Origin: Rugalucina vietnamica
Taxonomy: Eukaryota; Mollusca; Bivalvia; Lucinida; Lucinidae
NCBI GenBank assembly: GCA_964017185.1
Contig: OZ024874.1
Coordinates: 18,099,957-18,163,956, forward strand
Length of the DNA stretch: 64,000 bases
Reading direction: 5' to 3'
The position numbers were made by a program, and so were the translations under genes. Shown in pieces: positions 1-64,000 of the stretch. Position 1 is the stretch's first letter; every line of letters begins with the position of its first letter. The notes under the pieces are model-generated. The model worked only from the letters and a program-made list of their open reading frames with translations, searched no databases and was not told the DNA's origin.

Positions 1-26
1 ATTCGATAGGCACCTGCAATTATAAA
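1..26 (+). repeat. End of a tandem unit cut by the window edge
   Basis: The first 26 bases repeat the sequence at about 2022-2047, which is the 3' end of the first complete tandem unit. This suggests the tandem array at 936-3283 has further members to the left of the window. Confidence 0.6.
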
Positions 27-935
27 GGACATCTATGCCTTAGATGTAAGAAGTCCCTAAATCTCAGATTTGGGAGGACGAAATTTTCATGTTATGACTA
101 TGGGTCTGAATTTAGCATTTATAGGAGAAGAAATATATACACTTTCGTTTACAAAACAAATTGGCTGATTTAACAGAATCCAGACAATGCAATTAAATAT
201 TTTCACAACCCACCCCATCTTTGGCTAAAATGAACCATAAGTCTTTGAACTGATTTGCATTTTTTTGTCAACAGCACTTTTCAAGCAAACACATATGGGC
301 TTGTTTGTCACATGAATGCTGAACAATATCCACACATTAATTGTTTATTGTTTTGTAATTTTAAGTTAATTTTGAAAGAAATGTTAGCTTAGTGCATAGG
401 ATCTTTAATTTACAATCTTATAGTTTATTTCTAGGTGTGTTCCCCCCCGGGACCCAGCATGCCCTTTCGCCAGTTTGTGTGTTTTTCACATTCACACATC
501 ATATCAAAGTGGCAGCCTGGGTCTAGGGGGGGAACAGGGTCAGCAAGGCGAAAATGTATAATTTCCTGAAATTTTCCATAAATTAAAATAAGCACAGTTG
601 TTATGGACAATTTTGAAGACATCAACTGTAAAATTGTAAACATTCATGGTCGTATTTCTTGTCAAACCGGTGTCAGGGTGGGTATATTTAGGTTATGTAG
701 ATGTATTTATAGAGATACAGTACAGGTTCAAAAGTAAATTTGCTTTCAATCTATCGTATTGCGTTAATGCTTAGAAATGTCAATTCCCAAACTAATGTTA
801 AAATTGACATAAATTATGTCATTGACAATCAAAATAGGCAAGAATACAATAATAATAAAGAACTAGGCATTTTCGTCTTTGAAAGTGACATTATTTGTCA
901 ATTAGGGAGTATCCCAATCTAAGGCAAAGATATCC
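27..935. other. No gene seen; AT-rich sequence
   Basis: Only short random open frames occur. There is a C-run near 444-450 and a G-run near 526-531. I see no splice-framed exon, inverted repeat or recognisable mobile element. Confidence 0.5.
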
Positions 936-2046
936 TTTAAAATTCAAATAATGGAATAGAGGTTAATGCTGATTTCCTAAACATTTTATATGATATGGAA
1001 TCATGGCGTTTATATGAATATATTGCATACGTCTTAAGAAGGACACAGAAGCATACGCTAAAATTTCCAAAGAATACGATTATCGAACGCTCAAGTTCAT
1101 GGCCAGTATGCATGGGATTAAGAATTGGGTACAATTTCGAAACAAATAGTAATATGCACTAAATGTGTACATTTTGGTTGTGATGTTTTTTTTTTTTTGT
1201 TTTTTTTTTGTTTTTTTTTTTGTTTTTTTTTTTTTGATGCAATAAATCGAGTCACAAAATATAGAGAAAAAAGATTACCTCTTCGGTGTCATCTTGCAGT
1301 GCACTTAACAGCCCCGGTGCACGCGCAGATCTGCCACCCCTGGAGCTTTTCTTGGATCCTCTCTTGTTGGTCATCATGCAACTAATTAATTTTGGTGCGA
1401 CAATTCCAATAAATACGTCACGGGTACAAGTGAACTATCCGGACGCTACGTGGTAATAACCTGATAAAACCTACTGAATCGTAAAACTGGCTAAACGTAC
1501 CAATCCCTAGTGAAACTATGGCCCTAAGCCGTTGGATAACCGGACAATACGTAGTGATACGGAGTAATAAAAATAAAACTGAGATCATTTTGTTTGTTGT
1601 TTGTTGGTTGGTTCGTTTGTTTTCTGTTGTATATAAAATAGCACGTTGACATGTGTCATTGCTTCCTATACCACGCGATAAGTTGCATTTATCCTGAACT
1701 CAAGGGCACCGCGTCATCGCTTCATTTAACGTAATCAGCATGGAGGGGCAAGAGCAATGCGAGGAAAAATCGAAGAAGGCGGAGTACATGTAGCTTTTAT
1801 TATTTAACGGTACACGGAATTATCCAAAAAATTAAACTGCACTGTTGAAAAAGGAATGAATTCACGTTGTTGTCATATATAATAATAGTCGGGACAGTGA
1901 AGTTACTTGGAATTCGAACCTAGCGCTGACACATCATGGATCAACTACAGCTGATTGATGCTGCTTTATCTGTGAATATGAATCTTCTTCAGACCTCGAC
2001 CTCTTGCTGATGTACCTGTAGATTCGATAGGCACCTGCAATTATAA
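936..2046 (+). repeat. Tandem unit copy 1 (~1.1 kb)
   Basis: This is the first complete copy of a directly repeated unit. It runs from the words after AAATTCAAATAATGG to GGCACCTGCAATTATAAA. It carries an interrupted T tract (about 1185-1236) and a conserved stretch (about 1250-1380) rich in CAGATCTGCCACC-like words. Copy 2 follows directly. There is no coding signature: frames across it are short and not conserved between copies. Confidence 0.8.
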
Positions 2047-2981
2047 ATTTAAAATTCAAAGAATGGAATAGAGGTTAATGCTGATTTCCTAAACATTTTA
2101 TATGATATGGAATCATGGCGTTTATATGACTATATTGCATACGTCTTAAGGACACAAAAGCATACGCTTAAATTTCCAAAGAATACGATTATCGAACGCT
2201 CAAGTTCATGGCCAGTATGCATGGGATTAAGAATTGGGTGCAATTTCGAAACAAATAGTAATATGCACTAAATGTGTACATTTTGGTTGTGATGTTTGTT
2301 TTGTTTTTTTTTAAAAAAGATGCAATAAATCGAGTCACAAAATATAGAGAAAAAAGATTACCTCTTCGGTGTCATCTTGCAGTGCACTTAACAGCCCCGG
2401 TGCACGCGCAGATCTGCCACCCCTGGAGCTTTTCTTGGATCCTCTCTTGGTGGTCATCATGCAACTAATTAATTTTGGTGCGACAATTCCAATAAATACG
2501 TCACGGGTACAAGTGAACTATCCGGACGCTACGTGGTAATAACCTGATAAAACCTACTGAATTGTAAAACTGGCTAAACGTACCAATCCCTAGTGAAACT
2601 ATGGTCCTAAGCCGTTGCATAACCGGACAATACGTAGTGATACGGAGTAATAAAAATAAAACTGAGATCATTTTGTTTGTTGTTTGTTGGTTGGTTCGTT
2701 TGTTTTCTGTTGTATATAAAATAGCACGTTGACATGTGTCATTGCTTCCTATACCACGCGATAAGTTGCATTTATCCTGAACTCAAGGGCACCGCGTCAT
2801 CGCTTCATTTAACGTAATCAGCATGGAGGGGCAAGAGCAATGCGAGGAAAAATCGAAGAAGGCGGAGTACATGTAGCTTTTATTATTTAACGGTACACGA
2901 AATTATCCAAAAAATTAAACTGCACTGTTGAAAAAGGAATGAATTCACGTTGTTGTCATATATAATAATAGTCGGGACAGT
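2047..2981 (+). repeat. Tandem unit copy 2
   Basis: Nearly identical to copy 1 except that the T tract is much shorter (near 2303-2312). It stops at the GTCGGGACAGT word near 2980, where it runs directly into an internal part of copy 3. The last ~150 bases of the unit are therefore missing. Confidence 0.8.
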
Positions 2982-3165
2982 CGTATATGAATATATTGCA
3001 TATGTCTTAAGAAGGACACAAAAGCATACGCTTAAATTTCCAAAGAATACGATTATCGAACGCTCAAGTTCATGGCCAGTATGCAGGGGATTAAGAATTG
3101 GGTGCAATTTCGAAACAAATAGTAATATAGTAATATGCACTAAATGTGTACATTTTGGTTGTGAT

Positions 3166-3207
<42 letters not shown>

Positions 3208-3283
3208 AGAAATAAATCGAGTCACAAAATATAGAGAAGAAAGATTACCTCTTCGGTGTCATCTTGCAGTGCACTTAACACTT
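2982..3283 (+). repeat. Tandem unit copy 3, both ends missing
   Basis: It matches copy 1 from about 1012 to 1309 and then diverges. Its T tract (about 3167-3200) is uninterrupted, unlike copy 1, so the three copies show three different tract lengths. Confidence 0.75.
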
Positions 3284-4360
3284 AACCTTTGCAGGTCACA
3301 GTCATTGGTACATTACAAATAATAGAGCTGAGCCAATCTATCAGTTTTGGGGCTTTTTGACAGCCTCCCACACCCCCCCCGCCCCATGACAGCCCCCCCC
3401 CCCATGTCAAACATACAAACATTAAAAAACGAATTTCGCCACGAAACATTCCACTGTGATAATTGGATTTTTGCCGCGAAATTAATCGAAAAACGTTTAA
3501 TTTTTTCCTTGGCCAGTGAAATTCGCGGTGATTTAGCCGTGAAACATCACAATTGATCAGCGCGAACATGGCAAAAATGGGGAATTAGCCATTAACCACT
3601 GTATATGACCATTGCGGTCAAACAAGTTTATTAGTACAGTATATATCTCAGATCTCAGGTGAGCGTTTATAGGACCTACAGGACCATTGGTCCTCTAGTT
3701 CCATTCTGGTAACCGCATGTATTTTCTCATCAAATTTCTTGTTATAAGACAGTCTGTAACTGAATTATTTTTTTTGTGGAAATTTATCGAAGGGTTCTTG
3801 AATAATATAAGATTTGCTACTTAAACGAGGATTAAACAAAATATTATATTAAACCAAAAAAATCAGTCACAAATTTACCAAATATGTTAGTAATACCACT
3901 TTTAAGCTCACTCCTGAAAATGGATGTATTCATTCAACAATGTCTAGTCTTATTGAAATGTATGGTATTTGGATAGTACTACTTGTACTTTTCGAATTTT
4001 TCATTGCCAAAGTGTAGTTGCAACTAGCAGAAAGCCTTTTTCGGCATACGCAATGGGCGTTCTTTCAACCGGTATAATTCAAAATTAAACCTGGTAACCC
4101 ACATTTTTTATTTGCTCAGTACAAACAAAACATTTTGAAGAAGCTTCAAAATAAAAACAAGAAAATCTTATTGAGCTGTTAAAAAATCGTCTTTGGGGTC
4201 GGCATCATCCTTAAGTGTTTTTTTTTTTTTTTGTTGTTGTTTTTTTCCATTACATGGGCTTTATAAATCAATCCAAGAAAATTTATGAAAATAAATTTAT
4301 TTTCAACCCATTTTAGCCTAGAAAAACCTCAATGATTAAATGGTTCTCAAACAATAAATA
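3284..4360. other. No gene seen; homopolymers and a repeat end
   Basis: C-runs lie at about 3372-3405 and T-runs near 4218-4245. At about 3650-3705, CTCAGGTGAGC followed by AGGACCATTGGTCCTCTAG matches the right end of the element at 35818-37090, so this is probably a truncated end of that family. No coding exon was recognised. Confidence 0.45.
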
Positions 4361-4566
4361 AGCCGCTGCGTGTGAAAACCAACAATCTGCCTAGGCGAAA
4401 ATAAAGGCGCAGATCAGCGCCTTTGTTTTTGCTATTCAGATAATACAATTCCTCTTCTACTTAAATCCACATTTCAAGCTTCTAGCTCTTTTCTGTGCTT
4501 GTACAGGTCGGTTTGTGGTGGACCTGCTCGGAAACCACATTGTTGGTTTTCCAATGAGGTGGCTCA
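4361..4566 (+). mobile_element. MITE family A copy (forward)
   Basis: A short non-autonomous element. It has imperfect terminal inverted repeats (GCCGCTGCG...GGTGGCTCA), an internal half-palindrome around GGCGCAGATCAGCGCCTTTG, and the family text ending in CGGAAACCACATTGTTGG. The same design recurs in at least eight other places in this window; the reference copy is 37538-37771. The long left half of the internal hairpin is deleted here. Confidence 0.75.
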
Positions 4567-4647
4567 AATATAAGACAATACTGCTAGCCACAGCTAATAT
4601 GATAACTTCTAAAGGCAATTTTCAATAAGAGCTGTCGCAGGACAGCG

Positions 4648-5549
4648 TAGCTCGCCTGCCTTGTGCTTTGCCACTAAATCTATTAAATCTATGACCAAAG
4701 ACATTCACCTCAATGTCACTCAGGTGGGTCGTGATACTTCAGACCAATATCTACCAACATGCTAAGTTCAACTTGATCCATCTACATATTTGATATAGAC
4801 TAATAACATAAAATCTAAGTCTGTGACCTTGACCACAGGTGAGTCAAGATGCTACAGCATAATAAAAGAATAATATCTAACAGTAAAGTATTGACTAGAT
4901 CCATCCATCTGCTCCAGCAATATACATTTCAAAACACTTTAAGCAAAAGCTTTAACATAAAATTTCAAAGTCTGTGACCTTGAACTCAAGGTCACCCAGA
5001 TGGGTCATGATGGTATAGCATGAAACTTCAGACCAATATCTACCAACATGCAAAGTATCAACTTGATCCATCTACATATCCAAGAGATATAGACTTATAA
5101 AAACTTTAACCAAAAACTCTAACTCAAAATTTCTAAGACCGTAACCTTGACCTCAAGGTCACCCAGGTGGGTCATGATGGTACAGCATAAAACTTTAGAC
5201 CAATATCTACCAAGATGCCAAGTATCAACTTGATCCATCAACAACTTCAAGAGATATAGACTTATAAAAACCTTAACCAAAAAACTTTAACACAAAATTT
5301 CTAAGTCCGTGACCTTGACCTCAGGGTCACCCAGGTGGGTCATGATGGTACAGCATAAAACTTCAGACCAATATCTATCAGCATGCAAAGTATCAACTTG
5401 ATCCATCCACAACTTCAAGAGATATAGACTCATAAAAACTTTAACCAAAAACTTTAACATTTTGAGCAACGCCGACGCCGACGCCAACGCCGACGCCGAC
5501 GCTGGGGTGACTGCAATAGCTCTTCCTGTACTTTCGTACAGGCGAGCTA
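4648..5549 (+). repeat. Inverted-repeat-bounded block of ~165-bp tandem units
   Basis: TAGCTCGCCTG at the left and CAGGCGAGCTA at the right bound about four diverged direct repeats (near 4700-4850, 4970-5140, 5141-5305 and 5306-5460). A GCCGACGCCGACGCC run lies at the right edge. Each unit carries a TGACCTTGACCTCAAGGTCA-like palindrome, then CAGGTGGGTCATGATGGTACAGCAT and ACTTGATCCATC words. It looks like a mobile or satellite-like repeat. No protein is encoded. Confidence 0.75.
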
Positions 5550-6243
5550 AAAAGGTTCTGAATACGTTTTATCAATCTGAATACAATAACATAGTTTTAA
5601 AATGTTTCAAACTTATGTGAAATTTGAAAAGAAGAAAGATAAAGAGAAATTATTTGAACTGAGTCAGTCATATACCCACATGCAGAACCTGCTGTTGACT
5701 GAGAATATGTGGACATATGTTATAGTCTTGTTTGACTGCCAAATCACAAGTAACATTAAAGATTACTGCTGTTGATATGCTCAGTCAACCAGTATAAAAA
5801 ATTTTGCATGAATGGCATTTGAGTGTCTCAGTCGACAGAACAGATACTGGTAGTAAAATTTTATTTAGCTGGTGGTTTTTGGGTCTGTGTACTTTTGCTT
5901 CTACATGCAAAAGGGCAATGTCTAATGTCTATTCAATATTGTGATATGGTAAATTACAAATTGAGAATCCTTGATAAAGTCTATAGAATATGTGAAATAA
6001 GTACATGTACTATGAACAGTGTATTATTGGTCTAATCAACCTTGCATGGCATTTACACTGAAGACTAAGAGATAATTACTGTCAGACAATATATTTTTGA
6101 TAAATCTTGAACACTTTTTGTAAATATCTTACATACAGGGTAAACATACACTACTATGTGATATAACAAGAATACATCTGTAATATGCTACATAGAGTTA
6201 ATTCAACAAATAATGTTATAAATTCTAAAATAATCTAATATAT
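5550..6243. other. No gene seen
   Basis: AT-rich sequence with only short chance frames and no inverted-repeat structure that I could detect. Confidence 0.4.
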
Positions 6244-6464
6244 GAGCTGTGACGTGAGAAAACTGGTCTTAGGGGTTTCCGACCAGGTGCGACACAAATC
6301 GGCCTGTGCAGTCACAGAAGCAGGCTAGAGGCATTGAATTCTGGCTATTAGTAGAACAGGAATTGTACTATCCGAGTAGCAAAAACAAAGGCACTGATCA
6401 GCTGTGCAGTTACTGCACAGCTGATCTGTGGCTTTGTTTACGCATAGGCAAAAATCCGGTTTTG
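6244..6464 (-). mobile_element. MITE family A copy (reverse)
   Basis: It starts GAGCTGTGACGTGAGAAAAC and carries the family words CGGCCTGTGCAGTCACAGAAG and a palindrome around GATCAGCTGTGCAGTTACTG. The right end (CGCATAGGCAAAAATCCGG) has lost its last bases. It is reversed relative to the 4361 and 37538 copies. Confidence 0.7.
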
Positions 6465-7420
6465 TATTTATACATCATAAATCTCCCACTGAAGCAACCA
6501 ACAAGTTACCCAATATCAGCAACATATCGGCTATCCAATACCAGACTTAATAATTTTTATCTTCACTGTGTTTCCGATACATGAAAAAAATGAATATCTA
6601 GCTGCCAGAAATATGTAATTCAGTGAGCTGCTACATCACAACACCAACACAACATTTTCCACTATGCAGCCAATGAATAAACCCAGGATGATCAGATTTG
6701 ACCTATTAAAGTATTTCTCATATTGACAGTCAAAGCTCTGATCAAGCAGGGTGTACATTCAAACTGAGCACATAGCGACAATCTTTGGTTTTGTGGTGTA
6801 GCAGTAAGCAATTATCTCTCCCAAGAAGAACACATTTCCCATAAATTCATGAACATGATTTTTAAAACAAGCTACCAGTAGCCATACAAAAAATGTATGA
6901 TTGTCAAGCAACAAATCATGATAAAAAAAAAATATTTTAATTAAAAACATCGGCTTTTCCAGATAATGCTTCACATAATGTTTGAATAACAAATAGAGTG
7001 ATAACCTATCCACTTGGCCCACAACAGTCTCACTGACTTGGCAACTCCTAACTTTATTGTTTTCAACTTTTCACCTCATGTCCTTCTCATGTACATGTAA
7101 ATATTCACTTTAATTACGTGACTAGCAAAACCCTCGATACTGAAAAACAACACTAGCACTAGTTTGTCGGAATGTCCCAGCATTTCAAATTCCACCAGAT
7201 TCCGAGTTTACAGACATTTTTCATCCCCAACTCAGCTGAGCCTGAATTTTATACTGCCAACAAACATGAATAGAGAAAAATGGTTGATTTTCATGGTTCA
7301 AAGCTATAAACTCAACTGATTCTTTATATTTCCATATACAGTATATGAGCCATCTAAATTCCCGCTCAGTTTGAGTTGAACACAAAAAAGGTTTTACAAA
7401 CTCAGGCCATTTTTTCCCCA
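6465..7420 (-). other. 3' flank of the DERA gene
   Basis: This lies downstream of the DERA stop on the minus strand. The nearest plausible polyadenylation hexamer (AATAAA on the minus strand, TTTATT on plus) is at about 7053-7058, roughly 360 bases past the stop. The 3' UTR extent is an inference. No other gene was recognised here. Confidence 0.4.
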
Positions 7421-7627
7421 TTAAGACATAGGGATTTCATGCGCAGCAGCGTAACGTCCATACACCCAATGGAACAGCTGCCTCTCAATATCTATTAATA
7501 GCCCACTGGCCCCTAAACGGAACAGTTCGGGCTTGGTCCATTCGTCCCCTAGTTCCTCTTTCATCATAGACAGCCAGGTACAGGCATCTTTGGCACTTCG
7601 AATACCACCGGCTGGTTTAAATCCCAC
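7421..7627 (-). CDS. DERA: DERA last coding exon (C-terminus)
   Basis: It opens after CTTTCTTCAG with GTG GGA TTT AAA (VGFKPAGGIRS) and ends AHEIPMS then TAA at 7421-7423. It holds the second conserved active-site lysine, in GFKPAGG, and the family C-terminal stretch GDEWTKPELFRLGASGLL. The exon joins in phase 0 to the exon at 12942. The intron between them (7628-12941) is by far the largest in the gene. Confidence 0.95.
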   Translation of the reverse strand: MGFKPAGGIRSAKDACTWLSMMKEELGDEWTKPELFRLGASGLLIDIERQLFHWVYGRYAAAHEIPMS

Positions 7628-8823
7628 CTGAAGAAAGATGATACAATATTACACATATAAAGCAAAAAATCTACTAGAAAAAGTTGTGTTGGTTAGGTAC
7701 TGGATGTCAGTAAGTGAAAATTGATTCATTATAAAAATAACAAGATGCTGTATTAAAGCTCAGAAATAATCATGCAAACTTGATTTCACTTTTTTGTACA
7801 CATTTATGTACATTTATGACTTAATTGTCACACAAAATCTGAGATCTTGTTGATAGTTAATCTATCAAACTATAAATGATACATTGCAAAGTTACTCCTA
7901 GGCCTCAGCTAGCTCTTCTGCTGAAACTCAGCAAGCTTATTTATATCCAATGATTCAGAAATTGTAAGCGTCTTTTTATAAAATATAGTCTGTATTACCA
8001 GTTTGCTAAAAAGGCAAGCTGCCTTATCAATGCTGAGCCGATGCACATGCGTTTTTGTATTATGTGGGTGCAAAATCACAGGTGCAGATCAGATGTGCTG
8101 GAGCTGAGTTCTTACTATTCCTGCCATGATATACTAATACTCTTACATTTTAAATAGTTTTATATTTTTCAATTGGTAACAATGGTAGCATTCAAGCTGT
8201 GCAGCATCCTTTGTGATTATCAGGGTCTGACTAACGAAGAAAGGTTTTCTCACACCAGTCTTATGGTTTACAAAAAACACATAAATCAAGCCCAATTTTC
8301 GCAAGCCAATTATAAGAGGGGTGTAACCTAATAAGTTTTAGTAGTCAGTTTTGCATTTTCAATAAAACTTGAACACTGCATATACATGTACTAGTATACT
8401 GAGAATTTACAAATAAAGTAATGACCAGGAACCGGCACAATCAGAGAAAGGTCCTGACCTAACTAGATTGAAAACAATCAACATAGTAATATAATAAGGC
8501 TGAATGTTGTACACCTGCACTGCTGTTTACTTTAAAGTATGGATGATGCTCATTACATTCTTATCAGTCCCGTAAGCTTCACTCAACTTTCTGACGGTAT
8601 TTTCTAAGAAATTTCCGATAAGCCTGTTCATAAAAATAAAATATGGTCACTATATCAAAAATGCAGAATTGGCTTCATAAAAATGACCACTAACTGTATA
8701 AGGTTGTACCCCCTGTAACAAAACCATGTATCATGGCAGCCTGAATGGGTTAATCAAGATAAAACTTGATATATGCAGTCACTAGTCCATTCAGCAAAAA
8801 TTTGAAAAAAAAAAGCAAGATGA

Positions 8824-8866
<43 letters not shown>

Positions 8867-11800
8867 ATGTATTATTGCATTTGTTTATGGCATGTTTTTA
8901 CTTCCAACTTAACCTTTTTCAAATATCTAGACCAACAAACAAAAATGAAGGTAAAAGTAGGCAGTGATCAGGAAATGGTGCAATCAGAAAGAAAAAAAAT
9001 AACAATCAGGTACTTATACTAAGAAAACATATCGTAAGCCGAATGAGCAGCTATCATCCCTATAGGACTGGTGGCAACTTGTCTAAAAATACATGCATGA
9101 ACAGCACAAAGATTCAACACCAAAACATAAAACATAAGAACCACCACAAAATAGTTTTAAATAGGGACCATCATAGAGTCTGGTGCTAAACGAAATGGTA
9201 TATGAATAAAAGAAGACAGTAAAGTTATCGAACACGATTGAATTAAAAACTAGTCTTACACATTTGTTGCAGGAGTGTCAAATTCGACTTAGGCGTGCGG
9301 ACCGGGTTCAATGTAACCCCATCTGTTTGGTGCATGTTTTGGTAACAACTTGGTCATGGAAATACTTCTACTGCCTTTTACAAATATACAGCCACTTTCA
9401 CTTGAGTTTGTTGTATGAGCATGAATACACTGTGTTCTGAAGATATGAGTTTCTTTTCATGTTGTCCACAAAGACATCTGGATTGATTGATCTGCTGATC
9501 TGAGTACAGTTTCAAACTAAATGACCTTTAAAACGGCAAATTCAAGTGAAATTTTCATCCTACTATGTGGAAATTTGGTCATGTAGATAAAATTGATAAA
9601 GTTCTGCTCTTGTCCCTATCCAATTTCAAGATATGCATTGTATGTGCTGTGCAAAGAATTTTGAAATAAAACTGTGCTTTAACCAAACAATCACAATTAA
9701 AGTTTTATATGAAGAGGCAACATCATTACCTAAAGATAAATGCTGAATATATTTTAAGAACACCTGGCACATGGGACACAGTTTCAGTTCTAAAATAGAA
9801 CAAAAAGTTACCTGATTTACGCACAAACTTGAATGACCTAAATGCTCAAACGGCAAACTTGAGTGAAATGGGCTGTATGTTAAGGGTTCAACACATTCTT
9901 TCATAATCTTGTATGCTGGTTTGGAACAAGTATTTAGACAAATGCATTTGGTTCGCTCCAAAATTTTGGAATGGGTCAGTGAATGGTTTCTTAGCGAAGT
10001 TTTGTGCTCTTAAAATATGTGGGTTGATCGGAAAGTTCGTATAAAAATGTTGTCATTTCTTTATGAGCTTTTGTTATTTCAAAATAAAATTTCATCAAAT
10101 AATGCAGCAATATACATGCAGTTATTCCATTGCAAAAACGCATGCATAATACGCACACGTGCGTTGCAGCTGTCGTTATGGAAACACCGCCTAGCGTTAT
10201 GCGGCGCAATGTTACGTCGAAGTTTTATTCTTATTTCAAAATACTTCTTAGTTCAAAGTATTGTAACACCCGTCTTGATTGCGTATGCCCACATTTTATT
10301 TAATACTTATTAACTGCAACGTACATGGCTTATGTTTGTAAAGTTACGAGGTTGTTGGTCGAATGGATTTGTCTGTAGAGTCTTGCAAATACCGACTGTG
10401 TCAAATAGACAAAACTGTTAAGATTTTCGGAAATGCTGCATTTTCGAGAAGTATTTTTTTTAAAAGTGTATATTTACTGCAAGCTCGAAACGTATCTATT
10501 CTTGACATTGTATCTACTAGTTATAGTTTATGCCAGTCTTTTATCATTTCGTTAAACATCATTTTATTTTAAAATGACAATTGTATTTAATTACAAAAGG
10601 ATCAATGTTTATTCGTACAAAATTTCATATCAATCGGTTGACGCAAACTTACTTTACAGCATTTTTATACGTACTTTCCGATCACCCCTCGTACATATCT
10701 TACGCACTCATTTAACACGCCTATAAGAAAAAAACATGTCAGCTTATCGCGTCAAGAAGAAAGATTTATTCCGGACTAGCTTGGACCGACCTGGTTCAAA
10801 CCCATCTAAACTGAGTATATAACATTCAATTCCATTCGTTGTTGCGAGTACCATAGCTGCTAGGTCGGCGTCGTGTTGGATCCCCTTACAAGTTAATTCC
10901 TCAGAGCAATGGTTTAATATCGTGATTTGGAAAACTTGTCAACGAAAACAAAATCCTCAACACAAATATGTTTTTCCCTATAGCTTTTCTTGGGTTCAAC
11001 CGAGGCTACTCAAGTCCTTTGGATGAGACAGTACTTGGCAGAACTTTTGCTGCCATTCATTTATTTCAGATTTCAAAACGATTCTTCTGTTGTTGTTCAA
11101 TTTCTTTGATATTCCTAGAAGGAACTTCTGTTTTTGTATATGTAAAATCTTGTGTGCAAGATATTTCAAAATGAATTTTAGCGACAGTCTTCATATTTGG
11201 TATACTGATTGGTGCTGAGAGCTGAGATTAAAGTCCAATTCGCATGCGCAAAAAATACACACATGTAAATATACTCTGTGTGTAAATATACTCCGGTGTG
11301 CAAATCAACCTGTGAGTAAATTTAAATTGCGTTCACATGGATTTTATCACCAGGAGTATTTTTTGTATGTAAATTTATCATTTCTGGATTACAACCCATT
11401 CATTTAAGTTTTCTGTATTTGCTAAACAAGAATAGGCAGCTTCAAGGTGTTCTTGTAGACTTTGGCAGCAGAGGAGAATCATGTAATGGTCAGGCATAAC
11501 CTAAGCAGTTGAAGAAATAGTGTGGCTGTTTGCACTCCATATGATCTAAAATGTGATGAATGGCAATATTTAGCAACAATGTCCACAGTTTCAGCAACTG
11601 TCATATAATCAGTTATGGACAAAAAATGTGAAAATTTGTTATCTAAAAGCAGAATAATGACTTGAAATAAAAATACTCATGGGTAAATTTTACTTTGCGT
11701 TCGCATGGGACAAAATAGTAAATTTACGTGTGTGTATTTGTAGAAATAAAATTTGCATCTGGTCAGACCCAGGAGTAAATTTACCCATATGTGAATATAC

Positions 11801-14800
11801 TCCGGTGTGTATTTGCGTTCACATGCGCCATTTACTTACCCCGAGTAAAATTTGCACACCGGAGTATACTTTACACATTGTATTTTGGCGCATGCGAATT
11901 GGACTTTACTTTTGAGATTTGACAGAATTACAGAAGTTTGATCTTTTACTCCACTGAACTTTTTTTTTCAAAATGCCTGCATTCTGTTTCTGGATCCAGA
12001 TCAAAACAGACTGCTACACCAGAAAATGAAACTCCAATGAAATTAACGCCAGGTTAGGCACAAGCATATGGTTGGGGGTATAGTGTTTTACAAAAACAGT
12101 AGTTTTAATATAATTATATTCACACCCATGACAATTTTTTTAATTGTTGACAGACGCAATAAATTCATCAAATGAATTATGGAATTGTCTCTCTTCTTGA
12201 ACTTATTAGATCTATGATCCCTATTTCAGAGGGACAAAATTTAATGAGGTGCATGGCCAGAAAACATATTTTGCATTTCAAAAACAAAACCGGTGATAAG
12301 CTGCAAAGTAATTACCTGATAGGCCTAATAAATTGTAGAGTACACACATCAAGTCACCTTCCTGTTTGTGTCAGAGCTGTTCGAAAACCAATAATAATAA
12401 TAATAAAAAAAAGAAAAAGATTTTCTCAAGAAGCAGCTCATAATATAAACATGAAATAACAACAAATGCATTTTTTTTTTATTTCTCTTTCAGTTTCTGC
12501 TATTATATTCATCTCTTAGTTGAACAAAATTTAAATGTATAAAACATTCTTTGACCTAAAACTTGAGCCTAAAACAAAGGGATTGTTCATGGTTTGTTTA
12601 GTTCTATAATTGATCTTTCAACACCTACGCTGACAGGAGAATGTGTTAAGCTCAGATACAGAGCATAGTCTAAACTTAGATTACAAGTGGATATCCCTTC
12701 CCCCATTAATAGATTATCCATGGTTTCATATTTCAAAACATCCCAGTTTTCATCTGTGGCACAGGAGTAAAGTCAAAACTTGCAAACAATTTAAAACTTA
12801 ACTTTTTTTTAACTTTCACTGATAATCTGGCCTAACAAAACCTAGGTTTTGGATATACCTTTTAATACGGCAAAAATGATGCTGAAAATGAAATTAATAT
12901 TTCAAGCTAAAATATTGGCCTGTCCTTCATAATATCCCAACCTTATGTCCAGTCCTGTAGAAATATTCTCTGATAGCTCGGACCATTACCAAGGCAACTG
13001 GCAGTATAGCATTCACTCCTTCTTTACCGGTGGATGTCTTGATAAAATCAGCACCTACAAGGAACAGTGGATACATACTGGATTGGACAACATACAGGAA
13101 GCTGATTTCTAACGGAAAATATGTGACAACGGTCTATGCAGACTGAGTTCGCCTTTTCTTTAATCTCCCCACTTGAACAGATGGACTAGCTGACCACGCT
13201 TAAATATGACTATTAAAGTTGCCGCCTATACAGTAACCTATTTGCCAAATAATATTTGTTTTACTTAATTTTAAATCTTATCAAAATACTATTAAAATTG
13301 TGTTTTGAAGGTACTATCATTGAGATAAACCGTTTTAGAAAAACGGACTGTACATGCATATTTTATGCACATTTGATAGTCGAAATTATCGCATGGTGAA
13401 TTGGTGATAGTAAGAATTTTTACCCTAAGGCCTATGGGAGTTTAACATGGGAAATTTATATGAAGCATTATGATATTAAATGGTTGAACAGAAGAGAACA
13501 AAAACTTTTTTTCACTCAGATCGTAAACAGGTAAACATATAACTTTGAGTTCTAAAAATCTTAAATACTATCCTATCGGTATGTCACAGTTAGTATTTGT
13601 CTGTTTCTCAATGGTTTGGTCACTTTGTTAGTCTTGACTGTTTAAATCTTAAGTTTTAATAGCAATTTCTGGAATCTAAAAATAAAATTGATTCATGGAA
13701 TTACATGAGCTGCCTCATGAGAAAACCAACAGTCTGCATATGCAAAACCAAAGACGCAGATCAGCTTCAGGGTAACCGTGAAGCTGATCAGCGCCTTTGT
13801 TTTTGCTACACAGATAGTACAATTCTTCTACTTTCTAAATCCAAAATTTCCAGTCTCTAGACATCTTCTGGTCTTGTACAGCTCGGGTTGTGTCTGACTT
13901 GTTCAGAAACCACATAGTTGTTTTTTTATAATGTGGCTCATATCTTAAATGCATCGATAAAACTATATATATGTACCAACCTGCCATCATACAGGTCATA
14001 CTGGCTTTGTATATGTTGACAAACGACCCCAGCTCCCCAGTGGCCAAGATTGTCTTGAGATGGGCCTCCCCACAGGCTTCCTTCATTAGTCTCACTTCAT
14101 CATACACACCTGGAAATTGAATCAAACAGTTAAAGATGTGTTCAAAAATGAGCAACGTTTTGCTAACATATGAGCCGTGTCAATAATCGTCATGAGAAAA
14201 CAGGATTTTTGCCTATGCGAAAACAAAGGCGCAGATCAGCTGTGCAGTAACTGACATCTTCTGGTCGAAAACAAAGGCGCAGATCAGCTGTGCAGTAACT
14301 GCACAGGTGATCAGCGCCTTTGTTTTCGCTACACAGATAGTATAATTCCTCATCTACTTTCAACCAAATTTTCAAGATTCTAGCATTCTTCTGTAACTGT
14401 ACAGGCCGGTTTATGTCGGACCTGGTCGGAAACCATGAAGATAGTAGAAAACAAACCCAATAGGAATTGTTACAAGTCCCTGTGTACAGACCTAGACTGC
14501 CTTCAGAAGAGTTTACCAACAAACTTTCTTCCTTTGTTTGTCTTGAGATTCAATGTCCAAGTCAACATTTTTTCAGTCATGTTAGGACAGAGTAACATCC
14601 AAAGTATTAACCAGTCCAGTGGGGAATTAAAAGCTATGACTCAGTGCCAGTGCGGTTCAAGTTGCCAACCTCTTATTTGGCAATAGATAATTGATAGTCA
14701 AAAACACTATCACAGTAGTACTATCACAACAGCAATTATCACGATGCATCGATATATATCCGTATATTGATCTCTACTTACAACCCTAGGCTTAACCAAA

Positions 14801-17800
14801 ATGCAACAAACGCTTACACACATATATACCACAGCAGACAATTTGAGCCACAACACAAGAAAGCTAGTTCGACTTGGCCCAACACAACTGGGCTGTACAG
14901 TCACAGAAGCAGGCTAGAACCTTCAAATTTCGGATTTAAAAAGAAGAGAGATTGTACTTTCTCTGTAGCGAAAACAAAGGTGCTGATCAACTGTGCAGTT
15001 ACTGCAAAGCTGATCTGTGCCTTTGTTTCCGCATATGCAGTTTTCTGATGACCCAGCTCAGTACATTACGAAAACCTTCCCATGCAATGTACAAAAATTG
15101 TTTCAGCTGTAAAAATTGAAAATTTCACCAGAAAAAATGTTGATGTTTATAATAGTTGTGCTCAAAACATAAATCGTGGGTACATGTTAGAACTGCAATC
15201 TATGTTTTGGACCAAAAATAAGAAAAATACCATAGTATACCCCTGCATACCCCAGTTTTACTGTATAAAAGTGGGGTTTAAGGGGTAATTCATTGCACGG
15301 ACATGTTTTCCTGATGAGACTAAGCTTCCCTTACCTTTCCAGTCCCCAATTAGAGCTAGTTGTCTGTTGATGACAATGTCAATTTCTTTTGCACCATCGG
15401 CAACAGCCAGTCCGATCTCCTCTAACCTGGTCTTCAGAGGGGTCTGGCCTGCTGGGAACCCGGTTGCCACTGAAAAATGAAATGACATAAGATTAAGAAT
15501 GTATCAAGGCCTACAGATAGACAGCTTGAAAGGTCCATAGGAGAAGCTGACAACTTAGCCCACAGATTTTGATCAGTTTTACATCCATTTCAATATCATT
15601 TTATTCATATGAGATGAGATGGAGCAGTGATGAAATCAGCAACCTTAACCACCCAACAATAGGGGTAGCTTTCACACACAGAAGTTACCTTAAATAACTC
15701 CTCAGTCTTTATGTACAATACAGAAAATATTCTCATCACATATGGGCATATCATCCATACTGGTCTAACTATAACCTATGCCTTTTGATTACTTTCCCTT
15801 CAATAACACTGGACATGAATCAACATATAAATATTATATATAAACTTATAAATTTTACGAAAACAACTACACTTATAATACCCAAAGCCCCAGGTATCTA
15901 TGAAGCTTCAGTAGCTTTGAGAAAACAAACAGGGTCCTCCATCCAGATTAGATACAGAACACTCCTGTTATAACTTAACATTTTCATGCTCAACTCGCAC
16001 GAAAATAATTCAGATGAAAAATTGCTGACATTATCCTAAGTAATTACCTGAGGCAACTGGTATCTGTGAAGCTCCAGCAGCTTTTAGAGAAGTCACAGCA
16101 TCTTCCACCCGGCTGGGATAAACACAAACTGCCCCTACTGTTATACCTGGGGAATAAAACGTTCCATTGATCAATGGATTCCATGTCTTTCCAAATCCTT
16201 GACTGCAACTAACAATGACTGCATGATAATGTTGATTAATTTTGTTTTTAGTGATAAAGCTTTTTTAGACATCAGGAAAACATGTTGATGTAATATATAC
16301 CCCATTTTTATATAGCAAAACTGGGGTATGCAGCGGTATACCTATTTTTCTTATTCTTGCTAAACTAGTACATAGATTGTGGGTACTTGTTCGAACTACC
16401 TAGGCAGCCAAGGCGGTTCTAATGAGCACCCACAATCTATGTTTTTAGCGAAAATAAGAAAAATATAAAAAAATTCTTCTGAAGATTTTCAAATTTTACA
16501 ACTTAAAAATTTCTGCATATTGCATGGGCGTGTCTTTGTAATGAGAAAATAGAGAATTTCCCTTGAATGAATTGCATTGAAAAAAATATATATTTTTGTT
16601 CCACAATCTATTTCTGCAGTCCCTAATATTGCAAATTAATATACTGCAGCTTTCTAGAAGTGACTAAGTTTCTGTAATTATAACCTCAAATTATTTCTGA
16701 CAGTATAAGATTTAAGAAATCATGTTTTTAAGTTTTCAACTATGAAAAAAAAAAGAAAAAAAAAAAGCAAAATCAGAACCTTCACTTTGATAAATTGTAG
16801 TACAAATAGAAAATCTTACATATGAAATTTATTAAACGAGCCGTCAGTCGTTTTATCATGTGACTTTTAAAATAGGATTTCATCCCCTTCAAAGTGGACA
16901 TATTTCAATGAAAATTAACATTGTTGTTACGGATGTCGTCAATGACATTACCTATTCCCACAAAAGTGTTAATACATGTGTGGTCATAACAAGTTTTATT
17001 ACATGACGTTATCCTCTGAAAAAACAGTGAGGTCAATGACCTCAGGTCATATGATAAATTCTTTTCTTCAAGTTCTAGTCTCTGAGGCTTATACAGACCT
17101 GGTTTTGGAAGCACAGAAGACAGATTTTCTAACAAGCTGCACAAAAATGACACTACCTAGGTCTTGAACATCCATGGCCTTCAGGAGATCAGGCATTACA
17201 GGATGCTTGGCTTTAAAACACAGTCTGTTAACATTAGCCTGTGTGTCATCACCCGATAGCGTGGTGAGATCTATACATGTTACTGCCCTCAACAACCATG
17301 CAGCCTGAAGTACAAGATAAGAATAAGAAAGTAAGAGAAGTGATATAATCATGGAAAGTGGTGCTATATTAGCTATATTATTCTGAAAGACTTGCAAAAA
17401 CAAAGATGCAAAAACAAAGTTGCAAATATAAAGCTGTGAAAACCAAAAAAAAAAAAAAAAAATAATAATAATAAAAAAAATGTACAACTGATCACTGATC
17501 ATCTCCTTTGTTTTTGCTTCAATAGGAAAGTACAACCCCTCTTCTAAAACTTCAAACTTCTTCTGTGCCTGAACTCTTGTTTTTTGTCAGACCTAGTCAG
17601 AATCTCCAAAGTCAGGTTTTCTAATGATGCAGCTCATGTAAGGAGCCTGTACATGAGAAAACAAACAATTTGGGTTCTGACACAAACCAGCCTGTACAGT
17701 CACAGAAGATGGTCAGAGGCTGGAAATTCTGGATTTCTAGAAATATCTAGAAAGAAGAGGAATTGTACTATCTGTGTAGCGAAAATAAAGGGGCTGATCA

Positions 17801-17871
17801 GCTTCGCAGTTACTGCGTCTCTGTTTTCGCCTATGCAAATTGTTGGTTTTCCCATGCAGTGGCTCATATTG

Positions 17872-17903
<32 letters not shown>

Positions 17904-18259
17904 GTAGTTTTACGTCCCTTTCAAGATTATTTCAGCTCATATGAGACGGGCCAATCAGTAGGTGGAGCGAAAACGGGAGAACCCCGAGAAAAAACACCTC
18001 ACACACCCGCAAGCAGAACTTGGCTTGTTTCACATGTTGCCATGTGCGGGGCTCGAACCCACACCAGTCACAGCAGTGAGATGATCGAGTGATTAAGAAA
18101 CAGCGCTCTTAACCGCTCAGCCTAGGGGACCGCCGGGCTCATATTGTGTTCATTACTATACCTGCCACTGTTTCTTGACTGTACGTCTGGTGCCCAGCTG
18201 CTCTGCTCTGCGCTTTGTGGCTGGGAGGTTGACATACACATTCTGAACCCATGAGGGGT
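7421..18259 (-). CDS. DERA: Deoxyribose-phosphate aldolase, first exon not found
   Basis: The enzyme reversibly splits 2-deoxyribose-5-phosphate into glyceraldehyde-3-phosphate and acetaldehyde (deoxynucleoside catabolism, cytosol). Seven coding exons on the minus strand, in transcript order, are 18259-18162, 17304-17157, 16146-16048, 15469-15335, 14109-13981, 13054-12942 and 7627-7421. All junctions have GT donors and AG acceptors, and the phases fit. They total 929 nt: about 308 codons, a stop and part of a split codon, against about 318 residues in vertebrate DERA. Visible family motifs are FIDLTTLSGDD-like (here CIDLTTLSGDDTQAN), CVYPSRV, VATGFPAGQ, KEIDIVINR, LKTILATGELG, FIKTSTGKEG with the Schiff-base lysine, and GFKPAGGIRS with the second active-site lysine. 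The C-terminus ends in PMS as in animal enzymes. No stop or frameshift is present. Only an initial exon of about 8-10 codons is missing, ending in a G that completes an Asp codon. Confidence 0.96.
8825..8864 (+). repeat. (ATT)n microsatellite
   Basis: About 13 uninterrupted ATT units. Confidence 0.95.
8940..9165 (-). mobile_element. Diverged copy of the E retro-fragment family (3' end)
   Basis: The words GTAAAAGTAGGCAGTGATCAGG, AATCAGGTACTTATAC and CATATCGTAAGCCGAATGAGC match the reverse complement of the 3' end of the element at 49716-50600. The match is interrupted and diverged, so this is an old copy. Confidence 0.6.
10021..10688 (+). mobile_element. Mariner-like non-autonomous element (~670 bp)
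   Basis: Terminal inverted repeats are GGGTTGATCGGAAAGTTCGT at the left and ACTTTCCGATCACCCC at the right, with a further ATAAAAATG/CATTTTTAT match. The interior encodes no transposase. Repeats starting near GATCGGAAAGT fit Tc1/mariner relatives, but the superfamily is an inference because no clean target duplication is seen. Confidence 0.65.
11231..11906 (+). mobile_element. TA-flanked inverted-repeat element with repetitive arms
   Basis: AAGTCCAATTCGCATGCGC at the left mirrors GCGCATGCGAATTGGACTT at the right, each flanked by TA. The arms continue inward for about 75 bases, built from recurring GTAAATATACTCCGGTGTG words. A further internal copy lies around 11690-11860. No protein is encoded. 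The TA duplication fits Tc1/mariner-type integration. Confidence 0.75.
12942..13054 (-). CDS. DERA: DERA exon with the Schiff-base lysine
   Basis: It encodes ADFIKTSTGKEGVNAILPVA and continues to YFYRTGHK. The acceptor is TTGTAG and the donor GTTGGG. The lysine of FIKTSTG is the Schiff-base-forming residue known for class I DeoC/DERA aldolases. It joins upstream in phase 1, through a split glycine codon. Confidence 0.96.
13707..13940 (+). mobile_element. MITE family A copy (forward) in a DERA intron
   Basis: Ends GAGCTGCCTCATGAGAAAAC and ATAATGTGGCTCA. The internal hairpin pairs GCAGATCAGCTTCA with GAAGCTGATCAGCGC around GGGTAACC. It ends 40 bases from the splice donor of the exon at 13981-14109. 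Confidence 0.8.
13981..14109 (-). CDS. DERA: DERA exon, LKTILATGELG segment
   Basis: It encodes VYDEVRLMKEACGEAHLKTI, continues with LATGELGSFVNIYKA and ends CMMAG across the junction. Acceptor AG at 14110-14111 and donor GT at 13979-13980. The ACGEAHLKTILATGEL block is highly conserved in animal DERA. Confidence 0.96.
14171..14434 (+). mobile_element. MITE family A copy with internal partial duplication
   Basis: It starts GAGCCGTGTC. The left half of the internal hairpin (CGAAAACAAAGGCGCAGATC) occurs twice, separated by a short TCTTCTGGT stretch that comes from the far side of the family sequence. This looks like a slip or template switch during copying. The right end stops at CGGAAACCATG, short of the terminal repeat. 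Confidence 0.75.
14844..15060 (-). mobile_element. MITE family A copy (reverse) in a DERA intron
   Basis: GAGCCACAACAC at the left and GATGACCCAGCTC at the right. It contains GGGCTGTACAGTCACAGAAG and a hairpin around GATCAACTGTGCAGTTACTG. It abuts the MITE family B copy at 15064. Confidence 0.75.
15064..15316 (+). mobile_element. MITE family B copy beside a DERA splice donor
   Basis: CATTACGAAAACCTTCCCATG at the left and CGGACATGTTTTCCTGATGA at the right. The interior has the family words ACATAAATCGTGGGTACATG, CCCCTGCATACCCCAG and AGTGGGGTTTAAGGGG. It ends 18 bases from the 5' splice site of the exon at 15335-15469. Confidence 0.75.
15335..15469 (-). CDS. DERA: DERA exon, VATGFPAGQ segment
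   Basis: It encodes the end of a split Val, ATGFPAGQTPLKTRLEEIGL, the KEIDIVINR strand and DWKG. Acceptor TTTTTCAG and donor GTAAGG. Joins on both sides are in phase 1. Confidence 0.96.
16048..16146 (-). CDS. DERA: DERA exon, CVYPSRV segment
   Basis: It encodes ITVGAVCVYPSRVEDAVTSL then KAAGASQIPVAS. Acceptor CCCCAG and donor GTAATT. AVCVYPxRV is a hallmark of the aldolase barrel in this family. Confidence 0.96.
16270..16543 (+). mobile_element. MITE family B copy in a DERA intron
   Basis: CATCAGGAAAACATG at the left and GGCGTGTCTTTGTAATG at the right. The centre carries the conserved palindrome TGTGGGTACTTG...GAGCACCCACA around a GC-rich AGGCAGCCAAGGCGG. Confidence 0.75.
16820..17050 (+). 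repeat. Relative of the 59865 hairpin element, right arm lost
   Basis: CATATGAAATTTATTAAACG followed by AGCC and then TTTTATCATGTGAC and later text match 59880-60150. The right arm of the hairpin is missing, so the sequence passes straight from the loop region to the right flank. The remaining homology includes AACATTGTTGTTACGGATGTCGTCAATGAC. Confidence 0.65.
17157..17304 (-). CDS. DERA: DERA exon, TCIDLTTLSGDD segment
   Basis: It encodes AAWLLRAVTCIDLTTLSGDD and continues through HPVMPDLLKAMDVQDLG. Acceptor TTCAG and donor GTAGTG. Phase 0 at its start, phase 1 at its end. Confidence 0.96.
17395..17640 (+). mobile_element. Degraded MITE family A copy (forward)
   Basis: The right half is clear (CTCCTTTGTTTTTGCTTC, CTTCTGTGCCTGAAC, TGATGCAGCTCAT). 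The left half is broken by an A tract (17443-17463) followed by AAT units. It lies back to back with the next copy. Confidence 0.55.
17643..17866 (-). mobile_element. MITE family A copy (reverse)
   Basis: GAGCCTGTACATGAGAAAAC at the left and CCCATGCAGTGGCTCAT at the right, with ACCAGCCTGTACAGTCACAG and a hairpin around GATCAGCTTCGCAGTTACTG. Confidence 0.75.
17871..18124 (-). mobile_element. tRNA-derived SINE, minus strand
   Basis: On the minus strand it reads a tRNA-like head with A box GGCTGAGCGGTTAAGAGCGC (18102-18121) and B box GGTTCGAGCCC (18050-18060). A body with GTTCTCCCGTTTTCGC and CAGCTCATATGAGACGG-type words follows, then a poly(A) tail (T-run at 17871-17900 on plus). The A and B boxes are internal RNA polymerase III promoter elements. 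It starts 38 bases from the DERA exon at 18162. Further copies lie at 50791 and, partial, at 28128. Confidence 0.85.
18162..18259 (-). CDS. DERA: DERA exon 2 (first exon recognised)
   Basis: It encodes the end of a split Asp codon, then PSWVQNVYVNLPATKRRAEQ and TRRTVKKQWQ. Acceptor TTTTCCAG at its 5' end and donor GTATAG. The RRTVKKxWQ motif identifies the N-terminal region of animal DERA. The upstream exon with the start codon was not found by eye. Confidence 0.95.
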
Positions 18260-19075
18260 CTGGAAAATATTATATATTGTGTGTGACAGCCTGACAGGAC
18301 AGTCAAAATTTAACATAGAGATATCTTGGGCCAAAATTAAAATTATATTTGTTTCCCCTTACCCGACCGACCCTAAAAAATTGCCCCTACCCAAAAAATT
18401 TTATTGCAATTTTTCATACAAGATTATTTTTTTTTATTATTGTTAATTACAGAGAGGCTAAAATTTCATGTTTTAGAATTATAAATTGAATTATTGTCTG
18501 ATAATGCATTCAATGATAGCCTTCTAGGTAAGTATTATTTCTGCAATCAAGTTTTAGCTGTATTAGAACAACTAAAATCCAAATTTCAATCTATATAAAA
18601 CCTGAGAAACTAAAAATAAAATAATATTCCGACCGACCAACCCACACCTGAGAAACAGAGTCGGGTAAGGTGAAACAAAAATATTTCTAAGGTTGGCCTT
18701 GTTTCAAAATAAATTTTAAAATGAAAGGTTAAATTGACTGAAATTTTGGTTTAATCATGGGTTAATAGGTTGATTACACATCTTCCTGCCACAGTCCCCC
18801 AGGGGGGGTACTCTGAAATTTTCTGTATACATAGGCGAGGCTGACTTTTTTGGGGTCAAAATTTTGAATTTCCGTATTTTTTTGGGTTTTCAGAAAAACT
18901 AGTTATTTTTTAGGGTAGTGAGCTTTTTATGGATATTTTTTTGGGGTCATGCCTTTTCTGAATTATTTTTTTGGGGTCATCTATAATTCTAAGTAATTTT
19001 TTGGGTTTTGCACATTTCTTGGGAAATCTCTTTATTTCTATAAAGATAAGAGTGGCTTACACTTATGTCTTACAA

Positions 19076-19633
19076 CATCAGGAAAACATGTCCGTGTAAT
19101 GTATACCCCCTTAAACCCCACTTTTATATAGTGAAACTGGGGTATGCAGGGGTATACCTATTTTTCTTATTTTTGCTCCAAAACATAAATTGTGGATACT
19201 CGTTAGAACCGCCTCGGCGAGGCGGTTCTAACATGTACCCACAATCTGTGTTTTGAGCAAAAATAAGAAAAATATCAAAATTTATCAGCCATTACGGAAA
19301 CATCTCCGTTTGCACAAAGTATTCTATAATTTAGCTGATTTTGACTGTATTTTTGCATTAATTACACTTGTTGTCCATAAAATCATGTATTTTGAGTATC
19401 TGTTATGATCACCTCATGGATTAGATGATAACAGACGCCCACAATATATAATTTCATGGATTAATATTAAGAATCGATAATTTCATACCTACCCCTGATT
19501 TCCCCTATTTTTACTATATGTAAGGTGCAAATCTGGGGTAGCTTTCATACGGAGATGTTTCCATGATGTAAAAATTTTCAATTTTCAAAGCTAAAAAAAT
19601 CTCTGTTTATTGCATGGGCATGTTTTCGTAATG
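19076..19633 (+). mobile_element. MITE family B copy, split by a nested relative
   Basis: CATCAGGAAAACATGTCCGTG at the left and GGGCATGTTTTCGTAATG at the right, with the central palindrome GAACCGCCTCGGCGAGGCGG. Between its right half-sites sits another inverted-repeat insert at 19290-19568. Confidence 0.75.
19290..19568 (+). mobile_element. Diverged B-like element nested in a B copy
   Basis: CATTACGGAAACATCTCCGT at the left mirrors ACGGAGATGTTTCCATGATG at the right. The interior carries its own GGGTAGC and ACAGACGCCCACAAT words resembling a diverged family B centre. Confidence 0.65.
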
Positions 19634-20005
19634 AGGCCTAAAGATTCAGTTTTGTTTGCGACCATGCCTTATGACTGGTCTCGGTGAAATTTTGGAAGCT
19701 TGATCAAGATGATGTTGTTTGTATTGCAAATCAAATGGAATCAAAAGCATCATAAGATTTACACTTTGAGAATAAATAAAATCTTTAAATTTTAACCAAC
19801 TTGGTATTTATTTCCTAGTTCCTACATATACTAACTGTATTGTGACGTGTTCTGTTGGTTGGTTGGTTGATTTGGGATTTAACGTCCCACCAACAGCTTA
19901 GATCATATGGATGTGATAAAATTTCATCAATAGGCATAAAAAAGATGAATAGTCGTACATGTAATTTTTTGGGGTAAGCTAAAAGTTCAAGTATTTTTTG
20001 GGGTA

Positions 20006-20690
20006 TGGCAAGCCGTTTGCACAATAAGTCGAGAAACTAAGGTTTACGATCGGGAATCCTAGGTTTATGCGAGAAACATAGGATAGTAAATCACTATCCG
20101 TGGTTTCTCATCGGTAAACCAGGGTTTCTCATCGGCTATCCTAGGATTCTCAATGAAGCAGTCAGAAACCCGGGATAGTACTTAAAAACCATAGTTTCCC
20201 GATCATTTAATGCGCCAAATGCACAATTAGTCGAGAATCATAGGTTTCCATTGAAAACCTAGTCTTTTAATTAACTATCATAGGTTTCAATTTTACTATC
20301 CGTGGTTTCTGTCACAAACCGTGGTTTACCGCACACCGTTTGCACAATAAGTCGAGAAACTTAGGTTTGTGATCGGGAATCATAGGTTTATGCGAGAAAC
20401 CTAGGATAGTAAATCACTATCCGTGGTTTCTCATCGATAAACCCGGGTTTCTCATCGGCCATCTGTGGTTTTAAAATTACAATTTCATTTTCGAAATATA
20501 TCGTTGTTAAACCCTGGTTTTAACTTGAAAACTCGAGTTTTCCCGAATAGTCAGCTCGCCGTTTGCACAATAAGTCGAGAATCCTAAGTTTATAATCGGG
20601 AATCCTAGGTTTATGCGAGAAACCTAGGATAGTAAATCACTATCCGTGGTTTCTCATCGGGAAACCAGGATTCCCAAGTTTGCCAATTTG
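20006..20690 (+). repeat. Left arm: three repeat units with built-in hairpins
   Basis: Units start near 20012, 20336 and 20559, so spacing is about 325 and 223 bases. Each unit contains a 40-base hairpin: GAGAAACC pairs with GGTTTCTC, then GGATAGT pairs with ACTATCC around an AAATC loop (unit 1: 20071-20110). The rest of each unit recombines the words GGTTTCTCATCGG, CTATCCTAGG, AAACC and GATCGGGAATC. Confidence 0.85.
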
Positions 20691-20756
20691 ATATCTTACT
20701 TTTATTATATAGCTATAAATATCAAATGGTTAAAACATAGGGATAAAAGCCGAGTA

Positions 20757-20792
20757 ACAAGTGTGCAGATATCAAATGATATCGGCACACTT
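20757..20792. repeat. Short hairpin with GATATC arms
   Basis: AAGTGTGC pairs with GCACACTT, then one mismatch, then GATATC pairs with GATATC around AAAT. Confidence 0.8.
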
Positions 20793-20892
20793 ACTTGATA
20801 TTGCACACTTTGCTAAAAGCGAAAAAATCGTATTGTAAATCCTTGCCATTATTTTTACTTTAGGGTCATCTTGCAAAATAGTTAATTTGGGA

Positions 20893-20965
20893 CGTCAGCT
20901 CTAATGACGTCATCTACATCTGACGTCGCGTGGAAAATGACGTCATAGCGATCCGAAACGTCAAC
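20893..20965. promoter_or_regulatory. Cluster of CRE-like TGACGTCA sites
   Basis: Within about 70 bases there are GACGTCAG, two TGACGTCAT, TGACGTCG and ACGTCAAC words. TGACGTCA is the known CREB/ATF binding site. Function in this place is unproven. Confidence 0.45.
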
Positions 20966-21223
20966 TGAAGTTTGACACTTTCAGATTTAAGCAATTCAAG
21001 CCGAAAAAAGAAAAAAAAATGTCAGAAATAATGATTCAATTGCAAAATTTGCTTCTGAAAAGTAACAGTGCAAAAGTGATATCATTTGATATTGCACTAG
21101 TGCAAAAATGATATCACCTTTGGATATTATCGCAGATTTTGTGTAGATATTTAAATTTTTTAATGTTTACTCTCAACAAAACATAAAACATGACACAGAA
21201 ATATTTATAGCTATATAATAAAA

Positions 21224-21345
21224 GGGTTATTGCACTGATATCGGTGAATATTGTCCCTCGTTGGGATATCTACGGACGCTCGCAAGCTCGCGTCCTTCGA
21301 TATCCCAACTCGGGACAATATTCACCGATATCAGTGCAATAACCC
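21224..21345. repeat. Hairpin H1 (122 nt, TC/TC steps)
   Basis: A 34-bp perfect outer stem (GGGTTATTGCAC...GTGCAATAACCC) is followed by a TC/TC step, an 11-bp stem GTTGGGATATC/GATATCCCAAC, a TAC/TTC step, a 6-bp stem GGACGC/GCGTCC, a second TC/TC step and a GC/GC tip around AA. On the minus strand the steps read GA/GA. Confidence 0.9.
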
Positions 21346-21420
21346 TATATTATTATATGGCAAGTGATGAAATATAGAGAAATATGTATTAAATATAACC
21401 AATATTTGAAAAAGTTATAT

Positions 21421-21472
21421 TTTCACATGTGAAAATATAAAAGAGTTATATTTTCACATGTGAAAATATAAG
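21421..21472. repeat. Two tandem perfect ACATGT-centred palindromes
   Basis: A 24-base perfect palindrome, TATATTTTCACA joined to TGTGAAAATATA, occurs twice, separated by AAGAGT. Confidence 0.95.
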
Positions 21473-21587
21473 ATTTGGGAATACGCAAATTACGATTCCA
21501 CCGTTTCATTTCTAATTTATACATAACTAAATTTTATAATCTATGCTATTGTTGACGCAATGAACGTTCACACACAATAGCGACGTA

Positions 21588-21640
21588 ATGACGTGACGTA
21601 ATGACGTCATTTAAGATTTTGACGTCATATGCTTTAGCGC
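21588..21640. promoter_or_regulatory. Second CRE-like cluster
   Basis: Five overlapping or adjacent GACGT words occur in about 50 bases, including TGACGTCATT and TTGACGTCAT. Confidence 0.4.
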
Positions 21641-21680
21641 GCAACGTTACAATGACTACATGCAATATAATAAAAAGAAA

Positions 21681-21831
21681 ATTCAAGTTTTTGTCGTGAA
21701 TATGAGTTTTATTTCATCTCGTGAAGTGAAAAATTATATATTTCATTCGTGCCTTCGGCACTCATGAAATATAAAATTTTTTTCACTTCACTCAATGAAA
21801 TAAAACTCATATTCACTCCAAAAACTTGAAT
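21681..21831. repeat. Hairpin H2 (151 nt, TC/TC steps, TTC loop)
   Basis: ATTCAAGTTTTTG pairs with CAAAAACTTGAAT; then TC/TC; then GTGAATATGAGTTTTATTTC pairs with its complement; then a step containing TC/TC; then GTGAAGTGAAAAA pairs with TTTTTTTCACTTCAC; then TATTTCAT/ATGAAATA; then TC/TC; then GTGCC/GGCAC closed by TTC (GAA on minus). On the minus strand it is preceded by ATAGAGGATATT and followed by AATTTTCTTTTTATTATAT. Confidence 0.9.
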
Positions 21832-22002
21832 ATCCTCTATATATCATTTGGTCACATACTTTTTATTATAATTTAAAATAATGGTTCATCCGGAATGCTG
21901 TGTCCTATTTAGCTCAATTAAACTTTTAATCACCTATACATTTGAATGTTTGTCTAGTTAATTTTCCGTACCGGCAAATTCAGTGCAAGATGGCGACAAT
22001 CA

Positions 22003-22052
22003 GGGGCCAGTTGTTCAAAACTTCGTTAGCTTAATGCCATCGTTAAGACCTC
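22003..22052 (+). repeat. One end of the foldback family seen whole at 46208
   Basis: CAGGGGCCAGTTGTTCAAAAC then TTCGTTAGCTTAA and ATCGTTAAG match, as reverse complement, the right end of the 46208-46450 insertion. Confidence 0.55.
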
Positions 22053-22106
22053 AACTTGTTAAGTAAATGCCGACTACATAAGCAAATACAATGTTATTTT
22101 TTGTTG

Positions 22107-22107
<1 letters not shown>

Positions 22108-22152
<45 letters not shown>

Positions 22153-22177
22153 AATAATAAAAATAATAATAATAATG

Positions 22178-22232
<55 letters not shown>
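22108..22232 (+). repeat. (AAT)n microsatellite, interrupted
   Basis: About 40 AAT units with interruptions near 22150-22180. Confidence 0.95.
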
Positions 22233-22237
<5 letters not shown>

Positions 22238-22492
22238 GGTTATCGACAATTTACCCCCGATACCCGGGCATTTTTAGAATTGTATAGTAAAATGGTTCTG
22301 AAATGTAATCTTAGACGTGTAATTGTTTATTTTGCTTACAACTGTCATTTTTTTATATTCTACAAACTATAACGACAAAGTCAATTTCGATCATCATGGT
22401 TTTTTCTGCCCACAGTTTAAGGGAGATAACCCAAGCAATACAGGTAATGTTGAAGTATCTTTGACACAATGCGCATGCGCACGAGAAACCCC

Positions 22493-23135
22493 AGCTTGCC
22501 GATGAGAAACCACGGATAGTGATTACTATCCTAAGTTTCTCACATAAACCTAGGATTCCCAATAATAAACCTATGTTTTTTTACTTAATGTGCATTTGGC
22601 GCATTAAATGATCCAGAAACTACGGATTTAAAGTACTACCCCGGGTTTCTGACCGCTTCATTGAGAAACCTATGATAGCCGATGAGAAACCCTGGTTTAC
22701 CGATGAGAAACCACGGATAGTGATTTACTATCCTAGGTTTCTCGCATAAACCTATGATTCCCGATCACAAACCTAAGTTTCTCGACTTATTGTGCAAACG
22801 GCGTGCGGTAAACCACGGTTTGTGACAGAAACCACGGATAGTAAAATTGAAACCTATGATAGTAAATTAAAAGACTAGGTTTTCAATTGAAACCTATGAT
22901 TCTCGACTTATTGTGCATTTGGCGCATTAAATGATCGGGAAACTATGGTTTTTAAGTACTATCCCGGGTTTCTGACTGCTTCATTGAGAATCCTACGATA
23001 GCCGATGAGACTGAAACCCTGGTTTACCGATGAGAAACCACGGATAGTGATTTACTATCCTAGGTTTCTCGCGTAAACCTAGGATTCCCGATCATAAACC
23101 TAAGTTTCTCGACTTATTGTGCAAACGGCTTGCCA
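22493..23135 (-). repeat. Right arm of the 3.13 kb palindrome
   Basis: Read on the minus strand this arm repeats the left arm in the same order. From the tip it runs through GATCGGGAATC, GAGAAACCTAGGATAGT, the CAGTCAGAAACCCGGG block and the AATGCGCCAAATGCACAA block into a second unit. A further diverged unit lies at 22493-22620 that has no exact partner in the left arm. Confidence 0.85.
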
Positions 23136-23276
23136 TATTTGGGTATGCCTGATAGGACTGGTATTTTTTTGGGGTGGTCTGCAAATCTCAGTAATTTTTT
23201 GGGTTTGGGGGTAGAAGCTGGGGCCTCGCCTATCCACAAAAAATGAGAGTACCCCCCCCCCCCCTGGGCACAGTCC

Positions 23277-23826
23277 CTGGTGAAGTAGTTCCTCATTTAG
23301 TCTGCAAGTTACAGGTTCAATCCAAAGTGAGCTGTGTCAAACTCATTTAATTCCTAAGACAGAGACAAAAATGTGATTTGACATAAAATATAATAATATA
23401 ATAAAATGCCTTTCAGGGATTTTCCTGGGCTGATTTTGGGGCCCATTATGGGCCCCTTTCCCAATTGAAAAAATGTGTAAAATTTCCCAATTTTCAGGTA
23501 AAAAATCCCAAAATAATAAATAAATCCTTGTACATTTGTTGTGGATACGTAGATCATAGCCTCAAACTATTTTTTTTCGGAGAAATATCCTCAAATTAAC
23601 ACCAAATATGCATATTATCCCCTGTTCTGTTTTGTATCCATTTTCCCAATTTGACTGATATACGTATTATTTTTCCCATAATCATTGGTCCCGGCTCCCT
23701 GTTTTGAAAAGGTAGGAAAATCCCTGCCTTTGGCTTGTGAACTGTGCTTGTGAACTATTCAGATTCAGATGTGCAAAAAGTCGCTGAAAACAGAGATGCT
23801 TGTGACCATTTTACGAGATAGCTGCA
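23277..23826. other. No gene seen
   Basis: AT-rich sequence with GGGCCCATTATGGGCCCC near 23439. No feature recognised. Confidence 0.35.
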
Positions 23827-24567
23827 GATTAAATCGGGTCCGTCGAATTACCGCAAACCACCACAAACCACCGCAAACCACCCCAAACCACCGCAAACCA
23901 CCGCAAACCACTTTTTTTTCTATATATAAAACTCAAGAAAGGGGTTGGGGTGGTGTGTAGGTGGACCACAAACCACTTTTTCACCGTAATGACTATGGTA
24001 TGGTTGGGATATGGCGTGTAAGTGAACCACAAACCAATTTCAACACACATCAATGATGGCATATACGACACCATTAAACTACCGCAAACCACTTCAAAAC
24101 CTACCACAAAAAACTTTTTAAATGTATTAAAATGTAGAATATGAAATCAAAATATGTTTTAGAATAATTTAATTGGTCATTAGGCATTGATATTCCATCT
24201 TAAACCATCGCAAACCACTTTGAAATAGTATTTACAGGTATCACAGACACGACGGTATAAGGTTGATGCATGCAATAGCTATCTGAAGCCAAAAAAGCAA
24301 GTCGCCCTGTCACGTTGGCCTAAAGATAAGGTTTTATATATACCAATATATATACAACTTTAGCCTTAGTTTCCAGCTGGCACCCCCGCTGGCACCGCGC
24401 ATTAAATGCGACTCGGGGAGGTGCGACTAGGACTTGCTACCACATTAAGCAAGTACCCTACACATTATGTCAATATATGACTAGCGTATATGCAGAAAGT
24501 ATGTGGTGGCCATTTACCAGACGTATAGTTTTTTTTTTCTTTATTGTTCATTTTTTAAACAAAAAAG

Positions 24568-24970
24568 ATAATAATACATTTATATACACAACATGTGAAC
24601 ATTTCCGTAGATAGTACGAAGATTTTTATCTCTAAATCTGAAAATCTGTGCAGCCTAGTTTGTCTGGTTCGGTACAAAGGCTCAAAAAATAAAACATATA
24701 TGCATACACAACATGTGAACATTTCCATAGATGAAGATTTTTATTTTTAAATCTGAAATTTCAAGCTGCTCATCTGTGCCGCCTGGTTTGTGTCTGACTT
24801 GGTCGGAATCCAATAAAATTGGTTTTCTAACTAATACAAAGGCTCAAATAATAAAACATATATAGACACAACATGTGAGCATTTCCATAGACAGAACGAA
24901 GGTTTTTCTTACATTGCAACCTGCTCACTTATCTGTGCACCCTAGTTTGTGTCTGACTTGTTCGGATTCT
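24568..24970 (+). repeat. Three tandem ~120-160 bp units
   Basis: Units begin near 24568, 24688 and 24851 with ATACACAACATGTGAACATT-like text. Each ends with TGTGTCTGACTTGTTCGG-like words and a GGCTCAAAT that resemble the right part of MITE family A. The array may have grown from a MITE A fragment plus flank. Confidence 0.7.
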
Positions 24971-25208
24971 ACCATGTGTGTGAACATATCCGTACTAAGA
25001 TTTCAAAATTCAGCAAAATATCTAAGGGTACTTTCAAGTGTAACTAATACATGTATACATATACATTGGAAACATTTCATTGAATCATCCTGCACAACTA
25101 TGCAAACATCGTCCGTTAATGAGCAGCAAACAAAATTCTATGGATTGGAATATCATCTTTACTCAAATAATTAATATGCCGGCAATATACCATAGCTAAT
25201 CAACTTCC

Positions 25209-25335
25209 CATTACGAAAACATGCCCATGCAATATACAGAGATTTTTAGAGTTGTAAAAAATGAAAATTTTCAGCCGAAAATTTTTGCTACTTTTCTTAT
25301 TTTTGCTCAAAACATAGATTGTGGGTACACATGAA
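25209..25335 (+). mobile_element. MITE family B, half copy
   Basis: CATTACGAAAACATGCCCATG, then CTTATTTTTGCTCAAAACAT and TTGTGGGTACACATG. It stops at the centre, so the other half is absent. Confidence 0.65.
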
Positions 25336-25939
25336 GCAATCTGTTTAAAGCCATTGGATAGTTGTAGTCACCGCCACCAACTTCAGCTGAAAAGCAAGCA
25401 TTACACTCGTATGTCACATTAGGCACATTGAAATGAGACAAATATTCAGATGGAAAGTTCTCACAGTCTGTGTGATACCATTGCTTACAAGAGTCACAAC
25501 ATATAGAATTAGTATTCCCACAGTTTTTACGACCAGAAAGCTGACTTTGCAGTCACTGTTATTTTACGTTTTCCCATTATGGCATTCAATTTTTAATATC
25601 TACGACTATCATAATGACGTCCTGAATGATTCCAAACCAAAATTTTCAAGTTTAAATATTAAAGAATAGGCGGGCTGCTACTTTGAAGTCCAGGACCGGA
25701 TCCAGACTTTGGTCTCCTGGGGGGCACAGCCCAGCATGAAGGCACTGGACGCCAATTAATTAAATCAGAAAAGATACAATAAATTAAGAAACTAGGGTAA
25801 TATCACTGCAGGTGATTAAGATATTGTTAACAGCAGGAATCATGACCAAAAGGCTGATTATTGACATCTGGCAGTAATAATTGTGCCGGTGATACACATT
25901 TTTTCCTAATTTTGTGCAAAATATTTTTTGCATGGTGTT

Positions 25940-25983
25940 TTGGTGGGGGTGGGGGGGGGGGGGGGGGGGGTTGGGGGAGGCAC
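25940..25983 (+). repeat. Long G tract
   Basis: GGTGGGGGTGG followed by about 19 uninterrupted G and a further GGGGGAGG. On either strand this could form a G-quadruplex. It is also a likely place for assembly error. Confidence 0.85.
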
Positions 25984-26210
25984 GCGTGTTTGGGTTATCA
26001 GAATGCATGTTTGATTATTACTTGCGTAACTTTCGTTTTTGTAATCTCTTTGTTCACTGACGGTGGAATATGGTATACTGGTATACTAAAAAAAATGTTT
26101 CCGTTAAGTTCTTCATAAAATACAAAATTAAAAATGGCATGAATTTCTTATTTCTGGTCTTTAAATCGAATTTGGCTTTAAATCGAGTAAGGCATAGGTA
26201 AATATATATA

Positions 26211-26487
26211 TCACCAGGAAAACATGTCCGTGTAATGTATACTCCCTTGAACCCCACTTTTATATAGCAAAACTGGGTTATATAGGGGTATATACATTTT
26301 TCTTATTTTTGCTCCAAAACATAAATAGTGGGTACTCGCTAGAACCGCCTCGCCGAGGCGGTTCTAAAATGTACCCACAATTTGTGTTTTGAGCAAAAAT
26401 AAGAAAATTATCACAATTTTCTAGCTGACAATTTTCATTTAAAGTTCAAAAAATCTCGTTTTATTACATGGGCAAGTTTTCGTAATG
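26211..26487 (+). mobile_element. MITE family B copy, complete
   Basis: TCACCAGGAAAACATGTCCG at the left and GGGCAAGTTTTCGTAATG at the right. The centre is a near-perfect palindrome GAACCGCCTCGCCGAGGCGG inside GTGGGTACTCG...TGTACCCAC. It is nested inside the 23836-27732 element. Confidence 0.8.
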
Positions 26488-26597
26488 TAAATGTGACCAG
26501 TTCACCCATGGCCCTTTGACTATTTTGATAAGATTGCACTGTTACAATCGATAGAAAGAATGTCAACCTTTTCCACGTTTTGTAAGGTTTATCTCCA

Positions 26598-26955
26598 GTG
26601 TACAATGAGTCTAATGGCTTTGTTAAGATCGGCGAGAATGATATGATGCACAACAATAATCACCAACTGATGTATCCTCTCATGGGTATCATCGACGAGT
26701 TTCGACGGCAAGGCGTACGACGAGTGGTGTTTGGTTGTATATTTCTCCGACACGACCGACAGTACAACAAACGAGCTAAGCGCCTCAACAAGATTCTACA
26801 TGTAAAATTAAGAGACAATATCTGTGGGACCATGGCCAAGAGCTAATCAACACCGACATCATATCAACAAAATTGGGGTTCATCTCTGTCGAGCAGCTGA
26901 AGCATTGCTGGCATACAGTTTTGCTGATGCTCTTTGCTATTTAGCAAATGCTTAG
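26598..26955 (+). pseudogene. Decayed coding fragment, possibly SGNH-hydrolase-like
   Basis: An open stretch reads PLMGIIDEFRRQGVRRVVFG then RHDRQYNKRAKRLNKIL. After a stop (26844-26846) the +1 frame continues NKIGVHLCRAAEALLAYSFA to a stop at 26953-26955. The spacing of a GVRRVVFG strand, a HDRQYN..RAxxLN helix and a GVHL block resembles SGNH/GDSL-type domains found in some mobile-element proteins. The resemblance is weak and from memory. It is broken by at least one frameshift. It sits inside the minisatellite-armed element and could be its remnant cargo. Confidence 0.3.
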
Positions 26956-27790
26956 CCATGTACGATCATGGTTCTAAAAATTTTAGTCCTTTTCAGGACT
27001 ACCATATAATTCTGAAAGAAACCTTATAAATGTTAACCCTATTGCCACCTATTCATACACGTGAATGTAAAATGCGATCCTTAATACTAACCTTTTCTAT
27101 ATGAAAGAAACCTAATAATGCTATACAGAATGCCCATTTGAGTATAATGAGTGGCGATCCAAGATTCAAACCATGGGACGCCCGGCACCTTCGATCGACT
27201 GTTTCGAGGTATGGACCCCAGTCGCATATGGCCGCAGCGGTCAGCTAACACGTATTAGCCCACCCAAGTCATTGTAATTACATGTCTATTGATATCTATA
27301 TGTTGAAAAAGTGGTTTGTGGTACGCTAGTTAACGCGTTATATCTGCCTCTGTTCTGACCATGGCGAAAAAGTGGTTTGCGAATCTCTAGTGCATCACAT
27401 CCCACACTATAGTCTTACATTAAAATGTTGTTCTTTTTTGTTTTGTATGTTGAAAAAGGTGGTTTGGAGTGACACTACCGCATCATGTCCTACCGCAAAC
27501 CACTTCGTATGCCACCATTGTTGTGTGCTAAAAGTGGTTTGTGGTTCACTTGCAAGCCATATCCCACCTATACCATGGTTATTATGATGAAAAAGTGGTT
27601 TGTGGCACTTACACACCACCCTCAACCCCTTTCTTGAGTTTTATATACAGAAAAAAGTGGTTTGCGGTGGTTTGCGGTGGTTTGGGGTGGTTTGCGGTGG
27701 TTTGTGGTGGTTTGCGGTAATTCGATGGACCGGATTAAATCTGTGAGTATGAGGATGGAATATTGACCTATGTATGGCTCGTAACATTTT

Positions 27791-27814
27791 TTCGGCTCGT
27801 CTCGACGAGCCGAA
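27791..27814. repeat. Perfect 10-bp-arm hairpin
   Basis: TTCGGCTCGT pairs with ACGAGCCGAA around CTCG, just outside the 23836-27732 element. Confidence 0.85.
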
Positions 27815-28127
27815 TATACGATAGGATTTTGGCTGGGAACCTACGAAAAATACCGAACACTCCGCATGACTACACAGGCTGGTTTCCGATCTACACTAAT
27901 TAGTAATCCGGTAAGCCGAAAACATGTGATGTTTTAAACGTTAGCAGTGATTGGTTTAATGAAATCCAGCCAATCATCATTTTTCTTTTAAGCAAAGTTC
28001 GGATGTAGACCATTTTGCGTATGCTGATATCGGGGCCGTAAGGGTCGACTAATTACCAAACAGGAAATCCAGGAAGCAGGTCATCTCTGCCTTTTTACTT
28101 TTCGGTCTTACCAAGTCCACTCGGCCT

Positions 28128-28262
28128 TTTTTCTTTTTTAATTCAATTTTATGTCCCTTTTAAGATAATTTCAGCTCATATAAGTGGGTGGTACGAAAAC
28201 GGGAGGTCCACAAGAAAAACCATCTGGCAAACGCAAGCAGAAGGTCTCGCACCGTGATGAAA
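28128..28262 (-). mobile_element. Partial tRNA-derived SINE (body and tail only)
   Basis: T-rich start, then ATTTCAGCTCATATAAGTGG, AAAACGGGAG and ACGCAAGCAGAAGG, as in the SINEs at 17871 and 50791. The A and B boxes are missing. Confidence 0.65.
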
Positions 28263-28509
28263 GGGACCCTACTTTCTCTGACACAATTCACACCAAGTAA
28301 ACCATGTACACGACTTCCATACATTGGACCGTGTCTGTTCGCCTCCGAAACACCTCTAATTTCTATAGCTATATCATTGCAAGCAGTACTGTGGCTTATG
28401 CCTACTTAATGACTGATTAGTGTGGGTCGGAAATCAACATATTTTTTATCCCACTTGTCCATTATGTTTATGCACACAGAGCCGTTTCTAGCCTATAAAA
28501 GTGTAACGG

Positions 28510-28510
<1 letters not shown>
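28263..28510. other. No gene seen
   Basis: Short chance frames only. Confidence 0.35.

Positions 28511-28590
<80 letters not shown>
28511..28590 (+). repeat. (CT)n-(CA)n compound microsatellite
   Basis: About 22 CT units run straight into about 18 CA units. It lies about 80 bases beyond the 3' end of the LINE. Confidence 0.95.
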
Positions 28591-28591
<1 letters not shown>

Positions 28592-28670
28592 TTACTTTAC
28601 GACTTATTCTCATGAGATCAGTGTGAGAGTAATCTTGAGCTCATGCACATCAAAATAAGAAATTTGTTTT

Positions 28671-29110
28671 CTCAAGATTTCAAGATTTTATTAAGGATCG
28701 AGACCCCTAACCGAGGTATAGATCCAACTGCAAACATATATATATATGAAACAATAACACAGAAATACATCGAAGAAAGCTTCAAAGAAGACTAGCACAA
28801 TTTAACGACAATCGGAGCCGCATGAGATGTAATATGAATTAATATCACTATGCATGAATCAGACCTACTGGTATCTCGTATCCATCTAGCCAGGACATAT
28901 AAATAGCTGAAAAGAACAGTTCTCTCTTCCCCTAAAAACAAATAGACATCCAGGACGGCACCAGCGGACAGATTTGTCAACCGATCCCGTCCCAAATGTC
29001 CCCATCTGCACATGCAGCAGGAGTCAAGAAAAGACAAATGCTCCACCATTTATAACTGATACCAGGAGCTCTGTACTGGTTCACTTAACTTTAAAAGAAA
29101 TGAAAATGTT
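28671..29110 (-). mobile_element. LINE 3' untranslated region and octamer tail
   Basis: Minus-strand sequence after the ORF2 stop, ending TAATAAAATCTTGAAATCTTG. The last bases repeat the octamer AAATCTTG instead of poly(A). Short repeated oligomers at the 3' end are known for CR1/L2-type LINEs. Confidence 0.7.
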
Positions 29111-32100
29111 TTATAAGTTGCTGTGTATCACCTTAAATGTAGCAAGTATCTCCTTGCAGAATTTACTGAGTTTAAATAAAGCAAATTTATCTTTACTGTT
29201 CATGACCTCATTAAAGAAGACCATATTAGGTTGGCGAGGCAGGCCTCTCGGAAGAAACATTCTCCTTTGCTCTTCAAAATAAGAGCATTCAAATAAGTAA
29301 TGATACTCGTCACCCAGTTTGTCTAACCTACATAGTTCACAAATCCTATCATCTCTCTCACTACCCCAAAATCTGCCTAGCTCAATGGGTAATTTGTGGT
29401 TCATACATCTAAAATGACAAAAAGCCATAGCTAAATCATCAGGAAGTAGATTAAAATATTGCTCAAAATTTAAATCTGTTTTATACATTCTGTAATTTAG
29501 GCATTTGGCTGTATTAAAAATTGAATCTTTCCAAGTAAGTTTATAACTCTCAAGAAGTTTTGATTTTACCAGCTGACCTAAATTCTGTGGCACAAGAATA
29601 GTATCTTGTGAATTCCAAAGATCAGCATAACCACTAGATACAAGACTGTCTTTAATGCTTAGAAGCCATTTAGAGTGAAAAAAGTCTCTTTGATGCATTG
29701 ATAACAAAATTTTGTATAGCCTATAAGCAATTTTGTCATGTTTTCCATTTACGATACGTTGCCAAAATCCAGCCATTCTTGATTTACATAGAATATTGAT
29801 GGGATACCGTCCTAATTCACCATATAACATAATATTTGGTGTAGATTTTTTAACATTCAAAATGATTTTGTAAAATTGGGTACATAACCTTTCCAATATA
29901 TCAGTATTTTCAAACCCAGTTACTTCCGAGCCATAAAGCAGAATAGGCATAACCATACTATCAAAAAGTTGTAATTGAAGGTCAACGGGTAAATGTAATT
30001 TACGAGATTTTCTTAACACAGAAAACATAGCTTTTCTAGCCTGGTCTGCAAGCCTTTGATTATTCTTAACAAAACGACCATTATAGGAAAAAAGTGCACC
30101 CAAGTACACAAAACCATCCTCAATATCTAATTGCTGTCCATTATAAGTAAAAACCAAATTATGCTCAAATTTCCTATTACAAAATATTGTAACCTTAGTT
30201 TTTGTTGGATTAACTTCCAAATCCCAAGATTTACAATAGAGATACATGGCATTCAATGCTGCCTGCAATTCTTCCTTTGATTCAGCAAAAATAACTGTAT
30301 CGTCCGCATAGAGTAAAATGTACAGTTTAAATAGTACTTCAATTTCATCATTGCTGAGTAAAATTTTCGACATTTCCTTAATATCGTTCAAGCCACTATA
30401 TGCATGTGAGATAAATTCTGATAGGTCATTAAGGAACAAAGAAAATAAAATTGGTGATAGGTTTTCACCTTGCCGTACTCCGACATTACTTACGAAAAAC
30501 TCGGATTTAGCGTGTCCCAGTCTAACGCAAGATTTGGCGTTAGCATATAAACTATGAATTACTTTAAACATTTTACCATCAATATGATGAGTTAGTAATT
30601 TCTGCCATAAAAGACTTCTATTAACAGAATCAAAAGCTTTTTTGTAGTCGATAAAAGCGCAAAACAATTTCTTGCCCCTAAAAAGATAAAGATCTATTAT
30701 ACATTTCAAGTTGAAAATGTGATCAGTGGTACCATACTTTTTACGAAATCCAGCTTGTTCTTCACATAGCAAGTTCATGTTTTCTAGATAATTATTTAGT
30801 CTATTATTCAAAACAGATGTAAAAAGCTTACCAAAGCAACTCAAAATAGTGATGCCTCTATAATTGTCAGGGTTAGCCTTGTCTCCCTTGTTTTTATAAA
30901 TTGGTGAAATCATACCCTGTGACCATTCATCAGGTATAATACCAGTGTTGAAAACAAGATTGAAAAATGTTGTAAAGAGAGTTAACATTTTAGTCTTGGA
31001 AGATTTTAGAAATTCATTAAGAATAAGGTCAGATGAACAGGCCTTGTTGAGCTTCAAATTGTTTAGACATTTCAAAACTTCCGCCTCAGAAATAACCGAG
31101 TTCAACTCAGAATTGTGCTCAGCCACCTCTGAAGGGTCGATTTGAAAGGATGGATCTGTATCATTTGTGTTTATCAAATTTAGCTTTTTAAAGTGCTCTG
31201 CAAAAGTCTCAAGAGACACTTTTTGTATTACTCCAGACCTTGAGTTATCTGCCTTGTTCAGCAAACTCCAATATGATTTAGGATCAGAGTGTTTTAAAGA
31301 ACGAAGTTTAGTGATGAAATCCTTTTTATACATGTTAAAATGCTTATTAATACATTTCTTGTAAGCTTTACTGGCATTGTGCACAAAATTATAGTTTTCA
31401 ACATTATTAACTCTATTTCTCAAATTTTTGGCTCTTTTATATTGGCTTCTTAGCCTATGACATTCATTGTTAAACCAAGGGCGTTGGACAGGTTTAGATT
31501 TTAATGAACGTATTATCTTAGTTGGCTGAAGTTTTATATCTTTAAGAAATCCAGCTTCATTAGCTGCTTCAGTCAAAATAGAAGAACATTCAGCATTCAA
31601 ATTGTTAATATCAACTGCTGTTATCTTATCTATGTCAAGTGCATCAATTCTATCTGAGAGCAATGTTATTTTGTCCATATTTAAATGTTCCACAAAAATT
31701 TGGGCTTCAGCACTATTCCATTTAGCTATGGTTACAGATCCAACTTCAGTTTGTTGTCTACCATGTAAAGCAATATCGTTACAAATAAGTGAAAAATGTA
31801 TACCACTATGAGCATCACTGATCATAGGATCAAACGGTAAAACTTCAAATTCTGATATAAATGTGAATAAGGATGGTGACAAGATTACATAATCTACTAC
31901 TGTGACACCTTTACAAGTTTTACAACCGAGAAGCCTGTCTCGCCCCAGTCTACCATTACCAATATATAAATCACATGTTTTGCATAACTCCAACAACCGT
32001 TTACCATAATTGTTAGTTTGCGATAAATCTGAATTATGACGTTCTGAGGGAAAACCCAATTCTTCTAGAGGGCAGGTGCCCAAGCCATCATCAATGACAT

Positions 32101-32782
32101 TACCAATATTAAGTATCTGTTGTATATTATCATCAACATTGATAAAATCATAAGCATTACTTGTATGCGCATTAAAATCACCTAAAAGGCATATTTTGTA
32201 ATTTTCAGATGAAAAATTTAGAATGTCTGTTTCCAATGATTCAAAATACTCAATACTACTGTAATTACTACCTTCTGGAGCAATATATACACAGCAAAAT
32301 GCAACGTCATATGCAAAATGATTAATAAGTGTGAACCAGTAAAAATGATCACCGTCATTTTTTAAAACTTTAATACTGTCATATAAGTGTTCCTTCACCA
32401 GGATGGCTATTCCCCCTGATTTTATCTTAGCACTGCCACGATTCATTAAAGTTAAACATCTAAACCCTAACATGTCAATTGAATCAAACGCGTCAAAATG
32501 TGTTTCCTGAATACACACTATGTCATAAGACATAACAGTTTCTTCCCACTCGGGATTATTCAGTTTACTTTTCAGTCCACCCGCATTAAGAGAGAGTATC
32601 TTGATTTCTGAGTAAATCACAGTGTCTTGAGAGTCATAAGATAGGTCATTTGAATTATCATAATTTAATGTAGTATCATTTATTGAGTTATTATGACTAG
32701 AATTAACACCTGAGTAATTGAGTGAACTAACATCTTCCGATGAATTATATACACTTGAACTAACACTTAAATTAACTGGCAA
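29111..32782 (-). CDS. LINE ORF2: endonuclease-reverse transcriptase, near intact
   Basis: About 1223 codons without a stop. In order: an APE-type endonuclease (residues ~45-330) with LSLNAGGLKSK, QETH (~91), LLGDFNAHTS (~197) and ISDAHSG (~320); a linker; a reverse transcriptase (~600-900) with GMISPIYKNKGDKANPDNYR, AGFRKKYGTTDH, FIDYKKAFDSVN, GVRQGENLSPILFS, YADDTVIFAES (catalytic DD at ~826) and YLGALFSYNG; and a C-terminal CELCRLDKLGDEYHYLFEC cysteine-histidine motif (~1147). ORF2 proteins of this kind nick DNA and copy their own RNA into the target. The 3' octamer tail suggests a CR1/L2-like clade, but the clade is uncertain. There is no clear ATG at the 5' end: the frame is open back to a TAG at about 32877. 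It is probably a young copy. Confidence 0.93.
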   Translation of the reverse strand: MPVNLSVSSSVYNSSEDVSSLNYSGVNSSHNNSINDTTLNYDNSNDLSYDSQDTVIYSEIKILSLNAGGLKSKLNNPEWEETVMSYDIVCIQETHFDAFDSIDMLGFRCLTLMNRGSAKIKSGGIAILVKEHLYDSIKVLKNDGDHFYWFTLINHFAYDVAFCCVYIAPEGSNYSSIEYFESLETDILNFSSENYKICLLGDFNAHTSNAYDFINVDDNIQQILNIGNVIDDGLGTCPLEELGFPSERHNSDLSQTNNYGKRLLELCKTCDLYIGNGRLGRDRLLGCKTCKGVTVVDYVILSPSLFTFISEFEVLPFDPMISDAHSGIHFSLICNDIALHGRQQTEVGSVTIAKWNSAEAQIFVEHLNMDKITLLSDRIDALDIDKITAVDINNLNAECSSILTEAANEAGFLKDIKLQPTKIIRSLKSKPVQRPWFNNECHRLRSQYKRAKNLRNRVNNVENYNFVHNASKAYKKCINKHFNMYKKDFITKLRSLKHSDPKSYWSLLNKADNSRSGVIQKVSLETFAEHFKKLNLINTNDTDPSFQIDPSEVAEHNSELNSVISEAEVLKCLNNLKLNKACSSDLILNEFLKSSKTKMLTLFTTFFNLVFNTGIIPDEWSQGMISPIYKNKGDKANPDNYRGITILSCFGKLFTSVLNNRLNNYLENMNLLCEEQAGFRKKYGTTDHIFNLKCIIDLYLFRGKKLFCAFIDYKKAFDSVNRSLLWQKLLTHHIDGKMFKVIHSLYANAKSCVRLGHAKSEFFVSNVGVRQGENLSPILFSLFLNDLSEFISHAYSGLNDIKEMSKILLSNDEIEVLFKLYILLYADDTVIFAESKEELQAALNAMYLYCKSWDLEVNPTKTKVTIFCNRKFEHNLVFTYNGQQLDIEDGFVYLGALFSYNGRFVKNNQRLADQARKAMFSVLRKSRKLHLPVDLQLQLFDSMVMPILLYGSEVTGFENTDILERLCTQFYKIILNVKKSTPNIMLYGELGRYPINILCKSRMAGFWQRIVNGKHDKIAYRLYKILLSMHQRDFFHSKWLLSIKDSLVSSGYADLWNSQDTILVPQNLGQLVKSKLLESYKLTWKDSIFNTAKCLNYRMYKTDLNFEQYFNLLPDDLAMAFCHFRCMNHKLPIELGRFWGSERDDRICELCRLDKLGDEYHYLFECSYFEEQRRMFLPRGLPRQPNMVFFNEVMNSKDKFALFKLSKFCKEILATFKVIHSNL

Positions 32783-32861
32783 AACATTAAAATTGAAACG
32801 AATAACTTGGTTGAAAATGCATTTGGGAATGCCACTGGGAGGACCGTTCGGATAAAAGCTT

Positions 32862-33038
32862 TCATGCCCTTCCTAAATGTTTTTGTAGCCGAATTCCGCA
32901 ATGTCCGTCTCGACCAAAATCGATCCCAACCCTGAAAAGGTCATCAGGGTTCTCTACGGTGACTTTCTTGCCCGAGCCCTTGTCTTCCTTCAACGATACA
33001 TGAAGTTTACCCTCTGATGTTTTGACTCTCAGAAACCA
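32862..33038 (-). CDS. Short frame upstream of LINE ORF2 (ORF1 tail or unrelated exon)
   Basis: Reads 58 codons without a stop: WFLRVKTSEGKLHVSLKEDK, then VENPDDLFRVGIDFGRDGHC and QKHLGRA before TGA. The TGA overlaps an ATG (GCATGA) that opens a 32-codon frame ending near 32765. Composition is strongly coding-like (charged, alternating strand pattern). It has no start codon; upstream is TAG. It could be the C-terminus of this LINE's ORF1, truncated at its 5' end, or an exon of an unknown host gene with acceptor GCTAG. I do not recognise the domain. Confidence 0.35.
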   Translation of the reverse strand, partial: WFLRVKTSEGKLHVSLKEDKGSGKKVTVENPDDLFRVGIDFGRDGHCGIRLQKHLGRA

Positions 33039-33368
33039 CTAGCGTACAAGTTTATTTGTTTAAAAAATGAACAGATTTCCAAAATGGTGTGGTCATAATA
33101 CAAAATGCTAAACGAGCCGCTTCTAGCTTTTTTAAAAGCTATCCTTGGAGAGTCTATTAAGGAAATGACATTGTAAAACAGATCAATACAAACCAAATTC
33201 TATTCCCGGATTTCTTGCTGACATGTCTTGTTTTGTTTTATTTACGGTCTGCTTTATTTAAGAAACGTGGAATAAGCCGTTTGATGATTGGGTACTGGTC
33301 CGGATCATCTCGACCCAACCGTTTCAGGTCGGAACACCTTTGACTTTATAGGGACACCTCGGTCATTT
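33039..33368. other. No gene seen
   Basis: AT-rich 5' flank of the LINE. No feature recognised. Confidence 0.35.
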
Positions 33369-33583
33369 GAGCCGCGACGCGAGGAAACCGGGCTTTGGGG
33401 TTTCCGACCGGGTCTAACTAAAACCGGCCTGTACAGTCACAGAAGAAAGCTAGAATCTTGAAATTTTGGATTTAAGTAGAAGAGCTATTGTACTATCCAT
33501 ATAGTGAAATCAAAGGCGCTCTTCGCAGATCTGTGCCTTTGTTTTCGCATAGGCGAAAATCCGGTTTTCTCACGATTCGGCTC
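33369..33583 (-). mobile_element. MITE family A copy (reverse)
   Basis: GAGCCGCGACGCGAGGAAACC at the left and CACGATTCGGCTC at the right. The family words CCGGCCTGTACAGTCACAG and GCCTTTGTTTTCGCATAGGC are present. The internal hairpin is shortened. Confidence 0.8.
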
Positions 33584-34429
33584 TTTTGTAACGAGACACT
33601 TCGGCATATTTAACGTTATTAGATTTTTCTTGTTTATTTGGGTTGTTGTTGACTGAAGGTCGGGACTGAGGGAATTGAATGAATGAATGAATTGCTGTCA
33701 CTGGCGGCTGATTCGTCGTACCTAAGCATTTTATTTGTTTTTTATGTAAACAAGAAACAGAAAAGCAAACAAATGAAAACGAAGAAAAACACTCACCTTT
33801 TTATCTGTAATAGTCAAACTGCATTTTTCTTTTACACAGGGATTTTAGTGATTTGGCTTTAAAAATATTTTCTAGGCGTCATTTTTCTCAAAATCATAAG
33901 TATTCAGTTCATTTGCTCATTTCCAAGTTTTTATCTTCAAATGACTTTTAACAGTGTTTTCCAATTTAAATACACAGTCGACCTATCTGGACTTTGCCGT
34001 AAAATAGGTCATAGGGTCATGATTAATTCAAGAAATAATTTTACTTTACGGTTAACTATCGTGATTAACGCGGGATGTTGGAAGGCAGATTGCGATGTAT
34101 TAATTCACGACGATGCAGCTTTGCTAGCGACAAACTGTGGTTCATAGCTCCATGAACGTCAGAAAAATTAAACTCATTGCTTATATTTACATTCATTTCT
34201 CTCTATCGCTTGTTGAAAACTTATCAAGGCGATCACATTTACAAGCAAATAGAGAATTTACACACAGTGTGTGTTCAAATAGCGGAACGGCTACGTTGAC
34301 GTCAAGACGTTTACAACGTCCAATCACATTGGTGAGAGCCATGGTATTTTTAGTTGCGAAACCTCACTCCACTGCGTTCCGTTGCGGACCTTGATGGTTC
34401 TATTTGATCAAATCAATTTCTGATTGTAT
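33584..34429. other. No gene seen
   Basis: A short GAAT run near 33677. ACGTTGACGTCAAGACGT near 34292 is CRE-like. No exon was recognised. Confidence 0.35.
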
Positions 34430-34440
34430 AAATAGAGGAT

Positions 34441-34555
34441 ATTTGCTTTTTTTTAGGTGAATACCAAATATATTTCATCGAGTGAGTTGAAAACATAATT
34501 TTCACTCGTGCTGCGCACTTTGAAATATATTTGTTATTCACCTCAAAAAAGCAAA
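34441..34555. repeat. Hairpin H3 with TGC triloop, branched middle
   Basis: ATTTGCTTTTTT pairs with AAAAAAGCAAAT, GGTGAATA with TATTCACC, and AAATATATTTCA with TGAAATATATTT. The middle holds a second GAGTGA/TCACTC pairing and a GTGC/GCAC stem around TGC (GCA on minus). It is preceded by AAATAGAGGAT and followed by AATTTTCTTTTTATTTTAT, the same flanks as H2. Confidence 0.8.
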
Positions 34556-34560
34556 TTTTC

Positions 34561-34740
34561 TTTTTATTTTATACTAAAAGTAGTTCCTCTTCTACAGTGA
34601 AGAAATAGGCTAATATCAGTCATTAGTGACTTTTGATATCAGTGAGATTTGATATCAGTGAAATTTCACATCAATGAAAATATCAATTTTATCATGTTTT
34701 GATATACATTGATTTTCACTGTAAAGTATAAAATAAAAAC
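34561..34740. repeat. Inverted repeat with TATCAGTGA words inside
   Basis: TTTTTATTTTATACT at the left mirrors AGTATAAAATAAAAA at the right. The interior repeats TTTGATATCAGTGA-type words. Confidence 0.7.
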
Positions 34741-34804
34741 ATATTGTAGTACTTTAGTTTCGGATGCTACATGTAAAGTTTAATTGAAATCTAAAAAATA
34801 TATT

Positions 34805-34935
34805 GGCGTGTCAGCCATCTTGGTCATGTGACCTGGATTATTTCATACTTAAGCGCATTGTCCCCATTCCTATAGATGCTTCATATCAAATTTGGCTTTG
34901 GTTGGCCAAGCGGTTTCATAGAAGATCTTTGAAAA
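34805..34935 (+). repeat. Interspersed repeat (ATAGATGCTTCATA family)
   Basis: GTCATGTGACCTGGAT, CCTATAGATGCTTCATA, AAATTTGGCTT and GGCCAAGCGGTTTCA recur inverted at 61985-62130. A related form lies inside 35925-36000. Confidence 0.65.
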
Positions 34936-35102
34936 TGGTGGCCGACTGACGGTCGACGAGTACCTGTCTTACAATCAATACAGAAGAATTGGTCATAACA
35001 TGAATGTAAGGCAACATATAGTATACTTAGAATCTAACCAAGACATGGTTAATTGGGCGCCCAAGCTCAGTGACAATGTCGACTTGCTGCTGTCCTACAG
35101 AT

Positions 35103-35339
35103 GAGGCCCTACCAGGGGGTGGGGGGGGGGGGGTCTTTGCTCCCTGCTTCCTGAAAAAAATTGACCCTTCTCCCCAGCTCCCTGATTTGTTTTTCCTCAG
35201 CTCCCTGAAAGTTTTCTTCTTTTGCTCCCTAAATCCCCGCTTGCTCCCCAGATCCCTTAAAATATTTGCTAGTGCTCCCCAGCTCCCTGATAATAAATGA
35301 CCCTTCTCCCTGAATCCCCAAAACCCCTGGTAGGGCCTC
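35103..35339. mobile_element. 237-bp inverted-repeat element, ACAGAT duplication
   Basis: ACAGAT lies on both sides (35097-35102, 35340-35345). GAGGCCCTACCAGGGGG mirrors CCCCTGGTAGGGCCTC. The interior is a degenerate tandem of GCTCCCTGAAA-type words (CCCCAGCTCCCTGA at several points) plus a 14-G tract. Confidence 0.85.
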
Positions 35340-35345
35340 ACAGAT

Positions 35346-35817
35346 TGGAGGGACCCGACTTTGAGTTTCGATAACGGGTTAAACTCTTGTCTCTGATTGG
35401 ATTCACTTGCTTTGTTTTGCTCATGTTTCTGTTGAGTCCTAATTCTTACTTGTAACGTCGGCTGTTAGCATATATTTGCATTGTTGCATCAACTGTTTAG
35501 CTAACATCTGCATAGCTTTGATATAACTTCTCCAAGCTAATGTTTAAAACAAATCAAAAGATTTTTTTCACCAGTTTTCATGTTATGAATACACTTTACG
35601 TAGTGACATCATTACTCGTATGTTTTATGTGATCTACTTCGCTAACGAGCCAAAATGCCTCAATTAGAACAGAATTCACAACATACTTAGTACGAGGATC
35701 GGCGCACAATAAAACAGAATAAAACCCTTGATAAATATCTTTACTGGACTTTCCAATGCGGTTCTGATTTATCTTTATGTTACCTGCTAATTCCGTCTGT
35801 CCGTCATCTTTGTTTTT
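35346..35817. other. No gene seen
   Basis: AT-rich sequence; nothing recognised. Confidence 0.35.
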
Positions 35818-37090
35818 AGCTCACCTGAGTCGTTAGGTATGTTATAGGATACCCTTCGTTGTACATAGTCGTAGTTATTGTCGTCGTCGTTTTCGTTCAC
35901 ATTGTTCAAAGATCTTCTCCTCTGGGTCAATCAAAGCCAAACTTCATGTGGAACATCCTTAGGAGGAACCCAAGTTTGTGGTCACATGACCAAGGTGGCC
36001 GCTATGCCCATATATGGTAAAAACCTTAAAAATATCCTTCTCTGGAACCAGTAGACTGATTTCAACGAAACTTGGTATGTAGCGTTGGGGACGCTGGCCC
36101 ATCATAATTTATATAAATCATGATATTGGGTTGATCTTGACCTATTTTACGGTAATTTTGTTTACATAAGCTTTTCAATGGAAAAAAGTGAAAATAATTT
36201 TTTTCAGGAAGTTTTGTGACTAAACCGGTTTTATGGGATCCCAACCCTCGCCCTAGGTCTTGGTGTGGTTCATACACGTCGTATTAGAAATAATGTCTGA
36301 CTATAATAATTCTAATGCAATACTTGATACGTGACTGAATGGTTTCAAACCCAATCTACGTCCAGGAACTCATAATTCAAACGTAATTTGCTCAAAACTG
36401 GCAGACTTAAACCCCCTATGATCTCTGTGAACAAGGCCCAGCTATCGCAATGATCTCTGTGGCCAAAGAGTCTCAAATGTTCGTTCAGCACTAAGAGGTT
36501 CAACACTATGGGATAAGAGCTATCGCAATGATCTCTCCTTATCCCAAAGCCTGAGCTCCGTGCCACGAAGCCTATTTACTACTACATCATCAATTGCCTG
36601 CAGTCTCTTTCTTTTCGATCTAAACCGTCCGACTTCTTTCACAATAATGACTATGCTCCTTTTATACCCATCCAGTCACGTGCAATATCCGGGTTGTTGC
36701 ATTATAGCGGGAATGTCTATTCTAGAAAATTAAGTATTCTAGAAAATTAAGTAGGTGAATAAGGTGCAAAAGCGATTTCCTTGTTAAACACGACACACAT
36801 CGATTTTAATCGGGAAAACTGACAAAGTTGTGCGATGTAAACATGACGAATATCAAACTATGAGATTTTAAAGAAATTTTAATAGAAACTACGATTTTAA
36901 AATGGATATTCGTCACAGTAGCATGTGACCTGAAAACTGGTAGATACAGACAGTTTATAGTGTTAATAATTATGTGAGTATTAAAGGTCAAGTTTACTTC
37001 TTACCTTGACCAACATGACCTTAGCCAAGGTCACTTATCAAAGACCAAATCTCAGGTGAGCGATATCAGGACCATTGATCCTCTGGTTTG
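35818..37090 (+). mobile_element. 1.25 kb element with AGCTCACCTGAG ends
   Basis: AGCTCACCTGAG at the left mirrors CTCAGGTGAGC at 37051-37061. The right end continues GGACCATTGATCCTCTGG as in the truncated copy at 3650. Inside are CGTCGTCGTT, CCAAACTTCATGTGG and a CAAGGTGGCCGC block. No protein is encoded. Confidence 0.65.
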
Positions 37091-37537
37091 TTGATACAAG
37101 CCGGATGGCTATCTCGCTGGGAAGAGCTAATCCTGCTTATCGTGCATATTGTAACAGTAATATTTCTTGTGGCGTCTTCTTTCTTTTGCATGTGTCTTTT
37201 GGTTTGGATTTTAGATTAATTAAATTCCTGGACCTTCTATCCTTATTTCTCACTAACTATGGGGGAAATGAATTCCTTAAACTACAGCGTATTACGCAGT
37301 GCACAAAACCATTAGAAACAGTGGCTATGCAAAAAACAAATCACGTTGTCAAAATGTAATTTTGGTATCAAGTATATGTTCAAATGTTCTTCTGTTGCCA
37401 TGCATACACTTCGCAATACAAAAACTACAAAAGCAATACAGTATTTGAAAACAAGCAAATGTATCGACTCCTTATATTCCCTCCTATTCATCCAATTAAA
37501 CTTGTTTGCAAATGCGCAATTAAATTTTCATATAAAT
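37091..37537. other. No gene seen
   Basis: Short chance frames only. Confidence 0.35.
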
Positions 37538-37771
37538 GAGCCGCGTCATGAAAAAACAACATTTCGGATATGCGAAAACAAAGGCGCAGATCAGCTTCGC
37601 AGTAATTGAGAAGCTGATCAGCGCCTTTGATTTCGCTACACGGATAGTACAATTCCTTTACTCTCTAAACCCCAACTTTCCAGCCTCTAGCCATCTTCTG
37701 TGCATGTACTGCTCGGTTTGTGTCGAACCTGTGCGGAAACCACATTGTTGTTTTTTTTCATGACGCGGCTC
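37538..37771 (+). mobile_element. MITE family A, best-preserved copy (234 bp)
   Basis: GAGCCGCGTCATGAAAAAAC faces TTTTTTTTCATGACGCGGCTC. The internal hairpin pairs GGCGCAGATCAGCTTC with GAAGCTGATCAGCGCC around GCAGTAATTGA. AAAT on each side may be the target duplication. It ends 13 bases past the GPCR stop codon, so it lies in or replaces the start of that gene's 3' UTR. Confidence 0.85.
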
Positions 37772-37784
37772 AAATTTCGAAGAA

Positions 37785-39335
37785 CTAGTTAATGTTGATC
37801 CTATTGTTAACGCCACAAACTCTCTTCAGTCGTTTCCAACACTCTTTCCGAAAGTTCTGGTTAATCATTGAGTAGATCAGAGGGTTTGCGGCGTTGTTTA
37901 TATAGAAACAGTGATTTAGGAAATGTTCTAGCACCTGTCTGCGTGGTGATATATCAATTGGTGACAAAAATCCAACGATATATAATACTCGTATAGTGAA
38001 AAAGGGGAGCCAAGACAAAAGGAAAACGGCTGTTACTAAAAACAGAATTTTTGCCGCTTTCAACCCAGACGAAAGGTTCTTTGTTCGGTCCAGTCTTTGG
38101 TTTCTCCCACTATTATCTGAAGTACTCAGTGAAAGCGAAATGCTTTGGCGTGCTGATATGACCTGGCGCGGTGATGTGTTTGAGTTTGCGATGAATCGGT
38201 TAGGTACGGAAAGCTTATTTCCTTCCGTTGCTGTTGAATGGACCGATGCGACCGATGATACTGACTCGCGTACTGGATCTGAATTGATTGTAGGACTGAG
38301 ATCCAGCTTTGACACGCCACTTAACGAAAAGGATTTGGGGAAAGTTAAAGCTCTTGTGACATCAAATAACATCACTCCTTTGGACGAGCTTGTGCCAGGG
38401 TTCGGCAGGTTTGGCGATCCGTTTGCTTGGCTCAACATTTTTGTCGAAATATCATCAGCACATATTGATTTGGTTGACCTAAAATCGGTAGTCGACAGTC
38501 GCGATAATCCGGTGCCGAAAATAGACGTTTTCGAGAGGAAAGTCCCAGCGTCTTTCATGGGCATAATGTCGCGAGGTTCGATAGTCACTGGTTTAACTCG
38601 ACGCCTGCTACGAAATGCAACAACAGCCACCTTTTTGTACAAAACGATGATACCGATTATTACTGACATAAAACACGTAACAACAAAGATACTGTATCCT
38701 AACAACGCAGAGCCCGTGTATTCTTCCATATAGTCACATTTATAGCCGATGAAAATATGATCTTTGTGCCTGATTTCTTCCGATCTTGGTCCATAGAATA
38801 CAATAATCGGTGTACTTCCCAACGTTCCAAACGCAATTGTACCCAAAATTATCTTATAGATATGTTTATGAAAGTCGAGGAATTTTATTGGCCTACATAT
38901 AGCTAGGTATCTGTCAGCAGCTATTGCTAAAAGTGCTACTCCAGAAATAGTCAACCCAGAATGGATGGTAAACTCGAACATTTTGCATACAACGACCCAC
39001 GTTTGGTTATAGTTTTGAAACAGCTTATATATGACATAAGGATGGATCATAGTGCATGCCAGAAGGTCTGTGCAGGCTAGATACATGATGAAAATTTGGG
39101 CCGTTGTCCGGTTTTCTCGATGGCCGTAAACCAAAAGCACGAGAGTGTTTCCTGTTAGGCCAATGGTCATAAGTGTAACCATTAGAGTCACCACTGGGGC
39201 CATTAGGTCTGAGAATTCTTGATTAAGTCGATGAACCTCGGAGTTCCAGCATGTTGAATTTGCCTCTAGACTGCACTCCATAAGTAACCGTTTTCCCGTT
39301 TCGTTGATCATTTCAATGGAGCTGAAAAGATGCAA
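37785..39335 (-). CDS. Class A (rhodopsin-like) G-protein-coupled receptor, orphan
   Basis: A plasma-membrane receptor of 516 codons without an intron. The N-terminus has sequons NET and NST. TM1 ~45-71 (GN at 62-63), TM2 ~79-102 (Asp90 in LACTDLLAC), TM3 ~117-142 with the disulphide Cys117 and DRY (141-143), TM4 ~160-182, ECL2 Cys200, TM5 ~209-233, a very long third loop (~234-425, Ser/Thr-rich), TM6 ~427-452 with LSWLPFF, TM7 ~471-491 with NPLIY (484-488), and a short tail with FRKECW (Cys499 is a possible palmitoylation site). CAG at 39322-39324 after TTTTGCATCTTTT is a good splice acceptor, so translation probably starts at Met9 (39311) behind a non-coding 5' exon. Motifs fit the amine and short-peptide receptor branches; the ligand cannot be told. 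Its 3' side abuts a MITE. Confidence 0.93.
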   Translation of the reverse strand: MHLFSSIEMINETGKRLLMECSLEANSTCWNSEVHRLNQEFSDLMAPVVTLMVTLMTIGLTGNTLVLLVYGHRENRTTAQIFIMYLACTDLLACTMIHPYVIYKLFQNYNQTWVVVCKMFEFTIHSGLTISGVALLAIAADRYLAICRPIKFLDFHKHIYKIILGTIAFGTLGSTPIIVFYGPRSEEIRHKDHIFIGYKCDYMEEYTGSALLGYSIFVVTCFMSVIIGIIVLYKKVAVVAFRSRRRVKPVTIEPRDIMPMKDAGTFLSKTSIFGTGLSRLSTTDFRSTKSICADDISTKMLSQANGSPNLPNPGTSSSKGVMLFDVTRALTFPKSFSLSGVSKLDLSPTINSDPVRESVSSVASVHSTATEGNKLSVPNRFIANSNTSPRQVISARQSISLSLSTSDNSGRNQRLDRTKNLSSGLKAAKILFLVTAVFLLSWLPFFTIRVLYIVGFLSPIDISPRRQVLEHFLNHCFYINNAANPLIYSMINQNFRKECWKRLKRVCGVNNRININ

Positions 39336-39589
39336 AACGTATTAGCTACAATATTTTCTATTAAAATATGTTACACTTTCCAACCTAGCTAAAGCTATAA
39401 CAAAACGGGTTATTATTGGTTTAGACATCAGCTGCAGTTACAGTCTATATCTTTTTACAGATTGACAATTCCTGAAAAATCAACTTGTATTCCGAATTCC
39501 ACCCATCTTCAGCTGTTGAGCTTCAAAGTAAGCGTATCATTTCTCTTATGTAAATCTATGTTTTGGCTCTGAGCAGACTTGTTATTGTC
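39336..39589 (-). other. 5' side of the GPCR coding exon
   Basis: Probably the end of an upstream intron, judging by the acceptor at 39322. No 5' exon or promoter motif was recognised. Confidence 0.35.
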
Positions 39590-40009
39590 TTGTATTTCCT
39601 GGTCTAAAACATGAATTATGTGATACTATCAGCTTACCCTTTCACTGCTTTATCCTGAGTTCATTCTCTCTGATAAATTTCTTTTTGGACAGATTTATTT
39701 GCACCTGACGCATGTTTGTATGATCAAATAACAACTTCACCTTTCGGTACCTATGGTCGCTCAATAATGTTTCGAATTAATTTTCCCTTGTCCTTTTATT
39801 TGTAGTGTTGTCCAAGACAACACATCTTGTTTTTAGAGGATCAGCAGTGATAGGGGAAAAATTGGAAAAAAAACGTTTAAGAGAAATGTCAGGGACACGC
39901 TTGGGGATACTGAACAACCGGTAAAATTGAGTACCTTAAAGATCAGTGTCAATATTATTGAGTAAGAGGGTGGGTAAGATCACGATTTCAGTTAATATAA
40001 GGATCAAAC

Positions 40010-40131
40010 ATGATTTTCCATTCATCAACATTCGCTAACTCCCGAGGGGTGTGTTAAAAATCGAGGGCGTATCCCGAGTTTTTCAACACTTCCCGAGGGA
40101 CCTAGTAAATGTTAATGAATGATAAAATCAT
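40010..40131. repeat. Hairpin H6 (in copy A, GA/GA steps)
   Basis: Outer arm ATGATTTTCCATTCATCAAC with its near-complement. Then CCC/GGG stems around GA on both arms (TCCCGAGGG at the left and CCCGAGGGA at the right). Then GTGTT/AACAC, and a second AAAAA-C/G-TTTTT stem again with GA on both arms, and GGG/CCC at the tip. The paralogue in copy B is 46625-46750. Confidence 0.8.
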
Positions 40132-40151
40132 TTTTGATAGCTACATGTAAT

Positions 40152-40597
40152 AGGCACTGTGTATTTTATGGAGTGGAGTCATGGATTGGAGTCTTGGAGT
40201 GGAGTCATGGAGTGGAGTATTGGAGTGGATTCTTGGAGTAGAACCTTGGAGTGAAATTTTAATTGTATCAGAAAACTCAATTCTGGTGGTGAAATTTGTT
40301 ACGGGGCGAACATACGCCATCTAAAAATGTGTAACAAATGCATAAACTGTACGAGTAACGATTGAGTAACAGAAATTAACCATTAAATTCATTACTTATG
40401 CAGGTAATGCATTTGTTACATGTTTCGCTATGGCGTCCGTTCAAACGAGACCAATTTTACCACCAGAATAAATGTTTCTCTTTCTCTCCAACATTTCATT
40501 CCAAAATTCCACTCCAAGAATCCACTCCAATACTCCACTCCATGGCTCCAATCCAAGACTCCAATCCATGACTCCACTCCATAAAATACACAGTGCC
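40152..40597. mobile_element. 446-bp element with TGGAGTGGAGTC minisatellite arms
   Basis: CATGTAAT flanks both sides (40144-40151, 40598-40605). GGCACTGTGTATTTTATGG mirrors CCATAAAATACACAGTGCC. Each arm continues for about 100 bases as tandem TGGAGTGGAGTCA/T-type units. The interior includes an inverted TGTTAC pair. Copy B lacks the element, giving the empty site. The 8-bp duplication fits a hAT-type non-autonomous element (inference). Confidence 0.88.
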
Positions 40598-41183
40598 CAT
40601 GTAATATAGCATTAATTCTGCAAAAATTAAAGAAATAATGATGCACTATATTTTACAACCTCGTGATATCGCCATACGCGTAAAAAGTTTTTAGGCTTAT
40701 GATCGTTCCGCGCAGACCAGATTCTCATTATTAGCACGTGTTTTGCTTGGCGCTCGGTATCGAGCATAATCAAATGCCGTGTATTAATAGCACGTGTGCA
40801 CGTGAATCGCCACATTGATAAATTGCTTTTTCTTCGTTAATCGCCAAATTAATAAATTGCTTTTTTTCTTCGTTAATATATGGCTGTTAATATCGTGTGA
40901 CACGGGTATTTATGCAATAATGAAAGTTAATAAGTGAATAAGATGGAAGTTGATAAGAGATGATATATGTTTGAATCAATAGTCTAGGGGCCATCATTTT
41001 CAAAATTCTAGTCCATTTTTTATCATTTAGCCCCAGTAAAATTTGAAAATGATTATGATTTGGAACGCCTCTAGGTTCCGAATACCTTATATCTCACTCT
41101 ATTTGTTAAAGCAATACTTTTACCAGGTTTATTAGCAGCTGGTGTTTGTTTGTGTGATCAAATTACACTCTATCTTAGTTATA

Positions 41184-41278
41184 TTTAGAGAATTGTTTCT
41201 ACGAGTAATTGATATAAACTACGAGGGGGCGGAGCCCCGAGTAGTTTATATCAATTACGAGTAGAACAATTTTCTAAA
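41184..41278. repeat. Hairpin H4 (95 nt, GA/GA steps, GGA loop)
   Basis: TTTAGA/TCTAAA, then AATTGTT/AACAATT, then TAC-GA-G against C-GA-GTA, a 17-bp stem of TAATTGATATAAACTAC with its complement, a second GA/GA step, and GGGGC/GCCCC closed by GGA. Confidence 0.9.
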
Positions 41279-41282
41279 TGTT

Positions 41283-42019
41283 TTGTATCATGGTCCAACC
41301 AGAATCAAGCATTCAATTTTCCCATGACTTCATTGTTTTAGATCGTCAGTTAATTACCAAGAATGACAGGTATAATGTTTTTTTTTCTTTTCTGCGTATC
41401 TTGCTGATAAGCTGATTTATTGTTTGACCTAAAACACAGCAACTTTTGAATTTGAAATTCTGGTATGTCACGTGACATAATTTGAAAACTTTAGTTGTTC
41501 ATTTACAAAAAAATGGATGTGCTAGATGATGAAAATGACAAATTGATTTTAAGCCAAATTGCTGATGCATTGGAAAATAATTATTTGGAGATAAACCCAT
41601 TTGAGGACAAGCATGAGGATATATTTCTCTGGATGCACCTTCAATTTCTGATAAACCAATTTAGCTTGATTAAAGCTGTGTAGGCTTTGGGACTAGCTGT
41701 GCTGAATTTTCATATCATATATTTTTTTTTATTTATTTTTATCATTCACATTGGATATCTATTGCTGTAAATAAAATACATGCTTGAAAACTTCTTTAAT
41801 TTTTCCACTCAAAGGCAACAGGTGTCTGGCAAACAAATCAATTCTGACATATCAGTGCTCTAACTTCCCTGTGCAGTGTATCAGGTAGTTAGAGCACGAC
41901 CTAGATAACAGACTCAGTACAAGCCATAGGAAATTTTAGCTCCACCTACTCTCATAGCCATGGTTTACTCACATATTGCACAAGCAACATCAAAGAGAAA
42001 ACTCTAGACCATGATACAA
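41283..42019 (+). mobile_element. 737-bp inverted-repeat element in copy A
   Basis: TTGTATCATGGTC at the left mirrors GACCATGATACAA at the right. TATATTTA-like words flank the whole insertion on both sides, and copy B has one such word there. It directly follows hairpin H4. It contains a short frame (41510-41683) reading MDVLDDENDKLILSQIADAL then NPFEDKHEDIFL, which I do not recognise and which may be a captured or decayed 5' coding piece. Confidence 0.65.
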
Positions 42020-42933
42020 TAACTATATATTTAACTCACTAAAACATTCTGAGAATGAGAGATACATTTTCTGTCATTAGCGCTATAAAAGTGTTCTTAT
42101 GTATATAAAAACTAATTAATATTGCTCGAAGAATGAGCGTATAGCAATCTGATTAAAATCACTTGCTGCAAGGTGTGCATGTAGATCCGATTTTAATCAG
42201 AGTGGAGCTACAGGTTTTAAAGATAAATATAACGATTATAAAGGGACGCACGGTTAGGCCGTAAAAGCCCCAATTAGCATCTTGATTCACTTATGACATT
42301 AAATAATTCTGAAAAATGCGTCTTTTTGAAATATGACTCACAAAGACTGAAACCCGAAATTGGGGTATCAATAGCCCTTTCAATTTAACTGACATAATCC
42401 AAATATTTGGGGACCCGTGAAAAATATGAAAGCTTAGTTCCCCTGACTATTATTTTGTGGTTTGTCCTAAGTCTGTCATTACTTTGTTTTCAGACGGGAC
42501 AATTATGCAAGCAAAGAAAATCATCAAACATGAAATTTAAAGGAATAATTCAACACAATTATGCCTCTGAGATTTGTCTGCAGGCTTGTTCAACGAAGAA
42601 TTCATTCGTTTTCGTCTATTCTGATAAGAGGTTTTATCCATTTCACGTTCCAAAAAGGCCTTATGGGTGCATTTGTTGACAGTTTACTAAAAGCATGGAT
42701 AGGCGTGTGAAAAAATGAGTATGGTTTCACCAGGAATAAAAAATCTATACAAATATCGCACAATAAAAATTCGAAAATGACATATATACATGTACGTCCT
42801 CATATTTACACTTAACGAAAAATTGTTAAGTTATTAACTAATTATTATTTGATGTTACAATACATTTGCTTTTATTGGTAAGGTCACTTGAATAATGGAT
42901 GCAATTAGCAACATGTATTCTTCCTTTCTATGA

Positions 42934-43080
42934 CATCAGGAAAACATGTCCATGTAATGTATACCCCCTTATAGCCAACTTTTATATAGCAAAACTGGGG
43001 TATGCAGGGGTATACCTATTTTTCTTATTTTTGCTCCAAAACATAGATTGTTGGTACTCGTTAGAACCGCCTTGTCGAGC
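42934..43080 (+). mobile_element. MITE family B, half copy
   Basis: CATCAGGAAAACATGTCCATG to AGAACCGCCTTGTCGAGC, i.e. the left half up to the central palindrome. It interrupts a CTTTCTATGAATC...GCATCTGGGATTGCTG block that is intact in copies B, C and D. Confidence 0.7.
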
Positions 43081-43168
43081 AGCTGGGATTGCTGTAAGTA
43101 AAAAGTAATTGCAAACACATTATACTGAAATGACCATGATTCAGCAGAAAATAACAATTCAGACATTA

Positions 43169-44208
43169 CACTGAAAAAAAGTTATAAGAGGCCACCTCAT
43201 ATTTTTCTTCTAGTTCAGAAAGTAAATTACGATCAATTAAAATTCATAATCAAATTAATAAACCAATGTCTAACAGTGGCTCTGAGAGTGTCTGCATTCC
43301 AAAATGCGTGATATGTCTCACGCAGTCGAAGCATGAGTAAAGGTACCCTCTTTTCGAAAATCACACTTTATTATCATCAAATCAAATGTCATATTATGAC
43401 GTTGTGTTTTACATTTTAATTTATTTGAAAGACTACTGACTACCATGATGCAAGATAAAATTAAGTCAGATGTGTTGCTGCAATAAGAATCTTCGTTTCT
43501 GTTTTGTACATGCAAGAAGACAGCAACATGAATAACATGAATTCAGCTTTTTGTATGTAATTTGCATACAAAATTTGTTCATCTCTGGTTGCATTATTAT
43601 TAGCAGTATGGAATTTAAATTTTCAGCGAGTATTAAGGTATAATACTAGACTCTGATAAACTTTGAAAATTTAAAAAATCGTCCATAAAATTCGTTATTT
43701 TGTTCGTTAAAAATTGGCATTGAAACCGGAAGTGTGCGTCAGCCGTGACCTGTTTGTCCTCGAAAACAGTCTAAAATAGCTCACTCGGGTTATATCTCTC
43801 ATTTCCAGGCTTCATCAAGTGAATTTAATAGCGATTAACATGTTTAAGAGGCACATTGATGAATTTTTCAAAAAATCTCAAAATTAGCGATTTTTAAAAA
43901 TGCGCAGAAAGTCTACCAGTAGAGAAAATTCGAATGTTTGATGTTTTTCCAAGTTGGAAGGGCCCCTTTGATGACACCCGCTCATAATTTCAATTAATGT
44001 TGTGCTTTATCAAATGTTTTATTCAAAAACAATGATTTTTGCATTTTTACTCCAAAATCGCGTTTAGTGAAAGAAAATTATTTCTGAACACTTTGGAACT
44101 GTACTTACTTGAAAGACACGTCTTTAGACTAAAAATCGTGCAATTTTGAACATGGCTTAGTTATAAAAAATGAGTTTGAAAAGTGGCCTCTTATAACTTT
44201 TTTCTGTG
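43169..44208 (+). mobile_element. 1.04 kb TA-flanked inverted-repeat element
   Basis: TA on both sides. CACTGAAAAAAAGTTATAAG, followed by AGGCCAC, mirrors GTGGCCTCTTATAACTTTTT then TCTGTG. Copy B shows the uninterrupted GACATTATTTTT site (near 48360). The interior encodes no transposase. The target and ends fit a Tc1/mariner-type non-autonomous element. Confidence 0.85.
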
Positions 44209-44215
44209 TATTTTT

Positions 44216-44493
44216 TGTGTTGTAATGGCGGGTTAGAAAATTTTGTGCAATACATCAAATGAACTAGAGCTGCAATGGTAGAATATTGATGTACCCATAT
44301 GAATATGAACTTGTTATGAACTTACCATAAACTTATCATATCTGAGTGACGAGAGAACTATACACACTCAAGTTTAAGGCGATAAAGACATTATAGACAT
44401 TACCCGTCGAGTTGGAATTCGTCTGTTACGCAAATTCGGCACATTGTAAATACGTTCTTACTTATTCCAAATACATCTTGCTAAACATCTACG
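44216..44493 (+). other. 5' leader of the ORF1 retroelement (extent uncertain)
   Basis: Lies between the end of copy A homology and the ORF1 start. The exact 5' end of the retroelement cannot be fixed. Confidence 0.4.
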
Positions 44494-45645
44494 ATGTCGT
44501 CGAAAGGTAGAAAAGGTCGTGGTGGTAAAGCTGGTGCTAGTACCCCATCAACTAAGAGACAGAGAACCCCTAGTGATGAGATTGAGAGTGAGGAAATTGA
44601 AGTAGACCCTGACCTGTTCATGGACACACTCCTTGCTTGCCTCACCAAAAAACCGTCGTTACTTGACAAATTTCTGGATAACCTGCTAGAAGCTCCTGCG
44701 ATTCAAGACAAAATTACTGAAAAGGTTTTAGGAAGCCTAGACTCAAACACAATGAAGGACACAAGTGTCGATTCTGAATCCCTCTCTGAACCTGGGTCGA
44801 AAACCGAAAAGCCTGGAGTAGCTAAGAGTTTAATCGGTTGTCTCCAAGAACTTACAAATGTAGTTCAGGAACTGAAAGCCGAACTGAAATCATCTAACCA
44901 AAAGTGTGATGATCTTGAACAATATTCAAGAAGAAACAACATTATCATCTCCGGTGTTCCTGAAGATGCTGAACTATCCACAGAAGACCAAGCTATTGAA
45001 GTGCTAAATGACTACTTAACACCTAAAATTTATTATGGTGAAGTAGACAGGTGTCACAGAATTTACCGCAACACGAAGAATCCTGCTGACAAAAGGCCAT
45101 CAGATATTATTGTCAAATTTGTCTCCTACAGGACCAAAGCGCGTATCCTCACAAAAGATCCAATGGAGAAGCTGCGCGCTGATAATGATACCAAACCTGA
45201 AAAGGACAGAATTTACATTCGTGAGGATCTAACAAAGAAACGTAGTGGTGTTCTGTTTAAAACCAGGCAACTGAAAAAGGCAGGCCTGGTGAAAGATGCC
45301 TTTACGCGTGATGGAACAATCTTTGTTCGAATGGTGGCAAAAAAACCTGCCCAAAAAGATATAACTGTTCGCCTAACTAGTGAAGATGACTTGAAATCAT
45401 TCTGTAAGAAATTCAAACTAGAAGTTGATGAAGATTGTGTACCACTCTCTAAATCAGTAACAAAAACTTCTGTAGTGGGCCCTGCAGTTGCCTCCACCTC
45501 AAAGGCTGGTATGCCTCCTATGGCCATCCATAAATCACAGTCTCTGGTATCTGGTTCTCTTAACACAACGCTAAACGCAGAGGCAACATCGTTCACACCC
45601 ATGAAGTCTAGCAATGCTAAAGAACATTCTGATAAGTGCATTTAA
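44494..45645 (+). CDS. Non-LTR retrotransposon ORF1 protein (L1-type)
   Basis: 383 codons, intact. A basic N-terminus (MSSKGRKGRGGKAGASTPST), an acidic region (~28-40), a coiled-coil-like helix (~113-143, TNVVQELKAELKSSNQKCDD), then EQYSRRNNIIISGVPE opening an RRM-like domain (~142-232) with DRCHRI, and a C-terminal domain (~238-310) with IYIREDLTKKRSG and DGTIFVRM. This order is that of L1-type ORF1 RNA-binding chaperones (transposase_22 fold). No ORF2 follows: only about 300 bases remain before the tail. So the element is either ORF2-deleted or a half-LINE like mammalian HAL1. Confidence 0.88.
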   Translation: MSSKGRKGRGGKAGASTPSTKRQRTPSDEIESEEIEVDPDLFMDTLLACLTKKPSLLDKFLDNLLEAPAIQDKITEKVLGSLDSNTMKDTSVDSESLSEPGSKTEKPGVAKSLIGCLQELTNVVQELKAELKSSNQKCDDLEQYSRRNNIIISGVPEDAELSTEDQAIEVLNDYLTPKIYYGEVDRCHRIYRNTKNPADKRPSDIIVKFVSYRTKARILTKDPMEKLRADNDTKPEKDRIYIREDLTKKRSGVLFKTRQLKKAGLVKDAFTRDGTIFVRMVAKKPAQKDITVRLTSEDDLKSFCKKFKLEVDEDCVPLSKSVTKTSVVGPAVASTSKAGMPPMAIHKSQSLVSGSLNTTLNAEATSFTPMKSSNAKEHSDKCI

Positions 45646-45963
45646 GAAATTCAATTTTCTACCCTTATAAAGACTCCTATTGATGTATTGATCAATTATT
45701 AATGTCATTATGAAAAAAGGTGGAAATTATTTTCACCCACATCCTTTTTTTATCTACTTTTTTGTGATTTTTGCCTGGCTTTCATATTTTCCACTTGTAT
45801 ATTAATGTTTCATTGCAACACGTACATTATACGGAGAAGGCAATTATAGGCATGCCTACGCCTAATCCGAGTCACATATATATTCTCCAATGTTATGTAA
45901 ACACTTGTAACTATGTATGTAAATATGTTGACTAAAATTTCGGAATAAATAAATAAATAAATA
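45646..45963 (+). mobile_element. 3' UTR and (AAAT)n tail of the ORF1-only element
   Basis: Ends ATTTCGG followed by AATAAATAAATAAATAAAT. Directly after the tail, at 45964, the segment homologous to copy A begins (TTTCCTAGTCGAAAACATG). Confidence 0.8.
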
Positions 45964-46207
45964 AATTTCCTAGTCGAAAACATGAATTATGTGATACTAT
46001 CAGCTTACCCTTTTACTACTTTATCCAGCTTTCATTCTCTCTAATAAATTTCATGTTTTGCCAGATTTGTTTGCACCTGATGCATGTCTGTGTGATCAAA
46101 TAACTTGACCTTTCGATACCTATGGTCGCTCAATAATGCTTCGAATTAATTTTCCATTTAGTCTCTTTATTGATATTCTTATAGTGTTGTTCCAGACAAA
46201 ACATCTT

Positions 46208-46450
46208 CGGCAAGTTGTTCAAAATTAACGTCGTTAGTTAACGATTCGTTAGAATTTCAAATGGCAATATTACAAATACACTTTTATTTTTTGTTGAAAA
46301 AATGTGAGAATCCTTTGCAATGCAAACGAATCTCACATTTTTTCAACAAAAAATAGCAGTGTATTTGCTTTTGAAGTAGACATATAGCTACTTAACTTAA
46401 GGGCTTAACGACAGCGTTAAACTAACGAAGTTTTGGACAAGTGGGCCCTG
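46208..46450. mobile_element. Foldback insertion, absent from copy A
   Basis: CGGCAAGTTGTTCAAAAT at the left is related to the reverse complement of ACTAACGAAGTTTTGGACAAG at the right. The core is a strong hairpin: TTTTTTGTTGAAAAAATGTG and AATCTCACATTTTTTCAACA pair around CAATG. Copy A reads straight through this point (ACACATCTTGTTTTTAG, ~39820). Confidence 0.8.
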
Positions 46451-46624
46451 TTTTTTTTAGATCAGTGATAGGGGGCAAATAGGAGAAACGTTTGAGAGAA
46501 ATCTCAGGGACAAACTTGGGGAAATTGAACAACTGGTAAAATAGAGTACCGTAAAGATCAGTGTTGATATTATTGAACAAAAGGGTGGGTAAGATCACGA
46601 TTTCAGTTAATATAGGGATCAAAC

Positions 46625-46750
46625 ATGATTTTCCATTCATTAGCATTCGCTAGGCCCCGCGGGGAATGTTGAAAACCGAGGGCGTATGCCTCGGTTTTCA
46701 ACACTCCCCGAGGGACCGCGACAGTCGCTGTTAATGAATGATAAAATCAT
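46625..46750. repeat. Hairpin H7, paralogue of H6 in copy B
   Basis: ATGATTTTCCATTCATTAGC with its near-complement outside. The inner stem GTTGAAAACCGAGGGC/GCCTCGGTTTTCAAC is perfect around GTAT. Here the inner GA step seen in H6 is fully paired. Confidence 0.8.
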
Positions 46751-48628
46751 TTTTGATAGCTATTATTTCATAAATTCTGCAAAAACTAAAGAAATAATGG
46801 TGCACTATATTTTACAACCTCGTCACATTTTCATACGCGTAAAAGCTTTTATTCTTATGCTCGTTCCAGGCGGACTTCAGATTCTCATTATTAGCACGTG
46901 TTTTGCGTGGCGCCCGGTATCGAGCATAATTAAATGCGGCGTATTAACAGCACGCGCGCACGTGAATCGCCACATTAATAAATGGCTTTTTTGTTAATAT
47001 ATGGCTGTTAATATAGTGTGACACGGTTATTTATGCAATAATGAAAGTTGATATGATCGAAGCTAATAAGGGATGACATATGTTTGAATCAATAGTCTAG
47101 GGACTATCATTTTCAAAATTCTAGTCCGTGTTTTATCATTTAGCCACGGTAAAATTTGAAAATAACCATGATTCGGAACGCCTCTAGGTTCGGAATACCT
47201 TGTATCTCACTCTATTTTTTAAAGCAAGAAATTTCTTCTTTTTTGTACCAGGTTTACATGTATTTGCAGCTGGTGTTTGTTTGTGTGATCAAATTGCACA
47301 CTATTTTACAACTATATATTTAGAATACACCTTTCAGTATATAAACTCACTAAAACATTCTGAGAATCAGAGATACATTTTCTCGTTGGTCCTTTTATTA
47401 GCGCTATAAAAGTATTCTTATGTATATAAAGACTAATTAATATTGCTCGAAGAATGAGCGTATAGCAATCTGATTAAAATCGCTTGCTGCAAGGTGTGCA
47501 TGTAAATCCGATTTGAAGCGCATGGTTTATAATGTTTCTAAAGGGACGTACGTTTAAGCCGTTAGCGTCCCATTTAGCATCTCAATTCACTGCGACAAAA
47601 AAAGATATGACAGTTAGTAAATCTGAAAAATGGGTCTTTTTGAAATATGACACACAAAGACTGAAATTGGAAATCAGGGTATCAATAGCCCCTTCAATTC
47701 GACTGACATAATCCAAATATTTGGGGACCCGTGAAAAATATGAAAGCTTAAGTTCCTCAGGGTACCGTGAAAAATATGAAAGCTTAAGTTCATCTGACTG
47801 ATGTTTTATGGCTTGCCCTAAGTCTGTCGTTACTATGTTTTCAGATGGGACAATTATGCAAGCAAAGAAAATCATCAAACATGAAATTTAAAGGAGTAAT
47901 TCATCACAATTATGCCTCTGAGATTTGTCTGCAGGTTTGTTAAACATAGAATTTATTTGTTTCCGTCTATTCTGATGAAAGGTCTTACAGCGTATCCATT
48001 TCGTGTTCCAAAAAGACCTTATGAGTCATTTGTTGACAATTTTACTTTTCGGGGAGATGATTATGATTCACCAAAGATAAAAAAGATCTATACAAATACC
48101 GCACATTAAAAATTCTAAAATGGCATATATACGTCCTCATATTTACACGTAACGAAAAGTTGTTTAGTTATTAACTTTTAATGCTACCATACATTTGCTT
48201 TCATTGATAAGGTCACTTGAATAATGGATGCCAATAGCAACATGTATTCTTGCTTTCTATGAATCTGCACGCATCTGGGATTGCTGCAAGTAAAACTCAA
48301 CTTAATTGTAAACACATTATACTAAAATGACCATGATTCAGCAGAAAATAAAAATTCAGACATTATTTTTCAAAGGTTTGTAGAATCATATTTAGTCTAA
48401 ATAGATACACAGGGTGTATTAAATGCCTGTTTTTGAACCAAATTGTGTTACCCTCTAGAGATATTGTAAAAATAAAATACAATGAATAAATTAACATATA
48501 TCCTATTTTGGATTAAATGCCTGTCTTTTGATAAAATATTTTAACCCATTTCTTGGCTAAAATACATCGTTCATTACTGTATCTGGTTTAAAACAATTAA
48601 AACATGATCAATATAATTTAGAAATTGC

Positions 48629-48699
48629 ATGATGGTCGGCTCGATGATATTGCTTGGTTGCATGTTGATCACGCAAACCATATCAAATAAACCTGACAG
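48629..48699 (+). CDS. Possible first coding exon with signal peptide (copy B)
   Basis: ATG opens MMVGSMILLGCMLITQTISN then KPDR and a CAG/GTAAGA donor at 48699-48700. The hydrophobic run ILLGCMLI fits a signal peptide. The equivalent in copy C (57628) is open to its donor; that of copy D (63616) is broken. No later exon was identified, so a gene is speculative. Confidence 0.25.
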
Positions 48700-48944
48700 G
48701 TAAGAAAATTGATGAACATTTTATTGTTATTATTATTGAACGTTTTGTTTCTTCAGTGGCTTAATAAAATTTAACTCATATAAGTCTGGCGTCCTTTTTA
48801 CATAGGGAGAATAAAAATAAATGTTTAAATAAATTATAATAATGTATAAATTATTAAAATATCAGATGTAAAAGTCGGAATTCTTGCTTTTAAAAATTTG
48901 AAATAAAAATTTCAATAAATAGATAAATAAATAAATAAATAATC

Positions 48945-49000
48945 TCAAGAAGATTGAGAAAATTGAGATACATCAATAATTAAATAAATGACAATGTATA

Positions 49001-49034
<34 letters not shown>

Positions 49035-49715
49035 CTCGGATACAGAGAAGCACAGTATATAAATGAAAATCAACCATGTGTTTCCTGGTGTCTGATAATG
49101 GATTTTCGCAGATATTTTGCAACTGTTTAAATGTTTATTAAATATTTTCTTGACACAATTGAGCATTTATTCTGTCGCAAAATGTGCAGCAAAAATTTTG
49201 AAAATCGGTCAACAAATAAAAAAGTCCTGGTCAAAAACATTTTTGAAAAGGGATTTCCTGTACAGAAATCTCATGGAAGGAAGGTAAATATTTCCCCTCA
49301 AAATTTCAAATTCTTAGTATTTTATGATGATTGCTCAAGATCATTATAAAGTGACACAAATGACATACGTGAGATGAAATCTTATGCTCAAGTAAAACGT
49401 TTTGAAAAATATGCTTTTTTCATGATCATCGAGTATCTCCCTTGCCAATGCAAAATCCCTATTCAAAATTCATTTTTTGCCATAAAATCTTTATCTGCTC
49501 ACCGATTTCCAAAATTTTTATAGGTCCCATTAGGACAAACTAAGATCCAGATCTTGACATGAAAACAATGTTTTTATATTCCTCTGTGAAAATATTTTCT
49601 GCTAAAAACCAGTATCAGAGGCAAGTTTTTAGACTTTTAATAACAAAATGTACCATTAATAACCATCCAACTCTACCGAATGTCTGCTGAAAGTGTAATC
49701 CTGTAACCGTTTGAC
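48945..49715. other. No gene seen; A tract
   Basis: A 32-A run at about 49002-49033, TAAA units before it, and AT-rich sequence after. No exon was recognised. Confidence 0.4.
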
Positions 49716-50600
49716 AACTTGACGCTTTTAAGTGAGGGCCTTTCGGAACCTGAATTTTATGGTGACTTAGTTTACAAATTTAAGAAACTTATAGGAATTA
49801 ATGATTTTTCTTTTCAGTTCAGAAAAATCATAACACGTTACAGACGTATAGGTTATAACTTGAATGTTATGCGACAGTCTGCATGCTTAGTTTTTAACCC
49901 AATCATGGTTGATAACTATGCTGCCTTCTTTAATTGCACACCGGTGGGTCGGGCGTCAGACTCTATGATGGCCCCGACTTAAAGCTATTCATTTTAGTTG
50001 GTTGGGGCCGGAGCTTCTTGTCTGTTGCTTGGCCCACCGGGGTCCAACTGGTGTTTTTTCTTTTGCTCCGGAGTTAGTAGGTTATTCGGCGCCCAGGGAT
50101 CTCCATCGTCGGGCAGCTTACTCAATCTGTGAGTCCTTGTTTTTTGATTCATCAGGATGTTTATCATGATTTATTTGTTTGTTCTTGATGATTCATTGAC
50201 TAGTTAGAGATTCACCACGAGGACCGAAGAACTTACTAAATGTTATGAACCACTGCAGAAGCTGAGGGTGAGGTTAGGATCCTGTAAAACCGGTTTAAGC
50301 CCGCCAGTAACTTTGTGTTACTGATCGTTCCAAGGCGATACCTCTGTGGTGGTTCTTTTTGTTTTATGTCTTGGTGTTTAAAATATTTTTGTGCTGTTGG
50401 CGCCTTATGTATGTTTTCATATTTTTAATTAAGTTAAGGTAACTGAGTGGCCACCTATTGGGAAAATAGCTGCTCGTTCGGCTTACGATATGTTTCATGG
50501 TATAAGTGCCTGATTGTTAGTTTGGTTTTTTCCCACCTCGGTTTTTGGAGTGGGAATCTCTTTCTGATTGCGCCTTTTCCTGATCTTTGCCTACTTGTAC
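49716..50600 (+). mobile_element. E retro-fragment family copy E1
   Basis: An open frame to 49982 reads LSEGLSEPEFYGDLVYKFKK, then FRKIITRYRRIGYNLNVMRQ and NCTPVGRASDSMMAPT before a stop. A 600-base 3' UTR ends CCTGATCTTTGCCTACTTGTACC. The same frame and UTR recur at 54528-55441; UTR-only copies lie at 59137-59790 and about 8940. It looks like the 5'-truncated 3' end of a retroelement. I recall this conserved C-terminal segment as widespread in mollusc repeats but cannot name the family. Confidence 0.7.
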
Positions 50601-50689
50601 CTTTTTTTGCTATGGCAATATATTCATCATATTCCTATCATCCTTGGATTTCATCATTTGCAAACCTACGTTTTGCCAACGCGAATAGT

Positions 50690-51165
50690 ATGGATGAGTT
50701 TGTGCGTTCGCACGATCATTTGATCGCTTCCTAGATATAGCTTTAATTTTATAGCTTAGGGTTTCTGCAAGAATTAGCTTTGTTAAGGCCATATTTTTTT
50801 TTTAATTCAGTTTTATAACTTAACGTCCCTTTCAAGATTATTTCAGCTCATATGAGACGGGCCAATCAGTAGGTGGGCGAAAACGGGAGAACCCCGAGAA
50901 AAACCACCTGGCACACCCGCAAACAGAACTTGGATTGTCTCACATGTGGCCAGAGCGGGGCTCGAACCCACACCAGACACAGCGGTGAGATTTTAAGGAC
51001 ATTTGTCTGTTTCGGTTTAGTAGAGTGTAAACTCCGCCACCATGTCTGTGATGTGTTAATTAGCATCATTTTCAAACAACCAGATTCTGTTGAAATACTA
51101 AATGTTTAAACACACACGATATGTATCCTGATTACTGAAGACAAGTAACAAAGTTGATATACTTA
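50690..51165 (+). repeat. Segment also present at 58255-58500
   Basis: GTTTGTGCGTTCGCACGATC, CGCTTCCTAGATATAGC, TTCTGCAAGAATTAGC and ACGCCACCATGTCTGTGATG-like words match 58255-58500 and the homology resumes at 52240. A SINE is inserted in this copy only. Confidence 0.75.
50791..50995 (-). mobile_element. tRNA-derived SINE, minus strand, 5' truncated
   Basis: T tract, TTTCAGCTCATATGAGACGG, GGAGAACCCCGAGAAAAACC and B-box complement GGGGCTCGAACCC. It stops at AGCGGTGAGA, so the A-box region is missing. GTTAAGGCC before and TTTTAAGGAC after suggest a TTAAGG-type target duplication. The paralogous site at 58345 (GTTAAGGATATG) is empty. Confidence 0.8.
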
Positions 51166-51184
51166 GAGCCAAAAGTAACTTTAC

Positions 51185-51185
<1 letters not shown>

Positions 51186-51220
<35 letters not shown>
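51186..51220 (+). repeat. Poly(T) tract
   Basis: About 31 T in a row. Confidence 0.9.
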
Positions 51221-52240
51221 GTAAAGGTGTGTTATATTTATAAAGTGTTTCATATGTATTGAAGTCCGATCAATCACACTTATTAGGTAGGCGAAATTTC
51301 AGTGATTTTTAATGACAGAATGCTGCCACACGCCCCTATAAAACATGTAAGGGGTCAAGATAAACTTTTTCCAAAAATACATCACTTTTGATGTGTTACT
51401 GTAGTTTTATCAATTAACAAATTTTAAGTTTCAAGACAAAATCTTTAAGAGATGTTATTGTATTGCATATTTAAGGTCAAATTACTCGAATGTTCCTGCT
51501 CGAACAAAAAATTGGAGGGATGTTTCCAGGTCCAAGGCCCAATTTTGCGACATGAGCAATGGTTTCAATGGAAAATCCCATCACAAATTGTTTGCCGTTT
51601 TTCTTTCGGGCCGATTGGATTTGTTTCACCAGTCAATGTTGCCATACATTTCAATTGAGGACCCAACGATTTGCAATGCATAAAAAGCTCGATACAATTA
51701 AAGGAAAAACTTTCAGAAATGGTTGAAGTTTACTAATGGTTTATTTCATAGGGAGTTAATTTCGATGCAAAACGTTGTGAATAGCCTGCAAAAACCTAAC
51801 TGAATGTCGGAGCAAAAATGTCTGACAGTATTTTTGAAGGACAATAAGTGGTCCTTGGTACAGTGTGTTCAAATCTTCTGTCTACCTTTGATTTGGTGGG
51901 AAAATGTCAATTTTGTGCTTTTAATGAAAGCTAAGGTAACTCGCAAGTGGATTAAGTTATATCGACTGCTTTACATGCATTATGCTCGGGCACGTGTTGG
52001 AGACAATCTCCAATAGAAACTTTGTTACAATTCAAAACGAATAAAGATACATTTAGAAATGAAAAGTGTAAAGTTACTTTTGGTGTTGGGTATATATTCA
52101 AATAAATGTATATGCACAGGTCAAGTCTTTTATTGGTTACAAAGGCCTTCCGTTTTGCTTCAGCGCACGTTTTCGTGGTTCTCGTACTTTAGTTTTCAAA
52201 TACAAGAAATGTCTTAGTGCACACCATAAAGAAGTTGAAC
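51221..52240. other. No gene seen
   Basis: Short chance frames and AT-rich text. No exon or inverted-repeat element was recognised. Confidence 0.35.
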
Positions 52241-52322
52241 TATTTGGATTCCGATCTGGCCAAACAAGACCTTGGGCCTTGTCTGGATCACAAAGTGTGC
52301 ACATATGGTAAACAGACTAAAT

Positions 52323-52511
52323 ACAGAAGGTTGACAAAGTATTCGTCACTTTTGAACGAACGAACATAACATTTAGCTTTAAAATGGCACAAAGACGTGA
52401 ACATAGCTTAACCAGGAAAGACAGGATAATTTTTCTTGTAAACATGAAAATACATGGAAGTCTATACAGTTTTCCCAAAGTGACGAATACTTTTGTCCAC
52501 CTTCTGTAATT
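52323..52511 (+). mobile_element. Tc1/mariner-like MITE (~187 bp)
   Basis: CAGAAGGTTGACAAAGTATT, followed by CGTCACTTT, mirrors AAAGTGACGAATACTTTTGT then CCACCTTCTG, with TA on each side. Repeats of the form CAGAAGGTGGACAAAAGTAT are typical of Tc1/mariner relatives. A paralogous copy at 58740-59840 has been opened by later insertions. Confidence 0.75.
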
Positions 52512-52649
52512 GCCTTGAATATTTTGGTCGATTAATTTTATATATTCTTCGAATCTTTTTCAATACTGCACTGAATTTGATCTAGGTGATATGTATCAAT
52601 CTACCCATTACCCAGTAACATGCAAACTTTACATTTAATATAGCAGACA

Positions 52650-54527
52650 ATAGGGATATGCGCAACGAACGCGATACAGGAATTAACTTTTTAAAATTTA
52701 AATGGAAGGATGACAAGAAGGAAGAATTGCTAAATAATTTTACACAGTAATTTGAATTGCTAAATAATTTAACACAGTAATTTGACATTACGAAATATGC
52801 AATTTTAAATAGTATTAATAGATCCTGTAAAGATTCCATAATTTTTTTTTAAAATGATTGTCGTGTTATATATCAAACAGCAACAAGGTCTATGCTAGGA
52901 CGTTCTCATAACTTTTCAAACGTACGTGAAACTAATCCATGGTGGGACAGACAGTATGAAAATATAAAAAGAGAAAAGTTTCATGCATTAGACGGATTGC
53001 GATCATACCCCTCCCCAGTTAACTTGAAAGAATATAGATACCATAGAAATAGACTTAAAAACATCCTTAAGGAAAAGAAGCATGCATATACAGAAAGTCA
53101 AAAACAAAAGCTTTTAGAATCAAGAAATGACCCTAAAACATTTTGGAAAAATGTCCAAAATATCCGAGAAAAAAAAAAAAAATAAAATTTCTTTAGATAG
53201 TTGGTTTGAACACTTCAAAAACTTATTGCAAATTCCGGATCAAGAAAATTTGGAAAAATTTAGAATATGAGGAACCCGCCCATAACGACATTTTTGATGC
53301 CCGTGTTACTAAGAATGAAGTGAAAAACAATGTAAAATGCATTCGCTCGGGTAAATCAGGTGGCCCGGATGGCATACTTATTGAAATGTTGAAAACTACT
53401 TTTCTTTTGATAAGCCCAGTACTTACAAACCTATTTGATAAGATGATAGAAAGCGGATAATTTCCGGAAGCTTGGGTGGGGGGTATATTGTGCTATTTTC
53501 AAGAAAGGAAATGTTAACGATCCAAACAACTATAGGGGTATTTATCTTATTGATGTGCTCAATAAAATTTTCTCTGGGATATTAAATGACAGAATTTATA
53601 AATATTGTATCGAAAATGATGAATTATAGTAAGCTCAGACAGGTTTCAGAAACGGATACAGCACAACCGACAATATTTTTACATTACAAGCAATGGTACA
53701 AAAATATATAAGCAAGAGTGGCGGGCGATTCTACTGTTTATTTACCGATTTTTCTAAAGCCTTCGATACAGTGGTTCACCAAAAGTTATTGTCTTCTTTA
53801 GATAAAACGGAATAGGTGGAAAACTTTTCAAAATTTTACTTTCAACGTATCTACAACTGAAATCATTGGTTAGTAATCAGTCTTTTTACAGAGTTTTTTG
53901 AATGTAATATCGGTACAAGACAGGGGTGTAAATTAAGTCCGATACTGTTTAGCCTATTCATTAATGATATTGTTCAAGAACTTAGAATTAACAGTCCGCA
54001 TGGAATTTTTATATCACAGGATATACCTGAAATATTTGTTTTATTATACGCTGATGGCATAGCAAATTGTGCTGACATTGTTGGGAATTTACATTGCAAA
54101 TTGAATATTGTAGAATTACTTTGTATAAGAACTGACAAGGCTGTAAACATAGATAAAACAGATAAAACAAAATGTATTGTATTTGGGGGCTTTTTGAGAA
54201 GGGATGAAAAATGGTTTTATCAAGGAAAACAAATTGATGTTTTTTCATTTTATAAATACATGGGCCTGTTATTTACCCCAAAGCTTGTGTGGACTAAAAC
54301 AAAAGAAAACTTAGCTGAAAAAGCAAACAAGGCAATTATAACTATTAAAATCTTACAGAATAGGCAAAGATCGCTTTCCATTTACCATTGTTTTATGATA
54401 TCTGATACATAGTCCCGATTTTGTGCTATGGGTCAGAGATATGGGGTTTTCAAATTGCAAACCAAATTGAAACAGTACATGATAGATTCTGTAAATCTAT
54501 TCTAAACTTCGAAAAACCTTTTCTAAA
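52650..54527 (+). pseudogene. Broken LINE ORF2, 5' and reverse transcriptase part
   Basis: Successive frames read FLKFKWKDDKKEELL, NPWWDRQYENIKREK, NDPKTFWKNVQNI, SGKSGGPDGILIEML, QTGFRNGYSTTDNIF, LFTDFSKAFDTVVHQ, TRQGCKLSPILFSLF and YADG in place of YADD (~54047), then YMGLLFTPKLVWTKT. There are many frameshifts and stops, an A-run slip near 53169, and a 28-base tandem duplication at 52722-52785. This is an ordinary non-LTR reverse transcriptase pseudogene, distinct from the LINE at 29-33 kb. Confidence 0.88.
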
Positions 54528-55441
54528 TTTTATCGTAGACACTATGAATTGATTTCCAAATATACTGTTGGGTTAAAGACGCTTTTAAATGAGGGCCTTT
54601 CGGAACCAGAATTTTATGGTGACTTGGTTTACAAATTCAAGAAACTTATAGGAAGTAATGATTTTTCTTTTCAGTTTAGAAAAATCATAACACGTTACAG
54701 ACGTATAGGTTATAACTTGAATGTTATGCGACAGTCTGCATGCTTAGTTTTTAACCCAATCATGGTTGATAACTACGCTGCCTTCTTTAATTGCACGCCG
54801 GTGGGTCGGGCGTCAGACTCTATGATGGCCCCGACTTAAAGCTATTCATTTTAGTTGGTTGGGGCCGGAGCTTCTTGTCTGTTGCTTGGCCCACCGGGGT
54901 CCAACTGATGTTTTTCTTTTGCTCCGGTGTTAGTAAGTTATTCGGCGCCCAGGGATCTCCATCGTCGGGCAGCTTACTCAATCTGTGAGTGCTGGTTTTT
55001 GATTCATCAGGATGTTTATCATGATTTATTTGTTTGTTCTTGATGATTCATTGACTAGTTAGAGATTCACCACGAGGACCGAAGAACTAACTAAATGTTA
55101 TGAACCACTGCAGAAGCTGAGGGTGAGGTTACGGCCGTGTAAAATCGATTTAAGCCCGCCAGTAACTTTTTGTTACTGATCGTTCCAAGTCGATACTTCT
55201 GTGGTGGTTCTTTTTGTTTTATGTCTTGGTGTTTAATATTTTTGTGCTGTTGGCGCCTTATGTATGTTTTCATATTTTTAGTTAAGTTAAGGTAACTGAG
55301 TGGCCACCTATTGGGAAAATAGCTGCTCATTCGGCTTACGAAATAGGTACCTGATTGTTAGTTTGGTTTTTTCCCACCTCGGGTTTTTGGAGTGGGAATC
55401 TTTTGCTGATTGCGCCTTTTCCTGATCTTTGCCTATTTGTA
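54528..55441 (+). mobile_element. E family copy E2, inserted into the LINE pseudogene
   Basis: Open frame 54549-54839 (KYTVGLKTLLNEGLSEPEFY to SDSMMAPT) plus the 3' UTR ending CTTGTACC. CTTTTCTAAA before and CCTTTCTAAA after mark the target duplication. The LINE frame stops at the left junction and continues in phase at the right one. Confidence 0.82.
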
Positions 55442-55811
55442 CCTTTCTAAAAGTACCAATTCAAACAACAAGTGTATTAGCAAGGGATGAACTAGGCAGA
55501 TATCCACTATCCTTAACATATTTTATTAGATGTATTAAGTACTGGTTCAAGCTGACAAGAATGGAAGATTTTAGATAGCCAAAACAGTGTTATCTAATGC
55601 TGAAGAATTTAGATGACTGTAACAGACCAGTATCAGAAATTTACTATGTAGTTATGAGTTTGGGTATGTATGGATAGCGCAAGGGGTTGGAGATATTGAT
55701 ATTCTTATTCAAATTTTCAAAAGGAGAGTTGAAGACAATCTGTTACAAGAATGGTACTCTGATGTAAATTAGTACAGCAAAGCTTATCACTATAAAAATT
55801 TTAAATGTTTT

Positions 55812-55859
<48 letters not shown>

Positions 55860-56120
55860 TGAAAATTACTTGTCGCTGGATATCTCAGCAAAATATATTC
55901 ATGCTTTTTTAAAATTAAGATGTTCTTCACATAAACTGTTTGTAGAGACATTCTGGCATATACGTATTCCTTACCAGCAAAGAATTTGTTCGTACTGTAC
56001 ATTACACGAGATTGAAGATGAATTCCGTTTTGTGTGCATTGTCCCTTTATATTCTGATGTTAGGGAGCGGTATTTTCCAAACAAGTATAAATATTGTAGA
56101 ATGTCCTTAAATCTATAAAA
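55442..56120 (+). pseudogene. Broken LINE ORF2, C-terminal part
   Basis: It resumes with VPIQTTSVLARDELGRYPLS and IRCIKYWFKL, then after frameshifts and a T tract (55810-55853) reads KLRCSSHKLFVETF, RICSYCTLHEIEDEFRFVC and ending words. The CSYC...EIEDEF...C block is the terminal Cys/His motif common in LINE ORF2. Confidence 0.82.
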
Positions 56121-56556
56121 GGATAAAAAAAAATGACGTCATCATAACTCAAGTCATGAAATATGTATTCTACGCACTCATTAAAAGGGAAGAAAAAATA
56201 AACAGCAATAACACTTGTATGTTATGTAGGTAAGACAAAGTAACCATGCATATGACTTTTATAATCTTGTTGTTGAAAATAATTGTGATTTTCAGCGCCT
56301 GTAGATTCCGAATACCTTGTATCTCACTCTATTTGTTAAAGCAATAATTGACTTCATTTTTACCAGATTTATTTGCACCTGGTGCTTGTCAGTGTGTGAT
56401 CAAATTGCACACTTTGTAAACTAATTAGAATAAGCCTTTCAGCACTTAAAACTCGATTAATAATTCTGAGAATTAGATATATATATGTTCCCGTTGGTCC
56501 TTTTATTAGCGCTATAACAGTATTCTTATACAGATAAAGACTAAGCAATCTGGTTT

Positions 56557-56848
56557 CATAACGAAATGTTCCATTCAATATACAGAGCTTTTTTCAGCTG
56601 TAGAAATTGAAAAAAAAAAAAATAAAAAATAAAAAAAAAAAATAAAAAATGAAAATTCATCAGAAAAAATTGACATTTTTATTATTTTACTCAAAAAATA
56701 TATTGTGGGTACATGTTCGCTGAGGCGGTACTAACAAGTACCCACAATCTATGTTTTGGGCGAAAAATATGAAAAATAGGTATACCCCTGTAAACCCCAG
56801 TTTTACAATATAAAAGTGGGGCCTAAGGGGCATTCATTTCCTGATGAT
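56557..56848 (+). mobile_element. MITE family B copy in copy C
   Basis: CATAACGAAATGTTCCATTC at the left, an A-rich expansion, the central GTGGGTACATG...GTACCCACAAT palindrome, and GGGCATTCATTTCCTGATGA at the right. Confidence 0.65.
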
Positions 56849-57627
56849 ATTTTTTCCGGAGGGTCCTTTTATTAGCGCTATAACAGTGTTCTTATATAGA
56901 TAAAGACTAAACAATTTGATTCTGAGTAGTTCAGCACAATGCACCTCTGAGATTTGTCTGCAGGCTTGTTAAACATAGAGTTCGTTTTTTGTCTATTTTG
57001 ATGAGAGTTGTTATCCATTTCAAGTTGCAAATAGACCTTATTGGTGCATTTATTGACATTTTAATTTCTTGGAACATAAAAAAGTGAGTGAGCAAAATGA
57101 CTGAAAATTTCTCAGAGATCAAATATCTATACACATATCGCACAATAAAAGTTTTAAAATGTACTCACATTTACACTTACCGAAAAGTTATTTAGTTAAG
57201 GTCACTGAAATAATGAATGCCAATGGCAACATTATTTCTTCCTTTCTAGGAATCAGCACGCATCTGGGATTGTTATACTCAATAAACGTAAAGTGAACAC
57301 ATTATACTAATATAACTATGCATTAGTTAAGGCATCATTGGTTTAAACAGAAAATCACAATTCAGTAATTTTGTCAGAGATATACAGAATAATATATAGT
57401 CCAAACAGACTAAATGTCTGTTTTTGGATAAAACAGATTTTAGCATCAAATAGTGTTAACAGATACCCAATTTGAATTTAATGCTCGTATTTTGATAAAA
57501 TAAATTTAACCCCTTTATAACCCCTTGCTTGGCTTGACTACATTGTTCAATTGTGATTTTTCAGTTTGCTGTATCTGGTTTAAGGCACTTGAAATATAAT
57601 CATTATTATTTAGAAAATGCACGAAAA

Positions 57628-57714
57628 ATGACTTTCCGCTCGAGGAGATTGCTCGGGTGCATGTTGATCACGCCAAATCATATCCTTACTAGTAAAACCC
57701 TGGAAACAGGAAAA
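57628..57714 (+). CDS. Possible first coding exon with signal peptide (copy C)
   Basis: 29 codons, MTFRSRRLLGCMLITPNHIL then TSKTLETGK, run open to a GTAAGA donor at 57715. The counterpart in copy B shares the MxxxSxxLLGCMLIT core. No downstream exon was found. Confidence 0.25.
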
Positions 57715-57842
57715 GTAAGAAAATGTTTAAGATAATTATAGTTATTATCATTGTTATTATTCATACTTAATTGTTAGATTTTGTTTCTTCCTTGATTTCC
57801 AACAAATGACGCGGACTGCTATACTATTCAGGTAACCAAATA

Positions 57843-58010
57843 AATTAATTATTACGTATCAGATCTGAATAAAGTATTAAATGAGAAAGCCAATGAATTA
57901 AAAAAAATATAAGAGAAAGAAAAAACGAAAAGATAATAGGAAAATTGAAATAAATAAATATATGACAGTATCTATACAATACAATATACAAATTAAAAAA
58001 AAAAAAAACA

Positions 58011-58041
<31 letters not shown>

Positions 58042-58250
58042 ACATCAAACAGATACAGAGAAGTACTGTATACGAATGAAAATGAATTAACACCAAAATC
58101 TACCATTGATATTCAGTTCTACTGAGTGTCTTCGGTAAGTGTAGTCCTATATTTGCTCGAAAACATGCTTTGACAATATAATGATTACAATTGTTGTCAT
58201 CCTAGGATTCCATCATAAGTAAACATATGTTTTGCCAAAGGGAATAACAA
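57843..58250. other. No gene seen; A tracts
   Basis: A-rich runs near 57994-58040 with interspersed C, otherwise AT-rich. Confidence 0.35.
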
Positions 58251-58254
58251 AGAT

Positions 58255-59136
58255 CAGTTTGTGCGTTCGCACGATCATTTGATCGCTTCCTAGATATAGC
58301 TTTAATTTTAAAGCATCGGGTTTCTGCAAGAATTAGCTTTGTTAAGGATATGTATCTGTTTTGGTTTATCAGAGTATGAATAACGCCACCATGTCTGTGA
58401 TGTTCTCATTAGCATCATTTCCATGTCAAGAGGATACAACCAGATACCGTTGAAATACTAAACGTTCAAACACACACGATATTTATCCTGATTACTGAAG
58501 ACAAGTATCAAGTTTGATATATTCCAATAAATGTATATGCGCAAATCAAAAGCTTCTTTTGGTTACACAGACCTTCCTTTTGCATCGGCGCACGTTTTCG
58601 TTTGTGGTTTCAAATACAAGAAATGTCTAAGTGCATAGAAAGCATAAGGAAGTCGAACTATTTGGTTTTCGATCAGACCGAACAAGACCTTGGACCTTGT
58701 CTTGATCGCAAGGTGTGCACATATGGTAGACAGACTAAAGTACAGAAGGTGCACAAAGTATTCGTGACTTTTGAAAACTCCATAGTCTTCAATGTATTTT
58801 CATGTTTACAAGAACAAATTTATGTTTACAAGAACAAATATCCTGTATCTTCTAGTCAACACATCTTAATGCTTTTGGAGTCTCTTGAAAGTGAAACAAA
58901 TAAAGGAATCAACAAGGTATTTTGATGAAGTTTGGACACTGCGTTTATCGTATACAGTAATCAGAATCTTGGGTGAATTTTGTAAAAGTCCCTTTCTAAT
59001 TGACGGCAATGGTGATGCTGCCCAAAATACCTTGTTGATTGCTTAATTGATTTAGCTTTAAAATGACACCAAGAACATAAAAATATCTTAACCAGGATCT
59101 ACAGGATATTTTTCTTGTAAACATGAAAATACATGG
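58255..59136 (+). repeat. Segment paralogous to 50690-51165 and 52240-52480
   Basis: It keeps the uninterrupted empty site of the 50791 SINE and the left end of a CAGAAGGTGCACAAAGTATT MITE (58742). Its homology to 52380-52455 resumes at 59048 (TTTAGCTTTAAAATG) after an extra 250-base stretch. Confidence 0.7.
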
Positions 59137-59432
59137 AAAGGTACAAGTAGGCAAAGATCAGGAAAAGGCGCAATCAGAAAGAGATTCCCACGCCAAAAAC
59201 CGAAGTGGGAAAAAACCAAACTAACAATCAGGCACTTATACCATGAAACATATCGTAAGCCGAATGAGCAGCTATTTTCCCAATAGGTGGCCACTCAGTT
59301 ACCTTAACTTAATTAAAAATATGAAAACATACATAAGGCGCCAACAGCACAAAAAATTTAAACACCAAGACATAAAACAAAAAGAACCACCACAGAAGTA
59401 TCGCCTTGGAACGATCAGTAACACGAAGTACA
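59137..59432 (-). mobile_element. E family copy E3 (3' UTR only)
   Basis: Reverse complement of the E1 3' UTR, starting at its terminal GGTACAAGTAGGCAAAGATC. It ends inside the UTR at AACGATCAGTAACACGAAG and is joined to a second inverted copy. Confidence 0.8.
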
Positions 59433-59439
59433 AACTGAT

Positions 59440-59795
59440 TGTCTATATGATGAGGAAATGGCGCAACCAGTTTAAAAACCGAGGTGGGAAACGCTAATTT
59501 GACAACGAGGTACTTATACTAAGAAAACATACCGTAAGTCGAGTGAGCAGCTATTACCCAATAGGTGGCCACTCAGTTACCCAAACCTAACTAAAATATA
59601 AAAACACGCATAAGGTGCAAACAGCACAAACATTCGACACCAAGACATAAAAGAATAAAAAACACAACAGAAAAATCGCATTGGAACGATCTGGCGGTTT
59701 AAACTAGTTTTACATGGCCACATCCTCACCCTCAGCTTCTGCAGTAGTTCACAACATTTAGTTACTTGTTCGGTCCTCGTGGTGAATCTCTAGAG
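59440..59795 (-). mobile_element. E family copy E4 (3' UTR only)
   Basis: A second, more diverged reverse copy directly beside E3, with GCAGCTATTACCCAATAGGT and CACCCTCAGCTTCTGCAGTA. After it the host segment resumes at TTTTCCAAACGTGACGAATA, matching 52473 onward. Confidence 0.75.
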
Positions 59796-59864
59796 TTTTC
59801 CAAACGTGACGAATATTTTTGTCCACCCTCTATGATTGTCTTGTTTGTGAAGAGTAAATAGAGG

Positions 59865-59957
59865 ATCTTACACGAGTGGTCATTTCATATGAAATTTATT
59901 AAACGAGCCTTCGGCGAGTTTAATAAATTTCATATGAAATGACCATGAGTGTAAGAT
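59865..59957. repeat. Hairpin H5 (93 nt, GA/GA steps, TTC loop)
   Basis: ATCTTACAC pairs with GTGTAAGAT; then a GA/GA step; then GTGGTCATTTCATATGAAAT and on to AAAC pair with the right arm (one G.T pair); then a second GA/GA step; then GCC/GGC around TTC (GAA on minus). AAATAGAGGATC precedes it, as in H2 and H3. The repeat continues on the right to about 60170, matching 16850-17050. Confidence 0.92.
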
Positions 59958-60170
59958 TGTTTTATCATATGACTTTTAAAAATAGGCTGATTTTATCGCC
60001 TTTGAAGTGGACAAATTTTTCATGAAAATTTACATTGTTGTAACGGACGTCGTCAATTACGTTACGTATTCCCTCAAAAGTATTTATACTCGTGTGGTCA
60101 TGCGATTTTTATGACATGACGTTCCACTGGAAAAAAACGACGTCATATGATAGACTATTTTCTCTAGTGT

Positions 60171-60590
60171 CTCAGCCCAGGTTAAAACATCATCAATCAC
60201 ATTTCTGTACATGTTACACTGTAACTGAAGGCGGATATATTAGCTTCATTCCACGGATATGCGAGAGTTAGGCTCGTTTAATTGGTGAAAAATTCACCAC
60301 AGAAAGTATTATTGTGTTTGGTGCTAACAAGAATAAAAATTTGATTAACACCTCCGTGTCACGGTCGTACTATTTTTGTTACGTTTCTCGTACAGACCGG
60401 CAGTACCATGCAATGTGACTAAGTGCCACGTGTTTACGCGTATAGACTTAAATAAGACCAGAGTTTCTTCTGGTTTGCAGAATTGTTTGGGAAAAGTCTT
60501 GATATGGAGGCGGAAATATAATAAACATAAAGGCCCAAAACTTTTGGAGCATCGATGACTATAATGCCACAACGTATATATGTTACAGCC
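60171..60590. other. No gene seen
   Basis: Short chance frames. No exon was recognised. Confidence 0.35.
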
Positions 60591-60775
60591 AATCTGTGAA
60601 ATCAGCCTTTTCATTAAATGGCAAAAAATTTTAGCCGTTTCGTGAAATGACTAATTCACTCAGCCATTTCATGAAAAGGCTAAATATTTCAGCCTTTTCA
60701 TGAAATGACTAAAATCTCCATGCCATTGTTACACAGATTGACTGGTTCCGTTTTAGCCAATCTATGTAATAATGC
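60591..60775. repeat. Palindromic minisatellite between CCAATCTGTG ends
   Basis: AGCCATTTCATGAAAAGGCT-type units alternate across 60615-60715, between CCAATCTGTGAAAT and ATTGTTACACAGATTG. A single AGCCATTTCATGAAATGACT unit recurs at about 61824. Confidence 0.7.
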
Positions 60776-60912
60776 CTTGAGTTTTATTTATGCCTTTGCT
60801 ATCATAACAGGAATAATTCATTTGATAAAACCACAAAAATGTATATGATAGTACACTAACTTCCATTTTCACTTTTAAAAGAATGTTATTGTAGGCATAA
60901 ATAATAATACAT

Positions 60913-60913
<1 letters not shown>

Positions 60914-60952
<39 letters not shown>
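60914..60952 (+). repeat. (AAT)n microsatellite
   Basis: About 12 AAT units. Confidence 0.95.
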
Positions 60953-60953
<1 letters not shown>

Positions 60954-61112
60954 GTTAAAGATAAGTGTAATTGTTATGATTATAAGGGTAAACACAATAA
61001 AAAATAAAAAAGTTTAAACCATTGCTTTGATCATAGTCAAATAAAAGCTAATTAAAGCAAAGTTTGCAAGCTAATCAAAATGTGTGATAAATCCCACTCG
61101 ACTACCCCTTGA

Positions 61113-61464
61113 TTTGAAGTGGGGGACAATGTTGCTATTCCTATACCTATGGTTGACAGAGGTAAAGGTGACCCACGAATCATTCTTGGTGTAATTCTGG
61201 TTTGTGATGAACAAAATATGTACACTAGTGCTGTCAAGGAATCAATCTTTGTCCACAAGAGCTCCTGACTTATCGTGATCTTAACACAATATGTACAGTG
61301 ACACTTCGCCAAGCTGTGAAAGCAACAACAGGAGGCCTAGGCTTGTTTCGATTTGATTGTGGAAATGGTAAAAACAATGTCAAACCAACAGGTGTAAGTG
61401 TTTTAAGGCTGGTAAAATGTGCAAAAGCAGATGCCATAACAGTCTCCCATGTAAGGATAAGTAG
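61113..61464 (+). pseudogene. Decayed C-terminus of a Ginger/KRBA2-like integrase-type transposase
   Basis: Frame 1 reads FEVGDNVAIPIPMVDRGKGD then PRIILGVILVCDE to a TGA. After shifts the sequence reads VTLRQAVKATTGG and finally CQTNRCKCFKAGKMCKSRCH then NSLPCKDK and TAG. The VGDNVxxPxPxVDRGxGDPR strand and the CxTNRCxCxKxxxxCxSRCHN cysteine cluster are those I know from the C-terminal part of KRAB-A domain-containing protein 2 and related integrase-like DNA transposon proteins. At least one in-frame stop and two frameshifts break it. The integrase core is not seen upstream. Confidence 0.7.
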
Positions 61465-61984
61465 ACAATGTATGTGAATTTAACTGAACATTATGTGTGG
61501 TATTGATAATGTACACTATAGATACATGTTCCCAATGGCATGTTGCTGATATTTTACTATTTCATAAGTGAATGCTTAATATCTCATATTGTGTGATTCA
61601 ATAACTCTGAATTTTCTCCAGACAATAGGAAATGAGAAACCAAATTATTGTACCAGTAAGAAATTAAAAATCTCAATATATTAACTCGATTACTCATGAC
61701 ACATACAACTGATCATTTGATGTGCTTACATTATGTGCTTTATTATGTTTTAACCAATTTTCAGAGCTTTAATAAAACTAAACTTCAGTCTTTGTCTTGT
61801 TTTAAAGGTTCCCTTGTTAGTTTAGCCATTTCATGAAATGACTAGAGCAAATTTGAATGGGGGAAACTGTTAACTGAATGCCATGCAGGGAATGGGCAGT
61901 AGGACTGAATATCAAAGATTTTAAAAACAATTGGACCCCAGGAGTTCATCTGCCCCCACCCAAATCGAGGCAATATACAGGTAC
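61465..61984. other. No gene seen
   Basis: AT-rich sequence. No exon was recognised. Confidence 0.35.
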
Positions 61985-62130
61985 GTGTATTTCTACAATA
62001 ATTAATTGTCAAACCTCTTCTGTTCTGAAACCACTTGGCAAATCTAAGCCAAATTTTGTATGAAGCATCTATAGGAAGGGGGAACCAATGTGTATATAAA
62101 ATCCAGGTCACATAACTAAGATGGCGACCA
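61985..62130 (-). repeat. Interspersed repeat (ATAGATGCTTCATA family), inverted
   Basis: TGAAACCACTTGGCAAATC, GTATGAAGCATCTATAGG and ATCCAGGTCACATAACTAAG are the reverse complement of 34805-34935. Confidence 0.65.
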
Positions 62131-62440
62131 TATATGGTAGAAACCACAACTACTTTTCTTTTGTCCAGTGACTGTATTTTTTGACTCTCACGTTGCCCTT
62201 GGGCTACTTGTATTTATTTCTCGTGATACCTTAAAATGACCAATGTGAAGATAATTAAAGAATGTCAAGAAGCTATATAAAGACAGTCAATCTTCCAAGA
62301 TAAAAGCACAATTTGGGTCTAAAAGGCGATAATGCTACTACATGCACTGTTTGTATTCTAAAATGCAAGCTATTCTAAAATGCAAGCTGAAGTAATTTTT
62401 TTATTTAATTTTTGATCAGTTTGGGATAGTCGGAAGGAGA

Positions 62441-62472
62441 AAATAAATAAATAAATAAATAAAAAAAAAAAA

Positions 62473-62513
<41 letters not shown>
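62441..62513 (+). repeat. (AAAT)n, poly(A) and (AAT)n microsatellite
   Basis: Simple repeats in succession. They may be the tail of an old retroelement. Confidence 0.85.
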
Positions 62514-62515
<2 letters not shown>

Positions 62516-63615
62516 TCAGTTTATTTTTCTTTCAGTTTTGATAATTTTGGGTAGGGGGGTCCGTAAAAAAGCTGACCTTAAGTATGCCTCATTTAAACGC
62601 ACATAATAGGTTAAATGAAGTCGTCAGAGCGGTTACTGAGTGCTTACTGAAAATTTAATCTACACAGGATTTCGACCCAATAGTCAAGGGTCAAATTCAT
62701 TTTCAAAGTTCTAGTCCGTTTTCGTAAAATTCATGTGAAAATAATTGTGATTTTGAACGCCTCTTTGTATCTCACCCTATTTGCTAAAGCAATAATTTTC
62801 TTCTTTTTTACCAGATTTATTTTGCACCTGGTGCTTGTTTGTGTGATCAAATTGCACACCTCCTTAACTAGTTAGAATAAACCTTTTAGCACTTGAAACT
62901 CGTTCAATAATTCTGAGAATTAAGAGAAATAAATTTTCGCGTTGGCGCTTTCATTAGCGCTATAGCATAGATTATATAGATAAAGACTAAACAATCTGGT
63001 TCCATTGCGAACACTTTCCCATTCAACTTGATATACAGAGATTTTTTTTCAGCTGTAAAAATTGAAAAATCAAATCTATACAAATATCGCACAACAAAAG
63101 TTTTAAAATGGCACATGTGTACTCACATTTACTTATAAATCGAAAAGTTATTTAGCTATTTACTTTTGATGTTACATATATATTTGCTTTTATTGATAAG
63201 GTCACTTAAATAATGAATGCCAACGGCAACAGTTTTCTTCCTTTCTAGGAATCAGCACGCATCTGTGATTGCTTTAAACTCAATAATCGTAAAGTAAACA
63301 CATTATACTAATATGACCAGGCATTAGTTAAGGCATCACTGGACTCATATTCATCATTTTGTCAGAGGTATATAGAATCATATATAGTCCAAACAACACG
63401 CACTTTGGATTAAATGTCTGTATTTGGATAAAACAGTTTTGAGCCTCAGCTAGTCTTAACAGAAACCCAATTTGGATTTAAAGCCTGTCTTTCGATAAAA
63501 TAAATTTTAACCCCTTTTAACCCCTTGCTTGGCGTGACTACATTGTTCAATTGTGAATTTGCTGTATCTGGTTTACTTTAAATATAATCAATATCAATTA
63601 GAAAATGCACGAAAA

Positions 63616-63687
63616 ATGACGGTCCGCTCGATGAGATTGCTTGGGTGCATGTTGATCACGCCAAACCATATCCTTACAAGTATCTAA
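63616..63687 (+). pseudogene. Counterpart of the copy B/C exon, broken
   Basis: MTVRSMRLLGCMLITPNHIL then TSI and a TAA. The conserved GTAAGA donor lies 24 bases further on (63712), so the stop removes the open frame to the donor. Confidence 0.3.
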
Positions 63688-63894
63688 TATAAACAGGAAA
63701 CGTAAGAAAATGTTTAAGATTTTATAGTTGTTATCATTGTTATTATTCATACTTTATTGTTAGATTTTGCTTCTTTGATTTCCAACAAATGACGTTGACT
63801 GCTATCTCTGATTCAGGTAATCACAAATTAACTTATCAGAAAAAAGATATTAAACAAGAAAGCCAATAAATTAAAAAAAATATATAAGCCTGAA

Positions 63895-63896
<2 letters not shown>

Positions 63897-63946
<50 letters not shown>
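63897..63946 (+). repeat. (AC)n microsatellite
   Basis: About 25 AC units. Confidence 0.95.
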
Positions 63947-63950
<4 letters not shown>

Positions 63951-64000
63951 AAACCCCGAAAAGATAATAGGAAAATTGAAATAAATAAATAAAATATATA

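Follow-up and report, generated by a model that had tools for sequence, protein, structure and literature searches.

Tandem GA/GA steps mark long hairpins at the ends of dispersed, possibly Crypton-like, mobile elements in the genome of the bivalve Rugalucina vietnamica

Crypton recombinases gave rise to the vertebrate genes ZMYM2-4, QRICH1 and KCTD1. A single tyrosine recombinase gene is the defining Crypton feature in the account of Kojima and Jurka (2011; PMC3212892), which, in the part of the text available, describes animal Cryptons without terminal repeats, reports short terminal direct repeats for fungal and oomycete Cryptons rather than for animal ones, and treats the ends of animal Cryptons as poorly defined. 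Helentron-type elements and HINEs, including DINE-1 and the oyster Cg_HINE, have subterminal inverted repeats, a terminal palindrome and A/T-rich targets with no target duplication, and the elements described below resemble them in these respects. They differ in that the palindrome here is far longer and carries conserved GA/GA, and in that the one coding member encodes a tyrosine recombinase instead of a Rep/Helicase.

Several other systems act on hairpin DNA. Protelomerase hairpin telomeres, REP/RAYT and IS200-type ends are all substrates of such enzymes, although both the enzymes and the sizes differ from what we describe, and we know of no GA/GA family signature in any of these hairpins. 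The integron attC site is bacterial, and its irregularities are extrahelical bases, not tandem GA. Nevertheless, attC shares with the present hairpins an imperfect fold, conservation of structure over sequence, strand-specific irregularities and, in the available part of its description, a tyrosine recombinase (PMC3053210); folding has been demonstrated for attC, whereas the hairpins here are known from sequence and predicted folds. Terminal hairpins and the Crypton recombinase are already known as kinds, and it is the GA/GA form that is new to us. No description of GA/GA hairpins at transposon ends, or of hairpins in Cryptons, was found in the open-licence literature, and a literature text search gave no match to the tip sequences.

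The window analysed here is a stretch of 64,000 nucleotides (C6:18099957-18163956 of the 1.09 Gb genome; 35% G+C). The six hairpins named in the original prediction were all found where it had placed them, both in sequence and in fold (Table 1), and they are the end structures of dispersed mobile elements. This placement was absent from the original prediction, as were the inverted subterminal repeats, the constant polarity of the GA strand and the tyrosine recombinase of one family described below. We label hairpin families A-O, of which A-F derive from the hairpins of that prediction; for families F to N mostly one or two copies were read in detail. The folded hairpins are 67-188 nt long. 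GA/GA or TC/TC steps, expected in at least five of the six, were seen in five window copies (59865, 41184, 21681, 21224 and 40010), while the hairpin at 34441 is a damaged copy whose intact family E relatives have all three of their GA/GA steps. The window copy at 59865 has one GA step intact and its outer step decayed (CATGAG); of 44 copies of family A, 41 have GA/GA at step 1 and 43 have it at step 2. The view that the arms are mostly different while one irregularity is constant now extends to 12 families with mostly unshared arms. The quoted tips were correct, but GNA loops as a general feature were overstated, since the GA strand has a GNA loop in only six of the 12 families (B, D, E, H, J and M). 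The opposite strand has one in two families (including that of 59865) and the remaining four have none; the GA-strand loop is TTC in A and I and of other sequence in C, F, G and K.

Table 1. Features of the hairpin-bearing elements in the window, with positions counted from its first nucleotide.
Feature	Position	Strand	Basis or remark
Family A element, ~300 bp, no gene seen, tail TAAATAGAGG	59855..60152	+	38 loci compared, some overlapping
Family A hairpin	59865..59957	+	Sequence, fold; intact copy with C-GA-G/C-GA-G twice
Family A GA steps	59874-59875 and 59905-59906 vs GA at 59947-59948 and 59916-59917	+	
Family A hairpin loop TTC	59910-59912	+	
Family A subterminal repeat TTTTATCATATGAC	59960..59973	+	
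Family A inverted subterminal repeat GTCATATGATA (consensus GTCATATGATAA), far end	60142..60152	-	
Family B element, internal-deletion derivative of a Crypton-type tyrosine recombinase transposon	41178..42019	+	
Family B hairpin, two C-GA-G/C-GA-G steps, loop GGA	41184..41278	+	Fold
Family B subterminal repeat TTGTATCATGGTC	41283..41295	+	
Remnant of first 56 recombinase codons	41513..41680	+	tblastn 70% identity, E 3e-16; start also matches homologue P0002
Family B inverted subterminal repeat GACCATGATACAA	42007..42019	-	
Family C element, ~657 bp, 22-23 bp inverted subterminal repeats	20700..21357	-	
Family C hairpin, GA/GA on minus strand and second GA/GA within tip	21224..21345	-	Fold
Family D hairpin, three minus-strand GA/GA steps, loop GAA	21681..21831	-	Fold
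Family E element, damaged; far end a 15-nt inverted copy of the hairpin-side repeat	34427..34739	+	
Family E hairpin, decayed; intact relatives with three GA/GA steps, GCA loop	34441..34555	+	Fold, relatives
Family F hairpin, one C-GA-G/C-GA-G step and other defects	40010..40131	+	Fold
Family F hairpin, second copy, GA step partly lost	46609..46767	+	Fold

The GA/GA signature on these transposon ends is real, strongly non-random, strand-fixed and structural. Compared with other two-base mismatches in the fetched loci, GA/GA dominates: a census of 91 loci (348 kb) gave 198 hairpins, not picked for steps, in 32 collapsed families, and 12 of the 16 two-by-two loops in long hairpins were GA/GA after the families had been collapsed, distributed over nine families. 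The expectation from base composition is 1.8%, which gives a binomial P of 2e-18 with the loops taken as independent. Most census loci were fetched with families A, B and C as bait, A having no census representative; subtraction of the bait families B and C leaves GA/GA at nine of 13 loops, and the families absent from the original prediction (G, H, I, J and K) account, again by subtraction, for GA/GA at six of at most ten. In an earlier hairpin scan, whose biggest cluster lumped A, D and E with their neighbours, GA/GA occurred in eight of 24 families, and the runner-up (GA/AA, five families) is one change away from it. The 12 representatives (A-K and M), which were selected because steps were present, hold 22 GA/GA steps against four other two-by-two loops. 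Chance hairpins are excluded by the loop census.

At all 22 GA/GA steps of the 12 families the loop-side closing pair is G-C; the outer closing pair is C-G at 17 and otherwise G-C (one step), T-A (two steps) or T-G (two steps), with pairing always kept. Eight of the 12 families (A, B, C, D, E, G, H and I) have one GA step at a distance of 2-6 bp from the loop, and the next follows about 16-29 bp further on. The GA hairpins have the attC-like trait of structure conserved over sequence on one strand. A different reading would make the arms by-products of template switching and CGAG a directional word for binding duplex DNA that recurs with one orientation on the two arms. Such a doubled CGAG is indeed a direct repeat within a palindrome, and the healed copies described below reveal arm correction. 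However, at five of the 22 steps a different outer base removes CGAG from one arm or both, with the closing pair retained; because the outer pair varies yet stays paired, selection on the pair is favoured over selection on the word, and we give the duplex-word reading little credence.

The hairpins belong to mobile elements. An internal 28-mer from the hairpin at 59865 has 1478 exact copies in the genome, and a first look at genome candidates gave 2321 for A, 816 for C, 719 for I, 380 for J and 98 for B. Family G is also repetitive, with 40 scored places; the 3671 candidates from its query, which held a piece of an A copy, do not give a number for G. The query for I stopped 1 nt past the hairpin, and 39 of its 41 places end short of the query end. 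Conserved sequence lies on both sides of the J hairpin in all 40 scored places, which counts against the reading favoured below. Families H, K and M were found in the flanks of fetched loci. Comparison of copies shows sharp limits on both sides at about 300 bp for A, about 865 bp for B (30 loci fetched, 27 compared, ends read in 21) and 657 bp for C. A, B, C and H are built alike when read along the GA strand: a short tail leads into the hairpin, which a few bases separate from a 10-23 bp repeat; the body follows, and an inverted repeat closes the far end, reading GTCATATGATAA in A, GACCATGATACAA in B, GATATTTATAGCTATATAATAA in C and GGTATAATAA in H. Inverted flank copies give the same layout for E and J and, weakly, for F, where a 13-nt copy lies 453 bp off the hairpin at 40010.

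Alignment of the loci for shared flanks and empty sites, as the original prediction had proposed, yielded these inverted subterminal repeats and one natural empty site: H interrupts an A copy after A position 244, and the A sequence resumes at 245 with zero bases gained or lost. Insertions of A, B and C have A/T-rich flanks, and target duplication is not evident by eye. In 19 of 37 A copies (the 38 loci with L001 omitted) ATAA precedes ATAGAGG, matching the far end; the corresponding pattern in B is not clear. Five of the 37 A copies (L010, L014, L026, L028 and L029, the last two overlapping) are head-to-tail tandems with one shared ATAA per junction, as from insertion of a circle or by a rolling circle.

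All nine families that give an answer agree: on the GA strand the hairpin stands ahead of the element body. Six of these rest on copy or insertion boundaries (A, B, C, G, H and I) and three on inverted flank copies, of which two are of fair quality (E, with 14-15 nt in two loci, and J) and one is weak (F, with 13 nt where opposite-side matches run from 6 to 13, the real A repeat beside G excepted). D, K, M and N give no polarity answer of their own, and D follows E by homology. Calculated DNA energies favour the GA strand by 0.3-4.7 kcal/mol in 11 of 15 folds and the other strand by 0.8-4.4 kcal/mol in F, F2, J and N, the latter four being a point against the reading favoured below. The 15 folds include F2, N and O (L013, a separate repeat with an A-GA-A step), which lie outside the 12 families, and a 130 nt piece of E, the full E being used for the step and copy comparisons.

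RNA energies likewise favour the GA strand in 11 of 15 folds, and in B the hairpin lies upstream of the gene with the GA strand as coding strand. Both points would suit a selected RNA, in which GA-strand transcripts fold and the tandem GA pairs serve as a protein-binding site or modulate processing. Yet A, C and H, in which no gene was seen, keep the hairpin and its steps, and hairpin position follows the element ends, not genes; we consider selection on RNA improbable.

Only family B is tied to a recombinase, via one full-length copy. Locus L056 is a B copy that runs into a gene, and together with the adjoining L095 it gives an element of 2.57 kb from the tail to GACCATGATACAA. The gene is a single 524-aa frame across a 238-nt GT-AG intron and matches DUF3504 (44.9 bits; cut-off 29.7), a QRICH1 domain and Phage_integrase (32.9 bits; cut-off 27.1). 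The catalytic R, HxxR, GH and Y are present, by eye, in the B protein and in the family consensus, and the B profile compared with solved structures matched QRICH1 (1e-13), XerA (9e-4), an integrase (0.003) and IntI4 (0.01). The full copy with its flank holds two frames of at least 150 codons, both from this one gene, and no RT, Rep or DDE gene. Judged by these sequence features, family B has a copy that encodes a complete Crypton-type tyrosine recombinase. Part of the gene survives in 27 of the 29 other B loci, among them L039, the window copy; hence, the short 865 bp copies descend from full recombinase elements.

The genome has 53 DUF3504 matches, 47 of them above the cut-off. Named homologues of the B recombinase are mostly bivalve (Mytilus, Ostrea, Pinctada, Saccostrea, Mercenaria, Pecten and others), with two limpets, and no relatives were confirmed in bacterial genome contigs or viral contigs. 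One molluscan-type Crypton recombinase (P0003) is filed under the clam symbiont Candidatus Thiodiazotropha taylori, with a longest contig of 2.9 kb; this entry is probably host contamination.

Family B resembles Cryptons in its single complete recombinase (DUF3504, QRICH1 and Phage_integrase), in having deletion copies that outnumber the full one and in that no target duplication was seen; it differs in having subterminal inverted repeats, of 13 bp, and an end structured as a hairpin. The reading that we tentatively favour, at a little short of an even chance, is that the hairpins are the structured ends of Crypton-like transposons, perhaps used in folded form like integron attC sites.

The same anatomy could belong to non-autonomous rolling-circle elements of the Helentron type (HINEs), in which the hairpin would be the 3' terminator, GA/GA would aid folding or recognition, and B would have captured, or been invaded by, a recombinase gene. 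What is described of HINEs corresponds to the parts of A, B, C and H: for the mite elements, the available part of the description gives palindromic subterminal repeats of 12-15 bp, a palindrome at the 3' end and T-rich targets (PMC4067079), and the bivalve ones have TT targets without target duplication in that of theirs (PMC7492417). The genome is also Helitron-rich, with 150 Rep matches scored among 409 candidates (at the Rep loci L089-L094 the fetched stretches stop short of the element ends), and the head-to-tail A tandems would fit as well. On the other hand, the full B copy has the recombinase gene alone in its 2.57 kb, and the short copies retain its first codons. Palindromes of mite HINEs are described in the same partial source as 5-10 bp (PMC4067079), far from the hairpin lengths found here, and ten autonomous oyster elements could not be related to the oyster HINEs in the available text (PMC7492417). 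We regard a HINE origin as a doubtful but real possibility.

The link from the enzyme of B to the remaining families is weak. No recombinase coding remnants were found in non-B families at the thresholds used, no autonomous partner was seen for them, and among the matches listed none of the A, C, G, I or J copies lies, by eye, within 20 kb of a recombinase or Helitron gene. The hairpin-side repeat is alike across eleven families beyond all 50 of 50 shuffles, and this holds without D. The tail motif is weak across families (one of 50 shuffles as good without D). When the motifs are learnt without B, the hairpin-side repeat of B is a marginal match, equalled by 252 of 5000 shuffles, and its tail has no fit, being equalled by 4163 of 5000.

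In the favoured Crypton-like reading, the B recombinase would move B and, by likeness of ends, the other families. With the two ends joined as a circle, the inverted repeats would flank the hairpin; for B, two 13-bp arms would lie around the tail and hairpin. Tyrosine recombinase sites are described, in the available text, as arms of 11-13 bp that are 6-8 bp apart (PMC3212892), and a hairpin folded out, either as a single strand or as a cruciform, would leave the B arms about 10 bp apart. Stacked in the form of sheared pairs, the GA/GA steps may identify the fold and its strand to the enzyme, a role that extrahelical bases have in attC. The most specific form of this proposal is that eukaryotic Crypton-like transposons recombine at a folded single-stranded DNA hairpin between split arms of 10-23 bp, with GA/GA as marks of strand and register; we rate it as unlikely, and single-strand recombination is here an attractive, unproven reading. 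To our knowledge, a single-strand recombinase site in animals has no precedent. If true, an attC-like system would have evolved in animals, one-strand, copy-making transposition would explain the high copy numbers, and many bivalve elements filed as HINE would be of this type, which would put the classification of bivalve Helentron-like elements in question. A defined Crypton-like end with a testable fold opens the mechanism to study.

The homologous families D and E show how the arms evolve. Compared pair by pair at positions paired in the folds, with broken pairs outside the count, 48 pairs are the same, 13 have both partners altered, one has a single partner altered, and six are whole-pair indels; all three GA/GA steps are retained despite the paired changes. 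D and E do share an ancestor, but their changes are mainly paired. Descent of the hairpins from one ancestral sequence with ordinary decay, the alternative set against the original prediction, is excluded by these paired changes together with the 12 families whose arms are mostly unshared.

Some steps have been healed by a change from GA to TC on one arm, so that the arms now pair: two D steps in L074 and one E step in L080 (one of five copies each), and step 1 in one of 44 A copies. The A copies are about 1% diverged, and two matching changes by chance are therefore very unlikely. Template switching, which in the available part of one report fixes the pairing of existing stems (PMC8794818), explains both the concerted arms and the healing. 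The suggestion that a process regenerates arms around a fixed core is thereby supported in one half: the arms are kept complementary, but the core is not protected, and the process erases GA/GA in L074, L080 and one A copy. Because arm correction heals GA/GA to TC/GA, the GA/GA steps must be maintained against it, and we infer that they would vanish without selection. Template switching would thus keep the arms complementary and drifting in concert, while selection would retain GA/GA. The pattern that had been taken to point to selection on the folded strand, with a signature spanning families, is borne out, and in these hairpins template switching and selection clearly work against each other.

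Other features were recorded in the window and genome. A palindromic repeat with AGCTGATCAGCGCC-like arms (window 13742-13806, 14217-14329 and 37572-37636) has 21 hairpins in its sequence cluster from the fetched loci, with no GA/GA among the members listed, and a further, contrasting palindromic repeat with GAGGCGGTTCTA near its centre (window 19162-19272, 26315-26391 and 16370-16442) has no GA/GA steps. Helitron Rep open frames are very long, up to 3,542 aa (for example, at C12:18221356 and C7:53338796), from which it follows that Helitrons may be recently active in this genome. A known RNA family was rejected as the identity of the hairpins, as both Rfam matches within the window are SECIS elements and none falls on the hairpins. 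The SECIS pair (window 49957-50024 and 54814-54881) has equal scores and lies 4.9 kb apart, suggesting a duplicated 3' end of a selenoprotein gene. A 1223-aa open frame with endonuclease and reverse transcriptase domains (window 29111-32782, minus strand) belongs to a LINE-type retroelement, and a rhodopsin-type receptor is encoded in one 516-aa open frame at window 37785-39335 on the minus strand.
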